From: Blepharisma japonicum
Lineage: Eukaryota > Ciliophora > Heterotrichea > Heterotrichida > Blepharismidae
Direction: 5' to 3'
NCBI GenBank assembly: GCA_949751835.1
Contig: CATKHK010000046.1
Coordinates: 124,001 to 188,000 of the forward strand
Length of the DNA stretch: 64,000 bases
Below the pieces are notes generated by a model, which was given only the letters and a program-made list of their open reading frames with translations, was not told where the DNA came from and made no database searches. The position numbers and the translations under genes are program-made. This document shows, piece after piece, positions 1-64,000 of this stretch; positions within the stretch are counted from its first letter, which is position 1, and each line of letters opens with the position of its first letter.

Positions 1-410
1 ATAATAAAAATCTGTTTTGTCATAAATAGTAAATTTAAAATTTAGTACCTATAATGTATATTGTAAAAATCACATCAACAAAATTCAATTAAATTAATTG
101 AAATATTATACTCTCTAATGTACTTTGGTTTAGTAATAAAAATATGCAAGATATCCTTTATATCTTGCTTTTGGATAAAAATCATAAAAATGGATTTTCT
201 CACTTGATTTAATCTTTTCCATAAGATCTCATTGAAAGACACTCTAGCCACCTTGTCTCTCCACTAGATCTATCCTAGCCATATTATCAGATAAATTCTC
301 TACTATGAAGTTCACCTAAGCTAAACTCCCAAGAGTCACCCTGAATTTAAAAGAATAAAGCCGTATTATTGGAATAAATCCATGCCCATTAATCTAAGGC
401 TATTAATAGA
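1..410. other. AT-rich intergenic end of window
   Basis: I see no coding frame that holds up in either direction with TGA read as Trp. The stretch is the downstream flank of the calcium ATPase, whose TAA stop lies at its right edge. No RNA gene or repeat was recognised. Confidence 0.5.
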
Positions 411-3401
411 TTAATAAGGATTCAAGATCAAAGGCGACATTCCTTCGTCAAGAACTCGCTCCTTTTTCTGCATGGCTTTATAAGTCAATCTCGTAATCAG
501 AGATACAACTAAGCAGCCTGATGCAAAAGCTGTACAAATTAGATGATGTTCAAAGCTAAGCCCAGACACTTTGACTGGGTTTCCTCCATACTGCACAAGT
601 AGTAATTGGACAATAGTAGTTACCACCATGATTCCAAGGAACAATGGATTGTTAAAAAACCCTCTAAACACATTAATTTCAGTCAATGAGAGCTTTCTAC
701 AGTTAATTTCATTGAAAATCTGGCACATAACAAAAGTATGGAAAATCAAGGTAAAATGGGTACCGTTTTCTTGGCTCCACTCTTCATGGCCATATCCTTC
801 GTCAATGCCAAGCATATTAGGCCCATCATATAAAATTAAAAACAAAATAGCGCATTGGTAGACTGTTTGGGTTGCGATTGAGATCCACATGTCCTTGGTG
901 ATCATTTTTTCAGTCCGTCCAAAAGGTTTTGTATAGAAAAGTTGGTCAGTTGGGGGTTCTGTAGCTAAGGCTAAAGCAGCCAAAGCGTCCATGATTAGAT
1001 TAACCCAGAGCATTTGTACTGCACTCAGAGGAGAGTCAGATACTGTAATTGCTCCAATAATGCTGATAGCTAAAGCTACAGCATTGCAAGATATTTGGAA
1101 AGTCAAGAATTTTCTAATAGAGGCGTAAACGTTTCTTCCCCATTTGACTGAGTTTACGACGCTTTCGAAATTGTCGTCAAGCAAAATGATATCAGAGCTT
1201 TCTTTAGCTAGTGGGGTTCCTGACATCATGGCTAAGCCAATATCAGACTGTCTTAGAGCAGGGGCATCATTTGAGCCATCTCCAGTGACACCTACGACTT
1301 CTCCCATTTCTTTGAGCCCAATCACAAAGAGAAGTTTGTCCTCAGGAGAGCATCTTGCTATAACTCGAAGCCTTGGGGCGACTTCTTTGAAGGCTTCCAT
1401 ATTTCCGACTTTAAAAGACTCAATTTTACCTTCATTGTTAGTCACAGTGACTAGTCCACCTACCCTCTCTCTAAATTTTTCGCCTTCCATGACATAATTG
1501 TCGAGTTCGTCGTCTAGGATTCCATGAGGCAGGATTGCGCAGCTTTTTGCAATGCGCTTTGCTGTTTCTGCAGAATCTCCAGTAACCATTCTAACAGTGA
1601 CTCCGGCCACTAAGCATTTTTTTACAGAGTTTCTGGATTCTGGCCTTAATGGATCCTCAATGCCTACAAGTCCTAGAAAAGTTAACCCTTTTTCAGCTTG
1701 GGCTTGATTAATTCCTGCTTCTTTATCTTCAATTTCAAGTCCTTTCCATGTTGTTTTTCTATAAGCTAAGCTTATAACTCTCAAGCTTTGCCCTGCATAT
1801 TCATTTATCACGTCAATTATTTGCCATTTCCTCTCATCAGTCAACTTACGTATTTCTCCACCATTTAACAGCTCATCTTCGCATATATCAAGAATGACCT
1901 CTCCTGCCCCTTTTGTATATACCACAACTTCTCCATCAGTTGGCTCATATACAGTGGTCATTCTTTTAGTTCTTGGGTTAAAAGCAAATTGTGCTTTTGA
2001 CAGCTCAGTATTTCTATAGAAATGGTAATCTTGCTTCCAGTCCTGGCACATCATAAGTAATGCGCCTTCTGTTCTATTTCCGACCATTTCTTTTTTGCCG
2101 TCTTTTACATTGATAAATGCTGTAGTGTTTCTTGCAATGGCTTCTGAAATAATTTTCTTTTCTTCCAGAGATAATGAGGAGCATTCTGCGTCGTCATAGG
2201 ATTCTCCAAGCAAAAAGGCTTTGGTCACAGTCATCTTGTTTTGGGTCAAAGTCCCTGTTTTGTCTGAAAGGATGTTGGTGGCTGCTCCCATGACTTCGCA
2301 GCCTTTAAGGTGCCTTACAAAGATTTGCTCTTTTTTCATTCTTAGGATTGAGTAAGCCATAGACAAAGTCAAAGCTAGTGGGAGACCTTCTGGGATTGCA
2401 ACGACCAGAATGGTGATTCCTAAAATAAACGCGTCAATTAGCAGTTTCCATTGATCATTTCCCCATTCTTTATTAATCCCTGCTTCTATGAATAAGTGGA
2501 TTAGTAAAGCCACTGTTAGTATTAAAGCACCATACAGCCCGATTTTGCCTAAAAATTCTGCTAATAAAGTCAGTCTTTCTTGTAAAGGGGTGTCCGGTTC
2601 ATCGACAAGGGTGCTCATCATTCTTCTATTTTTCCCTGTAACTGAATGTGGCCCGATAGCCAAAATCAAGACCACTCCGCTCCCTTCGATGACTTTTGAA
2701 CCTGAAACTAGAAAAGGATCATTTGATTTTTCATTCCCATGCATAAGTGCTAATTTTTTCACGAGTTTACTTTCTCCTGTTATGGAGCTTTCGTCAATGC
2801 TCAACCCACTCCCTCTAAGGTAAATTCCATCTCCGGCTAAAATATCTCCAGTTGCTACACATAGCAGGTCTCCAGTCATTAGATCTTTTTGGTGGATTTC
2901 TTTTTCAATACCGTCCCTGACAACGATTAAGTTGCAAATGTCGGTTTGAAGATTTAGCTTGATGAATTGAGCTTCTTTTTTATAGTCGTTTATAGCAGTG
3001 ACGAAACAGACGATGCATACAGTAACGAGAATTGCAATTCCTTCTATCCAGCCTTGGTCTGGCTCCTCAATGGCGCCTACAATTAAAGAGATGAAGGCGG
3101 CGCCAATGAGGATCCTGAGAACAGTGTCTTGAAGTGGCTCAATTAAGAAGTGGAAAAAGGACTGAGAATGATAGATATGAGGACGGTTATCCCCAAAATG
3201 GTGCGCACGCTTAGAAAGCTCTTTTGCGTCTTCACAGATTCCATGATTGACATCAGATTCAATAAGCTTACAAAGACCAGTGATGCCATCTCATTCTTGC
3301 AACATTGCGAGACTTTTTCCATTGCGGATTCTATCTGATTCAAATAGTTTTGATATCGCCTCAGGAGAGATCGAATAATACTCGTGGAGAGAGTCTGACA
3401 T
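411..3401 (-). CDS. P-type Ca2+-transporting ATPase (PMCA/P2B-like)
   Basis: A 996-residue P-type ATPase that should pump Ca2+ out of the cytosol at the plasma membrane or a vacuolar/alveolar membrane. Visible motifs run in family order: the actuator-domain TGES, the membrane motif PEGLPLALTLSMAYS, the phosphorylation site DKTGTLT with Asp near residue 380, and the hinge GDGSNDAPAL. A cluster of C-terminal membrane segments follows. The ATG at 3401 gives an N-terminus typical of the family. One in-frame TGA in the first 40 residues ('LQEWDG') must be Trp; reading it as stop would remove the first membrane pair. The C-terminus after the last membrane segment is short, so I see no long calmodulin-binding tail. 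PMCA rather than SERCA is inferred from overall order and length. No intron seen. Confidence 0.93.
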
Positions 3402-4110
3402 TATCCCATATATATTACTCAACACCGCACTGGCTTTAAAAACTGGCAATTTTGATTAAGAAAGAAATGATGGAAAGTTCTAAGAAGCTGGGAAATTAAG
3501 CTGGGGATTTAAAATTAAGGATTTAATGCAAATTTTTTTTAATTTGTGTGACGGTTAGCTGCGTATATTGCTTTGGCGGTTGAAAACGATTTTATCTAGA
3601 ATGTCAGATTACTTCAGACTATGGCTGAATTATGCAAATAAATCGATTTATGCAAGGATTTTAGAATTTAATTATAACCTAAAGCCATATAAGATTATAA
3701 TAATTGCTATTATGATACCTGATGTTAATTCCTTACTAAAATTGATTTTTTATTTTGTTGTAGAAATTAAAAATCCTTTATAAATTGAATTTCATTTATT
3801 ATATTGATGCAAGCAAATTCAATTTCAAGTCTAGATTGAACTTATTTCTTATAATATTTTTGTCCAAATAATAAATTTAAGGGCTCTTCACTTAATGCTT
3901 CAATGCATAATTTCAAAAAATAAAAAATTCAATTTTATTTTTAAAGGCTGATTAGACATGAAATTATCAGAGCTTGTTGATTTAATCATCAAATATTCTT
4001 ATAATTTAAACTAAGTTTATAGCTCTTATTTTATTCCATATCTTTTCTTCACTCAAACTTATAAAGTATCCAAAAATATTCCCGATCTTTTGTATCCTAT
4101 AATAGATACA
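3402..4110. other. Intergenic, divergent promoters
   Basis: This gap separates the divergent ATPase and zinc-finger genes and must hold both promoters. A short open frame at 3568-3783 lacks an ATG and has the composition of AT-rich noncoding DNA, so I do not call it. Nothing else was recognised. Confidence 0.45.
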
Positions 4111-4719
4111 ATGCTCCAAGCTTCTCAGGATCGCTCCGATCTTCACTGTCACGAACAATATTCCTCACCCATAGCTGATCTCCAATGCAAAGGAAATTAT
4201 TGCATCCTTAAGGACTACCATTCTTACACATTTCCTCACTTCTGCTGCATGGCTCATGAATCCCTCTTTGCAGAAGACTTTGAAAGCGAAGAAGAAGACA
4301 TCTCAATCCCTGTAAACCATAACATTGTCAAAGAAATTTATTTCCTTGACAAAGTTCCTGATGAAATGCAACTTGAAGTTTCTGCAATGAAAAATAAGCA
4401 AGATATCTCATCTCAATGCAATGCAGGGCCACCTGTTTCACTAAGCCAGTTAAGCATGCTACCCTGCCTTGGGCAAAAAGAAGATAAAATCTTGTGTGCG
4501 AGATACAGGCCAAATGTAATAAGTCATACCCCAGTAATCTATGTATCACGAGATGAGTATGAAGAATTCGACGAATGTGGTCTCAAGTACAAGTTTGTAT
4601 GTAAAGCCTGCAATAAAGAGTTTAAGTCAGGGCAAGCGCTTGGAGGGCATATGTCTAGAAGCCATCCAGGGTATGTGGAATCCGAAGCTCGAAAATTGAG
4701 AAAAATACAAGAAGATTAA
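4111..4719 (+). CDS. C2H2 zinc-finger protein with QALGGH motif
   Basis: A 202-residue protein with one C-terminal C2H2 finger: CKAC, then KSGQALGGHMSRSHPG, near residues 165-195. The QALGGH core is the hallmark of EPF/SUPERMAN-type plant fingers, which bind DNA as single fingers; DNA binding and a transcription-factor role here are inferred. The N-terminal two thirds are rich in Cys, His and acidic residues (an FESEEEDIS patch near residue 60) and match no domain I know. I start at the first ATG, 4111; the frame is open a few codons upstream but without another ATG. No introns and no TGA codons are needed. Confidence 0.75.
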   Translation: MLQASQDRSDLHCHEQYSSPIADLQCKGNYCILKDYHSYTFPHFCCMAHESLFAEDFESEEEDISIPVNHNIVKEIYFLDKVPDEMQLEVSAMKNKQDISSQCNAGPPVSLSQLSMLPCLGQKEDKILCARYRPNVISHTPVIYVSRDEYEEFDECGLKYKFVCKACNKEFKSGQALGGHMSRSHPGYVESEARKLRKIQED

Positions 4720-5530
4720 TAAATAATTATTTTGAAAAATTAAAATTAGATAAAATTATATATTCAGATGTAGAAATAGCTAATAAAATCAGTATGATCT
4801 ATATTAGAAGTTTGAAATGTTTTTTAGCTCACTTAAAAGTTTATTTTTCTGATAGGATTTCTATTTTGCTCGAAAACTCACCAAATAAAATTTTCTTACT
4901 CAATGCTAATTCCTCAAAAACTTTTTACATAACCCACTAATATTATGATAGTTACTTAGCTATATACTCTCATATAAGATCTCATATATTATAATTTGTC
5001 ATGATAATTATTAGTCAATACTTTAGCCTTTCTCTTTTTCTCGAAATTCTTTAGCAGATATTTAGGCTATTAATCTTTGCAATATTATTTTTCTTCTATT
5101 TAATAGATTAAAAATTTTTCTAATTCTGTTGTTTTTTTATCAAATTTTGATCAGTATGTCGGTTTCGTCAATTTCAAAATATATATTACTTCTGATCTGA
5201 TATTATTTTCTTTCTTTCAATATGTTGACATAAAATCTAAAAATGAATGAAATATATCAATTACCTCTATGAGATAAAAAATGTAAACCTTCTTTAAAAA
5301 AAAACCTTTGTCTTGTTCTTTTAAGATTTGATAATTCCGTCAGAATAAGGATAGTAATTCAAAATTGATCTCAATGAGCAAAACACACATAATATTCAAA
5401 TAATTCTTAATATGAATAGCAAATATTTATTAAACAATTTATAATCTTTGCCAAATTAACACCTAATTTTGAAAATTTACATGAAGATCTATTGCATCAT
5501 GAATATTAACTACATACAGAAAACATAAAT
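4720..5530. other. AT-rich intergenic
   Basis: About 0.8 kb between two same-strand genes. No frame, tRNA or repeat could be supported. The last part is presumably the promoter of the channel gene. Confidence 0.45.
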
Positions 5531-7627
5531 ATGAGTGAAATCAAAAGTACAGCGTCTCAATCTTCCAAAAAAAGCTGAGCCAGTTCTTCGATAGCTCGAA
5601 GTGTATTGAAAAGGGCAATAACAAGAACATTTCTTACTCAAAATTTTACTAAAATCCCACAAAAAAATACTTATTTTCCGGATACTCATAAAACTAAAGA
5701 ATGGCGTCTAAGTTTTGGAGTTTTAAAACCTGACAGCATATGAAAGCTTGCTTGAGATCTTTTAGGCGTTTTTCAAATTCTTTACTTAGCATTTACCTTG
5801 CCTTTTGCTTTAAGTTATGGAAACGTAAATAACTTTAGCTTGATTATCAAGTTTATTGAAGTTTTTTGTTATTTGGATATTTTGGTCAATTTTAACACTG
5901 GTTACTACACAGGGAGCTTTTTAATAAAGGATCATAAGCTAATATGCAAGCGATACTTGAAATCCTGATTTTTTTGAGATTTAGTATCTTCTATTCCACT
6001 TGAAGATATGCTGCCTTATATGGAATTATCAGTTATTGAAGAAGATCCAGATAATCCTTTTGAATTTGACTCTTTATATTTAATAAAAACCCTTTGATTA
6101 TTACGGCTTTTAAGGTTTTCTAAAGTGCAAAGAGTCTTATACAATATGATGAACCAATTTCCCAGCCCAACTCTTATGGTTCTAATAAGAGTCATATCAT
6201 TTTTAGGTCTTGCCTTTTTTGCTGTACATTGGATGTCATGCATTGTTTTTTCTGCACATCGTCTATCATATCAGACAGTTCCAGAAGCCTGAAGTAATTT
6301 CAATATTCCTCGATTTGACAAATATATATATTACTTCTTCTATGTCTTCGAAACTATGGCTACAGTCGGATATTTATCAATTACCACAGATCCTCGAGAA
6401 AAAATATTGGTGCTATTAGTCATGTATACTTCTGGACTGATTTATGGGTATTTAATTGAAGGAATTAAAGAAGCAATCGCAAAATCAGGAGAAAAATCAG
6501 CTTACTATAGAAATGTAGTTCTTCGGATAAAATATTATATGAACAGTCATAAATTGCCATCTGCGCTAAAAGCCAAGGTTTTTCGCTATATAGAAAACCT
6601 TGAAAGAATTGCTAGTGAAAATATTTTGGACGAAACAGATATTTTACAGTCTTTTTCTTTAACAATAAAAGAAGAAATTTTATTAAGGACAAGAGGGTTG
6701 TATTTAATTAATAGTGCTCCATTTAGGAACTATAGCCAGTATTTCTTAAGGTATTTGGTCCATTTTTTAGATGTACAGGTGTTTGGACCTCACGATATCA
6801 TTGCAAAAGAAGATCAACTGGAAAGGAGTATTTATTGGATTTTTAATGGGTCAGTAGAAATTTATGATCAAAAAACTTTGACTACTTTTAGAGAACTCTT
6901 TAAAGGGAAATATTTTGGAGAAATTGGGTTTTTTCTAGGCAAAAAAAGATGTGCTTCTGTAAGCTCTACGGGCTATACTGAGCTTTTTGAGCTGAAACAT
7001 TCAAAATTCAATGATCTTATTGCAGTAAGACATAATGAAGAAGAGGTCACAAAACTATTAGTAAGGCAATGCCAACAAGACTTAAGTGCGCTTGGCGTTA
7101 GGTGCTATTTTTGTTCAGAGATGGGTCACACTGCTAGAGACTGCAAGAGATATGTTTATATTGTGGACTATAATTCTATTATTAGAAAATCTGACTATAG
7201 AAAATACAAAATTTCAAAAACTGTTAAAAAAAATGAACAAAATGATCCCAATAATTCATTCAAAAAGAAAGTCGCTGGGATTGAACAATTTAGAAGGTAT
7301 GGAATTAAAAATCTCCCTGGCAGACTAGAAAACTTTGGGGCATTTAATAATAGAGCTTCTTTAGTACAGAAAGCAAGGTCTTATCAGACTGATTCTTCAA
7401 AATTGACATTTGATTCAAGATTAGCGCTGATAGAAGAAGCTAAACTGTTAGGTGATGATATTGATAAGTCACCTGATGTGCTGCCAGCTTCATTTCAATT
7501 TAGCAAAAATTTTGCAAATGCCCATTCAGTTAGAACAGAAAATAATCATCAAAGTTTAAGCTGAGAAGATTCTTTTTCTTATCCTTTGGAAATGCCAAAT
7601 TTTGAAAAAAGTGGTTTAATGCTATAA
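5531..7627 (+). CDS. Cyclic-nucleotide-gated/EAG-like K+ channel with CCHC zinc knuckle
   Basis: A 698-residue six-segment channel. Under the standard code only the C-terminal half appears; with TGA as Trp the frame is open from the ATG at 5531 to TAA. It contains S1-S3 with 'KSWFFWDLVSSIP', an arginine-rich S4 ('LWLLRLLRFSKVQR'), a pore helix and filter 'ETMATVGYL' near residue 280, S6, a C-linker and a cyclic-nucleotide-binding domain ('FGEIGFFLGKKRCASVSS') near residues 410-500. Family knowledge says cAMP/cGMP opens such channels at the plasma or ciliary membrane. Two oddities: the filter reads GYL where K+ channels normally have GYG, and a CX2CX4HX4C zinc knuckle (residues 525-538) follows the cyclic-nucleotide domain. 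Zinc knuckles usually bind RNA or single-stranded DNA. The tail is basic and polar, without a recognised domain. No introns. Confidence 0.88.
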
Positions 7628-7862
7628 ACGATTGTGATGCTATTATTCTAGGGTTATTGGATCTGTTATGAATAAAAGGGGAGGCAAATTTAAAAGATAT
7701 TTTTACATATGCAAGCCTTAATATTATTTACAAAGGCTGTGGCGCTATGAGCTCTTAAATTTTGAAATTACAAAATTTGAGATCTTTGAATTAATATATT
7801 TGCAAAAGTAATAACACCCTTAATAAATATGTAAGATTTTTCTATAAGGAAATAACTGATAA

Positions 7863-9779
7863 TTAAAATTTATTTTTATAGAAAAGCATGTAAACATATC
7901 TAAAATCAGGCTGCTCCACAAATGCTACCTTTGAGCAACTATACTCAACTCATGAACTTTGAGACTCGCAATAAGTAAAAGCAGAATAGCACCCAGAAGC
8001 ATTATAACAGATGACTCCATAAAGAACATAATTGTTATTTTCAATGTATATGTGCCCGCTTGGAATAAAAGCCACTGCTGGAAATAAATAAAAAGCTAAA
8101 TTAGCAGAGGTCTCAATACGTTTCGTTTCAACTATTATATCTCTCAAACATCCACATCTATCACAGTAAAGTGCATTTGCCCCTTTAAAGCTTTCAGGAC
8201 TCTTTAATCCATCTATATAGCTCTGTATATTTCTTATCTTGCTGGTATCCACCATAAAAATCGACCTATTTTCATTGATTGTTATCGCTTCATGTCTTCT
8301 GCATACTAAACTTTTTTCTATTCTGATTAAAAATAAGTTAAATGCAGGTTTTTGTTCAGATAATTTTGAGATGATAATTTGGAAAAGATTTTTAGGGTCA
8401 TTTTGGTTTCATCCTTGGAACTAAATAAAAGTTACCATTGAAAATTCTGAGCCTAATGTGTTTTTGAATTGGGATATAGCAGAAGATAAATTATGTTCTG
8501 ATTTGTTTTTCATAAGTTGCAAAATACTAGACAGACTGGAGAAAATAGGAAGTTTAATTGAGGAAATGATACCATAAAAGCCTTCGGTGTTTGCAAGTAT
8601 TTGTAGTACAGAATTCATATAGCAAGCATTACCAATACAAGGTAAACCAATATTGCAATTTGCATAAGATCTAGATTCTGGGATGGGCATAATTCTACCT
8701 GAATTAGGATCATCTAATCTTTTGCAGTTGTTAGCTGCATTATAAGCTTGAGCTAATTTCTTATCATTTTTTTCCTCTTCAGCACTAATAATTTGGTATC
8801 TTTCAACTGAATTCTTAATTAATTCGTTTTTTTTGTTACTGGGAAATGCACTATTTATTAATTTATCTTGTATTTCATAGCTCTCAGAGGCCTTGTCTTG
8901 TTTTTTGAGATCTGATTTCTCTGCTGAAATATTTTTATATATCTGCTTCTTACTAGAGTTTACAATGGAGCTTAAATTTGCCTGAGATAAATAATCTATC
9001 ATATTAATATCATTTACTGGTAAAATATTGTTATTCTGATTATGGCCTGATTCAAAATCCTGCTTTTGAGATTGATATTCAATTTTGTCAGGATACTTAT
9101 TGAAGTAATTATATTTTCTTTCTTTAAGCTTATATCCGCTTGGCTTTTTGGAAATTTTCTCTTTATTATCATTTTTTGGGGATATTATATTGCTTAAATT
9201 AGATACCTGCACTGCGCTTGCTGGATTTTGATTATTTCTTAGTTGGTCTTCTTTAAAGGGTTTATCGCTATTTATCTTGAGATTTGGTTTTGGACTCTTA
9301 GAATATTCTGCGCGATCAGCTTTGGTATCTTTATTTAGTCAACAAGAAGAGACATGTTTTTGCCTCTTAACCTGATCTTGAGGTTTATTAGAAAATTCAA
9401 GATTTTTTTGATTATTTTCTCTATCTGCATAAAAGCTATTAAAACAATTTCAAGTGGAACTGAAAACTTCTTCCATCCTATTCGAGTTTTTCTGCGAAAG
9501 TTGAGGATTCTTTAAAACTGGATCAATATTCGTTGGTAGTCTCAATCCTGCTCGATTATTTTCTTTTCTGATATTTTTATCTTGACTTTGTGGTCGAACT
9601 GATTTATCAGTGTGTGAATTTTGAGAGTTCATTGAGGAAGGTGATTTAATGTAATTTTGAGTATTTTTACTGTCATTTTTGACAATTACTCTGTCTTTTT
9701 GACTGCCGTTTCTTCTTATCATTTTATCTGAATCATGACCTTTAGATTTATTATCAACTTGAGTAAGTTTTCTGTTCAT
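7863..9779 (-). CDS. USP-like deubiquitinase paralogue 1 (probable pseudo-enzyme)
   Basis: After removal of one 15-nt intron (8421-8435) and with TGA as Trp, this is a 633-residue protein. The first 370 residues are Lys/Asn/Ser/Gln-rich and probably disordered. A USP/UCH (C19) domain follows: Cys box 'IGNACYMNSVLQILA' with the catalytic-type Cys at 386, then a CX2C zinc-ribbon half ('LYCDRCGC'), then the C-terminal core. The His box is degraded: paralogues read GGHYTAF or GHYTSM, this one reads 'GCYSAFTY', so the general-base His is replaced. It may bind ubiquitin or a ubiquitin-like protein without cutting it; that is inference. It belongs to a local family with the genes at 16560, 19969 and 24562. 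The start is the first ATG of the long frame. Confidence 0.82.
8421..8435 (-). other. 15-nt spliceosomal intron in USP paralogue 1
   Basis: On the minus strand it reads GTAACTTTTATTTAG. It carries an in-frame TAG, and its removal joins two USP halves in frame at the same place as in two paralogues. GT...AG and 15 nt fit the typical heterotrich intron. Confidence 0.9.
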
Positions 9780-9869
9780 TCTATAATTTTAATATCTTAG
9801 TAAATATTTATAAGGATTTTTATAGCACATCGAGAGAAGTGTAAAAGTTATTTATGAATAAAATTTTAG

Positions 9870-10139
9870 CTAGGAATTGAGCTCTTTAAATCTTTTAGTT
9901 ATTTCATCTATTACCTTATCTGGAAGCTGTTTAGCTCTTTCATTCCTCTTTTTGAGAAAACAATAGAGAACTTCTTTGTTCTAGGCATGATTAATAGTAA
10001 ATAGCTTCTGGTTGATGAACTTTTTGAGCTTTAGGTTCGAGATGCTCGATTAAATGGAACTAACATAACTAATTCCAATTTCTGAGCATGCACAAAAAAA
10101 GCCAGACTCGTTAGGGCATTCCAATTTTCAGCACTTCAT
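9870..10139 (-). pseudogene. Relic of a small Cys-rich protein, stop-punctuated
   Basis: A 90-codon frame begins at ATG ('MKCWKLECPNESGFFCACSE') and ends at TAG. It is interrupted by one TAA and one TAG but no frameshift. The Cys pattern CX4CX7CXC resembles the start of the small zinc-finger modules common in ciliates, but the later Cys/His ligands are missing. The last third ('ERAKQLPDKVIDEITKRF') looks like genuine protein. I read it as a decayed gene; the UAR codons may alternatively mark Gln positions. Confidence 0.4.
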
Positions 10140-10422
10140 GATAAATTTATATCTATTAAAAATTCTATAAATTTATCAGCATTTCTATGATTAAATGATT
10201 TATGGGAAATATACCAAAATAAAATTGTAAGCAAATTTTACAGCTTAATTTTTTTAAAATATTATATTTTCTTAGCTAGAGTCTTTTAAAAAATTATCAT
10301 TTACTAGGGCAGCACGTTGATAATTATATTTATAAATTATGAAAATTCACATTAGGCAGAAAGTTTAACAGCCTCACAAGCAAAAATCATTTATTTTTAA
10401 ATATTGAATAAATCTATTGTCA

Positions 10423-11193
10423 TTAAGCTATTTTATTTGTCTTTGGAGGTTTATCTAAAGAAAGATCAACTCTCTTAGGCTCTGGCCAAAACTTTTTAAT
10501 AATCTCTTTGGGCTCGCAAATATTATCTTTATTCGCATCTTTTCCTATTTTTTCTATCATTTCTTGTTGCTCTCTTCAAAATTTATTTGCTAAATTAGCA
10601 GCCGCTTGAGTCACCTCAGAAATTATTTTTTGAAGCTCAACAAAAACCTTACTCGCTTGTGCTAGTTTAGATGTATTTGCTCTGCAGCATTTTATTCCTC
10701 TACCTCTGTTGACATAATTTACCCCTTTTAATGCCTTATCAGCTTGAAATTGGAATTGTAAGATATTATTCCAGAAATCCCTTAATTGTCCAAAAAGCTC
10801 AGGCACTTTTATTATAGACTCTTCTAATACTTCCAGCATATGATCCCAGGCATCTGCAACATAGAAATGTTCAGGCCTAAGACACTCCTTGTTTATTTTA
10901 ACATATGGCTTTTCTGTTGTAATTTGAAGATTGATTTTACTCAAGTCACCATCTGTTGAGGCAGAGAAGCAATAGATCATTGCTTCCATTGCATCTTTGA
11001 ATGTGGCGTCTTTTAAGATATGGCAGCCTGTTGCTTTTTTAAACTTTTTAATGTGCTTTTTAAGCTTATGGCTGGTTTTATCGAGAGCTTTCATAGGCTC
11101 TGATGCTGCAATAAACATGCTATCGACTTCTTCAACGCCGCAGGTTTCTATCTCGAGGTCTATTTTATTTTTTGTGCTTCCACCACAACCCAT
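10423..11193 (-). CDS. Predicted N-myristoylated protein of unknown function
   Basis: A 256-residue protein beginning MGCGGSTKNK. Gly2 with Ser6 fits the N-myristoylation consensus, and Cys3 could be palmitoylated, so a membrane-anchored location is inferred. The body is mostly helical and basic (two 'KKHIKKFKK'-like patches near residue 48), with no domain I recognise. The frame passes one TGA as Trp ('NKFWREQQE') and continues about 50 residues to TAA. I chose the ATG at 11193 because it creates the lipidation motif and no in-frame ATG lies before it. Similar MGCGGS proteins occur widely in ciliates, but I cannot name a function. Confidence 0.75.
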
Positions 11194-12094
11194 GGATATT
11201 AATTATTGATTGATGAATAAGGAAAATCCACATTTTTAAGTAATGAGCATGAGCATATATAGTATTGCTTTTAATTTGTTTTCAATATTCTTAATGAAGA
11301 AAAATTATTTTAATTTTTTTAAGGTGAAGTATATTTTTACAAAAAATTCATAATTAATTATAAAAAGTTAAAATAAGTGATTTTACATTTTGAATACTCA
11401 TTTTATGCTTAAAAAAATTTGATTTTTTACAGATTTTATAAGTTTATGCATTGATATTTTTATTATGAGATTTTATTTCTCTTTTAAGAAAACTCAATTG
11501 CTATTTTATAAGGTAAATATCGCTGAAAGAATATATTTTCGTTGTAAGATAAAAATATCACTGCGCTAATAAGGCATTTTTTTTAAAAATTGATCTATTT
11601 GTTTGAAATTCATTCTAATTCATAATTTATTGCTGCTTATACTTTTATATCAACTTGATATAAGGTCTGAATAATTTATCTCTTCGATAATCAGACTGCA
11701 GCGTAATGAGATGAAATGGATTTCAATAATAGCCTTTTTGAGGGTCAAACTTCGGCTGGCATTTCTATAGATAATGAAACCACTACCTTTCTATATAAAC
11801 AAATAATTCATCACAAATTAGCAATTTATCAGCCCTAGCTCGCATTTCACTTTTTAGTGCAGATTCAATTGGGGCTTATAATCTGAAAAAACTTTTGTTT
11901 GATCCTTACCATATACATATGATACTTATGATATTAAAATTAAATAAAATATGTTGAATCTATAAATTTAAAAGATGAAAAACTTTATCAATATTTAAAT
12001 CCTAAGCTTAATTATGATTTGCTTTCCTTCACTATCAGTAAAAAACGATATGAAAACCATTTAATCTTAAGCATCACGCAGAAATTATGTTACT
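11194..12094. other. Intergenic with possible relic coding
   Basis: Mostly very AT-rich. From an ATG at 11716 on the plus strand a frame runs 40 codons ('MDFNNSLFEGQTSAG') to a TAG at 11836, then stays protein-like in places with further stops. It could be a degraded gene fragment. The evidence is too weak for a gene call. Confidence 0.3.
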
Positions 12095-12382
12095 TTAAAC
12101 CAGATAAATATTTGAGCTTTTATTTTTGCCTCCTAGCTGTCGATGCATAACTTTTATAACTGATAAATTTACTATTCCCAAATCCCTTAAAGTTAGATTG
12201 CTATGCTGATCATATCTCAACACTCTTTTTTGGAAAACAATAGACTGCTGGTCATTCGTTACCCCATAAATATCAGCTATTTTCTTCGCCAGAGCTGAAA
12301 ATTTTCAGCCTGTTCAGACTTCTTGAGTATTGGTAATACCATTGATGTCTTCTAGTCTTATTGTTATTTTTTCGTTTGCCAT
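12095..12382 (-). CDS. Small ubiquitin-like protein, Gly-Gly plus tail
   Basis: A 95-residue protein visible only if two TGA codons are Trp ('EVWTGWKFSALAKKI'). It follows the ubiquitin/SUMO fold order: beta strand 'ITIRLED', helix 'SALAKKIADIYGV', strand 'SIVFQKRVL', 'LTLRDLGIVNLSVIKVM' matching the TL-x-x-LGI-x-x-x-x-I-x-V end of SUMO-like folds, then 'QLGGKNKSS'. The Gly-Gly followed by a 10-residue tail is the arrangement of a precursor cleaved by a Ubl protease, so conjugation is possible but unproven. It has a paralogue 0.6 kb away and lies among USP-like genes. A plain Ubl-fold adaptor that is never processed is the alternative. TATAGAATG surrounds the start. Confidence 0.72.
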
Positions 12383-12966
12383 TCTATAAAATATTAATAA
12401 CTTTAGGATTATGGGCATTTGTGCTTTAAAAGGATAATAAAAATTAGTAATTTTATGAAGAAATAACTTTTTAATTGACCTTGCAATGAAAAGAAATCTA
12501 ATTTCACTAAAAACAGTAGAAATAATAAGGAAATTATTTAGCTGTGCAAATTCTTGCTGTAGGATAGGAAATTAATTATCCTTAAATAGAACATTCTGCT
12601 GAATAGCTTTAGAAGAATCTTAGCTCAAAGTCAGAGAAGATAATAGCAGCTCAACCTTCTGCGAATGCCACGAAGATAGGGATAAAATATAGGCTGAGGT
12701 TAATTATATTTCTCTTGCATGTTAATGAGGATCAAAACGCTTAATAAAGCTATGTTTTCATTTCGTGTAAAATTAGAATATTAAGAAAGAAACTTGAAAG
12801 ACATATGGATCCAAGGCCACTTATCTTAGAAATAAATTCATTTAATTTATTTATAGCTCTTAATCTTCTTTATCTTATAGTTTTCTTAACAAGTGACCTG
12901 TATACAAATAAATATCCTACTTCTCAAATTTTTAACTATGGTTTCTACAATTTTATTAAAATAATT
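12383..12966. other. Intergenic between the two Ubl genes
   Basis: AT-rich, no supported gene. A short plus-strand open frame at 12805-13050 is the antisense shadow of the second Ubl gene's 3' part. The right half is the 3' flank of the 12967-13242 gene. Confidence 0.4.
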
Positions 12967-13242
12967 TTAAACCTCGAAGCTTCAATAACCTCCTCGGGAA
13001 CGGGTCATGACATATATTTTAGAACTGTTTTTTATTCCCAAATCTCCTAAAGTTTTGTCTTTATCTTCGTCAAATATAAGCAATTTTCTCTCGAAAATAA
13101 CTGATAGAGTATTTATAGTTTTTCCATAAAGAGTTTCAATAATTAAGGCTAACCTTGAGTACTTTCATTGCGCATATGCTTCTTTTGTTATGTGTGCACC
13201 ATTTGAATCTTCAAAAATTATACCTAACTTTGTAGGTTCCAT
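12967..13242 (-). CDS. Small ubiquitin-like protein 2, Gly-Gly plus tail
   Basis: A 91-residue paralogue of the gene at 12095. Shared landmarks are 'IIFEDSNG' (against IRLEDING), 'QWKYSRLALIIETLYG', 'SVIFERKLLIF', 'KTLGDLGIKNSSKIYVM' and a C-terminal 'SRGGYWSFEV'. Two TGA codons are Trp, one of them in the tail after Gly-Gly. The RGG-like end followed by seven residues resembles immature ubiquitin or SUMO. Divergence from its neighbour is high, so the duplication is old or evolution is fast. It is likely a modifier or Ubl adaptor; substrate and enzyme are unknown, though the flanking USP family is an obvious candidate. Start is the only nearby ATG. Confidence 0.7.
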
Positions 13243-13706
13243 TATTAAAATTCAATTTTATACAGAAATTTATAACTAGTCCTCTTCTAAAGTTAAGTAT
13301 CTATTTATATTAATTATTCCTAAAATTTATTGGCACACAGGTGGGCTTATGAGCATTTTTGTATATAATAAGCTTGCTTGACATTCATATTTAAGAAGGA
13401 CTAATCACAACTGATAATATGATATTAACATCAAATTCAAAATTTCAATCGAGTATTGAAACCTATTTTTTCAGTTTTATTTATCAGGCTATATTTTGCA
13501 TGCTTTTGTTCGTCCTTAAACTCTTATCCCAATTCAATAATTATCTTATCAGGATTGAAGTATCTTTGCTGTGATTTTTTTGATAATTGCTTTATAATAA
13601 ACAATTTTGGCATTTCTTTATTAGTTTTCCTGTTCTTATTATTTTTGCTTTCTTTTCATATCTCCTTTTATATTCTTATATATTAAATTTGTAGAATTCA
13701 ATAAAT
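13243..13706. other. Intergenic with minus-strand relic
   Basis: A minus-strand frame across roughly 13430-13690 reads protein-like ('KKSQQRYFNPDKIIIELG', then TAA, then 'EFKDEQKHAKYSLINK') but has no start and carries a stop. A hydrophobic plus-strand frame at 13456 is probably its antisense shadow. I call no gene. Confidence 0.3.
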
Positions 13707-15502
13707 ATGAGCACTTCTAATTAAGAACTGTTTGCTATATAATTGCTTCAATCAGCAACAATATTATTCACAATAATCTCAAGTTTCAAATCTATGATAA
13801 TGAATTAAATGAAGCTATAGCAAGCATTTTTAGACTTCAAAAATCCAGATATCACTCTTAAAAAATTTTACAACTTAGTAGGTAGGAGCCTTTCAGAGAC
13901 ATTGATACAATTTTTAAAAGAAACCCAACTTCAAGCAGATATATAGAAAAGACAATAGAAGCTTCGAGTTTACCAAGAGAACCAATTAATCTAAAAGATG
14001 TACTTTTTGTTTCCAAAAAAATGTCTTATATAAAATCATATATTTATGAAAACTAATATAAACTAATTTCCAGTTTTAGTGAAAGGAAAGTCTTTTGCTT
14101 ATTTGATGAGAGCTGGTATGATTGCAGCAGCAGTAGAGAATTACTGATTAAAAAATCCCTGATTTCACTTTTCTAACAACATTGGTTTATTTGAGAGCTA
14201 AAAAACCCTTTGATAGCTAACAACATTGAAATAGCATCTGAACAAAGCCGAAAAATGCAAAAATTTGCCAGTGATATTAAATCAAATGGAATTGTTAGAA
14301 GAAATGTTTCAGCAGAGACTATAACTTCTACTCCCAAGAATCTTTCTAATTCTCCTAAATCATCATTGCAGGAAGAAAATCATAAAAACTTGAATATCAT
14401 TCCAGAATTATCAGAAAAAGCAAGATATAACAAAGAAGACCAAACAGAAATATAGCGGATTAAGATATTTTGAGACATAAATTCAAATGCAGTTTTTCAC
14501 CCGATATTTATAAAATTTTACAGACTTGGAATAGTAATGATATATTATGACAAGGTACGTTCCCAAATTTTCTTATTTAGTATACCACGTCACAATAAAT
14601 TCAGAGACAGAGTTATTTATGGCAAGATTGTTGATTCCGACGCTAAAACAATTTATCCGAATATAAAAATATTAAATGAAAGATGCTTAGCTGATCTTGA
14701 GATAAGATTAATAAAACGTTTTGAAGAGAAGTTTCAGAAAAACCTAGAAATATACAAGAACGAAGAATCTTTAAAATATCAACAAGTCAATAAAGCCAAA
14801 GAAGATCTATTTAATTCTATGGTTAAATTTACTGAACTGCAACAGGCATTATAATCTTTAGATGAGAAATTCAAAGAATTTAATCTTAAATTAAAGAAAT
14901 TTGATGCTATATATGCACACGGCTAAAGTTCATGCAAATTGTTTCTCCATTAATAGCCTCATTTACTCAAATTAATTTTTGTGAATAAACCCTTCAATTT
15001 AAAATGTGAATAGCGATAGATTGCAAGTCTAAAGAATTGGCTTGCAAATTTGGTTTGGTAAATTAAATCTTCTAGTGGATAGGAAATTTCGTTCTAGGTG
15101 AGAGCTGAAATCATAAAGAGGCTATCCATAATTATTTAAAATCGATCCATAATATATCAGGAAATAAAATCAATCAAAAACTCGAAAATTTCAAGCTCAT
15201 CAATTGACTTAGAAATATTAAAAGAGATTAATAAAACTACTAAAACTAAATTTACTGAGCTAGAAAATCATATCAGTAAAGAAGTTGGCGATTTAAATGA
15301 AAAATATAATATTTTAGAGAGCAAAGTTAGCAATAAGGATTCTTCTATCGAAAATATCAAATACGAATTGAAAGATATTGGCCGAAAAATTCAAAGTCTT
15401 TCAAACAAGCGAGAAGTCAATAGCCTTAAAGATAAAATTAACAGTTGGAATGATGAAAGAGAAACATTAACTATTCATTGTAAGCAAGTATATATCAATT
15501 AA
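13707..15502 (+). pseudogene. Decayed, truncated paralogue of USP gene at 16560
   Basis: This aligns with the N-terminal and coiled-coil parts of the gene at 16560 and lacks the USP domain. Matches include 'IIASISNNIIHNN' with 'MIATISANIVANI', 'NELNEAIASIFR' with 'PELHEVIANAFR', 'YKLISSFSERKVFCLFDESWYDC' with the 'YKLIFSIENN...EIWYEC' segment, and 'QEIKSIKNSKIS' with 'LEIKSTKESKIS'. The likely ancestral ATG (13707) and the upstream TTTGTAGAAT are conserved. After a one-base shift near the start, one frame runs to about 14926 with six in-frame UAA/UAG codons (13859, 13883, 14054, 14174, 14453, 14852); a second open stretch covers about 15150-15502. TGA codons read well as Trp. At 14054 the TAA sits where the paralogue has Gln. 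Confidence 0.65.
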
Positions 15503-16140
15503 TTAATTTGATAACTTTAATAATGTATTGATTAATTTTTATCAATAATTATAAATTTTTTGAAGAATTAAGAAAATTTCTTTGATTACTCTTTATTAAT
15601 CTCTGTAATTTGGATTCCAAACAATCATAAATTTCGAGCATTAAACTTTGGAGATAAAATGGAGTAGATTATGATAGGCATTATATCATTTTATCTAACT
15701 TTTTAGAGATATGTGGTCCAAAAAAGTACCTAAAATCTGTTTTTTAATTATCCCTTGTCTTTCTCTTACCTCATTTATTGGTTTGCGTGAGGTGCATTGA
15801 TGTAATATATGGCACTTTTGAGCATTATCATACTTTCACTAATTTCTATTTCTCTCCCTTCCTTATAGAAATTTCTTGTTAATAGTTATATCTTATATTT
15901 CTTATTATCAAGACTATATAATTTGCCATTTACGAGGAAGGCATGGGTTTCATGCTTGAGTTTCTAGCTTTTTCCCAATCATCAATAAAGTCTCCATCAA
16001 TTAAGAGGAACCACTATCCTCCGCTGCCCTCGCTTGATAAATAAATCTCGTGATTTTTTTCTAACGATATTAGCAATATATAATTGATAGTGGATTTAAT
16101 AAATTAATCTAATGGAAATATCATCGTGCATCTTTGGATA
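15503..16140. other. AT-rich intergenic
   Basis: No frame, RNA or repeat could be supported in this gap between two plus-strand relic or gene regions. Confidence 0.4.
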
Positions 16141-16152
16141 GATTTTTGGTTT

Positions 16153-16393
16153 CTTTTTGTTACAAATTATTAGAGCCTATTTTATCAGCCAACCTATATA
16201 TTTATGGGATTTTAGCTTATTTGGAGTTGATAAGGACACTAAAATCCCTTTTCCTGCTGAAATTAAAATGATACTTAAAATCATAAATATCTTTCAAAAC
16301 TAATTGGCATTTTATAAATATGTTTGTGATAGAATTAGAATTTTGGCAAATTATGCTTTTTCTTGCAATCAGATGGGATAATCTAAATTAAAA
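16153..16393 (+). pseudogene. Short stop-punctuated coding relic
   Basis: One frame reads 'RAYFISQPIYLWDFSLFG', then 'VDKDTKIPFPAEIKMILKII', then 'LAFYKYVCDRIRILANYAFS', broken by TAA at 16301 and about 16378. The style (PFPAEI followed by a hydrophobic helix) is protein-like, but I recognise no family. No start codon is visible. It contains a 10-bp inverted repeat (GGGATTTTAG at 16206 and CTAAAATCCC at 16239). Confidence 0.25.
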
Positions 16394-17816
16394 TAAATTT
16401 ATCTTTTGTGGTTTGGCTAGGTTTAAATAAAGTATTTATACGAAAGACTTATTTATAGCATTTTATATAGGTTTGTTTGACTAAGGATATTCATATTTGC
16501 TAATTTGTTTTGTAGAATACATAAAAATTAGTACTTCATCTTTGAAAAAGGCATGCTGGATGATAGCAACAATTAGTGCTAACATAGTTGCTAATATAAA
16601 TAAAACCTTTGAAATACTTGATCCTGAGCTGCATGAGGTAATAGCAAATGCATTCAGAAAGGGTATTACTGATCAAAAATTAAAACAATATAATGGCTTG
16701 ATGAGTTGTGATAACACTATCGAAGCATTTAAGACTATTTGCGATAGAAATGAAAATTTGAAGGAAATTTGTGATATAATCGAAATTAATAACGTTAAAA
16801 ATTACTCAGAAGGGGATTTAAAAAATGTACTTGTTATTTACAATAAAACGCAGCAAAAGCAAAGTCTTAAGAATTTAGATAGTCAATATAAATTAATTTT
16901 TAGTATTGAGAATAATCAAGTCAGATCTCTCTTAAAAGAAATTTGGTATGAGTGCAATGATAAAGCAACTAAATTGAAAGGATCAAAATATGAATCTGGA
17001 TCGATTTTAGTTTATCTTAAAAAACACTCAAAACCTTTGAAAGATGATCAAGTGCATGTTTCATCAAATAACAATAAATTTCGTCCTGAAAGGGGAAGAG
17101 ATATTTCTAACAAAATAGCCATTCCTAGAGCTCTTTCAATTCCTGCTCCACAAGTGCAAAAAAGACAGCGTTTAGACAATAGTCCTCAAATAGTAGAAAT
17201 CAAATACCATGATATCGATCTTAGAGAAAAAAGCTATGAGCTTAATCAAAACTCTTCAATAAAAATAAATGAACAAAATAAAAATAATTACTCTGAAAAT
17301 GAATTAAGTACGGCAAATATAAAAGCTCTTGAAACATACACTTCTGAAATAGTAGAGAAATTAACTGAAAAGATAGATCGTTTAGCTAATGATCAAGAAA
17401 GATTAGTTAAAAATTATGAAAAATTTGAATCTTCACAGATGGAATTTAATGAAAATTTTACTAAAATCTTGGATGGATTTTCAAACAAATTGAAAGAATC
17501 AGATCAGTTAACTAGAATAAATAAATTGAAGCAACAAAGAAGCCCAAATAGCAATTTCAATTTGGAAGAGATAGCTGAAAAAGTGAGGGTCAAAATAAAT
17601 GATAGATTAGAATCAGCAATATTAGCAAGTAGCACAGAAATTATTTGTACAATGGATAAATTGGAACGGAAAATAAATTCAATTGAATTATCTAAAAGAA
17701 CATATGATAATCTAGAATCAATTATAGATCAAAATTATCAAAAATTATATAATTTGTATCTTGAAATAAAATCAACAAAAGAATCAAAAATTTCAAATTC
17801 AGATATTACTGAAATT

Positions 17817-18109
17817 TTAAAAGTCGAGATTTGATACTTTGTATTATAAATTCTCATCTAAGGCGATCTATGTGACTTCCGCTAATTGGAAAACTTCACG
17901 CGATTATCGATATCTATTACAATAAATCTCCTTTACCTTCAGCCTGAGTCTTTATGCTAACTTCAGACATTGGAATATGCTGCCTAGGGACTTCAGAGCT
18001 GCTGCTTAGAGAATAGAGTCTCAGCTTAGGATAAATTTCTTACCTCACCAACCATATATTCAAGTATTAAGAAGTATTGGTAGTTGCTATAGTTAATTAA
18101 ATCTAAGTT
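17817..18109. mobile_element. 293-bp insertion, candidate unexcised IES or small element
   Basis: Reading 'ILKVEI' ends at 17831 and resumes as 'LKVDIDNLKDD' from 18110. TTTTAAAAGT occurs at 17815 and again at 18108. Deleting 293 bp between these repeats restores one frame through the coiled coil and matches the uninterrupted relic ('EILKEIN'). The interior has many stops and no gene. The ends are weakly inverted (TAAAAGTCGAGATTT against TAAAACTTAGATTT). TA-flanked excised segments are known from Blepharisma germline DNA; retention here is inference. Confidence 0.5.
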
Positions 18110-19012
18110 TTAAAAGTTGATATAGACAACCTAAAAGATGACTTAATTAAACTCAGAACTAATGAATATGCAAAACGAACTAATCTTACTGAAATTGAAA
18201 ACAGCTTAAAAGAATATACCGTTAAAGAGATCAAGAGTATTAAAAATGAATTAAATGAATTAAAATCTAATTTTCATTTAATGTCTAGCTCTGACAAAAA
18301 GGAGCTTGATACGAAAAAATTGGAGCTCAATAGTTCTATTGAAGAAATAGGGAATCAGATTAATGCTATTGATAAGTTATCCAAGACTAATAAATCTGAT
18401 ATCGAAAAGCTTTGCATTCAAAGTGCTGATTTAAATACAATATTTTGGAATTGAGAAAGGCGAGTTAATGATTGCATTGAAAATATATCAAATAATAGCA
18501 ATATTAACAAAAAGGAAATAGCTGAACTAGCGAGAAGTCAGGAATTATCTATTACAAAGTTAAAAACAATCGAGGAAGAAATAGAAAAATATAAGTCTGA
18601 AATTTTCAGACAATCTTTTATTAGTTCAAATGAACCTCAAGCAGTACTTCGGATAGATGCATCATTAGCTTCTCAAGCAGTGACTCTGCCACCAAGACAT
18701 AATATAGATCCTCATAATTATCAGCAAATTAAAAGCCCGCTTAGAAGCACTCAAATTAAATCTTTGCCAGTGAGATCTCAAGTTTATAGCAAATCTGGCT
18801 TAAAAAATATAGGAAATACCTGCTATATGAATTCTGTTATTCAAATATTAGCAAGTATTTCTGAATTTACAAAATATATAGGCAGCATTGACGATCGATT
18901 ATTACAGAGTCTACATTCAGTTATAGCATTAATGAATAGCAACGCTACAGAGAGTGCAATAATACCACATATCAATAAATTTAAAGATATAATTTCAGAA
19001 GAATATCCAATA

Positions 19013-19027
19013 GTAATATTTATTTAG
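19013..19027 (+). other. 15-nt intron in USP paralogue 2
   Basis: GTAATATTTATTTAG ends in the in-frame TAG that would otherwise stop the USP domain. It splits the domain at the same point as the introns at 8421 and 21658. Confidence 0.88.
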
Positions 19028-19567
19028 TATGAAGGAAGAGCTCCAAATGATTCAAAAGAGCTGTTTGCCATCATTTCAGATAAAGCTAAAGATGCAAATC
19101 TTTTTACTCTAATAAAAAGACAAACGCTTACATGCACTCTCAACCATAGATCATTAACCAATGAGCTTTCAAATTTTATAACTATTCCAGAAAAATGTTA
19201 AAACAATATCAGAGAATTTTTAAACAAGATAGTCAGAGAAAAAAACTATTTTTATGAGACAAATAAATTAATTTGCGATGTATGTGGAGAATTGAGAGAA
19301 ATGACACTGGAAACTGAAAGTGTTGATTGACCAAATATTTTAGCAATTTATATGCCAAATTGCCAGCATGATAATGAACTTATAGACGAGTTGAAGATTG
19401 GAAAAGAAACTTACCAAATTTTCGGAGTAATATGTGATTATGGGTTTCATTTCATATCATTCACTAAGAATAGTGAAAACGAATGGGAGAAATATGATGA
19501 TTCAAGAGTCAGCAAAAATGAGCCTGATTGGAATAGGCTTTATCTTGCATTCTATAAGAAATATTAG

Positions 19568-19968
19568 TAAATCTTAAAAGGCTGTTTATACAGTAATTGT
19601 AGTCAATTTAAATTATACTTAAATTATTAGAAATAAAGCAAGAGATAAGAAGAAAGTTATCAAATCCAAAATGGTCCCCAGATATAATAATACTTGCCTT
19701 ATCATTTATAACTATGATACATATAATTGCATGATATGCATTAATTGCTATTAAAATTGAGAAAATATTCTATCATAGTATAACTCTAACTTACTTGAGT
19801 CAAGATATTGGAATAGGATTTGAACTTTTGAATATAAAGGAGACCACTGTCCAAATCTTAGAGAATATTTATAAAATTTTGTATAAAAAAATTAAATCAG
19901 CATATAAGTTGGCCTAATCACTTTATAATAACTAAAATTAAAGAAAGTAAAAATTTATAGAATTTAAA
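19568..19968. other. Intergenic before USP paralogue 3
   Basis: No convincing gene. Short fragments ('CLIIYNYDTYNCMICINC' around 19700) read protein-like but have no start and no continuity. It presumably holds the promoter of the next gene. Confidence 0.35.
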
Positions 19969-22245
19969 ATGGAGTCTTCAGTCATCCCTTTTTGTCAGAA
20001 CTGGCCAATAGTTTCAGCAGTTTATATTTTTCAAGCAATTAATCAAAATCAGCCCCTCAATCCAAATACAACTACAGGATACAACTTAAAAGAATGACTT
20101 GAAGAAGCAGCACAATACCACTTACCTTCTATCGATTTAAGCAAATTTGATGATCCAGATTCCCAAAGCAGCCTGCAAGCACGGCTAAATGAACTTTATC
20201 TACTACTTAAAAATAATGAAATTCCTTTTCAACAAAATTCTATAAAATATTTATCAATATCAAATAAAAAAATCATCGATGAAAGACAAATTAACAAAAA
20301 AACTATAGCTTTTTTTGCCAAATTAGAGGGTTCTGGAAATATTCAAACAAATCTTACTATAAAAAATACTAACTGAAGACTTTCAGCAGTGTTTTCAGGG
20401 AAAGCAAATCTTTGCTTTTGTTTTATTCAGAATCGATGGAGGAATTTAAGCTGCAGGTGCAATAATAAAAATTGAAATTGATCTGATGCTATTCTTTGTT
20501 ATGCAAAAGGTAATAAGTTTAATTCCCAAAGCATTAATTTCAATGAACTGCAAAATATAGATTGCTTATTTTGCAATAGAAAAAACAGTGAAGTAAATAT
20601 TGAAAATAAAAATGCAGGCAAAAATATAAAAAATAATGATACAGCAATTAATAAAAATCAACCTGACAAAAAGAATAAAAAGGAAATCTCTCCAGCTAAA
20701 AAATTAAAAAACTCTAGTATAGAGGAGCAAAAGAAGGAAGATAGCGCTATTAATAACCAAATTTTGATAGTAAATACTTCAATGATTCTAAATCATAATA
20801 AGCCTATTACTAGTGTCGAATTGGTATCTAAAACTAATGAATCAAATAAGAAATTATCAGCTAAAGAAGGACCTATATTTCAAGATTTCTCCTGCCAATA
20901 TCCCCTAGAAGATTTGTGCCCTAGCAAAAAAGAAAATGATTTTGGCATAAAAGTTGAGCATCAAACTCAAATTGACAATTTAAAAAACATAATCAAACAA
21001 CGAGAGCAGAAAATCGAGGATTTAGAGTTAACTTCCAAAGATCAAGCCAGAAAAGTAGAGAAATGCAAAAACGAAATTCAGCGTTTGCAAGATATAATTA
21101 AAGAAAAGGATCAAATAATTAAAAAATCAGAGCATGGGAAAAAAGAAATTAACAGTAAGCCAAAATTAAATGATAAAAGGATTGAAGAAACAAAAATTGA
21201 TTCAAGTGAAAGCTATAGTTCTTCACAAAATACTCAATATTTTATGAAAGAATTAAAAAGAAATTTTTTAATAGTTGAAAATTTAAAGGAAAGTATCATG
21301 ATAGCTCCAATCATTATAAATCCTACTGAAAATATTGATCAAATTAAAAATAAAAATCCTGCTATTGAAGAAGTTAAAACTCCTAAAGAAAGCTTAAGCA
21401 AAAATTCATCACCAATTTTTCAGTTTAGAAAGCAAGGATTGCCTAATATAGGGAACTGCTGCTATATGAATTCTTTATTACAAATTTTAGCCAGCACCAA
21501 CTGCTTTGTAGAAACAATTCAAAATGCTCCGAATTTCTCTATGCTTGAAAAGCTCTCGAACTTATCAGAAAAAGTTAGAAATAAATCAACTAAACAACAA
21601 GTTTTAGCATCTTCTCTAAAAAAATTTATATTCGAAATAGGTAAAGAGTTCCCGCATGTAATTCCCACATAGATAAGCTCATTTTCACAGCAGGATTCCA
21701 AAGAAATTTTCCAAATAATTGCTTCTTCTCTAGACGAGGCTATCCCAAATAATAATATTTTTTCCATATTTATCAAGCAAAATCAATATTGTTATTCCTG
21801 CAAAGTAGAGACTCATTTGCTTGACGAATATCAGAGCTTTTTAATAATCCCAACAAATGCTCAAGGAGATTTGGAAACTATAGTTAAAGAAAGGGTCACA
21901 CAGGAAAAAATTTATTCGAAGAAAAATGAATTAATTTGTGGAAAATGCAAGAAAAAAAGAACAATCAAGATTAAAATGGTAGAGCATAAATGGCCTGAAG
22001 TCCTTGTTTTATACTTTCCTGATGAAGGCAAAAAGGTAAAATTAGAAGAAAGTATGGTCATTGAGGAATATAGATTTTCACTATATGGGGTAGTTAAATA
22101 TTTTGGCTCAGGCATGTTTGGGCATTATACATCCATGACTAAAGATGGAAATGTTTGAAATATGTATAATGATAGGGAGGTAAATCAATGCAATTTTTCA
22201 GGCGAGAATAAATATTTAGCGTTTTTTAAGAGAATAGATAAATAA
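19969..22245 (+). CDS. USP-like deubiquitinase paralogue 3
   Basis: A 753-residue protein after removing the intron at 21658-21672 and reading several TGA codons as Trp. The N-terminal 220 residues begin 'MESSVIPFCQNWPIVSAVY' and are Cys/Trp-rich ('CFCFIQNRWRNLSCRC'); I recognise no domain, though the layout hints at a degenerate second protease-like fold. A coiled coil follows around residues 330-400, then a USP domain: 'IGNCCYMNSLLQILA' with Cys498 in the catalytic position, 'QQDSKEIFQII', a zinc ribbon (YCYSC and LICGKC), 'FGHYTSMTK' with the catalytic His, and 'WNMYND' with the third catalytic residue. It should cleave ubiquitin or a ubiquitin-like chain; the local Ubl proteins are possible substrates. 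ATG at 19969 is the first in frame. Confidence 0.82.
21658..21672 (+). other. 15-nt intron in USP paralogue 3
   Basis: GTAATTCCCACATAG. Its removal joins 'EFPH' to 'ISSFSQQDSKE' and eliminates an in-frame TAG. Position matches paralogues 1 and 2. Confidence 0.92.
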
Positions 22246-22681
22246 GTCCTTTTAATTAGTAATCAATGCCAAGGGTAGCCCATTCTTTTATTATTTTAAT
22301 GGAGTATTTTCTCAAATTTATCTTGTATTATATAGCATTACTTAAGATTTAGAATGCCAAAATTTCCATCAATCACTCTATAGATAAAAGAATTTTATTG
22401 CTGTTCAGAATTTGTAGGTGAAATCTTATTTTTATCTTCTTGTAACTGAAATAAGACTAAAATTTAAGCTGCTATTAAAAATATATCCCTCCCTCGAAAT
22501 ACATAAATATTAATTTTCTACTCAAAATAAGTCTTTTTGTTTAATAGAATTCAAATTATTTTGATGAATATTTAGCATTCAAGATTATGATTAATATTAT
22601 ATAGCATATTTGTAAAAAGATGCATTTAGACTCATAAAATGGTATGAATATTATTCGATTAATTTTATATTAAATGATAAG
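22246..22681. other. Convergent intergenic
   Basis: The 3' flanks of two converging USP genes. No hidden frame or RNA seen. Confidence 0.45.
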
Positions 22682-24562
22682 TTAGGAAAATATTGAATAA
22701 AAAACTAAATAAGCTGAGTTTTGATCAAAAGCTTTATTTTCCACAATACTATCATTATATTCTATCCACTGGTCTTTATGTCTTGTAAAAGCTGTATAAT
22801 GTCCTCCATTTCCCATCTCATAATGGCATATAACTCCATACAGATAGTAAATTTGCCCATTTAGCTCTAAAATATCTTCTAAAGGTTTGAAAGATATTTG
22901 AATCCCCCTTTCAGGCTTAGGTAAGTATAATATGATATATGGCGGATACTGAATTTCAATTATCTTTGTTTGAGTAATTGAATTTTCACTGCAAAAATCG
23001 CACTTCAAACCCCCTTCAATATTTTTTGGTCTTTTTATTTTTTCAAAAAATGATCCTATATTAATTTCCGAGCTCGGAATGACCAACAAGCTTTCATATC
23101 TTGGCATAATTGATTGTTTTCCACATCTACAAGGAAATTCCTCAATAAAACTAAAAGAAAAAAATGATTTTGTGGCTTCATCCAGAGTGAAGCCTAATAG
23201 GGCCACCAATAGCTCTTTGGCATCTTGCTGATCTCAATGTAAAAATTCAGGAAATGCTGCGTCAATTTCAGATTTTAATGATCTCAATTGTGGCGATAGT
23301 GACTCATTAGTTCCCTTTCTAATCAATGAAAGGACTTTTGATAAGGTAATCGACAATTTATCTGCTTTTTTACTAATAATTTCATAAAGTTTGTTGGTAC
23401 TCGCGAAAATTTGTAAAACGGAATTTAAGTAGCAAGTGTTTCCTATGTTGGGAATTCCTAATTTTTTATTAGGGAAAATAGAGTCTTCTGAATCTTTTTG
23501 ATAAAAATTATAAACTATTGAGGGATCGTACTGTTGGTGGTTTTGAATTGATAAATAATCATTTGCCACTTTACTATATTCATCACAGGTTTGTCTTATG
23601 GTAAAATTGAATTTTGCATAATTGGATAATAAATTATTGTAATTCTCCTTTAGTTTTTCATTGCTAAATAAAAGAAGCTCGTACTTTTTCTTTTCATTTT
23701 TGAGCTCCTCTTTTAATTCTTTATTAGCTACTTGATATATTTCAGATTCTTCTTTGTTAATTCTCAACTGTTCTTGCATCTCAATTTCAGCACATTTTTT
23801 CTCCAAAGCTTCATTAAGAGCTTTATTATCTATTGTCAATTTTTCTATAATTTTTGCTTGATTCACAATTTTTTGATTTTGGCTATTTTTGATTTCTTGC
23901 ATTAAAAAGTTTGAAAAATTTTCAACATATTCAATAATTTCTTCTCCGTAATAATTTTTATTGTCCAAAATTCTTAAATGTTTAGCATAATTAATCTTTT
24001 TTATTTTACTATCTCCAATTTTTATGTATAATAAATACATACCTGTAGTAAAAGTAACCATTTTTTCATTTTTATTCCCCAACACAAACCATGAATTTTT
24101 TTTAAAGTAATACATGATTTTTTGAGAATCAGAAAAAACTGAGACAAGCAAAAATTTTTCATAATCTTTTTCTATCAAAATTTCTGGCTTGTCTATATCT
24201 TCAATCTCAACTAAAAAAAATGGCTTATTTTCATGATGCTCAGATATCATTGATGAATAAGAAATTAAGGAAAAATATCAGGATTCTTTTTCTCTATAAA
24301 AAATAAAAGAGTGGAGCTTACAATGATATAAAAAATTATAAAGGTATCCTCAGAGTTCTAATTCGCCAATTTGAAAGCTATTTAATAACTTTATTATAGA
24401 ATCTTCTTTCAAGTCAAACTTTCTTGCATCATTCAAGGCTTCCTGAATTTGTGCTAATTCACTTATTATTTCTTCATTAGCAGCTAAATAATCTGTTATA
24501 GTACTAATTAAACAGATAGAAGCGCATACATTTCAATATTTTTGGTCTTCTGGAATTTTCAT
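22682..24562 (-). CDS. USP-like deubiquitinase paralogue 4
   Basis: A 626-residue protein, continuous from the ATG at 24562 to TAA when TGA is Trp. A standard-code reading would start at 24250 and lose 104 residues ('MKIPEDQKYWNVCASICL'). The N-terminal 230 residues are hydrophobic-patterned with a CASIC motif and 'WYFSLISYSS'; like paralogue 3 this could be a degenerate second protease-like domain. A coiled coil lies near residues 230-340. The USP domain has all catalytic features: 'IGNTCYLNSVLQIF' (Cys377), 'HWDQQDAKELL', the zinc ribbon (CRCGK, LKCDFC), 'GGHYTAFTR' (His588) and 'WIEYND'. It is the best-preserved enzyme of the cluster. It has no intron at the place where its three paralogues carry one; the junction is clean, so intron loss is likely. 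Confidence 0.85.
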
Positions 24563-25160
24563 TTAAAATCTACAATTATTTTATATAAATGGAAATAGAT
24601 AAGTTTTTAATCTCATAATTTATATATTATAAATATAGTAAGAAATCAGTCTAATTATCAAATATGATATTTATTAGCTAATCTCTGCTTTAAATGCTTC
24701 AATATTTACTAAATTTACTAAGTCAATTATTTTATCAAAAATCCAGACTACATACAAATTTGAAGTATTGTTAATTTTAATTAAAATTTAATGACTGGAA
24801 ATATACTTTAAAGGTTGGAAAGTTTCACATGAGTTTTATATGTTGAGACTGCATATAAATGAAGACTAACTGAAAGTTTTGCATCTTTTTTTTTCCATTG
24901 ATTGCTCTGTATAGTCCATAAACTTCTCTTTGCAGTATTTCATATTGATTAGGCTAAAGAAATAGGAAAAATCATACTTGAAATTCTATAAATTTAATCA
25001 CGATTGCAGGCTGAGATTCTAAGAAATGAAATATGAAATGGCGAAGTTCATATATGGTCAAGCATGAAACTCAGCCAAAATCTGCTTAAAATGAATAGAC
25101 CATGAAAATAATTAATTTTATTTTATAAAGCCATCTGAAGCATTATTTTTATCGTTAAAA
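24563..25160. other. Intergenic
   Basis: AT-rich gap separating the accessory island from the housekeeping genes. No supported coding frame, RNA gene or repeat. Confidence 0.45.
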
Positions 25161-26513
25161 TTAAAGGCCAATAAGGTCTAGAATTCCATTATTTATCCTA
25201 TGTCTATGTTTTCTGTCTAAGTAAGCCAGAATATAAAGGAACACTATAACAATGTCTATATATAAAAGTAATGCCGCAACAGTGTAATCATCATACGTTA
25301 ATTCACGATGTCTTCCTCCTGCTATTAATTGCGTATCAAACACTATGAAATACCCAAACAACAATACAACTACGAAGCAGTATATCGTATACAAAAAATT
25401 ACTATGAAGCCAAACCATTGTAAGCCCAAATATGCAGAATAGCACAAGAGTGACAATTAATGCACCTCTACCTTGAGTGAAATCTCGCTTTGTTTTTCAC
25501 GCATAAATTGTTAAAGCAAATACTATCACAAGTGTACATACAGCAGCACAAATTATTATAATTGGATCATAAAAAGTGCAAATAAAAGCAACTATATAAG
25601 TTTCAAATAAAGTATATAGAAATAAAGCAATATGATTGTATGGATAATGTGTAACGAATTTTTTGAAGTAAAAAATTGCAATCATTATTATGCAAGTCAT
25701 ACCACAACATATGGCAGCAATCAACCAAAACTTTTTAATTTCTTCTCGCAAATCTTTAATTCCACAGACAATACTAACAAAAATAGCTGTAATCATTAAT
25801 TGGAATAAAAGTAGCGCATATACTTTTATAATGAAAGATCTCCTATCGTTGTTTACTGTTATCATACTTGAATTGTCTAAGAAACCTCTCAATCTTGACT
25901 CTTGTTGATTTTGATAATTAATCCTAGTGACCGGAGGATTTGCAGGAGGATTATTTAAATAGCTGGGAAAGACCGGAGGATCGGGCATAACTTGGCTGAC
26001 TTTATTGGTTGAGCTTCAATGATTTTTATCTGGATATTGTGGCAATTCTTCAAGGTACTGCTCATTATGGGAAGAAATAATCGGCTGATTGAAATAACTG
26101 GCAATAGGTTCAGAATAGGTGATAGCTTGGTTTAATTTATTGGCTGAGCATTCAGGGTTTTCATTTTGATATGTAGCACTTTCTTCAAAGTGCTGCTCAG
26201 TATTGGCAGAAATAATTGGATAGGATATAGCAGGCAGATGGATACGTTGGATAGCATTAAAAGGTAAATTCTCCTCGCTTAGTTCATCAAATGGAGGATT
26301 TAGAGAAGATGGGTTTACTTCTTCAGGATTAAAAATTGTCTGGTTCTTCTCAGAATCGTTTGGAATATTAACACTTTCTGAATTTTTTGGGCTGCAGATG
26401 ATATAATTTTTTTGATTGCTGGATATAATTGGATCGAGGTGTTCATTTAATGCTGATCCAGGTCTATATTCAGGCTGCTTCTGCTGCTGAGATTGATTAA
26501 TATAGGTCGTCAT
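25161..26513 (-). CDS. TMBIM / Bax-inhibitor-1 (lifeguard) family membrane protein
   Basis: A 450-residue protein, open throughout with TGA as Trp at two junctions ('KNHWSS', 'IYAWKTK'). Roughly 210 N-terminal residues are Pro/Asn/Gln/Ser-rich and probably cytosolic and disordered. Seven hydrophobic segments follow, ending with the family signature 'VFDTQLIAGGRHRELTYDDY' and 'ALLLYIDIVIVFLYIL'. The family forms pH- and Ca2+-sensitive leak pathways in ER or Golgi membranes and modulates stress responses. The Asp pair of the TM7 sensor region is within the visible tail. The N-terminus is longer than in most family members. No intron seen. Confidence 0.9.
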
Positions 26514-27125
26514 TTAATAATCGTTACAGATTTACTAAGCTTTAATCAAGCTCTAATTAAAATGAATAAAATCTGATAATAGCTGAGATAAGCCATATAA
26601 TTTAAAGATTGATAGTTTTATATTTGAAATTAGTGATTAATACTGGCTTTTCATGAAATTTTAAATCTATATTTTTGAAGTGTATTTAGATACCTTTGAT
26701 CCTAGGTAATTTTGAAAAAATCATTAATATAATTCTTATTTATTTATTATTTTCTTTATTAAAAGTATTTATTTTTATTAGAATATGACTCAACAAATAC
26801 TGAACAAAAATCGTTCCCACAATTGCTGGGAAAGCTATTAGTTTCAAAAACTTATTTAGATGTAAATGGCTGATTACACATAATTTTTATTATGATAATA
26901 AAGAAATACTTTTCTTGCTTATACAATCTTTTAATTATTAATTATGATCAATATCTAATCTCTTAAATAGCTTATAGTTCAAGCTCCTTTAATTTATTTA
27001 AATGTATTTTTTTACATATTTCAGAATGTTAGCACTAAATATTTTTGTTAAATTATTTATTCCCACTTGCAATTCCTATAAATATCACTACTATTTCTCA
27101 TGCATTGTCTATATATATCATAAAA
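26514..27125. other. Divergent intergenic
   Basis: AT-rich; holds the promoters of the TMBIM and RRP40 genes. The frame upstream of 27126 is open to 27045 but lacks an ATG and looks like noncoding extension. Minus-strand frames at 27057-27393 are shadows of RRP40. Confidence 0.4.
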
Positions 27126-27695
27126 ATGCAAGAAAGAGTTGACTTTCCAAACAGAAGAGCAACACGAAAATACACCTCTCAAGCAGGAGATCTTGTAATA
27201 GGAAGAGTAATAAACAGAGCAGGAGACTATTATCGAGTTGATATCGGCGATAGGTTCGATGGGATGCTGCAATACTATGATTTCGAAGGAGCAACCAAAA
27301 GAAATAGACCACAAATTGATAATAACTCTTTAATCTATGCAAGAGTCCAAGAGTCAAATCTTCATATGAACCCTGTACTGACCTGCAAATCAAATTTCAA
27401 TAAAAAAACCTGGTCATCTGGTGAAGCTCAGTTTGGACCAATTTTAGGCGGATATGCAATGGATGTGCCTATTCCTTTGTGTCAAAAACTCCTAAAAGAA
27501 GAAGGGATTAATATTTTACAAAGCTTAGGAAATGCTATTAAGTTTGAGATTGTCATTGGATATAATGGAAAAATATGAATTAACTCAGGAAATTCTAAAC
27601 ACACAATATTGCTCGCAAATGCTTTAATAAGAGCTGATACAATGAACCATCAAGAGTTCAGAGATTTAGTGGAAAGAATTAGAAGGATTTCTTAA
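27126..27695 (+). CDS. RRP40: Exosome complex RNA-binding subunit RRP40 (EXOSC3)
   Basis: A 189-residue S1/KH protein of the cap of the RNA exosome, which threads RNA into the degrading complex in nucleus and cytoplasm. Visible: the S1 domain start 'GDLVIGRVINRAGDYYRVDIG', the diagnostic 'FEGATKRNRPQI', and the KH part with 'FEIVIGYNGKIWINS', where the W is TGA. The gene continues about 40 residues past that TGA to TAA. The N-terminal domain typical of yeast and human RRP40 is almost absent; the start at 27126 leaves only about 20 residues before S1. An unseen upstream exon is possible but no intron signal supports it. Confidence 0.9.
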
Positions 27696-27973
27696 AAATT
27701 AATATAACTATAAGTAATATTAATTAAATATTTGGATTCAAATATTGCACTTTGCTGTCGTTTATTAATTAATGTCTAAATGAAACCTAATAATTATCCG
27801 GGAAAAAATAATCTAATCAATTATAATTTTTTGATATATAATAGCTGAATCCAACAACATAATTTCTACTTTTATGATGTTTCAGAATCAAAAATCCTGC
27901 TTTTAGAGAAACAGAGTAAGACTATATTAACCATAAGAGAATTAATTCAAAATCCATTAATAATTGGCTAATT

Positions 27974-29713
27974 ATGGTAGAACAAATCAAGAGTCTCGTT
28001 ATAAAATGTGAAAGCATCAGAAACATTTCAATTTCTGAAGATGCCGCAAACGAGATCAAAGAAATTTTTTCTGTAAGCAAAGAAATCAGTAATAAGCTAT
28101 ATAAAAAGCTAATTAGCCTTATTTGGGATGTTGGTGATATAATCATATACCAGCAACAGCTTAAAAAATCAAGAGACTGGAAAAGCTGGTATGCAGCAGC
28201 TGAAACAATAGATAAAATAGAAGGCAAAGATGAATGGAAAAAACGAGAACAAAGTCCACTCTATGATTACAGGCTTCTCCGACGCAGATTGAAGCTAATT
28301 CGAAGTCTTCGCCAACAAGACGATATCCCTGCCTTAGTCCATCACCTTCGCTCAGGCCTTCTTCGAGGTTTGGGTGGTAGCTTAAATTCTACGTTATATA
28401 CCAAGACTCTTGTGGATACAAAATATCTCATAATGGAATACCAAGATGAAGTTTCTAATGCCTTACGGCATGTCCTGCATTCCCAAAAATACCCACTTCT
28501 TGACAAGGTCAAGTTTTTCTCAGCATCCCGTTATGCGTTTGGAAAAACCGCTCTTCTTATGAGTGGTGGCGGAGGACTAGGGATCTACCATTTAGGCGTG
28601 GTAAAAGCCTTGTATGATCAAGGACTGCTGCCAAGAATTTTATGTGGAACTTCAGCTGGATCTATGGTGGCTTCGTTTATAGGAACTACAAAATGGGAAG
28701 ATATCCCCAAGTGGTTTGAAAAAGGAGCATTAAAATATGGACCTTTTGAAGGGCTAGCTAAAGGTTCTGTGCAAAGAAAAATTAAAAGGTTGTTTAAGCA
28801 AGGACATCTGATGGATAGTAAAACACTTGAAGTGTTTTTGAGGGCAAATCTAGGAGAAGTGACATTTGAAGAAGCTTATGAAGCGACGGGAATTATTTTA
28901 AATATTACAGTAAGTGAGTCAGGGAGCTTTGATGATTTCCGATTGCTGAACTATTTAACCGCTCCTCATGTCCTCGTATGGAGTGCTGCTTTAGCATCTT
29001 GTGCAATTCCATTTGTCTTTCAAAGTGTAGAGCTGAAATGTAAAGATCATAATGGTCAGACTGTGCCTTTCCATCCAAGTGGGTTGAAGTTTATAGATGG
29101 GACAATCAAAGCTGATTTGCCGACACAAAAATTGGCAGAAATGTTCAATGTGAATGCATTTATAGTTTCACAGACAAATCCTTGGGTATTGCCATTTTTA
29201 ACACCAGAAGATGGAGGTGGGACTTGGGGCGACAGCTTTAAATTCAAACTTTTTAAGGCTGTAAAGCGATTAATTATGATGGAATTCAGGCATAGGGTTC
29301 AACAGCTAAATTTACTTGATTTGAGTAGCACTTTGACTTGGTTTTTAAGTATTTTTACCCAGGAATATAGAGGGCATGTCACAATATGGCCTGTTCCTTC
29401 CTTAAAAGACTATGTAAATATCTTATCAAATCCTACTGATGAAGATATCCAAAGATGCATCAGAAAAGGCCAATTGAGAACTTTTCCCAAAATAAATATG
29501 CTGAAATCGATCATGGCGATTGAAAAAACTTTTGAGTCTTGCTACCATGAATTGAGGGATAGAGTTCACTCCCAAGAGAAAAGGAAGTTCTCAATGGATG
29601 GGCAGCCAGATGAAATTATACTCAAAGAAAGTTTGTATCAGACTGAGTTAGATATCATCCCTGATATCAAGAATAAAATTGAGAATCAAGAAGTTATTGT
29701 GGATGCTCTATAA
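27974..29713 (+). CDS. Patatin-like phospholipase / triacylglycerol lipase
   Basis: A 579-residue lipase of the SDP1/TGL3-5 group. A helical N-terminal region (DUF3336-like, residues 90-180) precedes the patatin core: oxyanion loop 'SGGGGLGIYHLGV', nucleophile elbow 'GTSAGS' with Ser227, and the dyad Asp375 in 'IDGTIKADLP'. Such enzymes hydrolyse storage triacylglycerol or lysophospholipids on lipid droplets or membranes. The local code needs no TGA. Start ATG is the first in frame after a stop. It is co-directional with RRP40, 280 bp upstream. Confidence 0.93.
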   Translation: MVEQIKSLVIKCESIRNISISEDAANEIKEIFSVSKEISNKLYKKLISLIWDVGDIIIYQQQLKKSRDWKSWYAAAETIDKIEGKDEWKKREQSPLYDYRLLRRRLKLIRSLRQQDDIPALVHHLRSGLLRGLGGSLNSTLYTKTLVDTKYLIMEYQDEVSNALRHVLHSQKYPLLDKVKFFSASRYAFGKTALLMSGGGGLGIYHLGVVKALYDQGLLPRILCGTSAGSMVASFIGTTKWEDIPKWFEKGALKYGPFEGLAKGSVQRKIKRLFKQGHLMDSKTLEVFLRANLGEVTFEEAYEATGIILNITVSESGSFDDFRLLNYLTAPHVLVWSAALASCAIPFVFQSVELKCKDHNGQTVPFHPSGLKFIDGTIKADLPTQKLAEMFNVNAFIVSQTNPWVLPFLTPEDGGGTWGDSFKFKLFKAVKRLIMMEFRHRVQQLNLLDLSSTLTWFLSIFTQEYRGHVTIWPVPSLKDYVNILSNPTDEDIQRCIRKGQLRTFPKINMLKSIMAIEKTFESCYHELRDRVHSQEKRKFSMDGQPDEIILKESLYQTELDIIPDIKNKIENQEVIVDAL

Positions 29714-29815
29714 ATAATAGATAGCTCTTACATGTGATTTAATAATAGGAAAGCTAATAAAGTGATTTATAGATGAGTTCTTATTAAAATTGTACACATT
29801 TCAGTTAAATCAAGC

Positions 29816-30178
29816 TTAATTAATACCCATTGCTATACGCTCTGGCTTAGACAAATGTCTGGTATACTCAAACTCGCGAAATTGGTCCTCTCCAAGTTTC
29901 CGATCGACAACTCCTGATGAAGGGTCAGTTCCAATTGGCCTTCTAAATAATAATACATGAGGTTCTGGAGGGTGAGACCCATAATGATACCATCCTTTCG
30001 ACATCTGTACTCCATATCCTCTCCATTCTTCATCAGGCATCAATCCTCTCTCCATTAGTCTCATCCCCCATTCCTTCGGAAAAATGACTTGTCGGTATTC
30101 CCAGACTGAGTCGTAGTATTTTTCAGAGTATTCAATCTTTGGAGCCTCTTCTTGCTTCTCTTTCTTAGTTTTATTCAT
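29816..30178 (-). CDS. CKS1: Cyclin-dependent kinase regulatory subunit CKS1
   Basis: A 120-residue CKS protein, which binds CDK and helps it phosphorylate multisite substrates. Conserved elements: 'YSEKYYDSVWEYRQVIFPKEW', 'EEWRGYGVQMSKGWYHY', and 'EPHVLLFRRPIG' covering the phosphate-binding pocket and the C-terminal strand. It carries about 15 extra N-terminal Lys/Glu-rich residues and a 30-residue tail compared with the human protein. AGCTTATA lies directly before ATG on the minus strand. Confidence 0.96.
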   Translation of the reverse strand: MNKTKKEKQEEAPKIEYSEKYYDSVWEYRQVIFPKEWGMRLMERGLMPDEEWRGYGVQMSKGWYHYGSHPPEPHVLLFRRPIGTDPSSGVVDRKLGEDQFREFEYTRHLSKPERIAMGIN

Positions 30179-30445
30179 TATAAGCTAAGATTTTCGTCGA
30201 GCTTATATAGACTTCATTTCTTCAGCTGAAGATTTACTTCAAGATATATGGATTCCATGCTAAAATTTATTTATAAAATAATTAATTTTCATCATTTTTA
30301 ATTTAATATTAAGTTTATAACTTGTCCAGACAGCTATTTAGACTAGATTAGGCTTTGCTAGAAAAATAATGATCTTTATTTTTCTAAATATAATGCAAAT
30401 ATCATTTAAATTATATTAATCGCTAAACTCAATATTAATCTTTTC

Positions 30446-30451
30446 TTATAA
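30446..30451 (+). promoter_or_regulatory. TTATAA directly before a start codon
   Basis: TTATAA abuts ATG of the Rab gene. The same arrangement recurs at 31119 (NDUFS5-like), 31443 (INTS3) and 50972 (centrin). It could be an initiator-like element for very short 5' leaders; function is inferred. Confidence 0.35.
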
Positions 30452-31097
30452 ATGGCATCTAGTGATCAACAGCCAGACGCTCTTTATAAACTCCTCATCA
30501 TTGGCGACTCTGGTGTCGGAAAATCTTGCTTCCTCTTACAATTCACAGAAGGCGATTTTAAAGAAGACCACAACGTCACCATCGGTGTAGAGTATGGTGC
30601 CAAAACTCTCAAAGTTGCTGAGAAAAATGTAAAACTCCAAATTTGGGACACAGCAGGACAAGAGTCCTTCAGAGCTATTACCCGCTCGTTTTATAGAAAT
30701 GCACATGGCGTAGTCTTAATGTATGACTTAACACGTTTAGAAAGCTATGAAAACCTATATGACTGGCTTAAAGAAATCAAGCAAAATTCTGATTCAGATG
30801 TCGTCATCTATCTTGTAGGCAATATGCTGGACTTAGCAGAGGATGAAAGAGAAGTCCAGACAGATATCGCACAAGCTTTTGCTGAAGAAAATAAGCTGGA
30901 TGGATTTACTGAGGCCTCGGCGAAAACAGCTGAGCATGTTTCTGAGGTAAATTATAACTAGGGTTTTTCAAAAAATAGCAGAAGTTCTGCACAAGAAAGC
31001 ATTGGAAAAAGCAACCAAAGAAGAAAAGCCAGCACCTGCCCAGCCTCCAATTATAGTGCGTCCGACACAGCCAACAAAGAAAAAGTCATGCTGCTAA
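30452..31097 (+). CDS. Rab-family small GTPase (Rab2/4/14-like)
   Basis: A 209-residue Rab acting in vesicle transport. Motifs: P-loop 'GDSGVGKS', switch I 'TIGVEYGAK', 'WDTAGQESFRAITRSFYRNA' of the Rab2/Rab4/Rab14 type, 'EASAK', and a C-terminal double Cys 'KKKSCC' for geranylgeranylation. The guanine motif NKxD reads 'GNMLDL', with Met for Lys, which should weaken nucleotide specificity. A short intron interrupts 'HVSE/VFQKIAEV'; the reading frame requires removal of 16 nt (30947-30962 or 30946-30961), although a canonical 15-nt GT...AG (30947-30961) is visible. The CC end proves the downstream frame. Start follows TTATAA. Confidence 0.92.
30947..30962 (+). other. Atypical 16-nt intron in Rab gene
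   Basis: GTAAATTATAACTAG is a perfect 15-nt GT...AG, but the Rab frame resumes only if one more G is removed. Either a 16-nt intron with unusual border (GT...GG or GG...AG) or a one-base error in the GGG run at 30961-30963. Confidence 0.6.
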
Positions 31098-31118
31098 ATA
31101 GCCTAATATTTAAATCCT

Positions 31119-31125
31119 TTATAAA
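31119..31125 (+). promoter_or_regulatory. TTATAAA before a start codon
   Basis: Immediately 5' of the NDUFS5-like ATG and only about 20 bp after the Rab stop. See the entry at 30446. Confidence 0.3.
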
Positions 31126-31416
31126 ATGGCTTATTTTCACGGAATGACAATAGATGGTGGAGTCCAGCGCTGTTTCCCTGTCTGGATGAAGTTTGAAGAA
31201 TGTTTTAAAGGTGAGACTGACCCAATGGAAATCTGTAGAGATCAGTTTGACGACTATGCAGAATGCTATAGGAGAAGAAAGGAAAAAAGACTGAATTATC
31301 GCATTAAAGAAGAGCTGCACAAGTGGAAAGTCTTGGCTATTCCTCAATATAACGAACTCACTGATTCCTTCGAGCCAGTAAGGCTTCCAGCAGATCCAGA
31401 CGCCTATTTTAACTAG
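31126..31416 (+). CDS. Complex I 15-kDa subunit, NDUFS5-like
   Basis: A 96-residue protein with the twin-Cys (CHCH) pattern 'CFPVWMKFEECF' and 'CRDQFDDYAECYRRRKEKR'. The second helix, DDYxEC followed by a basic run, is characteristic of NDUFS5, an accessory subunit on the intermembrane side of mitochondrial complex I imported through the Mia40 route. Length fits the family (about 100). The assignment rests on this motif; another CHCH protein is possible. It lies 29 bp after the Rab gene and 33 bp before INTS3, so the three are tightly packed on one strand. Confidence 0.75.
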   Translation: MAYFHGMTIDGGVQRCFPVWMKFEECFKGETDPMEICRDQFDDYAECYRRRKEKRLNYRIKEELHKWKVLAIPQYNELTDSFEPVRLPADPDAYFN

Positions 31417-31442
31417 TCTAATGGCCCAAATAAGTCTTAGTC

Positions 31443-31449
31443 TTATAAA
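31443..31449 (+). promoter_or_regulatory. TTATAAA before a start codon
   Basis: Directly precedes the INTS3 ATG, 27 bp after the previous stop. See the entry at 30446. Confidence 0.3.
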
Positions 31450-33870
31450 ATGGAATTAAGCCTTTTCGAAAAAAGTGAAATTGAATTGGTTGACGGTGCG
31501 TTAGAAGTAAAATATAGCTAGGAAATAGAAGAAAATTTCATTTATGTCCGCGACCTCATTGGCCTTAAAACAGATGAAAGCGAAATTCTAGCGATTTTAC
31601 AAACGAGATCGATACAAGGAGAACATGAGATTATTAGTAGAGGCGTTTTGTATGGGATTCTGACAGGAATGGACTGGCTGAGCTATTTGCTATTGACTTC
31701 TCGAGATAATTTCCAAATGGCTTGCAATACTCTATCTATGATGCTGCCTAAATTGAAATCAACACAGCGAGCTGTTTGGCTGTTCACGCAGCTTTGGAAA
31801 ACTGAGTCTCCTGCGTTTACAGGGCTTTTTATGACTATTTTGAGAAGTCTGGATTTGGTGAATGAGATAAAAACTCAGCTGGATTGGATTAATACACAGC
31901 AATTCGCATCTTTGGTGTTTTATAAAGTCCTGAGGGGTGCTTCACTTTTGGCGGCAGAAGGGATGCCAGTGTTATTTGATCATATTCATATAATTTCTCA
32001 GATATGGATACACCGGAGAGATGCATGCATTAGTATAGGAAGAGACTTAGTAAGGATAGTTAGCAGTCTAGCAGAATCGGGTGGAATTGAGCATATATGA
32101 AATGATTTATTTGCCTCTGGACGAGACGGAGCTCCACTATATTGAAGTCTTTTATGCACCCCTACACATCCCAAGTTTCATTCAGTCTTGCTTAAACCAG
32201 AAATAGAAAACAAGCTAGCCTTTATTGTAGAAAATGGCTACCAAAGTAACTATACTCGATATCTCAAATGAATAATGGAGACCTACAATGACCACGTACT
32301 AGACGATTTAGTTAGATTTATTGTAAATTATCCTGCAGAAAAAGAAAACGTTCACAGGTGGCAAATAGTCGCCTGGCTCCTCACAAATGAAACAGACCAC
32401 CAAATTCAAGCAAGCATAAAGCAAGCCCTTGTATATGACTGCTTATTCTTTAACTCCCAAGACCAAGCTTATATAATAGAACCAGCCATGTCGTTTCTTA
32501 AGCACTCAATTACAAATTGTCCAAAAATCGCTGAAGAGCTGCTAGAATTTATGCTGACTTCAGCAGAACTTTATGATAAGAGATCAACACCAAGGATTAT
32601 GAGAAGCTTAAAAGACTGCTTTACTGTAGCTTGCACACAAGGATTTTTTCCTAGTTTGCAGTCTTTAATAGGTGATGAAAGAATTGACGGAAATATTAGG
32701 ACGAGGCTAAAAGAACTTTTGGAAGCGACTACACATGATGGGGATCTGTCACCGCCTGCTGCTCTATTTGAAAAAGAAGATACATCTTTATCAGCCCCTC
32801 GGTCCTTTGTGGATTATTTAGGAGAAATTGCTTTTGTTTTTGCCAATGAGCCTAGTTTTGACATTTTAATGGAAATAATCCATAAATCCCAGCTTGTAAA
32901 TGAAGACTTATGCAGTTTCGTTATCAAATGTTTAACTCATGAGTTTATACAGCCTTTAACTTTAGACTTGCCTCAAAACAGTGTGCTATATCAAATCTTT
33001 TTACATAGTGAAACCAATGCCAGGCTCAGAGAATTATTAAAACTTTTGCATGCCGCAGAAAGCTCTATTGGAGTTAGGCTGCTTGTATATTCATTACAAA
33101 AAAATTCAAAGCTATATCAACAATTTGAGGACCAATTAGAAAGGGATTTATTAGCAAGTCTTCAAGATATTTCCTTGGAAACTTTACATTGGGTATTCCC
33201 TGAAGTTTTTTCAAAGCTTTCCAAGCTTGTGACCCCAAACATAATCCATTTCTTCTTGCAAACCACTGATATGAAGCTCCTCCATAAGGTAGAACAAGAT
33301 TTAATGCTTGATTCTTATTCAATTCTTTCTAATAAACTTTCTCAGGTTTTAGAAAAATCTGATGAATTTTCATCATCAGAAAAAATTTATCTGTGGAAAT
33401 TGATACAAGCTGAAATAAAGCCAGACCAAATTGGGAGACTTCTAGACCATTTTCAGCATTCTCTGCCCCTTGGCAATCAATGAGAAAGCTTATCAGGGCT
33501 GATTTGCTATTTGTGCTCACATACTTCACAAATTAATATAGAAAATGTGAAACAAATATTGACACTGCCTGCAAAATATTGTAAAATTACGGTTTCGGTG
33601 GTTTTGGTAGGGATTAAGGTGGAGTTTGTAAGGGTTATTTAGATTGAAGAAGCTGTCTTAGAAATTATAAAAAAAGCCCAATTTCAAGGCCAAATTAACA
33701 TTTTAAAACATCTAAAGCATTGGATCGAGCAGGATGGAAAATTAGCTTCGATTGTAAAAACTAAAAGTCTGCAAGAGGTGCTGATAAGTACAATGCAGGC
33801 TCTTTCTTCTGATTATTTTAGGGAATTTAGCTGCCTTTTAGAAACTTCACGCCAATTATATTCATCTTAA
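31450..33870 (+). CDS. INTS3: Integrator complex subunit 3 (INTS3)
   Basis: A 796-residue all-helical protein after removal of two 15-nt introns and reading TGA as Trp. Recognised from conserved stretches of the INTS3 N-terminal domain: 'RDLVRIVSSLAESGGIEHIW', 'YTRYLKWIMETY' followed by 'LVRFIVNYP', 'RWQIVAWLLT', and 'ALVYDCLFF...YIIEPAMSFLKHSI' equivalent to the human IEPAILVMHHS region. Integrator processes snRNAs and terminates promoter-proximal transcription; INTS3 also scaffolds SOSS/INTS6. Integrator factors matter in ciliates for development-related RNA. It is shorter than human INTS3 (about 1040), with the C-terminal part reduced. Start ATG follows TTATAAA. Confidence 0.88.
31507..31521 (+). 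other. 15-nt intron 1 of INTS3
   Basis: GTAAAATATAGCTAG, after codon 19. Removal deletes an in-frame TAG and joins 'GALE' to 'EIEENF'. Confidence 0.9.
33628..33642 (+). other. 15-nt intron 2 of INTS3
   Basis: GTAAGGGTTATTTAG. Removal joins 'KVEF' to 'IEEAVLEII' and keeps the frame to the TAA at 33868. Confidence 0.9.
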
Positions 33871-33998
33871 TAAGTTTATGTTTAAATTAAGTATTTTTTT
33901 ATAGTGAGTGAGCAGCTTAATATTTAATTTTTGATTTAAAATAATTTCAATCACTTTTAATCTTTAATCATTTGGATAGCTCTTTTCTGCAAGATTCC

Positions 33999-34003
33999 AA
34001 AAA
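33999..34003 (-). terminator. Pol III T-run
   Basis: TTTTT on the minus strand, one base after the 3' end of the tRNA-like gene at 34005. A typical RNA polymerase III stop. Confidence 0.5.
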
Positions 34004-34004
34004 G

Positions 34005-34076
34005 TCAGAGACCAGGATTTGAACCTGGGGCCTATAGTGTTGCAATACAATCGCTCTACCGCTGAGCTATCTCTGA
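34005..34076 (-). tRNA. tRNA-like gene with enlarged anticodon loop
   Basis: 72 nt folding as tRNA: 7-bp acceptor TCAGAGA/TCTCTGA, D-arm GCTC...GAGC, T-arm CCAGG-TTCAAAT-CCTGG. The anticodon arm ATTGT/ACTAT has a T-T mismatch in the middle and, with 5-bp pairing, an 8-nt loop ATTGCAAC. The anticodon is therefore unclear (UGC, Ala, or a four-base UGCA). It could be a frameshift-reading tRNA or a decaying copy. T5 terminator present. Confidence 0.6.
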
Positions 34077-34427
34077 TTTCTATACATATGATCGCATCAA
34101 TCAAATTTTCATACAGAGTTGCTTAAGATAAGAGCCAAAAGGTACATATATTATCATGAATGCTTTTTTCTTATTGTATAAACATTTTATAAACCCCCAG
34201 CTTCTGTAAAAGCTATTGCACATCTATTGAATTTCTAGAGATCTTGAAAACTAAAACTTATATATAAAATTTTTGGTAGAAATAAGATTTGATAAGCAGT
34301 CTTGCAATCTTTTTTTAGTGGTCAAATATTCTGATGCTAACGCAATGATATTTATTCTCTTTATCAGATTTTGTTATAATAATTTGAAATAATATCATAA
34401 TAAATAAGGATCATTGTAAATATATTC

Positions 34428-34433
34428 AAAAAA
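34428..34433 (-). terminator. Pol III T-run
   Basis: TTTTTT on the minus strand, directly downstream of the tRNA at 34435. Confidence 0.5.
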
Positions 34434-34434
34434 G

Positions 34435-34505
34435 TCAGAGGCCAGGATTTGAACCTGGGACCTCCGGTGTGTCATACAGACGCTCTCCCACTGAGCTACC
34501 TCTGA
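34435..34505 (-). tRNA. tRNA, anticodon GAC (Val) by position
   Basis: 71 nt with all standard arm lengths: acceptor TCAGAGG/CCTCTGA, D-arm GCTC/GAGC, T-arm CCAGG/CCTGG. Anticodon loop ATGACAC places GAC at 34-36. The anticodon stem TCTGT/ACCGG has a mismatch at 29:41, the same place as in its neighbour at 34005, so the two are related copies. Function as Val tRNA is tentative. Confidence 0.65.
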
Positions 34506-34686
34506 TATATGTTCAAATATTAGACAATCAAAATACATCTCAAGTTTATTCAATTTTATTTATGATCAAAATAAATAGTTTCAAATAATCTCATATAGCT
34601 AACGATAAAATATTATAAGTAGAATTTAAAAAGATGTATTTGTTAGCAATAATTGGCATTATTAATAAGTAGTAATTATATAAAAA

Positions 34687-34755
34687 GTTAGGCAAGAAAT
34701 TGAACCTGTGACTAAGGCCTGAATGCAGATGCTCTTCCAGCTTAGCTATTTCTAT
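34687..34755 (-). pseudogene. Decayed tRNA copy
   Basis: Alignable along its length with the two tRNAs upstream (GAACCTG of the T-arm complement, GCTCTTCCAG of the D-arm complement). Acceptor and anticodon stems no longer pair and about two bases are missing. The loop would show TCA, but it lacks a stem. A T-run remains at its 3' side. Confidence 0.55.
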
Positions 34756-35978
34756 TTTTGTAACATTTTCATGTTTTTGTGTAGCAACATTCATAGATAC
34801 TTATTTTACCTATCAATCATTATTTAAAGCTTTTAATTAAATAGGGATGCAATTTTCTGTTGTAAACAAAAAATTTCAGCATGGCTAGGTTTGAGTGATG
34901 TTGAGATGAATTATTTTTTGTATAACTATACAAGTAAAAATCATTTAATCAGAATAGCAAAATATATGCTTAAAATAATTTTCTATTATTAGGATATTAG
35001 ATTTATGTTGATTTTAGATTCAAGCAGGTTCCATTGAATTCCAAAGAATACAGCTTCTCAAAGTCTTCTAAATCTTATCAGAATTTGTACATTTTAGATA
35101 ATATTATTCCATTCAAATTTGAACTGAATTCTCTTCTTGTAGATTTTTAACCGAACTAAAGTGAAGAAAAAAAATTAATATCCGATAAGTATTAATCTGC
35201 AGCTAATAATAAAAATTCACAGAATTCTTAAATTTCAAAGAAGCCAATATTTAAAAGAACTCGAAATCCTTTATGAACTGCAATATCTTCCTAAGTATAT
35301 AATCATTTTTATCGCTATTTAAAATTATTGGATTTTCAATAGAGATAAATTTCGATTTTTAGCTTTTACAATTTCTTTAAATAGCAATCCAAACTTATCA
35401 TTTTTTTTTGATATCTTTACAATCATTACTGTCAAAAATCTAAAGATGACTTTATTATAGGTCCATTATAAGATGGTGAATTTATAATTTATGTACAAAC
35501 AAAACTAAAGAATTCTGCCTATCTTTATTTTTCTTTGAGGAATCATCAATTTATAAAATAGTCAATAATTTAAAATCATTAAAATATCCTATCAATGAGA
35601 TAGAGCTGTCTGATGAAGTTTCAAATTCCATATTTAACCTAGTCGTATTTATATGATGAATTATAATTATTCTAACAGATAATTATTTAAAAAATTACCA
35701 GCTCAAGATATTTATGATTTCCATGGAAATTCACTATTTTTTATGTAAATCTACAATACCCCATGCAACCATTTTTCATGCATGATGTCATATGACATTT
35801 CTGGTCCAGTTCTGTAAAGGAGCCATAATTTTCACTCCATTTTCTTATCAATAATAAAAAATACCCAAAAATACGAAAACTTAAAGTTTTATTCAAATTA
35901 AGTGCCGATCCATTTAAAATTATTTAACTAAAGCTGGCTTTTTATCGATAAACGAATGGCGCACAGCGAATTCTAAAT
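34756..35978. other. Intergenic with possible coding relic
   Basis: Mostly AT-rich. Around 35430-35570 on the plus strand one frame reads 'KSKDDFIIGPL', TAA, 'DGEFIIYVQTKLKNSAYLYF', TAG. No start or family. The last 200 bp precede the TPR gene and should contain its promoter. Confidence 0.3.
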
Positions 35979-38813
35979 ATGGCTAATAATTCTCAAATGA
36001 TGGATAATCTTTCCCTTAGCGGAGCTCAAGTAGATGAACTGGAAAAGGAGCTTGAAGAAAATCCTTTTAATATCCGAGCCCTTAGTGAATTGGCTCAATA
36101 TTTTGCAAGTCAAGGGGACTATGCATCAGCATGTCAGCACTACGAAAAAATTGTTAGAGTAGATGAAGAGAACGGTAAGGCCTGGACTGCCTTAGGACAC
36201 TGTTATCTTCTAAAAGGTGAATATCAGAAATGTTTTACAGCTTATCAGAAAGCTCTTTATACTATGGAAGATAACCGAGATCCCCAGCTGTGGTATGGGA
36301 TCGGGCTCCTCTATAATAAATTCGAAAGTTATGAATACGCAGAGCCTGCCTACCAAGCAGTTTTAAGGATTGACCCTAATTTTGAGCAAAAGCACGAAGT
36401 CTTATACAAATTAGGGTTGATTTATAAGAAGACCAAATCTTTTGATAACTCCATCACTTATCTCAGAAATGCAATGGCATGTGAAAATGTACCGATTTCG
36501 AGAAAAGTTGATGCGCTGTGCCATATAGGTAATTCCTATGAAAAACAAGAGAAAATGGACGAAGCTATCAGCATTTATAGAGAAGCCCTAAGTTTAGATG
36601 AGAACAATTTTAAAACCATGGAATACTTAGGATGGGCCTTAATGAACCACTCAGCCCACGATCAAGCCTTAGAAATTCTCAACAGGGCCTTAGAGTTCGT
36701 CAAGGAAAATTGTGCAGAGGCCGGCGACATCCACTATCTTGTCGGAAGATGTTACTTGGACCTAAAAAATTACCCAGAAGGCCAGTCAGCTTTTCAAAAA
36801 GCCATTTATAAAAACCCAAATGCTTACATATACTGGTGTAGCATCGGCATTTTATATGCCTTAGCAACTCAGCCTCAAGACGCCTTCGAGTGCTTCGTAA
36901 AAGCCTCTAACATTTCTCCAGAATGCGGAGATGTCTGGTTTAACATGGCAGTTCTATACGAGCACTGCAAGCAAAAACAAGAAGCAAGTCTCGCCTATCA
37001 GCGTGCCTTTAGCTTAGACAGTTCCAATAAAAAAGCTATCGACCGAAAAACCAAACTTCAAGCTGGTGATGAAACTTCACCGATCCCTGATTTTATCCAC
37101 CCTATTTTTGAGGTAAGTGATGTCCCATTCTCAATCAAAAAGAATGATAAAGCTTTAAAACCATTAAAAACGCTTCCTGACATTAAAAATTTTAGAAGAG
37201 ATGGAGAATTAGAAGAAGAGAGGTCTGAAGAGCCTCAACAGGAAGATGGGGAAGAAGAAGTAGAAGAGCCAGAGGAGACTTTAGGGGAAAATAAGGCTAA
37301 AAAAGAAGAGATAGAAGAAGAAAATGTAGAAGAAGGAGAGGAAGAAGAGGAAGAAAGTGAAGAGGAAGAAGATGAGGAGGATGAAGAAGTCTCGATTAAA
37401 AGTTATGAAAATTCAGGATCTGAAGCATCGTCAACTGAAAAAAGGAGAACTGAAGGTCCAAGGACGAGAAGAAGAGACTCAATGCAAACTAGAAAAGTGT
37501 CGGCACCACAAGCTGTAAGTCAGCCACCACCTCAGCAGCAAAAGCCAAAACAGGCTCAGCCACAGCCTCGACCCTCAACGCCTGTGGCAAGTCCAATTAC
37601 TCAACCTCAACCTCAGCAATCCCCAGCTCCTCAATTTCAGTCAATGCCTCAAATGATTTTCCCACAAAGACCATCTGCAGCTAATCTCCCTCAGCCATCC
37701 CCTAAAGTCCCAACTCCAAGCCTTCCTCAGTCAGCTCAAAGTAAAGCTCCACAAGTTCCAACCCCTTCAAAGCCTCCAACAGCACCAATTTTTCCATCAG
37801 GTATGAGCCCATTTGGAGCAATGCCAAATTTCCCAATGCCACCAAACATGTCAGGGATGCCAAATCAGCCTCAGCCAAACATATCACAATCAGGAATGCC
37901 AAATTATCAACTGCCACCTAGCATGCAAAACATGCCAAACATGCCCAACATGCCAAGCATGCCAAACATGCCCAACATGCCAAACATGCCCAACATGTCT
38001 AACATGCCAAATATGCCGAACATGCCTAACATGCAAAGCATGCCAAATATGCCGAATATGCCAAATATGTCTGGAATTTCTTCGCCAATAGCAAATTTAC
38101 CTAATCAGCCTTCAAATGTCCCTACATCAGGCATGCCAAATATGAGCTCACTTCAAGGAGGAATGCCAAATTTCAATATCCCCAATATGCCTTCAATGGG
38201 AAATAATCCTAACCCTGGAAATATGCCAAATTTCCCTGGACTTTCAGGGATGCTAGGCATGCCTGGAGGACCGAACATGATGATGCCTGGAATGATGGGG
38301 ATGCCTGGTCAGCCAGGAATGATGATGCCTCCTCAGTCAGGTATGATGCCTATGCAAGGAAATTCTCCACAGCCACAGAATGGGAATCAGCCAAATCAAC
38401 CTAAAGGCCCAGTTCAAGGATTTAACCCTTACCAGATGGCAGCTTTAATGATGAATCCAATGCTGGCAGCTCAAATGATGTATGGAATGGGCTCAGTGCC
38501 AGGAATGAATCCTATGATGCCACAGATGGGAAATATGCCAATGGGAAATATGCCTGGATACCCAGGAGCTATGCCAGGAGGTATGCCGGGAAACCAACCT
38601 CCGAACATGAATATGGCAAACTGGATGCAAAACATGAGGATGCTTGCTCAAGCTAGACAACAAATGAACCCTCAAAATCCTGCTAAAAGAGAGCACGAAG
38701 AAGACCTTGCAGAAGCTTTAGCCAATTTAAATGAAAAAGGAGAAGATGAAGATGGTGCAAGAAAGCGAAGAGGCGATGACAAAGACTCAGCAAAGAAGAA
38801 ACGAAAAAGATAA
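35979..38813 (+). CDS. Cyc8/Ssn6-like TPR corepressor
   Basis: A 944-residue protein. Residues 20-360 form about ten TPR repeats, with the Ssn6/UTX-type signatures 'LWYGIGLLYNKF', 'FEQKHEVLYKLGLIYKK' and 'YWCSIGILYALATQPQDAF'. In yeast this platform joins Tup1 in a general transcription corepressor. An acidic Glu-rich tract (residues 410-470), a Pro/Gln-rich region, a run of Met-Pro-Asn tripeptides (about residues 649-697), and Met/Gly/Pro-rich low complexity follow. The C-terminus ends in clustered basic motifs (KRKR) suitable for nuclear import. No introns, no TGA. A plain TPR scaffold is the alternative. Confidence 0.8.
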   Translation: MANNSQMMDNLSLSGAQVDELEKELEENPFNIRALSELAQYFASQGDYASACQHYEKIVRVDEENGKAWTALGHCYLLKGEYQKCFTAYQKALYTMEDNRDPQLWYGIGLLYNKFESYEYAEPAYQAVLRIDPNFEQKHEVLYKLGLIYKKTKSFDNSITYLRNAMACENVPISRKVDALCHIGNSYEKQEKMDEAISIYREALSLDENNFKTMEYLGWALMNHSAHDQALEILNRALEFVKENCAEAGDIHYLVGRCYLDLKNYPEGQSAFQKAIYKNPNAYIYWCSIGILYALATQPQDAFECFVKASNISPECGDVWFNMAVLYEHCKQKQEASLAYQRAFSLDSSNKKAIDRKTKLQAGDETSPIPDFIHPIFEVSDVPFSIKKNDKALKPLKTLPDIKNFRRDGELEEERSEEPQQEDGEEEVEEPEETLGENKAKKEEIEEENVEEGEEEEEESEEEEDEEDEEVSIKSYENSGSEASSTEKRRTEGPRTRRRDSMQTRKVSAPQAVSQPPPQQQKPKQAQPQPRPSTPVASPITQPQPQQSPAPQFQSMPQMIFPQRPSAANLPQPSPKVPTPSLPQSAQSKAPQVPTPSKPPTAPIFPSGMSPFGAMPNFPMPPNMSGMPNQPQPNISQSGMPNYQLPPSMQNMPNMPNMPSMPNMPNMPNMPNMSNMPNMPNMPNMQSMPNMPNMPNMSGISSPIANLPNQPSNVPTSGMPNMSSLQGGMPNFNIPNMPSMGNNPNPGNMPNFPGLSGMLGMPGGPNMMMPGMMGMPGQPGMMMPPQSGMMPMQGNSPQPQNGNQPNQPKGPVQGFNPYQMAALMMNPMLAAQMMYGMGSVPGMNPMMPQMGNMPMGNMPGYPGAMPGGMPGNQPPNMNMANWMQNMRMLAQARQQMNPQNPAKREHEEDLAEALANLNEKGEDEDGARKRRGDDKDSAKKKRKR
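37923..38072 (+). repeat. Tandem Met-Pro-Asn coding repeat
   Basis: About 16 nine-base units of the type ATGCCNAAC/T in frame, with occasional Ser or Gln variants. Synonymous changes between units show it is not a fresh expansion, though length may vary between strains. Confidence 0.85.
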
Positions 38814-38856
38814 TTTTAGTGTTATCCTTATAATTATAAAATGATTAGTTAAACAC

Positions 38857-41800
38857 TTATGAAAGATGAAATGCTTCATGTCCTTCCTCAATAGCATATT
38901 TCAGGTTTTTCTGTAAGATTTCTAACGACGAATAATCAGGAATTTTCAAATAATTTTGGCAAGTCATAACAGATGGCAAGTACTCGTCATCAGAAATTCC
39001 TGGCATGCTTGCTTCTTTTCTGACAACAGTAAGTTTGGGATTTAAACCAGAAAACCCTCCTGGAGGTAGCCTTGGAGATCCACTGATAAATTGCATGAAT
39101 AGCCTTTTTTCTTTGAAGGTGAACTGTGACATGAGGTAAAGAAGGTTTTTGAAGGTGGGAGAAGTACTAGTATAGCCATGATCAGGCTTGATGTTTAGCT
39201 TCAGTTCTTCAATGTCCCATTTTTCGTCAGCTTCCCCACAAATCAGGGTTTCAAACTCGCTTCCCATAAAGCTTTTGAGAGTGTCACTAGGAAATAAAGA
39301 CTCAAGTCCTATTCGGAATGCTTGAGCTTGGGCGTTCATTAGCAGTGTGTTCTGAGCAGCGAGGTTGATATATTCTTCTAAATTATCTAAACTCACAAAA
39401 ATATTCTTACCATTTCTCTTTAAATCAATAAAATCATAGCTTGGAAGTGTAAAGCTCAGCGCAAGATCTTCAATAGCAGACCCTCTAAAATTCACTTCTG
39501 GATTTTTTTTCTTTGAAATCAAACTATGTTTTTTATTGACTATTTCTTGCAGTTCCAACAAAAATTTACCTAAATTTTTATCAACTAAAAATACATCAGC
39601 AAGTGTTATAGGCTCATTTAGCACCAATTTCCAAAAAATTGAGCTAAGCGGAATATCAATGTATCTTTTATCAATAAGCGCTTTTGCGACAAATCTACCT
39701 AAAAATGTAAAATAATCTCTATACCTTTCATCAGAAGCTTTAAGAGGAGATGGGAAAAGTCCTGACTCTTCTCCTTGGTTTCTTCATATATTAAGAGCCC
39801 TGATTTCTTTTGCAGCTAAGCTGTAAAACTCTAAAGTTGGCCCCTGCCCTGTCCCTATTTCATTTTCAAATTCTATTTCCAATATTCCTTGCTTAAGCAG
39901 CTTAATATCACTCATAATTATCATTGCACTTTGTAGGAGTTTTTCCCTTTGGATTTTCACTTTTTGCTTCTGTTTTTGGACTCGAAATCTTTCCTTGTTT
40001 TGATTTCTGTCTAAGAAATATTGTAAACTCCTAAATCCACCAAAGCCAGTAGCTTGAATATATTCAGTTCTTAAGGTATAGGGAAATAAGAAATTGCAGT
40101 TCTTAGGGAGTGTTAATATTTGGTTTTTAGAAGTGGTAGAAATTGAGTCTTGTAATTGTCGAGTTAGTAATGCTGAAAGCTTCTGACTTTTAAAAGTTTG
40201 GGATTGCACCTTTGAAAGCTTCAATGAATCAGAAATTAAAGGAAACAAAAGAGAGGATGTTGAAATTATCTGTGGAAACTGCTCGTTGAGTTTGAAAATA
40301 AGCTTCAATAGTCGAAGACAAGGGTAGATTTTTTCTGAAGAATCTATACCAATAAGCTGGCTTTCCTCCAAAATATTATGATAAATTTCTATCGGGGTCT
40401 GCAAATAGCTGCTGCCTTTAATTGTCAGAGGAGACTTAGAAAACCTAAACTTAATAATTGGTTCATCACTATTATCCTGCCTATTTATAATTTCAAAAAC
40501 TGTCATACCTTTAGTGATTTCATTTCCTTTACAATACAAGTTGACTACCAAATTTCCATTGATTTCACTTGCTTTTCGTTCTCTAGGCATTACAATTTCA
40601 GTATTGAATTCTTCTAGATCATTATCAATGTCCATATCAAGAACCATAGGATTTGTTACTGTGCCGAATTGGAGGTCTCTTATTTGGCGCCTTAGATTTG
40701 AAGGATTTTCTCTTCTGAAGTCAATATTGTGGTGAAAAGCTTCTTGGAAATAAAGTAAGTCCTCTTTTGATCTTACCCTTAATAGTAGAGATTTTACTGA
40801 GTCAAAAGTATTAAATTGCTCGATTGCGATGCTGAAGTCATTTGTGGCTGAGAAAAAGTTATGTCGTGTCAAATATTCAGTAGATAAATCATAAAACGCT
40901 ACAGGATCTATTTCATCAGGACAATACTGAAAATGCAGCCTTACTCTCTGGCTTAGGGATCTAATCCCAGATAAAGTAGTCAAATTATTATCAGGTGGAC
41001 TTACTGTAAAACCATGCAAAAATTGTACTGCTCCTAATAGTAAGGTTACTAAGCTTGCTATATGGGTTTCATTTTTACTATTACTTTCAAAAAATACTCT
41101 TAAAAATTCTTCTAGTCTTTTTAAACATACACTATTCTTCGTTTCATCCCTCAATTCAGACAAATCTAATCATTTTCATATAGCTTCTGGAAGCCCTGAA
41201 TAACTAATTTCAAACTGGCTAATAGCTTCATCGCTTTCTATCAGCGTAATTAATTTCCTTCAAATTTCAGCAGCACTTTCCCCATCCCCATTCTCCAATT
41301 TATTTGCGAGCTCTTTTAATTGTTTTTGCTTATTAACTGCTCTTTTATTTTCATAATTTTTACTTTTATCTAAAGCTGACTTGCATAAGGAAATGATGTC
41401 TTTTTTTTGGTCGTGGGTGATATCCATGCTTTCTGATCTGTATCTTCGCAAGCTTAAGCCTTCAGAGGGGTCTTCGTGGACTGAATAAGATCTTTCTAGC
41501 CCATGAGAAAATCTAAACATCATTAAGGGGTCAGCATATCTTGATTCTTCTCTTGCTCGATTGACCCTTTCTGCATACAGATTTCTTCAGTCTGCGCTGA
41601 GTTCTCTCAATTTTTCTGCACTTTTTAAATTTTGGACTCGGTCGAGGACACCTTCTCTAATGAAATTTGTGGAGACTTGGTCGGGGATTTTTTCATAGAG
41701 GACGTTGACAATTTTTAGGGCATTTTTGATGGTATAAAGATCACGAGAAGATAAAAGCTCAGCTATAAAGGTGGAGAAGTGTTGGGGAGCCACATAAGTT

Positions 41801-43221
41801 AGCATTAAATCTGGTGGGGATTGCTCTAAAATTTTATCTAAAATCGTGATAACTAAGCTTTTCATTTCTTTGCTAGCAAAATGCTCATAAAGCGATATAA
41901 TCTGAGGTAAAATAGTATCTCCCAAAGTCTGCAAATATTGTGGGTGCCTTGCATATATTTCAATTTTTTCTTTTTCTATGATATCATCTGAATTCACTTT
42001 AGGAATTATTGTTTCAGTTAGATGTAAAGCTTCCATAATAGAATTTTCTGATTTTTCGTTTTTTTCTTGTCATTTCAACAATGTTTCTTTTAAGCTGCAG
42101 CTAATTCCAAGCGACAGCAGCATCTGATTAGCTGAAGAAGCATTTTTACATAAAATATGGAGTAGCTTAAAAGCTTTTGAAACTAAACCTGGAACATGAT
42201 TCACTATTTCATAAAGAGCCTTTATTAGGCCTTGGTCTATCATAATTTGCAAAAAGTACCTCAATTTTTCATAATCAGTACAACACATCCTTATTAAACT
42301 TGTCGTCAAAATTGTAAAAAAATCCAAAGTCTTTTCATTCTGCTGCACAAAATCGCTTCCTCTAAATCCCAACATATTCACCAGACTTTGCAAGCTGGGA
42401 GCTATGTATTGTATAAAATGATCTTGCGAATTCAAAGTTCTCGCCACATTAATTGCAAAAGTCAAAATTTTTTTCTGGATTTCTGCTTCAAAGAAATCAA
42501 TTGTCCCAATCATAAGCCCAAAAGCGCCTTCTTTAATAATCGCTGAGGCATGCTCATAAGACATTTTTTCAAGAGTTTTAATAGCGTGTTCAGCCATATC
42601 TATAAATTCGAAATTCATCAGCTTTGAGCACAAAATTCCAATTCCTCCACTCGCTACAATGAGCCCTGCAATATTCGGGATTGCGTCGAGTATATTCGTA
42701 AGTGAGTTCATTGCATAAAGCGGTATGTCTTGTAGCGTATCTTTACTTAGACAAGTAATTAAAGCGTTTACTAATTGTTCAACTGGAAGATTTGACAATA
42801 GGTCTTCATGTATCATGGCAAGGTCCATAGACAGCTGAGTCAAAGATTGGAGTATCTGTATGTCGTCTGAAGCTTCTAAGCCTGACAATAATGACTGAAA
42901 GCTCGGGTGAATCGAAGTGTAAAGCGACATCCCATGAGACTGATACATTGGCTGGTTTGGGTGGTCTTCACTGCTATCTTGAGAGTCGGAAAGTTTGGCT
43001 TTCTTCGTTTTGGGTTGAGATTTGGGAGGAATCGAATAGGAATGCCTCGTCAGAATGTTTTTCTGACGGGTCCGACGAGAGTAGCGACGTCGTTGAGGAG
43101 AAGAGATGTCGAGAGAGTTAGGACTTTCTTGAGGGGATGATGCCTGATTTGATTGTTGGGGGGACTGGGAAGAATCTGAGTCGGAATTTGAATGAGGGCG
43201 TTTGGTTGGAATCTGTTCCAT
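38857..43221 (-). CDS. HECT-type E3 ubiquitin ligase (TRIP12/UFD4/UPL3 group)
   Basis: A 1454-residue ligase in one frame when six or so TGA codons are Trp. The N-terminus is Ser/Gln/Arg-rich with basic clusters (nuclear localisation likely). Residues 100-490 form armadillo-like helices ('LVNALITCLSKD', 'AIKTLEKMSYEHASAIIKEG') as in TRIP12 and UPL3. The C-terminal 350 residues are the HECT domain: 'GTGQGPTLEFYSLAAKEI', 'FLGRFVAKALIDKRY', 'SGSPRLPPGGF', and the catalytic 'VMTCQNYLKIPDYSS' with Cys1421; it ends 'AFHLS' as these ligases do. The family ubiquitinates fusion-degradation substrates and chromatin factors. No introns are needed. It converges on the TPR gene, 43 bp apart. Confidence 0.94.
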
Positions 43222-45005
43222 TTTGAATGAGCTGCTATTTAGTCAATTACTAGTATGCACTATAATTTCTTATATATTATGACATTTTTGCAATTAAATT
43301 GAAGAAGTTTGGGGATGGGATATTTAAGCCTGGAGAGTGGATTTTATAAGGAATAAAGAGGATAAGGTATATTTAAATTTGACATTTTTTAAATTTAAGA
43401 AGAGGGCTCGTTGGAATTAAGTCTATTTTAATTAAATAGAGAGGAGTATAAAAGAAGAAATTTTAGGTTTCCTATAATATTTATCCTAACAGAGGTATCT
43501 TATTACAAATATATGTAAATTTAATAAATAAATGAAATAAATTATTAAATTACAGCAAATAAATAAAGAATTTTTAAAAATTTTATATTAAATTCGCAAG
43601 AAGCCATATTATTTTGCTTAAATCTAAATTTTATGCAATAAATATGATATCCACTTTAATAAGTCTTTAAGCAAGGAAATTATTTTGGATTGGGATTCAT
43701 TTCCAGCTTCAAACATGTAAGGTAGATTTGCCAGCCTCCCAAAGCTTTCTCCTCAAATTTGGTTGGATTAACAACTTGGGAAGCAGACAAGGAATCTCGG
43801 TTACATCACAATCCAAAATCTTTCTTAAGGTATAATAGATTTCACTATTAAAAATGTCTAATGATCAGCCGGATCTCAAATTGCATTTTTATATATGCCT
43901 ATAGCACGGCATCACAATTCTATAAATAGCATTAAACTTTTTTATCATATTGAATAAAATATATATTTTATTCGAGGAATTAATAAAAATTTCTTGCATT
44001 AAAGCCTAATTGTCTCATATTCCAAATATAATTTATTTTAGTTTTATTGTCTACTTTAATATAAATGATTCCAAGTAGTGTCTCATAAATTAGTAAAATT
44101 AGTTATTAAAGCTTATTATAATGTATTTAAAAAATTAAAATTAATGCATTTTAATTTTAAGCAGCTCTCGAGCATAACCTTTATTGCTAATCATTTTAAA
44201 TTTGCTTTCAATCCAAATTATAAAAATATTAAAACCCATTTGCAACCAACAAAATCAATTAATTTATTGATAAGATGGCTATCATGAGGCTAAATGCTTA
44301 GGTTTGTAGATAATATTAGTTTGGGACTAGATTTAATTTTTGCAAATTTATTGCTGATATAAAGAATGGAGCTAAACCAGACCTTTAAGATCTTATATTT
44401 AAGGATAAATATACTGTTGCTAACTTGGAATTAATAATTATTAGCCATTATGTGCAAGACTAATTCCTATATTTTGAGTCTTTTTGTTTAGAATGTCATC
44501 ATCAGAAAAAATATTACTGCTTTCACGTTTCACATTTTATAAAGCCTATTAGTTGCTGAGATTTTTCGTTAATAATCAATCCAGCATCTTGCAAACTTCA
44601 CTTCATTTGGACCAATTCTCCAATACAAACACAGAGAGTAATTTCTTATAAATCCGGAGCAATTTTGAAAAAAGCTTTTATTGGAAGAAGGTGCTCTATT
44701 CCTCCTTTATGAAAAAGCCGATAGGAAGATTCAATTTCTTTCTTGGCTGTTGTTCATCTAGAAGTACCATCCTTTAGGCCATAATTTCAGTTACTCTACT
44801 TTTATAGTCCATAAGCTCATATGTTATAAACTTTTCTAATTTAAAGATGATCACCGAAGTAAGTGGGGGAGCTTCTATATGAATAGTTCTTTACTAGTTC
44901 ACGCTTGACATGTAATAGCTCATGAACAATAATCATGAACTTGGCTCTTTAATTCATGAGAGAAAAGGAGTAAGAAAAATTAAACTTAGAGACGAGGAAG
45001 AACTA
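43222..45005. other. Long intergenic region with relics
   Basis: AT-rich. Two things stand out: an 11-bp perfect inverted repeat at 43682/43809 (separate entry), and a minus-strand frame at about 44510-44760 ('TTAKKEIESSYRLFHKGG', 'EITLCVCIGELVQMKWSLQD') broken by TAA codons. No intact gene found. An open frame at 44078-44287 has no ATG and looks random. Confidence 0.35.
43682..43819. ncRNA. Possible structured RNA bounded by 11-bp inverted repeat
   Basis: ATTTTGGATTG at 43682-43692 pairs perfectly with CAATCCAAAAT at 43809-43819, enclosing 116 nt that is less AT-rich than its surroundings. This could be a small noncoding RNA or a MITE-like hairpin; no known family was recognised and the strand is unknown. 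Confidence 0.25.
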
Positions 45006-45700
45006 TTAGTCTGGCGTTTTTAAATTTATTGTTATCTGTATAATCTGGCATTCTAAGTTTGGAATATTAGCAAATTCTATTTTTTCTCCAATAAGGTATT
45101 TATTGTTATTTTTTAATTTTAATTGCTCTTCCTCTGACTCTTTATCATAAACTTTCGTTATTAGATAATCTTTTTGCTAAGCATAATTATAATGAGCTCT
45201 AAAATATAATATTAAATTTATTGAATCATTTGGATCAATATTATAATCCTCTAAAGTCGCATCAAAATTTTTATAATCATTGTTCATTCTTGTTGTCGAT
45301 ATGCAAATGTGATATCATCCATTCCCAAGACACTTATCAAATAGCGAGATGTGCAATAAGCGATACTATTCATTCGAGGATCATGATCATAATTTTTGGT
45401 ATTCAATCAAAACTTTTGAGCTTTTAAATCTGCAACTATACTATGATAATCAATCGAACATAACGATGAGGTATATATAAGCAAAGTCATCAACTACTCA
45501 CAGGGTTCTACTTCCTTTCTTGTAACACTCTTTGGAGTATCGAGTTACTTCATATTTATTGGGCTCATCTTCCAAATAATGATATGTATCACTCCCGATA
45601 ATAGCAAGTTTTTATATCATCTGCTAAATTTTGAAGTCATTCTATGAGATAAGGCAGATTTATTGCATTTTCTCTTGCAAATCATGAGATCCTGCGGCTT
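45006..45700 (-). pseudogene. Stop-punctuated coding-like region
   Basis: A minus-strand frame reads protein-like in long stretches ('IIGSDTYHYLEDEPNKYEV', 'DKESEEEQLKLKNNNKYL', ending 'INLKTPD' at TAA 45006) with UAA/UAG codons at intervals and TGA in Trp-like places. Stop density over the whole region is not far from random AT-rich DNA, and another frame also looks protein-like in the middle. Relic gene is the preferred reading; chance is possible. Confidence 0.25.
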
Positions 45701-45867
45701 TCATATTTTTATATTTCACAATCAGCATAGTAAAATTCTAATATTGTTTGAGATTTTATACGATTTTCTTTATTTTTTCATGTTTTTAACGATTTCTAAT
45801 GGCGTATTAGCTTCAAAAATGGGGTCCATATTTTTATATTATCCAGTAAATTTAAATAAGCCCTAAA

Positions 45868-48661
45868 CTAGTAATTAAGCTTAATAGTCCAATTCTCGTC
45901 AATAAAAACTGGAGGAAGCTTTAGAGTAATATGACTTCCCATATCATAAAATCCTACTCTGCTCGATCCTTTTTCAGTTTCTGCAATAACACTCCTAGGC
46001 TTATTTTGCAGCCCTAAAATAACTATCTTTTCAATTGAGTTATGCATACTGATCTTACTCTGGACCTGATAAACTAAAGTTTTTCCTCTAAACTCCATCC
46101 TAGCTAACAAAAATTGCCCTTTAAGGTACATATGAGAATGAGTATCATCACCATACAAAATTCCTTCAGCAGCCTCTTTCTCGTCCAGTGCAATTACCAA
46201 TGTATAAGGATCATTTAACATCATTTTACTGCTTCTACGTGGCCTGTCTTGTCTTGGCACAATATTTCCTCCTTTAATAAACACAGGAATCCAGTTATCA
46301 ACTGTCTGGTATTTCAAATCTCCAGTCTCCACACTTGCAAAAGTATGATAATCATACCATTTTCCTTCAGGAATATACACATCGACCTTATCTTGGTTTG
46401 ATTTTATAATAGGTGCTACTAATAGCGCAGGGCCCAGATGGTATTGCCTATCTAATGCTGCTGCTTTATCATCTAATGGATAAACAGAAAACATTGGTCT
46501 CATTACAGGAAGTCCAGTATTTCTATATTGGAAGAATAAAGAGTACCAGTAAGGCAATAATGCATATCTTTCTCTTATTGAGTCTCTAATCCTAGACAAA
46601 TAAGGCTCACCATAAAGCCAAGGCTCTCTTCTTTTGGTTTCTATATGGGCATGAGCTCTGAAGAAAGGAGTATAAGCTCCAGTTTGATACCATCTAACTA
46701 ACAGTTCTGCTGAAGGATCTCCAAAGAATCCTGCAACATCTGAGCCACAAAAACTGATCCCGCCTACAGTGACACTTAAACACATAGGTACCGAATATTC
46801 TAAAAATTCCCATTTAGCAGCATTATCACCTGTCCACATAGCTCCATATTTTTGTGTCCCTGCAAAAAAGGCTCTTGTCAATATAAATGGCCTTTCCATA
46901 TCTCCACTTCTTTTCATAAGTCCTTTATAAGTAGATTTATGCATATACATACCATAAATATTATGAAGATCCCTATGCTCTACGTTTCCATGCAGATTGC
47001 TTTTAGGCATTGTTATTTCTGGTCCTGAAAATACAGAAGGCTCATTCATATCGTTCCAAATAAACAAATTATCAGCAGATCCAGGGTATTTTTCATAGCT
47101 GAAATGATTTGCCCAGTACTCTTGGACTTCTGGTCTCGTGAAATCTGGCCATGACGAGCTTCCAGGCCAGCAGTGGCCTTCGAAATCATTGCCATTCTCG
47201 TCTTTGACATATAAACCTAAATTAGTAAATGCCTGAACTTTGGGAGCAAGTTATAAATGAGCAATACCAACCTTGTTTACAGTCGTTATGGACACTAAAG
47301 GAATCGGTTCTTTTTATGTGAGGATCTACAATGGTTACGAGTTTTCTACTGGTAGAGTTTAATGTTTTTAGCATCTCGATAGGGTTAGGGAATTTTGAAT
47401 AATCCCAATTGAAATATTTGCGCTCAGGAGTATGCTCAATATCAAGTCAGAGGACGTCAAGTGGGATATTGTGCTTTTCATAGTTTTTGGAGACTTCTAG
47501 AAGGTCGTCTTGGCTGTTGTAATTCCATCTACATTGGTGGTAAGCGATAGAGAAAAGAGGAGGAAGCTGCGGAGGACCTGTCAAAAGTGTGTATTTTTGT
47601 ATTATTTGAATTGGATTTGCTTCTTGGAACAAGAAAAATTCAATGACTCCTGATTCTGACATCCAATGAGAAAACTTACCATTTGGAACAGTTGAGATAT
47701 CAATCCATGTCTCTGATGGGTTCAGCCAAAAGACACCGCCAGATTTTGCCTTGCTTGTCCTGCTCAGCATAAAAGGAACAGCACCATAAAGAGACATTCG
47801 CTCATTAAGCTCGAATTCAAACACATCTAAATTGTAAAGCCTATAAGGAAGATCAGATTCTTTTGTGTCCTGAAGAGCTAAAGAATCAGCGTGCTCAGGG
47901 ATACCATACACATGACTTGCGTCAGGGAATCCAAAATCCATCGCAACGCTACTCGGCCCTTTTTTCTTATCGTCAGTCCAATCTCTGAATTTCTCTTTCC
48001 AAAGTCCATCTGGATATTCCAAATTTTCACCCTTTTCAAAATATACTCCAGCAGCGTCAAAAATTTTAATTGGTGCATCAATACCTTTGACTTGGTCACT
48101 TGGCCTTAAATCTTGGTCTAAACTTCTATACCTTTCAAAGTTCATCAAAGATTCTCCATTTGTTTTAATTGTAATATCTCCAGCAAAATACCCATTAATT
48201 GCAAAAGGCTTGGAAAAAAGCTCGTATCGGTAGTCACCTAATGTCCATATAACTTTATCTTTCTCGATCCTTATGCTTGTATCGGCAACTTTGGCTAAAA
48301 CTTGACTATTAAGTATATCTTCTCTTGGAGTCCTGTATCTTGAATGAATTGGCTGGATTTCATCGAGATATGTGTGAAGAACTCCTGAGATGTACATTAT
48401 GATCTCGCCTTTAAGGAATGGTAAGTCTTCAAAGACACTTCCTATTGTAAAGGAGACACCTCCTGGAATTCTAGAAATGCTTCCTTGCTTGATTTCATAA
48501 TCAATGTCGAAACGAAGACCTTCATTTTTAGTGTGGACGTGATTTTTGGCTAGATGTCTGTTTCTTGCACAAAAGCTGGAATCAGAGCATTTCTTAAATT
48601 CATGACGCCGCACAGCAAATGTAAAGACTATGAGCGCCAGTAATATAAAAGGTTTGATCAT
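45868..48661 (-). CDS. Glucosidase II alpha subunit (GH31)
   Basis: A 919-residue glycoside hydrolase family 31 enzyme that trims glucose from N-glycans in the ER. An N-terminal signal peptide (residues 1-16, 'MIKPFILLALIVFTFA') is followed by the N-terminal beta domain. The barrel has 'LDVLWLDIEHT' and 'VDPHIKRTDS', then 'HCWPGSSSWPDF', and the nucleophile site 'FIWNDMNEPSVFSGPEI' with Asp526; 'RPFILTRAFFAGTQKYGAMWTGDN' and 'SFCGSDVAGFF' follow. This matches the animal neutral glucosidase AB closely. A frame change between 'HNDCKQ' and 'NLGLYVKD' requires an intron of 34 nt (47238-47271), more than twice the usual size here. No HDEL-type signal is visible; retention is normally through the beta subunit. 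Confidence 0.93.
47238..47271 (-). other. Unusual 34-nt intron in GH31 gene
   Basis: Minus strand GTTGGTATTG...CCCAAAG. It is the only GT...AG segment in this interval that restores the frame and removes the stops. No 15- or 16-nt alternative exists. Confidence 0.6.
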
Positions 48662-49258
48662 AATTTTTATTAATTTTTTGGTTCAACAATTAAAATATTA
48701 GCATCTCAGAAAAGTCTAGCGTGGCTTAATTATAAAGGGTTTCTTCCTCATTTAATTATTATTTAAATACCCTTTCTATTTAATTATTAATTTCAGGCGC
48801 AGCTTATTATCTATAGCAATATAGCAAAGTTTGCTAAAAATTGTATCATACTTGTATTGCAAATATATAAATGGTCAATTGCTAAAATCAATAACAAATA
48901 TTTTTCTCAAATAAACAAAGTGCTTGCCAAATTCGAATTCTGAATTATAACTAAGACTTACTTTACAGTTTCAACTCAAAACTCATCTTTAAGAGCAGAG
49001 ATAAATTAGTCTATGCATTATTTATATAAATAATCTTGCAGATGGCGCTATAATTAAGTTTAAACTTTAAAATGATGCCTTATAATTTCTGGCCAAGCAT
49101 TTACTATCTGCCTACATTTAATTAAAATAATTATCAAATTTTGCAAGTAAATATAGTCTTTCAACTAGATTTTTTTTATTTTAATAAATATCGTTTATTG
49201 TGGTTTCAGTTTTTTATAATGTAAAGAAAACATTAGGAAATCTTAAAATAATCATAAT
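48662..49258. other. Divergent intergenic
   Basis: AT-rich promoter region for the GH31 and cyclic-nucleotide-binding genes. No coding frame or RNA recognised. Confidence 0.45.
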
Positions 49259-50371
49259 ATGGACGCTGTCAGAGATGAAAATTTGGAATTCATGGTCAAT
49301 CTTATCAATAAACCAGACAAAACCCCAGAGGAAATAGAAAAAATTGATTTATATCTCCATCATCTCAAACCTTTCCAACGTCTGATTGAGCATCTTGCAC
49401 CTAACATCCGACTGCAAGTAATAGGCTGCTTACAAGCTAAAGAGTATTATGAAGGAGAAAGGCTGTTTACCAAAGGCGATCCTAGTAATTGTCTTTATGT
49501 CGTCATGCGTGGGACTTTACAAATGTACAACCATGCCACAAAAGAAAAAATTGACATGATTCCAGAAAATGTCCTAGGAAAAGGAAAAGTTTTAGGTGAA
49601 AGAGGCATATTAAGAAATGGGCCACGCAGCTTAACTGCTGTTGCGAGAGAGCGCTCATATGTCCTTATATTGGACGCAAAATATTTTAAACTTTATTTGA
49701 GTAATGAAATGTATATAACACTCGAGACAAAGAAAAAAATTGTCGATAAATTCATTCCTGGGCTTTCACAATATCCAGGAACACAAAAGGAAAGGTTGGC
49801 TTACATGCTTGAGATTGAAGACTTTGATAGAGGAGCAATTTTAGCTAAGCAAGGAGTTTCGACTGATAAAATGCTGGTTATATTGGAAGGCGAATGTATT
49901 ATGACATATAAAGAAGGATTAATTAAAAGAATTGTAGCAAGGCTAGAAAAAGGTGCGATTATTGGAGAAGAAACAGCACTTTTTGATAGACCTTCAAGCT
50001 TTACCGTGACTGTAACTTCAAACTCACTAATGGCAGGAAAGATAAAAAATGCAGATCTCCAGACTCTTTACCCAAATAAAGTTATTTCAATGATGAGAAA
50101 TTATTATTCTGAAAGAAATTTGACGAGGAAAAAATTAGTTACCTTCACACATCTATGTCTTACCTCGTATGAACCAGTTTTAAGCCCTAGAAATTTTCCT
50201 TTAGCAAGTCCAAAAGCCAAAGAGCACATGACAATCATCATGCAAAGAAACCCTAGCTTTTATAAAGAAAGCCTAAGTGAAAAATTGATCAATTTTTCAT
50301 ATAAAGGAAAGCTGGAAAAACTTAGAGACACAGCAAACAAAAGAATAAACAAATATTTATCAGATGATTAA
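49259..50371 (+). CDS. Double cyclic-nucleotide-binding domain protein
   Basis: A 370-residue protein with two cNMP-binding folds: residues 55-150 ('ERLFTKGDPSNCLYVVMRGTL', 'VLGERGILRNGPRSLTAVA') and 170-270 ('GAILAKQGVSTDKMLVILEGE', 'IIGEETALFDRPSSFTVTV'). Layout resembles a PKA or PKG regulatory part but there is no inhibitory pseudosubstrate or kinase domain. The phosphate-binding cassettes are partly degenerate (GERGILRNGPRS, GEETALFDRPSS), so ligand binding is uncertain. The C-terminal 90 residues are basic. Likely a cytosolic cAMP/cGMP sensor or a structural paralogue. No TGA or intron. Confidence 0.85.
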   Translation: MDAVRDENLEFMVNLINKPDKTPEEIEKIDLYLHHLKPFQRLIEHLAPNIRLQVIGCLQAKEYYEGERLFTKGDPSNCLYVVMRGTLQMYNHATKEKIDMIPENVLGKGKVLGERGILRNGPRSLTAVARERSYVLILDAKYFKLYLSNEMYITLETKKKIVDKFIPGLSQYPGTQKERLAYMLEIEDFDRGAILAKQGVSTDKMLVILEGECIMTYKEGLIKRIVARLEKGAIIGEETALFDRPSSFTVTVTSNSLMAGKIKNADLQTLYPNKVISMMRNYYSERNLTRKKLVTFTHLCLTSYEPVLSPRNFPLASPKAKEHMTIIMQRNPSFYKESLSEKLINFSYKGKLEKLRDTANKRINKYLSDD

Positions 50372-50487
50372 GGCTTAGATTATGCTTGAATGGGAAATTG
50401 TTAAATTTCTAGGAAATTTAATAGATTTTACATTGTAAGAAGTTTTTAATTCCTTTTATAGATATGAACTTTATAAGATCACAAGCT

Positions 50488-50527
50488 GACTGTTTGGCCG
50501 AGTGGTCTAAGGCGCCAGCTTCAGGCG

Positions 50528-50562
<35 letters not shown>

Positions 50563-50567
50563 AGTCA
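50488..50567 (+). tRNA. tRNA-Leu (CAG)
   Basis: Complete class II tRNA: acceptor GACTGTT/AGCAGTC, D-arm with GTGGTCTAA, anticodon stem CCAGC/GCTGG with loop TTCAGGC giving CAG, an extended variable arm (TCCGAAAGGGC), T-arm GTGGG/CCCAC, discriminator A. It reads CUG as leucine. Confidence 0.97.
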
Positions 50568-50573
50568 TTTTTT
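50568..50573 (+). terminator. Pol III T-run
   Basis: TTTTTT starts right after the tRNA-Leu discriminator base. Confidence 0.6.
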
Positions 50574-50977
50574 ATATTTTAAGTGTCTTATTCTGCAAAA
50601 TCAAAAATTAAGTGAAATGAAATATGTAATAATAAATTTCAAAATTTTAGCTGCTTAAATTCCTCAATTCCATATACTCATAATATAAAATCAATATTTT
50701 CTTTTCCTCCAATAAAATTTCTATTTTGAAGCATGAAGAAATGAGTTTGATTTATTTTATTAGCTATAAATATACAATTTATTTAATTAAAAATAGGCCA
50801 TAATAGTTTAATTCTAAGACAGCTTCATTAAAGGAAGAATTTAAACATATTTATCTATTAATATTTCAAATCATAAAGAAAAAATCACAGAAATCAGAAC
50901 TAAAAAATTTGTTTATAAATATCAATACCACAGTAAATTTTTCTTAAAAACGGACAGGCTTGTTTCATAATTTATAA
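50574..50977. other. Intergenic before centrin
   Basis: AT-rich, no gene seen. The last bases, TTATAA at 50972-50977, abut the centrin ATG. Confidence 0.45.
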
Positions 50978-51490
50978 ATGGCAGGCAGACAACCAGCAAA
51001 AGGATCCAATGCTTTTAACCCTAAGCAATATGAGCGCCCAGGACTCACTGAAGACGAAATTGAAGAAATCAAAGAAGCATTCGATCTCTTTGATACTGAT
51101 GGGTCAGGGACAATTGACCCAAGAGAATTAACTTCAGCAATGCAATCACTTGGCTTTGAAGCCAAAAATCAAACCATTTACCAAATGGTCAGTGATTTAG
51201 ATAAAGACGGCTCTGGAGCAATTGACTTTGACGAATTCCTTGACATGATGACTGCCAGAATGAGTGATAAAGACACTAGAGAGGATATTCAAAAGGTCTT
51301 CAGATTATTTGATGACGATAAGACAGGAACAATCAGCATCAAGAACCTCAGAAGAGTTGCAAAAGAGTTAGGAGAAACCATGACAGACGAAGAACTCTTA
51401 GAAATGATTGAAAGAGCTGATAGTGATGGAGATGGACAAGTTTCCTTCGAAGATTTCTATAACATCATGACTAAGAAAGCCTTCCCTTAA
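50978..51490 (+). CDS. Centrin
   Basis: A 170-residue EF-hand protein of basal bodies and the contractile cortex. Four EF-hands: '[12 protein letters not shown]' and '[12 protein letters not shown]' (complete Ca2+ loops), '[12 protein letters not shown]' (moderately canonical), and '[12 protein letters not shown]' (complete). The N-terminal basic tail (about 25 residues) and ending 'MTKKAFP' are centrin-like rather than calmodulin. Heterotrichs use centrin-type proteins in myonemes and basal bodies, so high expression is plausible. Start follows TTATAA. Confidence 0.96.
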
Positions 51491-51890
51491 TTTAACTAAC
51501 CATTAAAAAAATCAAACAATTCACAGCAAAACAGCCAAACTTTTAAGAAAGAATTGCGGAAAGCATAGAAAAACAATCAAAGAAAAAAAAGGAGAGTTTT
51601 TATAAATGCAATATTTAGAGTTAGAAATGATTAACAATGTAAAAATTTATTTAAAATAGCATTTAAAATATAGAAAAAGTTATGAAGCATTAATTGTTAA
51701 TATTTGTTAAATTGAGAATATGATCTTCTTCACCATATATAAAATCAATTATGAGCCTATTTCTCTATCAAAGGAAACTCATACAAATTCCCACATTATT
51801 AAAACTCAAAATTTAATACATTTTACGATCACTGTTACATATATAGCTGTCTATTTTGATCGGAACAGTGTTTATGTAAAATTCATAAGT
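51491..51890. other. Convergent intergenic
   Basis: 3' flanks of centrin and eS28. AT-rich, nothing recognised. Confidence 0.45.
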
Positions 51891-52094
51891 TTATTTTAAT
51901 CTTCTGGCTTCTCTTTCGCTCTCCAAAAGTGCAAGCATATCTCCTTCTTTGACAGGCCCTTTGACATTTCTAACAAGGGTTCTTCCACTTTCATCACCAT
52001 GAAGGACAACACGGACTTGAGTAATTCCACCTCTTGATCCAGTTCTTCCTAATAATTTTTGGACTGTCGCAAGTATATGGCTTTGCTCTTCCAT
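51891..52094 (-). CDS. RPS28: 40S ribosomal protein S28 (eS28)
   Basis: A complete 67-residue eS28, small-subunit mRNA-exit-site protein. Conserved '[17 protein letters not shown]', '[15 protein letters not shown]' and the end '[11 protein letters not shown]' are all present. Length is normal. No intron. Confidence 0.98.
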
Positions 52095-52130
52095 AATTAT
52101 AATTCTAAAGAGAACTTATAATCAATAGAA

Positions 52131-52301
52131 ATGGTGGACGACGGTGGACTCAGCCTGCCAGTACTCATAGAATGGGTAGTTTTAAACTCAATTTTGATTA
52201 TTATATCAGTTGTCTTAATTATAAAACATTATCGAGACAAAAGAAAGAGAAGATTAACAGGGCAAGACAGTCTGCTTGGGAAAAGTAATGTAATTTCTTA
52301 A
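52131..52301 (+). CDS. Small single-pass membrane protein, unknown
   Basis: A 56-codon frame from ATG to TAA: a short acidic start (MVDDGG), one hydrophobic segment of about 20 residues ('LNSILIIISVVLIIKHY'), then a strongly basic stretch (RDKRKRRL). The positive-inside rule places the C-terminus in the cytosol. It sits 36 bp from the divergent eS28 start and 30 bp before the next gene's end. Length and order are typical of small tail- or signal-anchored subunits, but I cannot identify a family. Support is composition only. Confidence 0.45.
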   Translation: MVDDGGLSLPVLIEWVVLNSILIIISVVLIIKHYRDKRKRRLTGQDSLLGKSNVIS

Positions 52302-52331
52302 TGAACCATAAGTGTCACTTATGATAAATTA

Positions 52332-52628
52332 TTATTTTTGATTTAGATTTTTGGCATTTTTTTCTTCTTCAGCTGTTTTTATCACCCACTCACCAAAAGT
52401 TTTATCAAGTTCTCCTATTCTGACAATTAATTGATCTCTGTATCTTTTAACAGTTGGAAAATGTTTTATTGCTTGTAAAAGTACTTGGCATAATGAATCT
52501 TCATCAAGATAGCTTAAAGCTTCTTCTAGTGCAGCTTTTCTTGAAAGCTGCTCTTCAGTTTCGCAGAACGCTCCATTTTCAGCATCATGATGATTTGGAA
52601 CTTCTTCATGAGCTACATAGGCGGACAT
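52332..52628 (-). CDS. Hypothetical 98-residue helical protein
   Basis: A compact helical protein with acidic N-terminus ('HHDAENGAFCETEEQ') and Ala/Glu/Leu helices ('AALEEALSYLDEDSLCQVLLQ'). It ends in a Lys/Asn-rich tail. No motif I recognise. The ATG at 52628 is the first available. It diverges from the gene at 52707 with only 78 bp between starts, so the two probably share a promoter. Confidence 0.65.
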   Translation of the reverse strand: MSAYVAHEEVPNHHDAENGAFCETEEQLSRKAALEEALSYLDEDSLCQVLLQAIKHFPTVKRYRDQLIVRIGELDKTFGEWVIKTAEEEKNAKNLNQK

Positions 52629-52706
52629 TATTTTTTATTATTTCATTATTTTTATGATTAGTTGAAAATCAGTCTAAAATGCATTAAAAAGCAATTTTAA
52701 CTATAA

Positions 52707-53513
52707 ATGTCAAGGAGAATTTCATATTCAGCATCTTCATCCCCTTCTAAAGAAATTGTAAGACCTTTTACGAGCATGAATTTTTCGCCCCCGCCAAGTT
52801 CAGATTCTCACTTTGAAGCCATAGATGACATATACCAGCAAGAATTGCAAACATTTCATAATGAAAATGGTCTAAAAGAACGAAAAAGGGAGGTTTATTC
52901 ATCAATGTCCTATCCTCATTCAGCTAAAAGAACTCCTCGATCCCCAAGTGAGTTTTCTCCAAACAGTGATTTCCCACTAAAACATCTACGTAGAAAAAGC
53001 AATCCAGATGAATATACCAAAAGCGCAATAAATACTCCGATAAGACCTTATTCTCAGCAAAGTGATTATTGCTCTATGGCAAAAGAATGCTTAATAAAGC
53101 TCCGGGGTAAACATAAATCATTTGACAACAATAACAGACATAGAATTTCGCCCAGAAAACAAAAATTAATACAAGCAAGCATAGATTACAATCGAAATTT
53201 AAAATGTAGCATGGCTACAAATTTAATGGAAGCGTGCAAAAATTTCCCTAACTCTGAAGAAATTAATACAAAAATTAATAAAGAAAAGAAATATATGGAT
53301 AGTTGAAGCAAATTTATTGATTCGACATCAGAGATATTGCAAAATATTAATTACTGTGATAATGTTGTATTGAAACATTTGTTTTATTTTAATAAAAATT
53401 CAATCCAAGATATGTATCAAGACAGCCAAATTATAAAGCAAGGAACTAAACATAAGTCATTTAGGCTAAAGTCAAAAGCAAACAGGAAGCACAATCTTGC
53501 AACAGCATTATAA
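52707..53513 (+). CDS. Hypothetical Ser/Lys-rich protein
   Basis: A 268-residue protein; TGA at 53304 is Trp ('MDSWSKFID') and the frame runs on to TAA. The first 100 residues are Ser/Pro-rich with many SP and TP pairs and basic spacers, suggesting CDK-type phosphorylation and disorder. The second half is basic and helical ('KQKLIQASIDYNRNLKCSMA'). No known domain. TATAA precedes the start. Confidence 0.65.
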
Positions 53514-53635
53514 TTTTGAATTAATAAATTTTCAGTGAGATTTTATAATTAATTGATTTATAACATTCCTTGATTAAAATTGGATATTCATATTTTTTAA
53601 GCTAATAAGAGAATTCAAATAAAATAAAGGTTAGG

Positions 53636-55714
53636 CTAAGTCTTTTTAGTTTGCTTGATTTTTTGAAGCAGAGGTAGCCAATGAGGCTTATCGTAAACCC
53701 CGTCAGCCTTTTCGACTTGCTCTATTAATTTGGCATAAACTTGCCCATCAGCTGCTCCTAAAACTGAGCCATGAATAGAATCTGGTGGCGCAATTGCATC
53801 AATTACTTTTATGCATACTTCAGCCAGCTCTTCACACAATCTCATCACGCTATCTCTTACAACCTTTACTTGATGAGCAGTCATTGCGCTATCTTGGAAT
53901 GAAGATAAGTTTCTTTCAATTATTCCAACACTGAAGAGAACAAAAAGTTTTCTTAAAACTCTCCCTGTCTTTTCGCATTTTTCTTCCAATTCTCTTACAA
54001 ATTTCGAATATTCTCTCATCATAATGTACTCTCCATAAGTCTTTGCTAACTCTTGTATATAAAAAACTTGTGATTTATTCCAAGCATCAAACATATCCTT
54101 AGAGCTTCCAGTGACTTCTTGAAGTTTCATCAAGCTCTGATGAAGAAGGTAATTTAATCTAAATTCAATTAGCTCAAATAAAGTTTTTTCATTTTCAAGC
54201 TGTTCTGAATTTTCAAATCTGGCTCTGAATTGCATCACTTTTTCATGATCAACTTGCACACATTTTAATGTTGGGGCGTCAATTACGTGACCTTTAAATG
54301 TCCTTTGAATCTGTTTGAGAATAAATTTCCCTGTTTGCTGGATCAATACCCCATTGTCACCTTCCCATGTAACTCCAATATTAACATTCATCATAATTCT
54401 TCCTAGATTTGCATATGATGAATAGCCTAGCCCTCCAGTTGCTTCTCTGCATTGCTGCAGGCAAGAATTGGCATACCAAGAAGCTACCCCTTTACATGCT
54501 GAAAGAATAGCGTGAAATTCTGAGACTTCAAGTCCTTCAGGATTTTCATCAATTTTTTTTTGAATTATTGGGATATGTTCATTGAACCATAGAATCGTTG
54601 ATCTAATTGCAAAAATACTTGCAAGGTGGGGAATTAATTTATATTGCTGTAAAGGATAATCTAGAACAGAATTTTCCGTTTCAGTCGAGCTAAATTGCTT
54701 TCTAACGACTGAAAATCTTAAAGCTGCAGTTAAAGCAGATTTCATATGCTGTTCAGCAGCACAGACAACTGCAATCCTTCCCCCAATCAGCCCAACCATC
54801 ATAATTCCGAGCCTTTTTTCCTTATTTTTTATGCTACTTCTAAATTTTCCATCTGCAGTAATAGAACTAAATTTATCCAATAAAGAATCATAAGGAACTC
54901 TATAATTTCTAAACAAAATAAACCCGTTATCAATTCCATCGAGCCCAATTTTTTTTCCACAATCGCCTATAATTACTCGAGGAGGACAATCATGAGTTTG
55001 ATTATCACGAATTGGTACAACAAAAGCATTGATTCCTTTATCAACTCCTTCAACAATTAACCTTGCGAATATAACTGACATATTCGAGGTTTTTCCTAAT
55101 CCACCGATTCACCATTTTGCTGATGTGGCAGTTGGGGAATTTATTATGAATTCTCTTTTAATATGATCATACGTAGCAGTCGTTTCTAATTTTGCTACAT
55201 TCGAGCCATGGCCAAGCTCTGTCATGCCGAAGCAGCCATAATCCAATAGATGATAAGCTCTTTTCATATGTTCTATATGCTTAGAAGTCCCTAAGCTCTC
55301 TATGACATTTATATATAAAACTAAATGGATTAGGAGTCTTGTGGCTAGTCCAATGTCATAGTCACATAAAGCATAAAGAAGTTCATACTTTCTCAGCACT
55401 TCCTCCTTGCATAACTCATAAGATAAGTTAGCTTTAAAATAAATGCTTGCGATTTGCTGGATGACTCTTTCCCTTTTTCTTTCACGAGGAAATTCAGCTT
55501 CATCGTTATGATTAAAGATTGGATCATTCACCATATGATTTCGATAGGCCATAATTCTCTCATAAGAGTCACGAAAGAAATGACGTAACAAAATTTCTTT
55601 ATTTACTTCCTCTCCTTTTTTGCGATAATTATCTAAGGATTCGTCATAAGGTATTGGTGGAAATTGTGATGATAGGTGATAATTTATGAGATTCAGCCTT
55701 TTTATTCTAGACAT
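53636..55714 (-). CDS. Acyl-CoA oxidase A (peroxisomal beta-oxidation)
   Basis: A 692-residue flavoenzyme that oxidises acyl-CoA to trans-2-enoyl-CoA with H2O2 release. Conserved: 'YGCFGMTELGHGSNV' in the FAD/acyl pocket, 'FIINSPTATSAKWWIGGLG', 'VPIRDNQTHDCPPRVIIGDCG', 'GLDGIDNGFILFRNYRVP' and 'ATGGLGYS' (with 'WEGDNGVLIQQT'). The W pair is TGG-TGA. The protein ends 'KKT', not a classical SKL-like PTS1, so targeting may use another signal or route. It is one of two tandem copies (the other at 56196) with long conserved stretches throughout. ATG at 55714 is shared by alignment with the second copy. Confidence 0.95.
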
Positions 55715-56195
55715 TTTTTTATAAGCGTTTTTGGTGTGAAACTAAATAAGTTTAAATGATGCCATTTAAATTAAAGTGACGCATCTTATATCCATTTTAG
55801 TTAAACATAAAATCGGAAAGGAACTTTTTTGCAGCCAAAGAAATAAAAAAACAAAATTTGTTTGTGATTGGATATTTAATTTGAATTTTTTCTGATGTTT
55901 TATTCTAAAGAAATATAAAACATGATAATAGCTTATGGTTAAAGGCACTGTCGACTTGCTATTTTCTTTCTGAATTTAGAAGCTAATGATTAATAAAATA
56001 GCACAGTTTTTATGAGCAGAAAGTATTACTGTTTTAATTTGGATGACTATTTTAAAAATTTAAATGGTTTCAGGCGATTTCAGTAATTAATTGATTATAT
56101 GCTTTAGAGTAATTCCAAGAGACTGCAAGTTTAAAAGTAATTAAATTTTATAAATTTAAACCAACTTTTTTGGGTTAATTAAGTTAAGATTAATT
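55715..56195. other. Intergenic between tandem oxidases
   Basis: AT-rich. A short minus-strand frame (55766-55948) is Phe/Lys-rich and unsupported. CGCTTATAAAAAAATG leads into oxidase A on the minus strand. Confidence 0.45.
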
Positions 56196-58271
56196 TTACT
56201 TTTTAATTTGTTTAACTTTTTGAAGTAGAGGCAGCCAATAAGGCTTATCATAAACTTCTTCAGCCTTTTCGACTTGCTCTATTAATTTTGCATAAATTTG
56301 TCCATTAGCTACTCCTAATACTGAACCATGAATTGAATCTGGCGGCGCAATCGCATCAATCACTTTAATACTCACTTCAGCTAACTCTTCACATAGCCTG
56401 ATCACGCTTTCTCTTACAACTTTTGCTTGATGAGCATTCATTGCGTTATCTTGGAATGATGCTGAATATTTTTGAATAAGTCCAACACTAAAGAGTACAA
56501 AAAATTTTCTTAAAACTTGTCCTGTCTTCTCACATTTTCCTTCTAGTTCTTTTACAAATTTCGCGAATTCTCTCATCATAATGTATTCTCCATAAGTTTT
56601 TGCTAGCTCTTGTAGACAGAAAACCTGCGATTTATTCCAAGCATCAAACATGTCTTTGGAATTTACAGTAGCTTCCTGAAGTTTCATTAAACTTTGATAA
56701 AGGATATAATTTAGCCTATACTCTATTAATTCAAATAAGGTATTTTCGTTCTCGAGTTGTTCGAAATTTTCAAATTTTGCTTTAAATTGCATCAATTTTT
56801 CATGATCAACTTTTATGCATTGTAGAGATTGAGCATCTATTGCATGACCTTTGAAATTTCTTTGAACTTGTTTAAATATAAATTTTGCTGTCTGTTGGAT
56901 TAAAACTCCGCTATCTCCTTCCCAAGTAGAGCCTATATTATCATTCATAATAATTCTGCCTAGAGTTGCATAATAAGAATAGCCCAATCCTCCGCATGCT
57001 TCTCTGCATTGCTGTAAACAAGAACTTGAATACCAAGAAGCAACTCCTTTGCATGCAGACAGAATTGCATGATATTCTGAGACTTCTAGGGCGTCTGGGT
57101 TTTCATTAATTTTCTGCTGAACAATTGGCAAATTTTCATTGCACCATAGAAGAATTGAACGAATAGCAAAAAGGCTTGCGAGATGAGGAATTAATTTATA
57201 GCGCTGCAATGGATAATCTAATACAGGATTTTCTATTTCATTTGAACTGAATTGTTTTCGAACAGCTGAAAACCTTAAAGCAGCAGTTAAGCCTACTTTC
57301 ATGTGCTGCTCTGCAGCACAAACAACAGCAACTCTTCCTCCGATAAGGCCAACCATCATCGTTCCGAGTCTTTTCTCCTTAGCACTAATAGTGCTTTTGA
57401 ATTTTCCATCATTAGTAATTGAGCTGAATTTGTCTAACAAAGAATCATATGGAACTCTATAATTTTTGAAAAGCATAAACCCATTATCAATTCCATCTAA
57501 CCCTATCTTTTTTCCGCAATCTCCTATGATAACTCCAGGAAGAGGGTCATGGGTTTGATTATCACGGATTGGTATAATAAAAGCATTGACTCCTTTATCT
57601 ACGCCTTCAATGATAAGCCTTGCGAAAAGAACTGACTTATTAGAAGTTTTTCCTAATCCACCAATCCATCATTTTGCTGAAGTTGCAGTTGGTGAATTTA
57701 TTATAAACTCTCTTGTCGAATGATCATATGTAGCGGTTGTTTCAAGTTTTGCTACATTTGAACCATGCCCAAGTTCTGTCATACCAAAGCATCCATAATC
57801 TAACAGACTATAAGCTCTTTTAATGTGCTCTGAATGCTTAGATGTTCCTAAAGTTTCTATCGCATCTATATATAAAACCAAATGAATAGAAATTCTTGTA
57901 GCGACAGCTATATCATAGTCGCATAAAGCGTACAGAAGTTCATATTTTCTTAATGGACCCTTTTTACAATACTCGTAAGATATTATCGCTTTAAAATAAA
58001 TGCTTGCAATCTGCTGAACAACTCTTTCTCGTTTTTTACTGCGAGAAAACTCAGCCTCATCATAATGATTGAAAATTGGATTCTTTATCATATGATTTCG
58101 GAAATCTATAATTCGATCATAGGACTCACCAAAAAAATGACGTAATAAAACTTCTTTATTTATTTCTTCCCCTCTCTTACGATAATTATCTAAGGATTCA
58201 TCATAAGGGATATGTGGAAACTTTGAAATTAGGTGACTATTTATGAGGCTGAGTCTTTTAGTTCCTGGCAT
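56196..58271 (-). CDS. Acyl-CoA oxidase B (tandem duplicate)
   Basis: A 691-residue paralogue of the enzyme at 53636 with the same motifs ('FGMTELGHGSNV', 'SAKWWIGGLG', 'ACGGLGYS', 'WEGDSGVLIQQT'). Here the W pair is TGA-TGG, the reverse of copy A. An upstream extension of the frame to 58358 is open, but alignment with copy A places the start at the ATG of 'MPGTKRLSLINSHL' (58271), just after CCGCTTATAAAG. It also lacks an SKL-type C-terminus (ends 'KQIKK'). Substrate preference may differ, but the sequence does not show how. Confidence 0.94.
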
Positions 58272-58765
58272 CTTTATAAGCGGCTTTAAAATGAAATGCA
58301 AAATGATTAAAATAAGACCATATAAATAATGTGACGTATCTTTGATATTTTTTAGCAAAAATTAAAGAGCGTTTAACAAATAAAACATTAATAAATTTAT
58401 TTGATTCTATTAAAATCAAAGCAAAATAAAATTATTATTTCAAATAATAATTTTATTTTATATATAAATGAAAACTTTATATTAATTCTTTTTAAAGTTA
58501 TAACATAATTTTTGGGATTTATTGGAGGAATTATTTAAACTTTTATATGTGTGTAACTATTTTTTTATTCAGTTGTATAAATAGAATTCTCTTAGTAATT
58601 AAATATAAGACGAATTTTTGACTTTCTTAAAATTTTATTGCATATAATCCTATTAAAATATTTTTAAATTATAATAATACTCTTCAACAAAAAAATCAAT
58701 TTTTTAGCTTAATTTTCTAGGATATCTTATTACAAAATTTATGCATATGACTACAAAGATTTTCA
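58272..58765. other. Intergenic
   Basis: Very AT-rich spacer between the upstream side of oxidase B and the 3' end of the next minus-strand gene. Nothing recognised. Confidence 0.45.
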
Positions 58766-59821
58766 TTATCTTGGAGACGAACTTTCTTTTCTGGATGATT
58801 TTCGCTGCGAAAACCCTGCCTGAACAACTTTAAATATAGGATCATAGCCATTGCTAAATGCCTTATGACTAAACCCTGACATTTTTAGCCCAGGGGTTTC
58901 TGATCTTCTTCCTGCAGTAATCGGTGTTTTCACAGCCCTTTCCACTGGTGTCGACATTCTTTGTTTTGGATGAAAAATTCATTTCGGTGGCGATTCATAA
59001 TCATTTACTTCTCCTACAAAAAAGTTTTTCGTCGAAATTGACTCGGGTTTTGATCTTAGTCTATATCTATACAAATGTCTTTCTACTTCAGATTGAATAT
59101 TCCCAATTTCTTGTTTAATTTCTTCACATCTAGAAGTCTTTTTTTCATGTTCCTTCAAAAATTCTTTCAAAAAATCATCATTGATTTTATCTGGACATAC
59201 ACAATATACACTATTACAATTTTTACATTTGGCCATTCTTTTTTCAATGCTCAATTTTGTGATAAAATCCTTATATTGATATCCCAATATAGATCGATCA
59301 GAATTAGACCGTTTTCTTTTAGTTGGGGATACTGATCTTGACGATTTTAGCTGCATATTTTTCTTTTTAGGGACTTCACCTAGGTTTTGATAAGCTGAAA
59401 CTAGTTGTTTGAACTCCACAAGCTCTTTAGTCAGCTTTATTTTGGGGAAGACTGAAACCCTGAATAGACTGGATTTTTCATCTTCGACTAAATTTTTTGA
59501 ACATTCTTTATATATTTCTTCAAGCCTTTTGTCAGGGCTTCAAGATATTTTGTGATCGGGGCTTTTGAATTCTTCTTGCAGTAGATCGCTATTGTCCTCT
59601 GGAGATCATTTTCACTCTTCTTTGGGTTTTTCTAATATGGACTCTTCATTAACTTCAAATGTAGCAGGATTATCAGGAGTTTGGATAGATGCATCTTGTG
59701 TGATATTTTGCAGCTCGTTGCCGTCAAAATTAGGAGAAGCAAAAATACTTGGAGCTGCCCAAGCTTTTTTTAGCTTACGGTGGGAAATTCCTTTGATACC
59801 AAAATGAGCTTTTTCTGTCAT
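58766..59821 (-). CDS. Hypothetical protein with CX2C...CXC motif
   Basis: A 351-residue protein continuous with TGA as Trp at several points ('EEWKWSPEDN', 'ISWSPDKR'). Mostly disordered, Ser/Lys/Glu-rich, with repeated W-S-P motifs in the first third, a small Cys motif 'CKNCNSVYCVC' near residue 210 that could bind zinc, and a coiled coil right after it. The C-terminus is basic and Ser-rich. No family recognised. A cytoskeletal or regulatory scaffold is a guess only. Confidence 0.7.
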
Positions 59822-59862
59822 ACTTAAAAAATATTGAAATTAAGATAATTCTATAAGAAATT

Positions 59863-60162
59863 TTAGTTTAAGATTCCTACCAATTCAGTGTCTTTGTATA
59901 TATAAAGCTTTTCTTCATTAACAAAGACGACTTGCCCACCATAGCTTGGGAGAAGAACAGTTTGCCCCTCGTTAACTAGGCATTGTCTTAGCTGTCCATC
60001 CACATTTTTTATTCCAGGGCCTATTGCCAACACTTTCCCCATAATAAGATCTTGCTCTTTAGTATCAGGAAGGAAAATTCCTCCAGCAGTTTTTTTAGGT
60101 GCTTCTAGCTTCTGTATTAGAACTCTATTAAGCAATGGAATTACACGTTTGATGCCTGCCAT
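59863..60162 (-). CDS. Chaperonin 10 (HSPE1/GroES, mitochondrial)
   Basis: A 99-residue co-chaperonin that caps Hsp60 in the mitochondrial matrix. Signature 'PLLNRVLIQKLEAPKKTAGGIFLPD' region (mobile loop 'KKTAGGIFLP') and 'GQTVLLPSYGG' are present, along with the C-terminal 'YKDTELVGIL'. Length matches the family, including the usual absence of a cleaved presequence. Confidence 0.97.
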   Translation of the reverse strand: MAGIKRVIPLLNRVLIQKLEAPKKTAGGIFLPDTKEQDLIMGKVLAIGPGIKNVDGQLRQCLVNEGQTVLLPSYGGQVVFVNEEKLYIYKDTELVGILN

Positions 60163-60197
60163 ATTATTATTCCTTATAATTTAGCATTAAATTTACA

Positions 60198-61886
60198 TTA
60201 ATTATCCATAACTGAATTTCTTTTACTAATGTATCGCTGCACCTGGTCTCTTCTATATCTCTGGTTGATTAATTGTTGGAATGCTTCTACCCATACATCT
60301 CTTGGTACAATATTTTCTTTTACAAGTTCTAGATCAAGGTTCCTATCATTAGAAATTAAAGAAAAACTAAGCTCTTCTTTTTCTGGGTGTTTAAATCTGT
60401 TAAAGCAAGGAGAATTTCTTCCTTTTTGGATAGATCTTATGCTAACTGCAGCCATTGATCCTGATGGCTTAATCTTATTAAGATTCCTTCATTCGATATA
60501 CCGAAGATCAGCTGTCAAAACTACATGTTTTAAATGAGGCTTCCCATGTCTTCCATATTTCAAAAAAATTCCACCTTTGGTTAATAAATTTACCAGCCCT
60601 TCAGTTTTGCCTAAAGACGCTAAAATTGTATAAGTTCGATGTTTTTCATCATGAATGTTCATTTCTAGTGCTTCAGATTCTGTAATACTAATAACGCTTT
60701 CTTTGTCTGACTCTTTAAGAGTTTCTTGTTTTTGCTCTTCATCAAGAGCATCAAAATCGTAATCCCATGAAACTGTTGACTTAGAAACGTCGATTTCTTC
60801 TGAAAGCTGACTAATTTCTTGGGATGTTTCTTGCTCTTCACTTCCTTCAATTATGTTTGAAATATCAGGCTCTTGAGCTACCATTTCTCCAAGGGTAAAA
60901 AAATGGGTTTTCCTATGCTTCCTCATAACTGGCAACGCTGGAGACATGTCTGGAGAGTCAAGTCTTTCAGGTAAAGCTCCATTATTTACTAATACGATCC
61001 CTTTTAGCCCAGCTATATTTTTGCAAACAGCCCTTCATATTTTATAATCCCCAGCTGTGAGTGGAAGTATTACTACAGCCCTCTCCATTTCTTGAAATTT
61101 ATAGACCACTTTAATATCCCCGCTATCTTGGTCAATTATTTCAATTACATGGTCAAGCGTCAAACTAAACATGGGCTCAATTTCTTTTGCACTATAAAAA
61201 GCATTGAGTTCTTCATAATCAATTACAACGTATTTTCTTGAGTATATTATTGCTTCATCTGAATATGCGCTTGAGGCAAATTTCACATAACTTCTATAAG
61301 AGGTTTTATGTTCAATTAACTGCTCTTCTGTTGGGTTTATGGTAGTTTTTTGCCGCTTTATTAAGCTTGCCTTTTGCTTTTCTATGAATTCTTCTTCTAG
61401 AGCTTGCAGCTCAGCACGGGCTTCTCCTATTTCGGGATTTGTAGAGGAGATTTCTAGCTGGATCGATAAAGGTTTTTTAGGGAAAATGTCAGAGTTTTCT
61501 GTATCGAGAGAGTCATCACTGTCAGTAAAGCTTGACTCAGTTATTAAATCTGGGTTACTATTCAATTCTGCCGCAAAATCGGCGATTTGTGGAGAATCAC
61601 GCATAGTGCTTTCTCTGCGGAGATCTTTAAGCTCTTTGAATTTATTTGAGAAAAGCATATCAACTCGTTCACAGACAAAATGTTTTAAATGCTTTGACTG
61701 TAAAAAGGAAGTGATTCTTTCTTTTTTGCATTTTGAGATTGTGTCTTTTAATTCTTTAACTTTGTTTATGATATCTTCACGTGTTAAAAAAAGTGGAAGT
61801 TTGGAAGCATAAAGAGATTGAGAAGGAGAAATTTGCTGGGAAGGATGTTGGCTGTTAGAAGAGCTTGAGATAAGTTCAGTTGACAT
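60198..61886 (-). CDS. PH-domain-like protein
   Basis: A 562-residue protein; TGA is Trp at 'DYKIWRAVC' and 'RYIEWRNL'. The N-terminal half has a helical Lys-rich segment and an acidic Ser/Asp region. From about residue 215 a beta-rich stretch ('VVYKFQEMERAVVILPLTA') may be a first PH-like fold. Near residues 430-530 there is a clearer PH pattern: 'GGIFLKYGRHGKPHLKHVVLT' then 'YIEWRNL', ending in a helix with Trp ('RDVWVEAFQQLI'). PH domains bind phosphoinositides or proteins at membranes. Two-PH reading is tentative. Confidence 0.7.
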
Positions 61887-61959
61887 TTATCCTTCTTAAG
61901 AATTAGTAAAATATTTAACATTAGAAAGTATGATATTTGCTGCACAGGAAATTTTAAAA

Positions 61960-64000
61960 TTAGTTAATTTTATCGCTTAAATTTTTGAAAATAGAATTTT
62001 TTGACAGCAATTCTTTTGGAGGCCCGATTTCTACAGCAATTCCATCTTGCATAACTATAATAAGATCGCTTTCCATAACAGTACCTAGCCTATGTGCAAT
62101 TGTAAGTATTGTACATCTCTCAAACCTATTTTTAATTAAATCTTGAATTTTCATATCAGAGTCTTGATCAATCCCAGCAGTCGCTTCATCGAAAAGAATA
62201 ATTTTTGTATTGGCTAGCATTGCCCTTCCTAAGCTTAATAACTGCCTTTCACCTGCTGATAAATTAGAACCATTTTCTTTTATTTGGTAATCAATAGGGT
62301 ATCTTGAGAGATTTACTTCTTTTAATGTATTTTTTATTTGCTCTTGGCTTTTTGTGTGGCAAGGATCTAAATTATTTTCAAAATTTCCATTAAATACAAG
62401 AGGGTCTTGAGGGACTAATGTTATAGTTGATCGGAGCTTGTGCAATCCAATATTAGCAATGTTCACTCCATCTATTAAAATTGAGCCAGAAAAAAGCTCA
62501 ACAATTCTTAGTAAGCAAAGATAAATTGTGGATTTTCCACTACCTGTTCTACCTACAATTCCTATCCTTTTACCTGCTTCTATATAAAAATTGACTCCTT
62601 TGAGTATCATTTGTGTGTTGGGTCGATACTTCATTTTCACCTCTTTAAATTCAATAGTTGGCAACTCAGGCCAGTTTGCTAAATTTTTGTCAGTCGGCAA
62701 TTCTTCTGGGTTTTCTTGAATTATGCTCATATATTGTCTAGCTCTTTCTACTGATATCATTGTATTTTCGTTAAGAGATAGATCGACCACAATATAAGCT
62801 ACATATAATGGAAGCGGCCCTACATATGTAAGAGCAAGTCCTACCATTCCAAGCGAAACATCGTTTCGAAATACAATAACAGCTATATATAATAAGCACA
62901 ACAAGGATGAGCTCAATAATTCCATATTCGTCATAAGCCAGCACTTGCAAGCTGCTATAGAATAAAGCAACCTTATGTTATTATCAACCAATTTTGAATT
63001 TTTTCTATGAAAATTTTCTGTTTGTTTAAAAGTCCTAATAATTTTTAGCCCTGATAAAGTTTCAGTAAAATGATTCAAAATAGGTGACATAGAAATTGCC
63101 TCAAGTCTTGTTAGCTCTCTTGATGCCCCTAAATATAGCCTTTGGATTTTAAGTGATAAATAAAATAGCACAGGTAAAACAATTGATATAACTGGGAAAT
63201 AAATCGATGCCATAATGACCATGGAAGAAATTTGGAAAACTTTATTAGTAATGCTAGAGATCGATTTTGAGACCATTTCGTCGATTGCGTTCAAATCTTT
63301 GCTGAGCCTATTAAGGAGCCTTCCTATAGGAGTAACGTCATAAAAAAGATTTACAGGAGCCCTGACAAAAACTTCGATTAATTTTGTGTGAATAAATCTT
63401 GATGCATTTATACCAAGGACTGCAAGAATAAAAAAGGCTCTAAAGAATATGAAAATATTTCCACCCACTCTTAAGGATAAATAGATTGGAAGATAGATGT
63501 TTATATCACTTGGATTATCACTTCATTGCTTAAGGACTATATCACCTGACATTTTTGCAATTGTGTAGAGCAGCATCATTAATAAGCTGAGATTTAGAGC
63601 TGTAAAGCCGCCTGAGTATTTGAAATAGTCCATTATTACTTGCCAATCGACTTTTCCTGTTTCTTTTTCTTCGTCTTGAATCAATTTCGGTTGGGAACTA
63701 GAAATTTCTTCTATTTGAGACTCCTGACTTATTATCAAATTTTCAGATATTTTAAATGCCTCAGGAGATGACTCTTTAGAGATTTTTCCATTTTCAAGGA
63801 CAATAATTTTATCGACCTTATTCAAAATATTCAGCCTATGAGTTACTAATATTCTAGTCTTTTTTTCCAAAAGCTTCAAAAAACATTTATTCATTATATG
63901 CTCAGCAACAAAAGTATCAACGGAACTTAATGGATCATCTAACAAATAGACATCCTTATCTGCATAAACAGCCCTTGCAAGGCAAATTCTTGCTTTTTGG
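61960..64000 (-). CDS. ABC transporter, ABCC/MRP-type (partial, N-terminus outside window)
   Basis: The C-terminal 680 residues of a full-length MRP-like exporter; the 5' part lies beyond 64000. In order: end of the first nucleotide-binding domain ('ICLARAVYADKDVYLLDDPLSSVD'), a linker, the second membrane domain ('YDVTPIGRLLNRLSKDLNAIDE', the typical ABCC coupling region), and the second nucleotide-binding domain: Walker A 'GRTGSGKST', signature 'LSAGERQLLSLGRA' (LSAGE in place of LSGGQ), Walker B 'KIILFDEATAGID', and H-loop 'IAHRL'. One TGA is Trp ('LKQWSDNP'). It exports conjugated organic anions or related substrates at plasma or vacuolar membranes. Confidence 0.93.

What the first reader, a model, noticed from the sequence alone, without database searches (positions are those of the whole stretch)
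7863..24562. USP-like protease and ubiquitin-like gene island
Within 17 kb lie four USP-domain genes or gene remains, one truncated paralogue, and two Gly-Gly-ending ubiquitin-like genes. All share the UGA-rich, intron-poor style, and several are hidden by standard-code prediction. Co-location of Ubl precursors with proteases able to process them suggests a lineage-specific modifier system, or a fast birth-and-death family linked to self/non-self or conflict functions.
Basis: partly seen in the sequence, partly recalled or inferred. Interest (0 to 1): 0.75.

Follow-up and report, generated by a model that had tools for sequence, protein, structure and literature searches.

The report
Clustered private ubiquitin-like modifier pathway
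A freshwater ciliate appears to keep the parts of a second, private ubiquitin-like protein-tagging pathway (tags, enzymes that attach them and enzymes that remove them) side by side in one fast-evolving gene array, which would make a little-studied kind of cell signalling directly testable.

Summary
The window is part of contig C46 of an unnamed 45.2-Mb genome, inferred to be a Blepharisma. It catches the right edge of an array (C46:1-150 kb, C107, C170; 0.71% of the genome) with 57 of 143 genomic USP-domain matches, 19 of 32 Ubl-family matches, 15 of 127 E2 matches and three full-length E1 genes. At C46:62.5-83.4 kb the typed genes run E2, E1, USP, Ubl, USP, E2, E1, USP, Ubl, E2. The TAG that splits USPs a and c ends a 15-nt intron. 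One window Ubl is a predicted beta-grasp. The array E1s and three B. stoltei E1s form a clade apart from the canonical E1. Five of these six have Gln where 115 of 118 other E1s have the Asp facing ubiquitin Arg72; 11 of 11 listed class-I Ubls lack Arg72, while both window Ubls keep it. I infer a genus-specific, ISG15-like private modifier pathway (0.7); its role is untested. In the window, USPs c and d have intact triads, a is catalytically dead, b is broken.

The parts
7863..9779 (-). USP gene a, 15-nt intron at 8421-8435; catalytic Cys kept, His and Asn lost (predicted pseudoenzyme)
12095..12382 (-). Ubl precursor, ends LGG + 10-residue tail (class II, Arg at ubiquitin position 72)
   Evidence: PF00240 3.7e-6; AF2 pLDDT 83, beta-grasp; Foldseek matches to ubiquitin and ISG15 chains
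12967..13242 (-). Ubl precursor, ends RGG + 6-residue tail (class II)
   Evidence: PF00240 0.0044, below cut-off; aligned with the other Ubls; not folded itself
14177..14854 (+). fragments of a USP-family middle region (truncated paralogue)
   Evidence: blastp to C46:67560-70340 residues 160-329
16485..19567 (+). USP gene b, broken: insert of about 270 bp near 17.83-18.10 kb and nonsense TAA at 19199; intron 19013-19027
19969..22245 (+). USP gene c, intact triad, 15-nt intron 21658-21672
22682..24562 (-). USP gene d, intronless, intact triad; B. stoltei relative P0125 47% over 99%

Best explanation
The island is the edge of a gene array that encodes a private ubiquitin-like conjugation pathway of Blepharisma. 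Proposed working: (1) USPs trim the short tails from Ubl precursors, or cut tandem Ubls, to expose Gly-Gly; (2) the array E1s adenylate these Ubls, with a crossover loop recoded away from ubiquitin Arg72; (3) the neighbouring array E2s receive the thioester and, with E3s not identified here, attach the Ubl to targets; (4) the many USPs remove it, specificity diversifying by duplication of USPs and Ubls around a slowly changing E1 core. Shown: gene content, domain make-up, catalytic residues, clustering, separate E1 clade, loss of the E1 acid and of Arg72 in class-I Ubls, a predicted beta-grasp for one window Ubl. Inferred: steps 1-4, the E1-Ubl pairing, any biological role.
For: Array content and enrichment. 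E1 at C46:63896: ThiF x2, SCCH, FCCH, 4HB, UFD; the other two array E1s by full-length reading and tree. E2 UQ_con 8.2e-40 and 4.1e-35 for the two scanned; HPN and a following Cys by eye in 6 of 6 array E2s read. In 3 of 3 cases an E2 is the E1's neighbour in my gene calls, two head-to-tail, one divergent. E1 tree of 25 rows: 3 array + 3 B. stoltei E1s one clade 100/100; canonical C9 E1 with Stentor 93/93; two subclades, each with array and B. stoltei members. E1 gate: position D623 is D in 115 of 118 other E1s, Q in 5 of 6 of the array clade (W in one); S621 is S in 114 of 118, I or T in 6 of 6. Residue 72 is a known E1 specificity filter (PMC12355090, passages); 11 of 11 listed class-I Ubls and 2 of 2 B. 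stoltei ones lack Arg72. Window-type Ubl 12095: 13 of 15 genomic matches are in the array. USP triad intact in 43 of 47 domains. MMETSP protein P0121 is letter for letter the Ubl at C107:28773-29024. B. stoltei E1 P0001 and USPs P0125, P0126 list one contig length, 1,026,051. E1 pair pS 0.427, pN 0.105.
Against: No biochemistry; no E1-Ubl pairing shown. Both window Ubls, and 3 of 4 class-II Ubls, keep Arg72, so canonical UBA1 may charge them. A third UBA1 contact, Q608, is unchanged in 6 of 6. The class-I Ubl scanned has no Pfam match at E 0.01, no class-I Ubl was folded as the query, and the genomic PF00240 search lists no Ubl of the array blocks (150 of 197 candidates scored). Relatives also lie outside the array: 86 of 143 UCH, 112 of 127 E2, 13 of 32 Ubl matches. 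Five listed Ubls end Gly-Cys. No E3 found. The two best B. stoltei Ubls (P0122, P0123) list other contig lengths than its E1s and USPs. B. stoltei E1 P0002 reads without the catalytic Cys.
Confidence: 0.7

Rival explanations
1. A hot spot of tandem duplication that swept up unrelated ubiquitin-system genes. The array E1s and E2s serve ordinary ubiquitin, and the Ubls and USPs have no shared pathway.
For: USPs and Ubls clearly duplicate locally. Runs of E2 matches (C21, C68, C79) and of ubiquitin matches (C66, C7, C12) lie elsewhere. Some array copies are broken. Q608 of the ubiquitin-reading loop is kept.
Against: Four pathway classes share 0.71% of the genome, and the E1s are a separate clade older than the split from B. 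stoltei, with a changed ubiquitin-reading pocket and low pN/pS.
Confidence: 0.2
2. A pathway that edits ubiquitin signalling: array Ubls act as decoys or chain cappers (some end Gly-Cys and may not conjugate normally), and the USPs act on ubiquitin conjugates.
For: Five listed Ubls, and further ubiquitin paralogues at C66, end in Cys where Gly76 should be. One such Ubl is fused to a kinase (C107:48685-49785; kinase by Pfam, Ubl part by eye).
Against: 12 of the 17 listed Ubl C-termini keep GG with a tail of 1-10 residues, and E1s with a changed gate exist.
Confidence: 0.1

Closest known systems
Vertebrate ISG15 pathway (ISG15, UBA7, UBE2L6, USP18)
   Same: A UBA1-type E1 paralogue, an E2, a tandem-Ubl modifier and a USP-type deconjugase (role of USP18 recalled). 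UBA7 is believed to come from a UBA1 duplication in vertebrates (PMC11354881, passages).
   Different: Genes clustered here; many Ubls and USPs. ISG15 shares LRLRGG with ubiquitin (PMC12355090, passages), while the listed class-I Ubls have lost Arg72. The array E1s group with B. stoltei E1s; no vertebrate E1 was in that tree.
Bacterial BilABCD operons
   Same: Ubl, E1, E2 and deconjugase genes together (PMC11354881, passages).
   Different: Bil uses a JAB/JAMM protease and bacterial E1 and E2; here a eukaryotic UBA1-type E1, UBC E2s and USPs, in intron-bearing nuclear genes.
UBA6 / FAT10
   Same: A UBA1-type second E1; Foldseek's top hit for the window Ubl is a chain of a UBA6 complex (7sol, chain identity not shown).
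   Different: UBA6 is titled bispecific for ubiquitin and FAT10; the E1 at C46:63896 scores higher against UBA1 (620 bits) than against UBA6 (571 bits).

Membership tests
UBA1-type ubiquitin E1 | Two ThiF domains, FCCH, 4HB, SCCH with catalytic Cys, UFD | tested here: met
   Pfam for C46:63896-66937; NCBIfam Ube1 over cut-off; catalytic Cys in 3 of 3 array E1s
UBA1-type ubiquitin E1 | Acidic crossover-loop pocket reading ubiquitin Arg72 (position D623; number recalled, letters agree with the alignment) | tested here: not met
   Q in 3 of 3 array E1s, D in 115 of 118 others; Q608 unchanged
E2 (UBC) | UBC fold, HPN motif, catalytic Cys | tested here: met
   Pfam on 2; HPN and Cys read by eye in 6 of 6 fetched
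Conjugatable Ubl | Beta-grasp fold | tested here: met
   Model of window Ubl 12095-12382, pLDDT 83; 12967-13242 and class I by alignment only
Conjugatable Ubl | C-terminal Gly-Gly | tested here: inconclusive
   GG in 12 of 17 listed C-termini (2 of them B. stoltei), GC in 5; ORFs with neither were not listed
USP protease | Cys, His and Asn/Asp triad | tested here: met
   43 of 47 domains of 245 aa or more; 7 shorter pieces set aside; one of the 43 carries a nonsense codon
ISG15 pathway | Orthology to ISG15, UBA7, USP18 | tested here: not met
   Array E1s group with B. stoltei; against PDB chains the E1 at C46:63896 scores UBA1 620, UBA6 571, UBA7 499 bits; ISG15 and USP18 orthology not tested by tree
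Bil operon | JAB deconjugase, bacterial E1 | tested here: not met
   Deconjugases are UCH/USP; the E1 matches PADLOC E1-E2 models only over parts of its length, best E 4e-14
Defence or self/non-self system | Induction by infection or control of mating or allorecognition | not testable with these tools
   No expression or phenotype data

The most novel reading that the evidence does not exclude
A single-celled eukaryote keeps a complete second ubiquitin-like pathway as one polymorphic gene array, with an E1 recoded at the Arg72 gate, USP and Ubl partners diversifying together, and Gly-Cys-ended modifiers of unknown chemistry. It would be a protist counterpart of ISG15 immunity or a self/non-self system.
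Probability: 0.2. Interest if true: 0.95.

Novelty: new variant of a known kind. Interest (0 to 1): 0.78.

Why it matters
Few cases are known in which a ubiquitin-like modifier gained its own E1, E2 and protease (SUMO, NEDD8, ISG15 and others). Here is a genus-level case with the genes side by side and a concrete, testable change at the residue pair that helps decide E1 specificity. If the Ubls and USPs diversify under conflict, it would open ubiquitin-like immunity or incompatibility to study in a protist. Gly-Cys-ended modifiers, if used, would be chemically odd.

Tried and rejected
Pseudogene reading of the in-frame TAGs: rejected for most copies, because a 15-nt GTA..TAG sits at one site. 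The script found it in 45 of 54 USP matches. Of the other 9: window gene a has it; C107:99213 has a 16-nt form; C107:23157 and 117122 show a readable in-frame five-codon stretch there, an intron only by inference; C46:81046 and 146697 lack it; 3 are fragments. The 54 rows stand for the 57 array matches: two pieces of one gene were merged and two matches at the end of C107 were not fetched.

Degenerate USP origin of the USP N-terminal regions: for five of six groups hhalign probability to the USP profile was 7.9 or less, not supported; for the group C107:31004 and 34674 it was 97.7. USP structure model: pLDDT 49, discarded. B-box-like heads seen by eye gave no B-box match among the Pfam rows shown, and the one at C107:40761-42389 no UCH match either.

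Comparison of array E2s with other genomic E2s, and a copy count of the insert of about 270 bp, did not complete, so not done. In the USP tree eight canonical rows were taken: two dropped out, one (canon_L004) was a mis-cut fragment that fell inside the array group.

Papers: searches listed no title or abstract start that describes this array (some listings were capped: 20 of 28, 8 of 80). 'Ubiquitin' occurs 0 times in the main text of the two Blepharisma genome papers. Supplements were not read. That some ciliates have polyubiquitin-like genes with autoprocessing domains is recalled; two searches listed no paper on it.
Full report
Setting. The window is C46:124001-188000 of a 45.2-Mb, 224-contig assembly without a name. 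UGA reads as Trp and introns are 15 nt, as published for Blepharisma stoltei (PMC9942806, passages). The E1 at C46:63896 is 75-85% identical to three B. stoltei E1s, and one Ubl is identical to an MMETSP protein whose species the tool does not show. I infer a Blepharisma other than B. stoltei.

Observation. The four USP genes or remains, the truncated paralogue and the two Ubls are present; details are in the observation check. The TAG that splits most array USP frames is the last codon of a 15-nt intron between the Cys box and the following Gln/Asp box: 45 of 54 matches by script, with the rest accounted for one by one. In the window, USP c and d are intact by triad, USP a has lost His and Asn, and USP b is broken by a nonsense codon and an insert.

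Extent. A six-frame Pfam search gives 143 UCH matches (145 of 151 candidates scored), 57 of them in C46:1-150000, C107 (133.9 kb) and C170 (34.9 kb), together 0.71% of the genome. These are matches, not genes: some genes give two. The first 64 bases of C46 and C107 are exact reverse complements, which suggests that the contigs join; similar sequence (95-97%) recurs inside both, so this is not proof, and C170's place is unknown. I had in hand C46:1-188000, C107:1-50000, C170:1-21600 and 21 short pieces of the rest of C107. Between the two C46 blocks (about 86-131 kb) lie mostly unrelated genes, though two there carry ubiquitin domains.

Other pathway parts. The array holds three full-length E1 genes (C46:63896-66937, C46:76628-79696, C170 from about 18.05 kb), 15 of 127 UQ_con matches, 19 of 32 matches to the Ubl at C107:28773-29024, and 13 of 15 matches to the window Ubl at 12095-12382. 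In C46:62575-83406 the typed genes run E2, E1, USP, Ubl, USP, E2, E1, USP, Ubl, E2; one untyped 91-aa ORF also lies there. Each E1 has an E2 as its neighbour (3 of 3). Tandem Ubls occur: di-Ubl at C107:24557 and 26522, and, outside the array, tri-Ubl at C4 and tetra-Ubl at C100. A kinase-Ubl ORF (kinase by Pfam, Ubl by eye) and a kinase-USP gene (Pkinase and UCH; its Cys and His are lost) occur. TPR genes and weak kelch matches are also present; no E3 was identified.

E1 specificity. In a tree of 25 E1s, the 3 array and 3 B. stoltei E1s form a clade (100/100), with a diverged E1 from C21 as its sister on a long branch; C9, the canonical E1, groups with Stentor (93/93). At the position of human UBA1 D623, 115 of 118 other E1s (those listed, best hits only, plus C9) have Asp, and the array clade has Gln in 5 of 6 (Trp in B. 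stoltei P0002, which also lacks the Cys). At S621 the clade has Ile or Thr in 6 of 6 against Ser in 114 of 118. Q608 is unchanged, 6 of 6. The residue numbers are recalled; the letters Q, S, D and C fit the human sequence. Arg72 of ubiquitin sits in a negative pocket of the UBA1 crossover loop, and residue 72 separates ubiquitin, NEDD8 and SUMO; [quoted passage not shown] Class-I Ubls (my label) have no Arg72 in 11 of 11 listed genomic C-termini, nor in 2 of 2 from B. stoltei; class II keeps it in 3 of 4. Left out of that list: ORFs without GG or GC (C107:21582, C46:53249, the C100 tetra-Ubl), internal domains, and Ubls not fetched. The pairing of a neutral E1 pocket with non-Arg Ubls is a prediction; the window's two Ubls are of the Arg72 class and fit it less well.

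Fold and catalysis. The model of window Ubl 12095-12382 has pLDDT 83 and matches ubiquitin, ISG15 and SUMO chains with Foldseek E near 1e-7. A profile of 11 Ubls of both classes finds ubiquitin in the PDB, 1e-33 for chains of repeats and 0.0014 for the best single domain. The one class-I Ubl scanned alone has no Pfam match at 0.01, and the PF00240 search lists none of the array blocks' Ubls; two B. stoltei relatives bear Ubl or SUMO-like names. The USP triad is intact in 43 of 47 domains of at least 245 aa.

Evolution. The array USPs, the C66 USP and both B. stoltei USPs separate from five canonical USPs (quick tree, one mis-cut canonical row inside). Pairwise pN/pS over 19 pairs (NG86 by script): E1 0.24-0.25 (2 pairs), E2 0.37-0.52 (4), USP 0.50-0.72 (8), Ubl 0.44-0.73 (4), and one GC-ended Ubl pair 1.4 on 82 codons, too short to call selection. 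This fits a constrained core with a faster periphery.

Conservation. P0001 (E1), P0125 and P0126 (USPs) share a listed longest-contig length of 1,026,051; P0002, P0003 (E1s) and P0124 (a Ubl relative) share 1,562,722; the two best Ubls P0122 and P0123 list 328,809 and 913,618. Equal lengths suggest the same contigs; order and distance were not seen, and the Ubl entries speak against full linkage there.

Conclusion. Private modifier pathway, confidence 0.7; its role is open. It works like ISG15 or Bil systems; membership in either is not met where tested.

Noticed in passing
window 17830-18105: Insert of about 270 bp between 19-nt direct repeats (84% alike) interrupts USP gene b; possibly a retained eliminated sequence (IES). 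The genome copy count did not complete.
   Followed up: partly
C66:150500-158500 (L053): One array-type USP with the 15-nt intron next to many ubiquitin paralogues, several ending RGC, KGC or LRC instead of RGG.
   Followed up: partly
C21:204500-207600 (L030): Diverged E1 without the catalytic Cys; the same contig carries a run of E2 matches at 79.7-92.0 kb.
   Followed up: partly
window 25161-26513 and C46:84561-85748: Two paralogous genes, the window one Bax-inhibitor-1 family by Pfam, lie just right of the two C46 array blocks, suggesting segmental duplication.
   Followed up: partly
C46:107819-112734: Two genes with two N-terminal ubiquitin domains and a DUF726 domain, between the two array blocks.
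   Followed up: no
C107:31004-37403: Two USPs whose N-terminal region holds an extra USP-like stretch upstream of the active domain (hhalign 97.7%).
   Followed up: no
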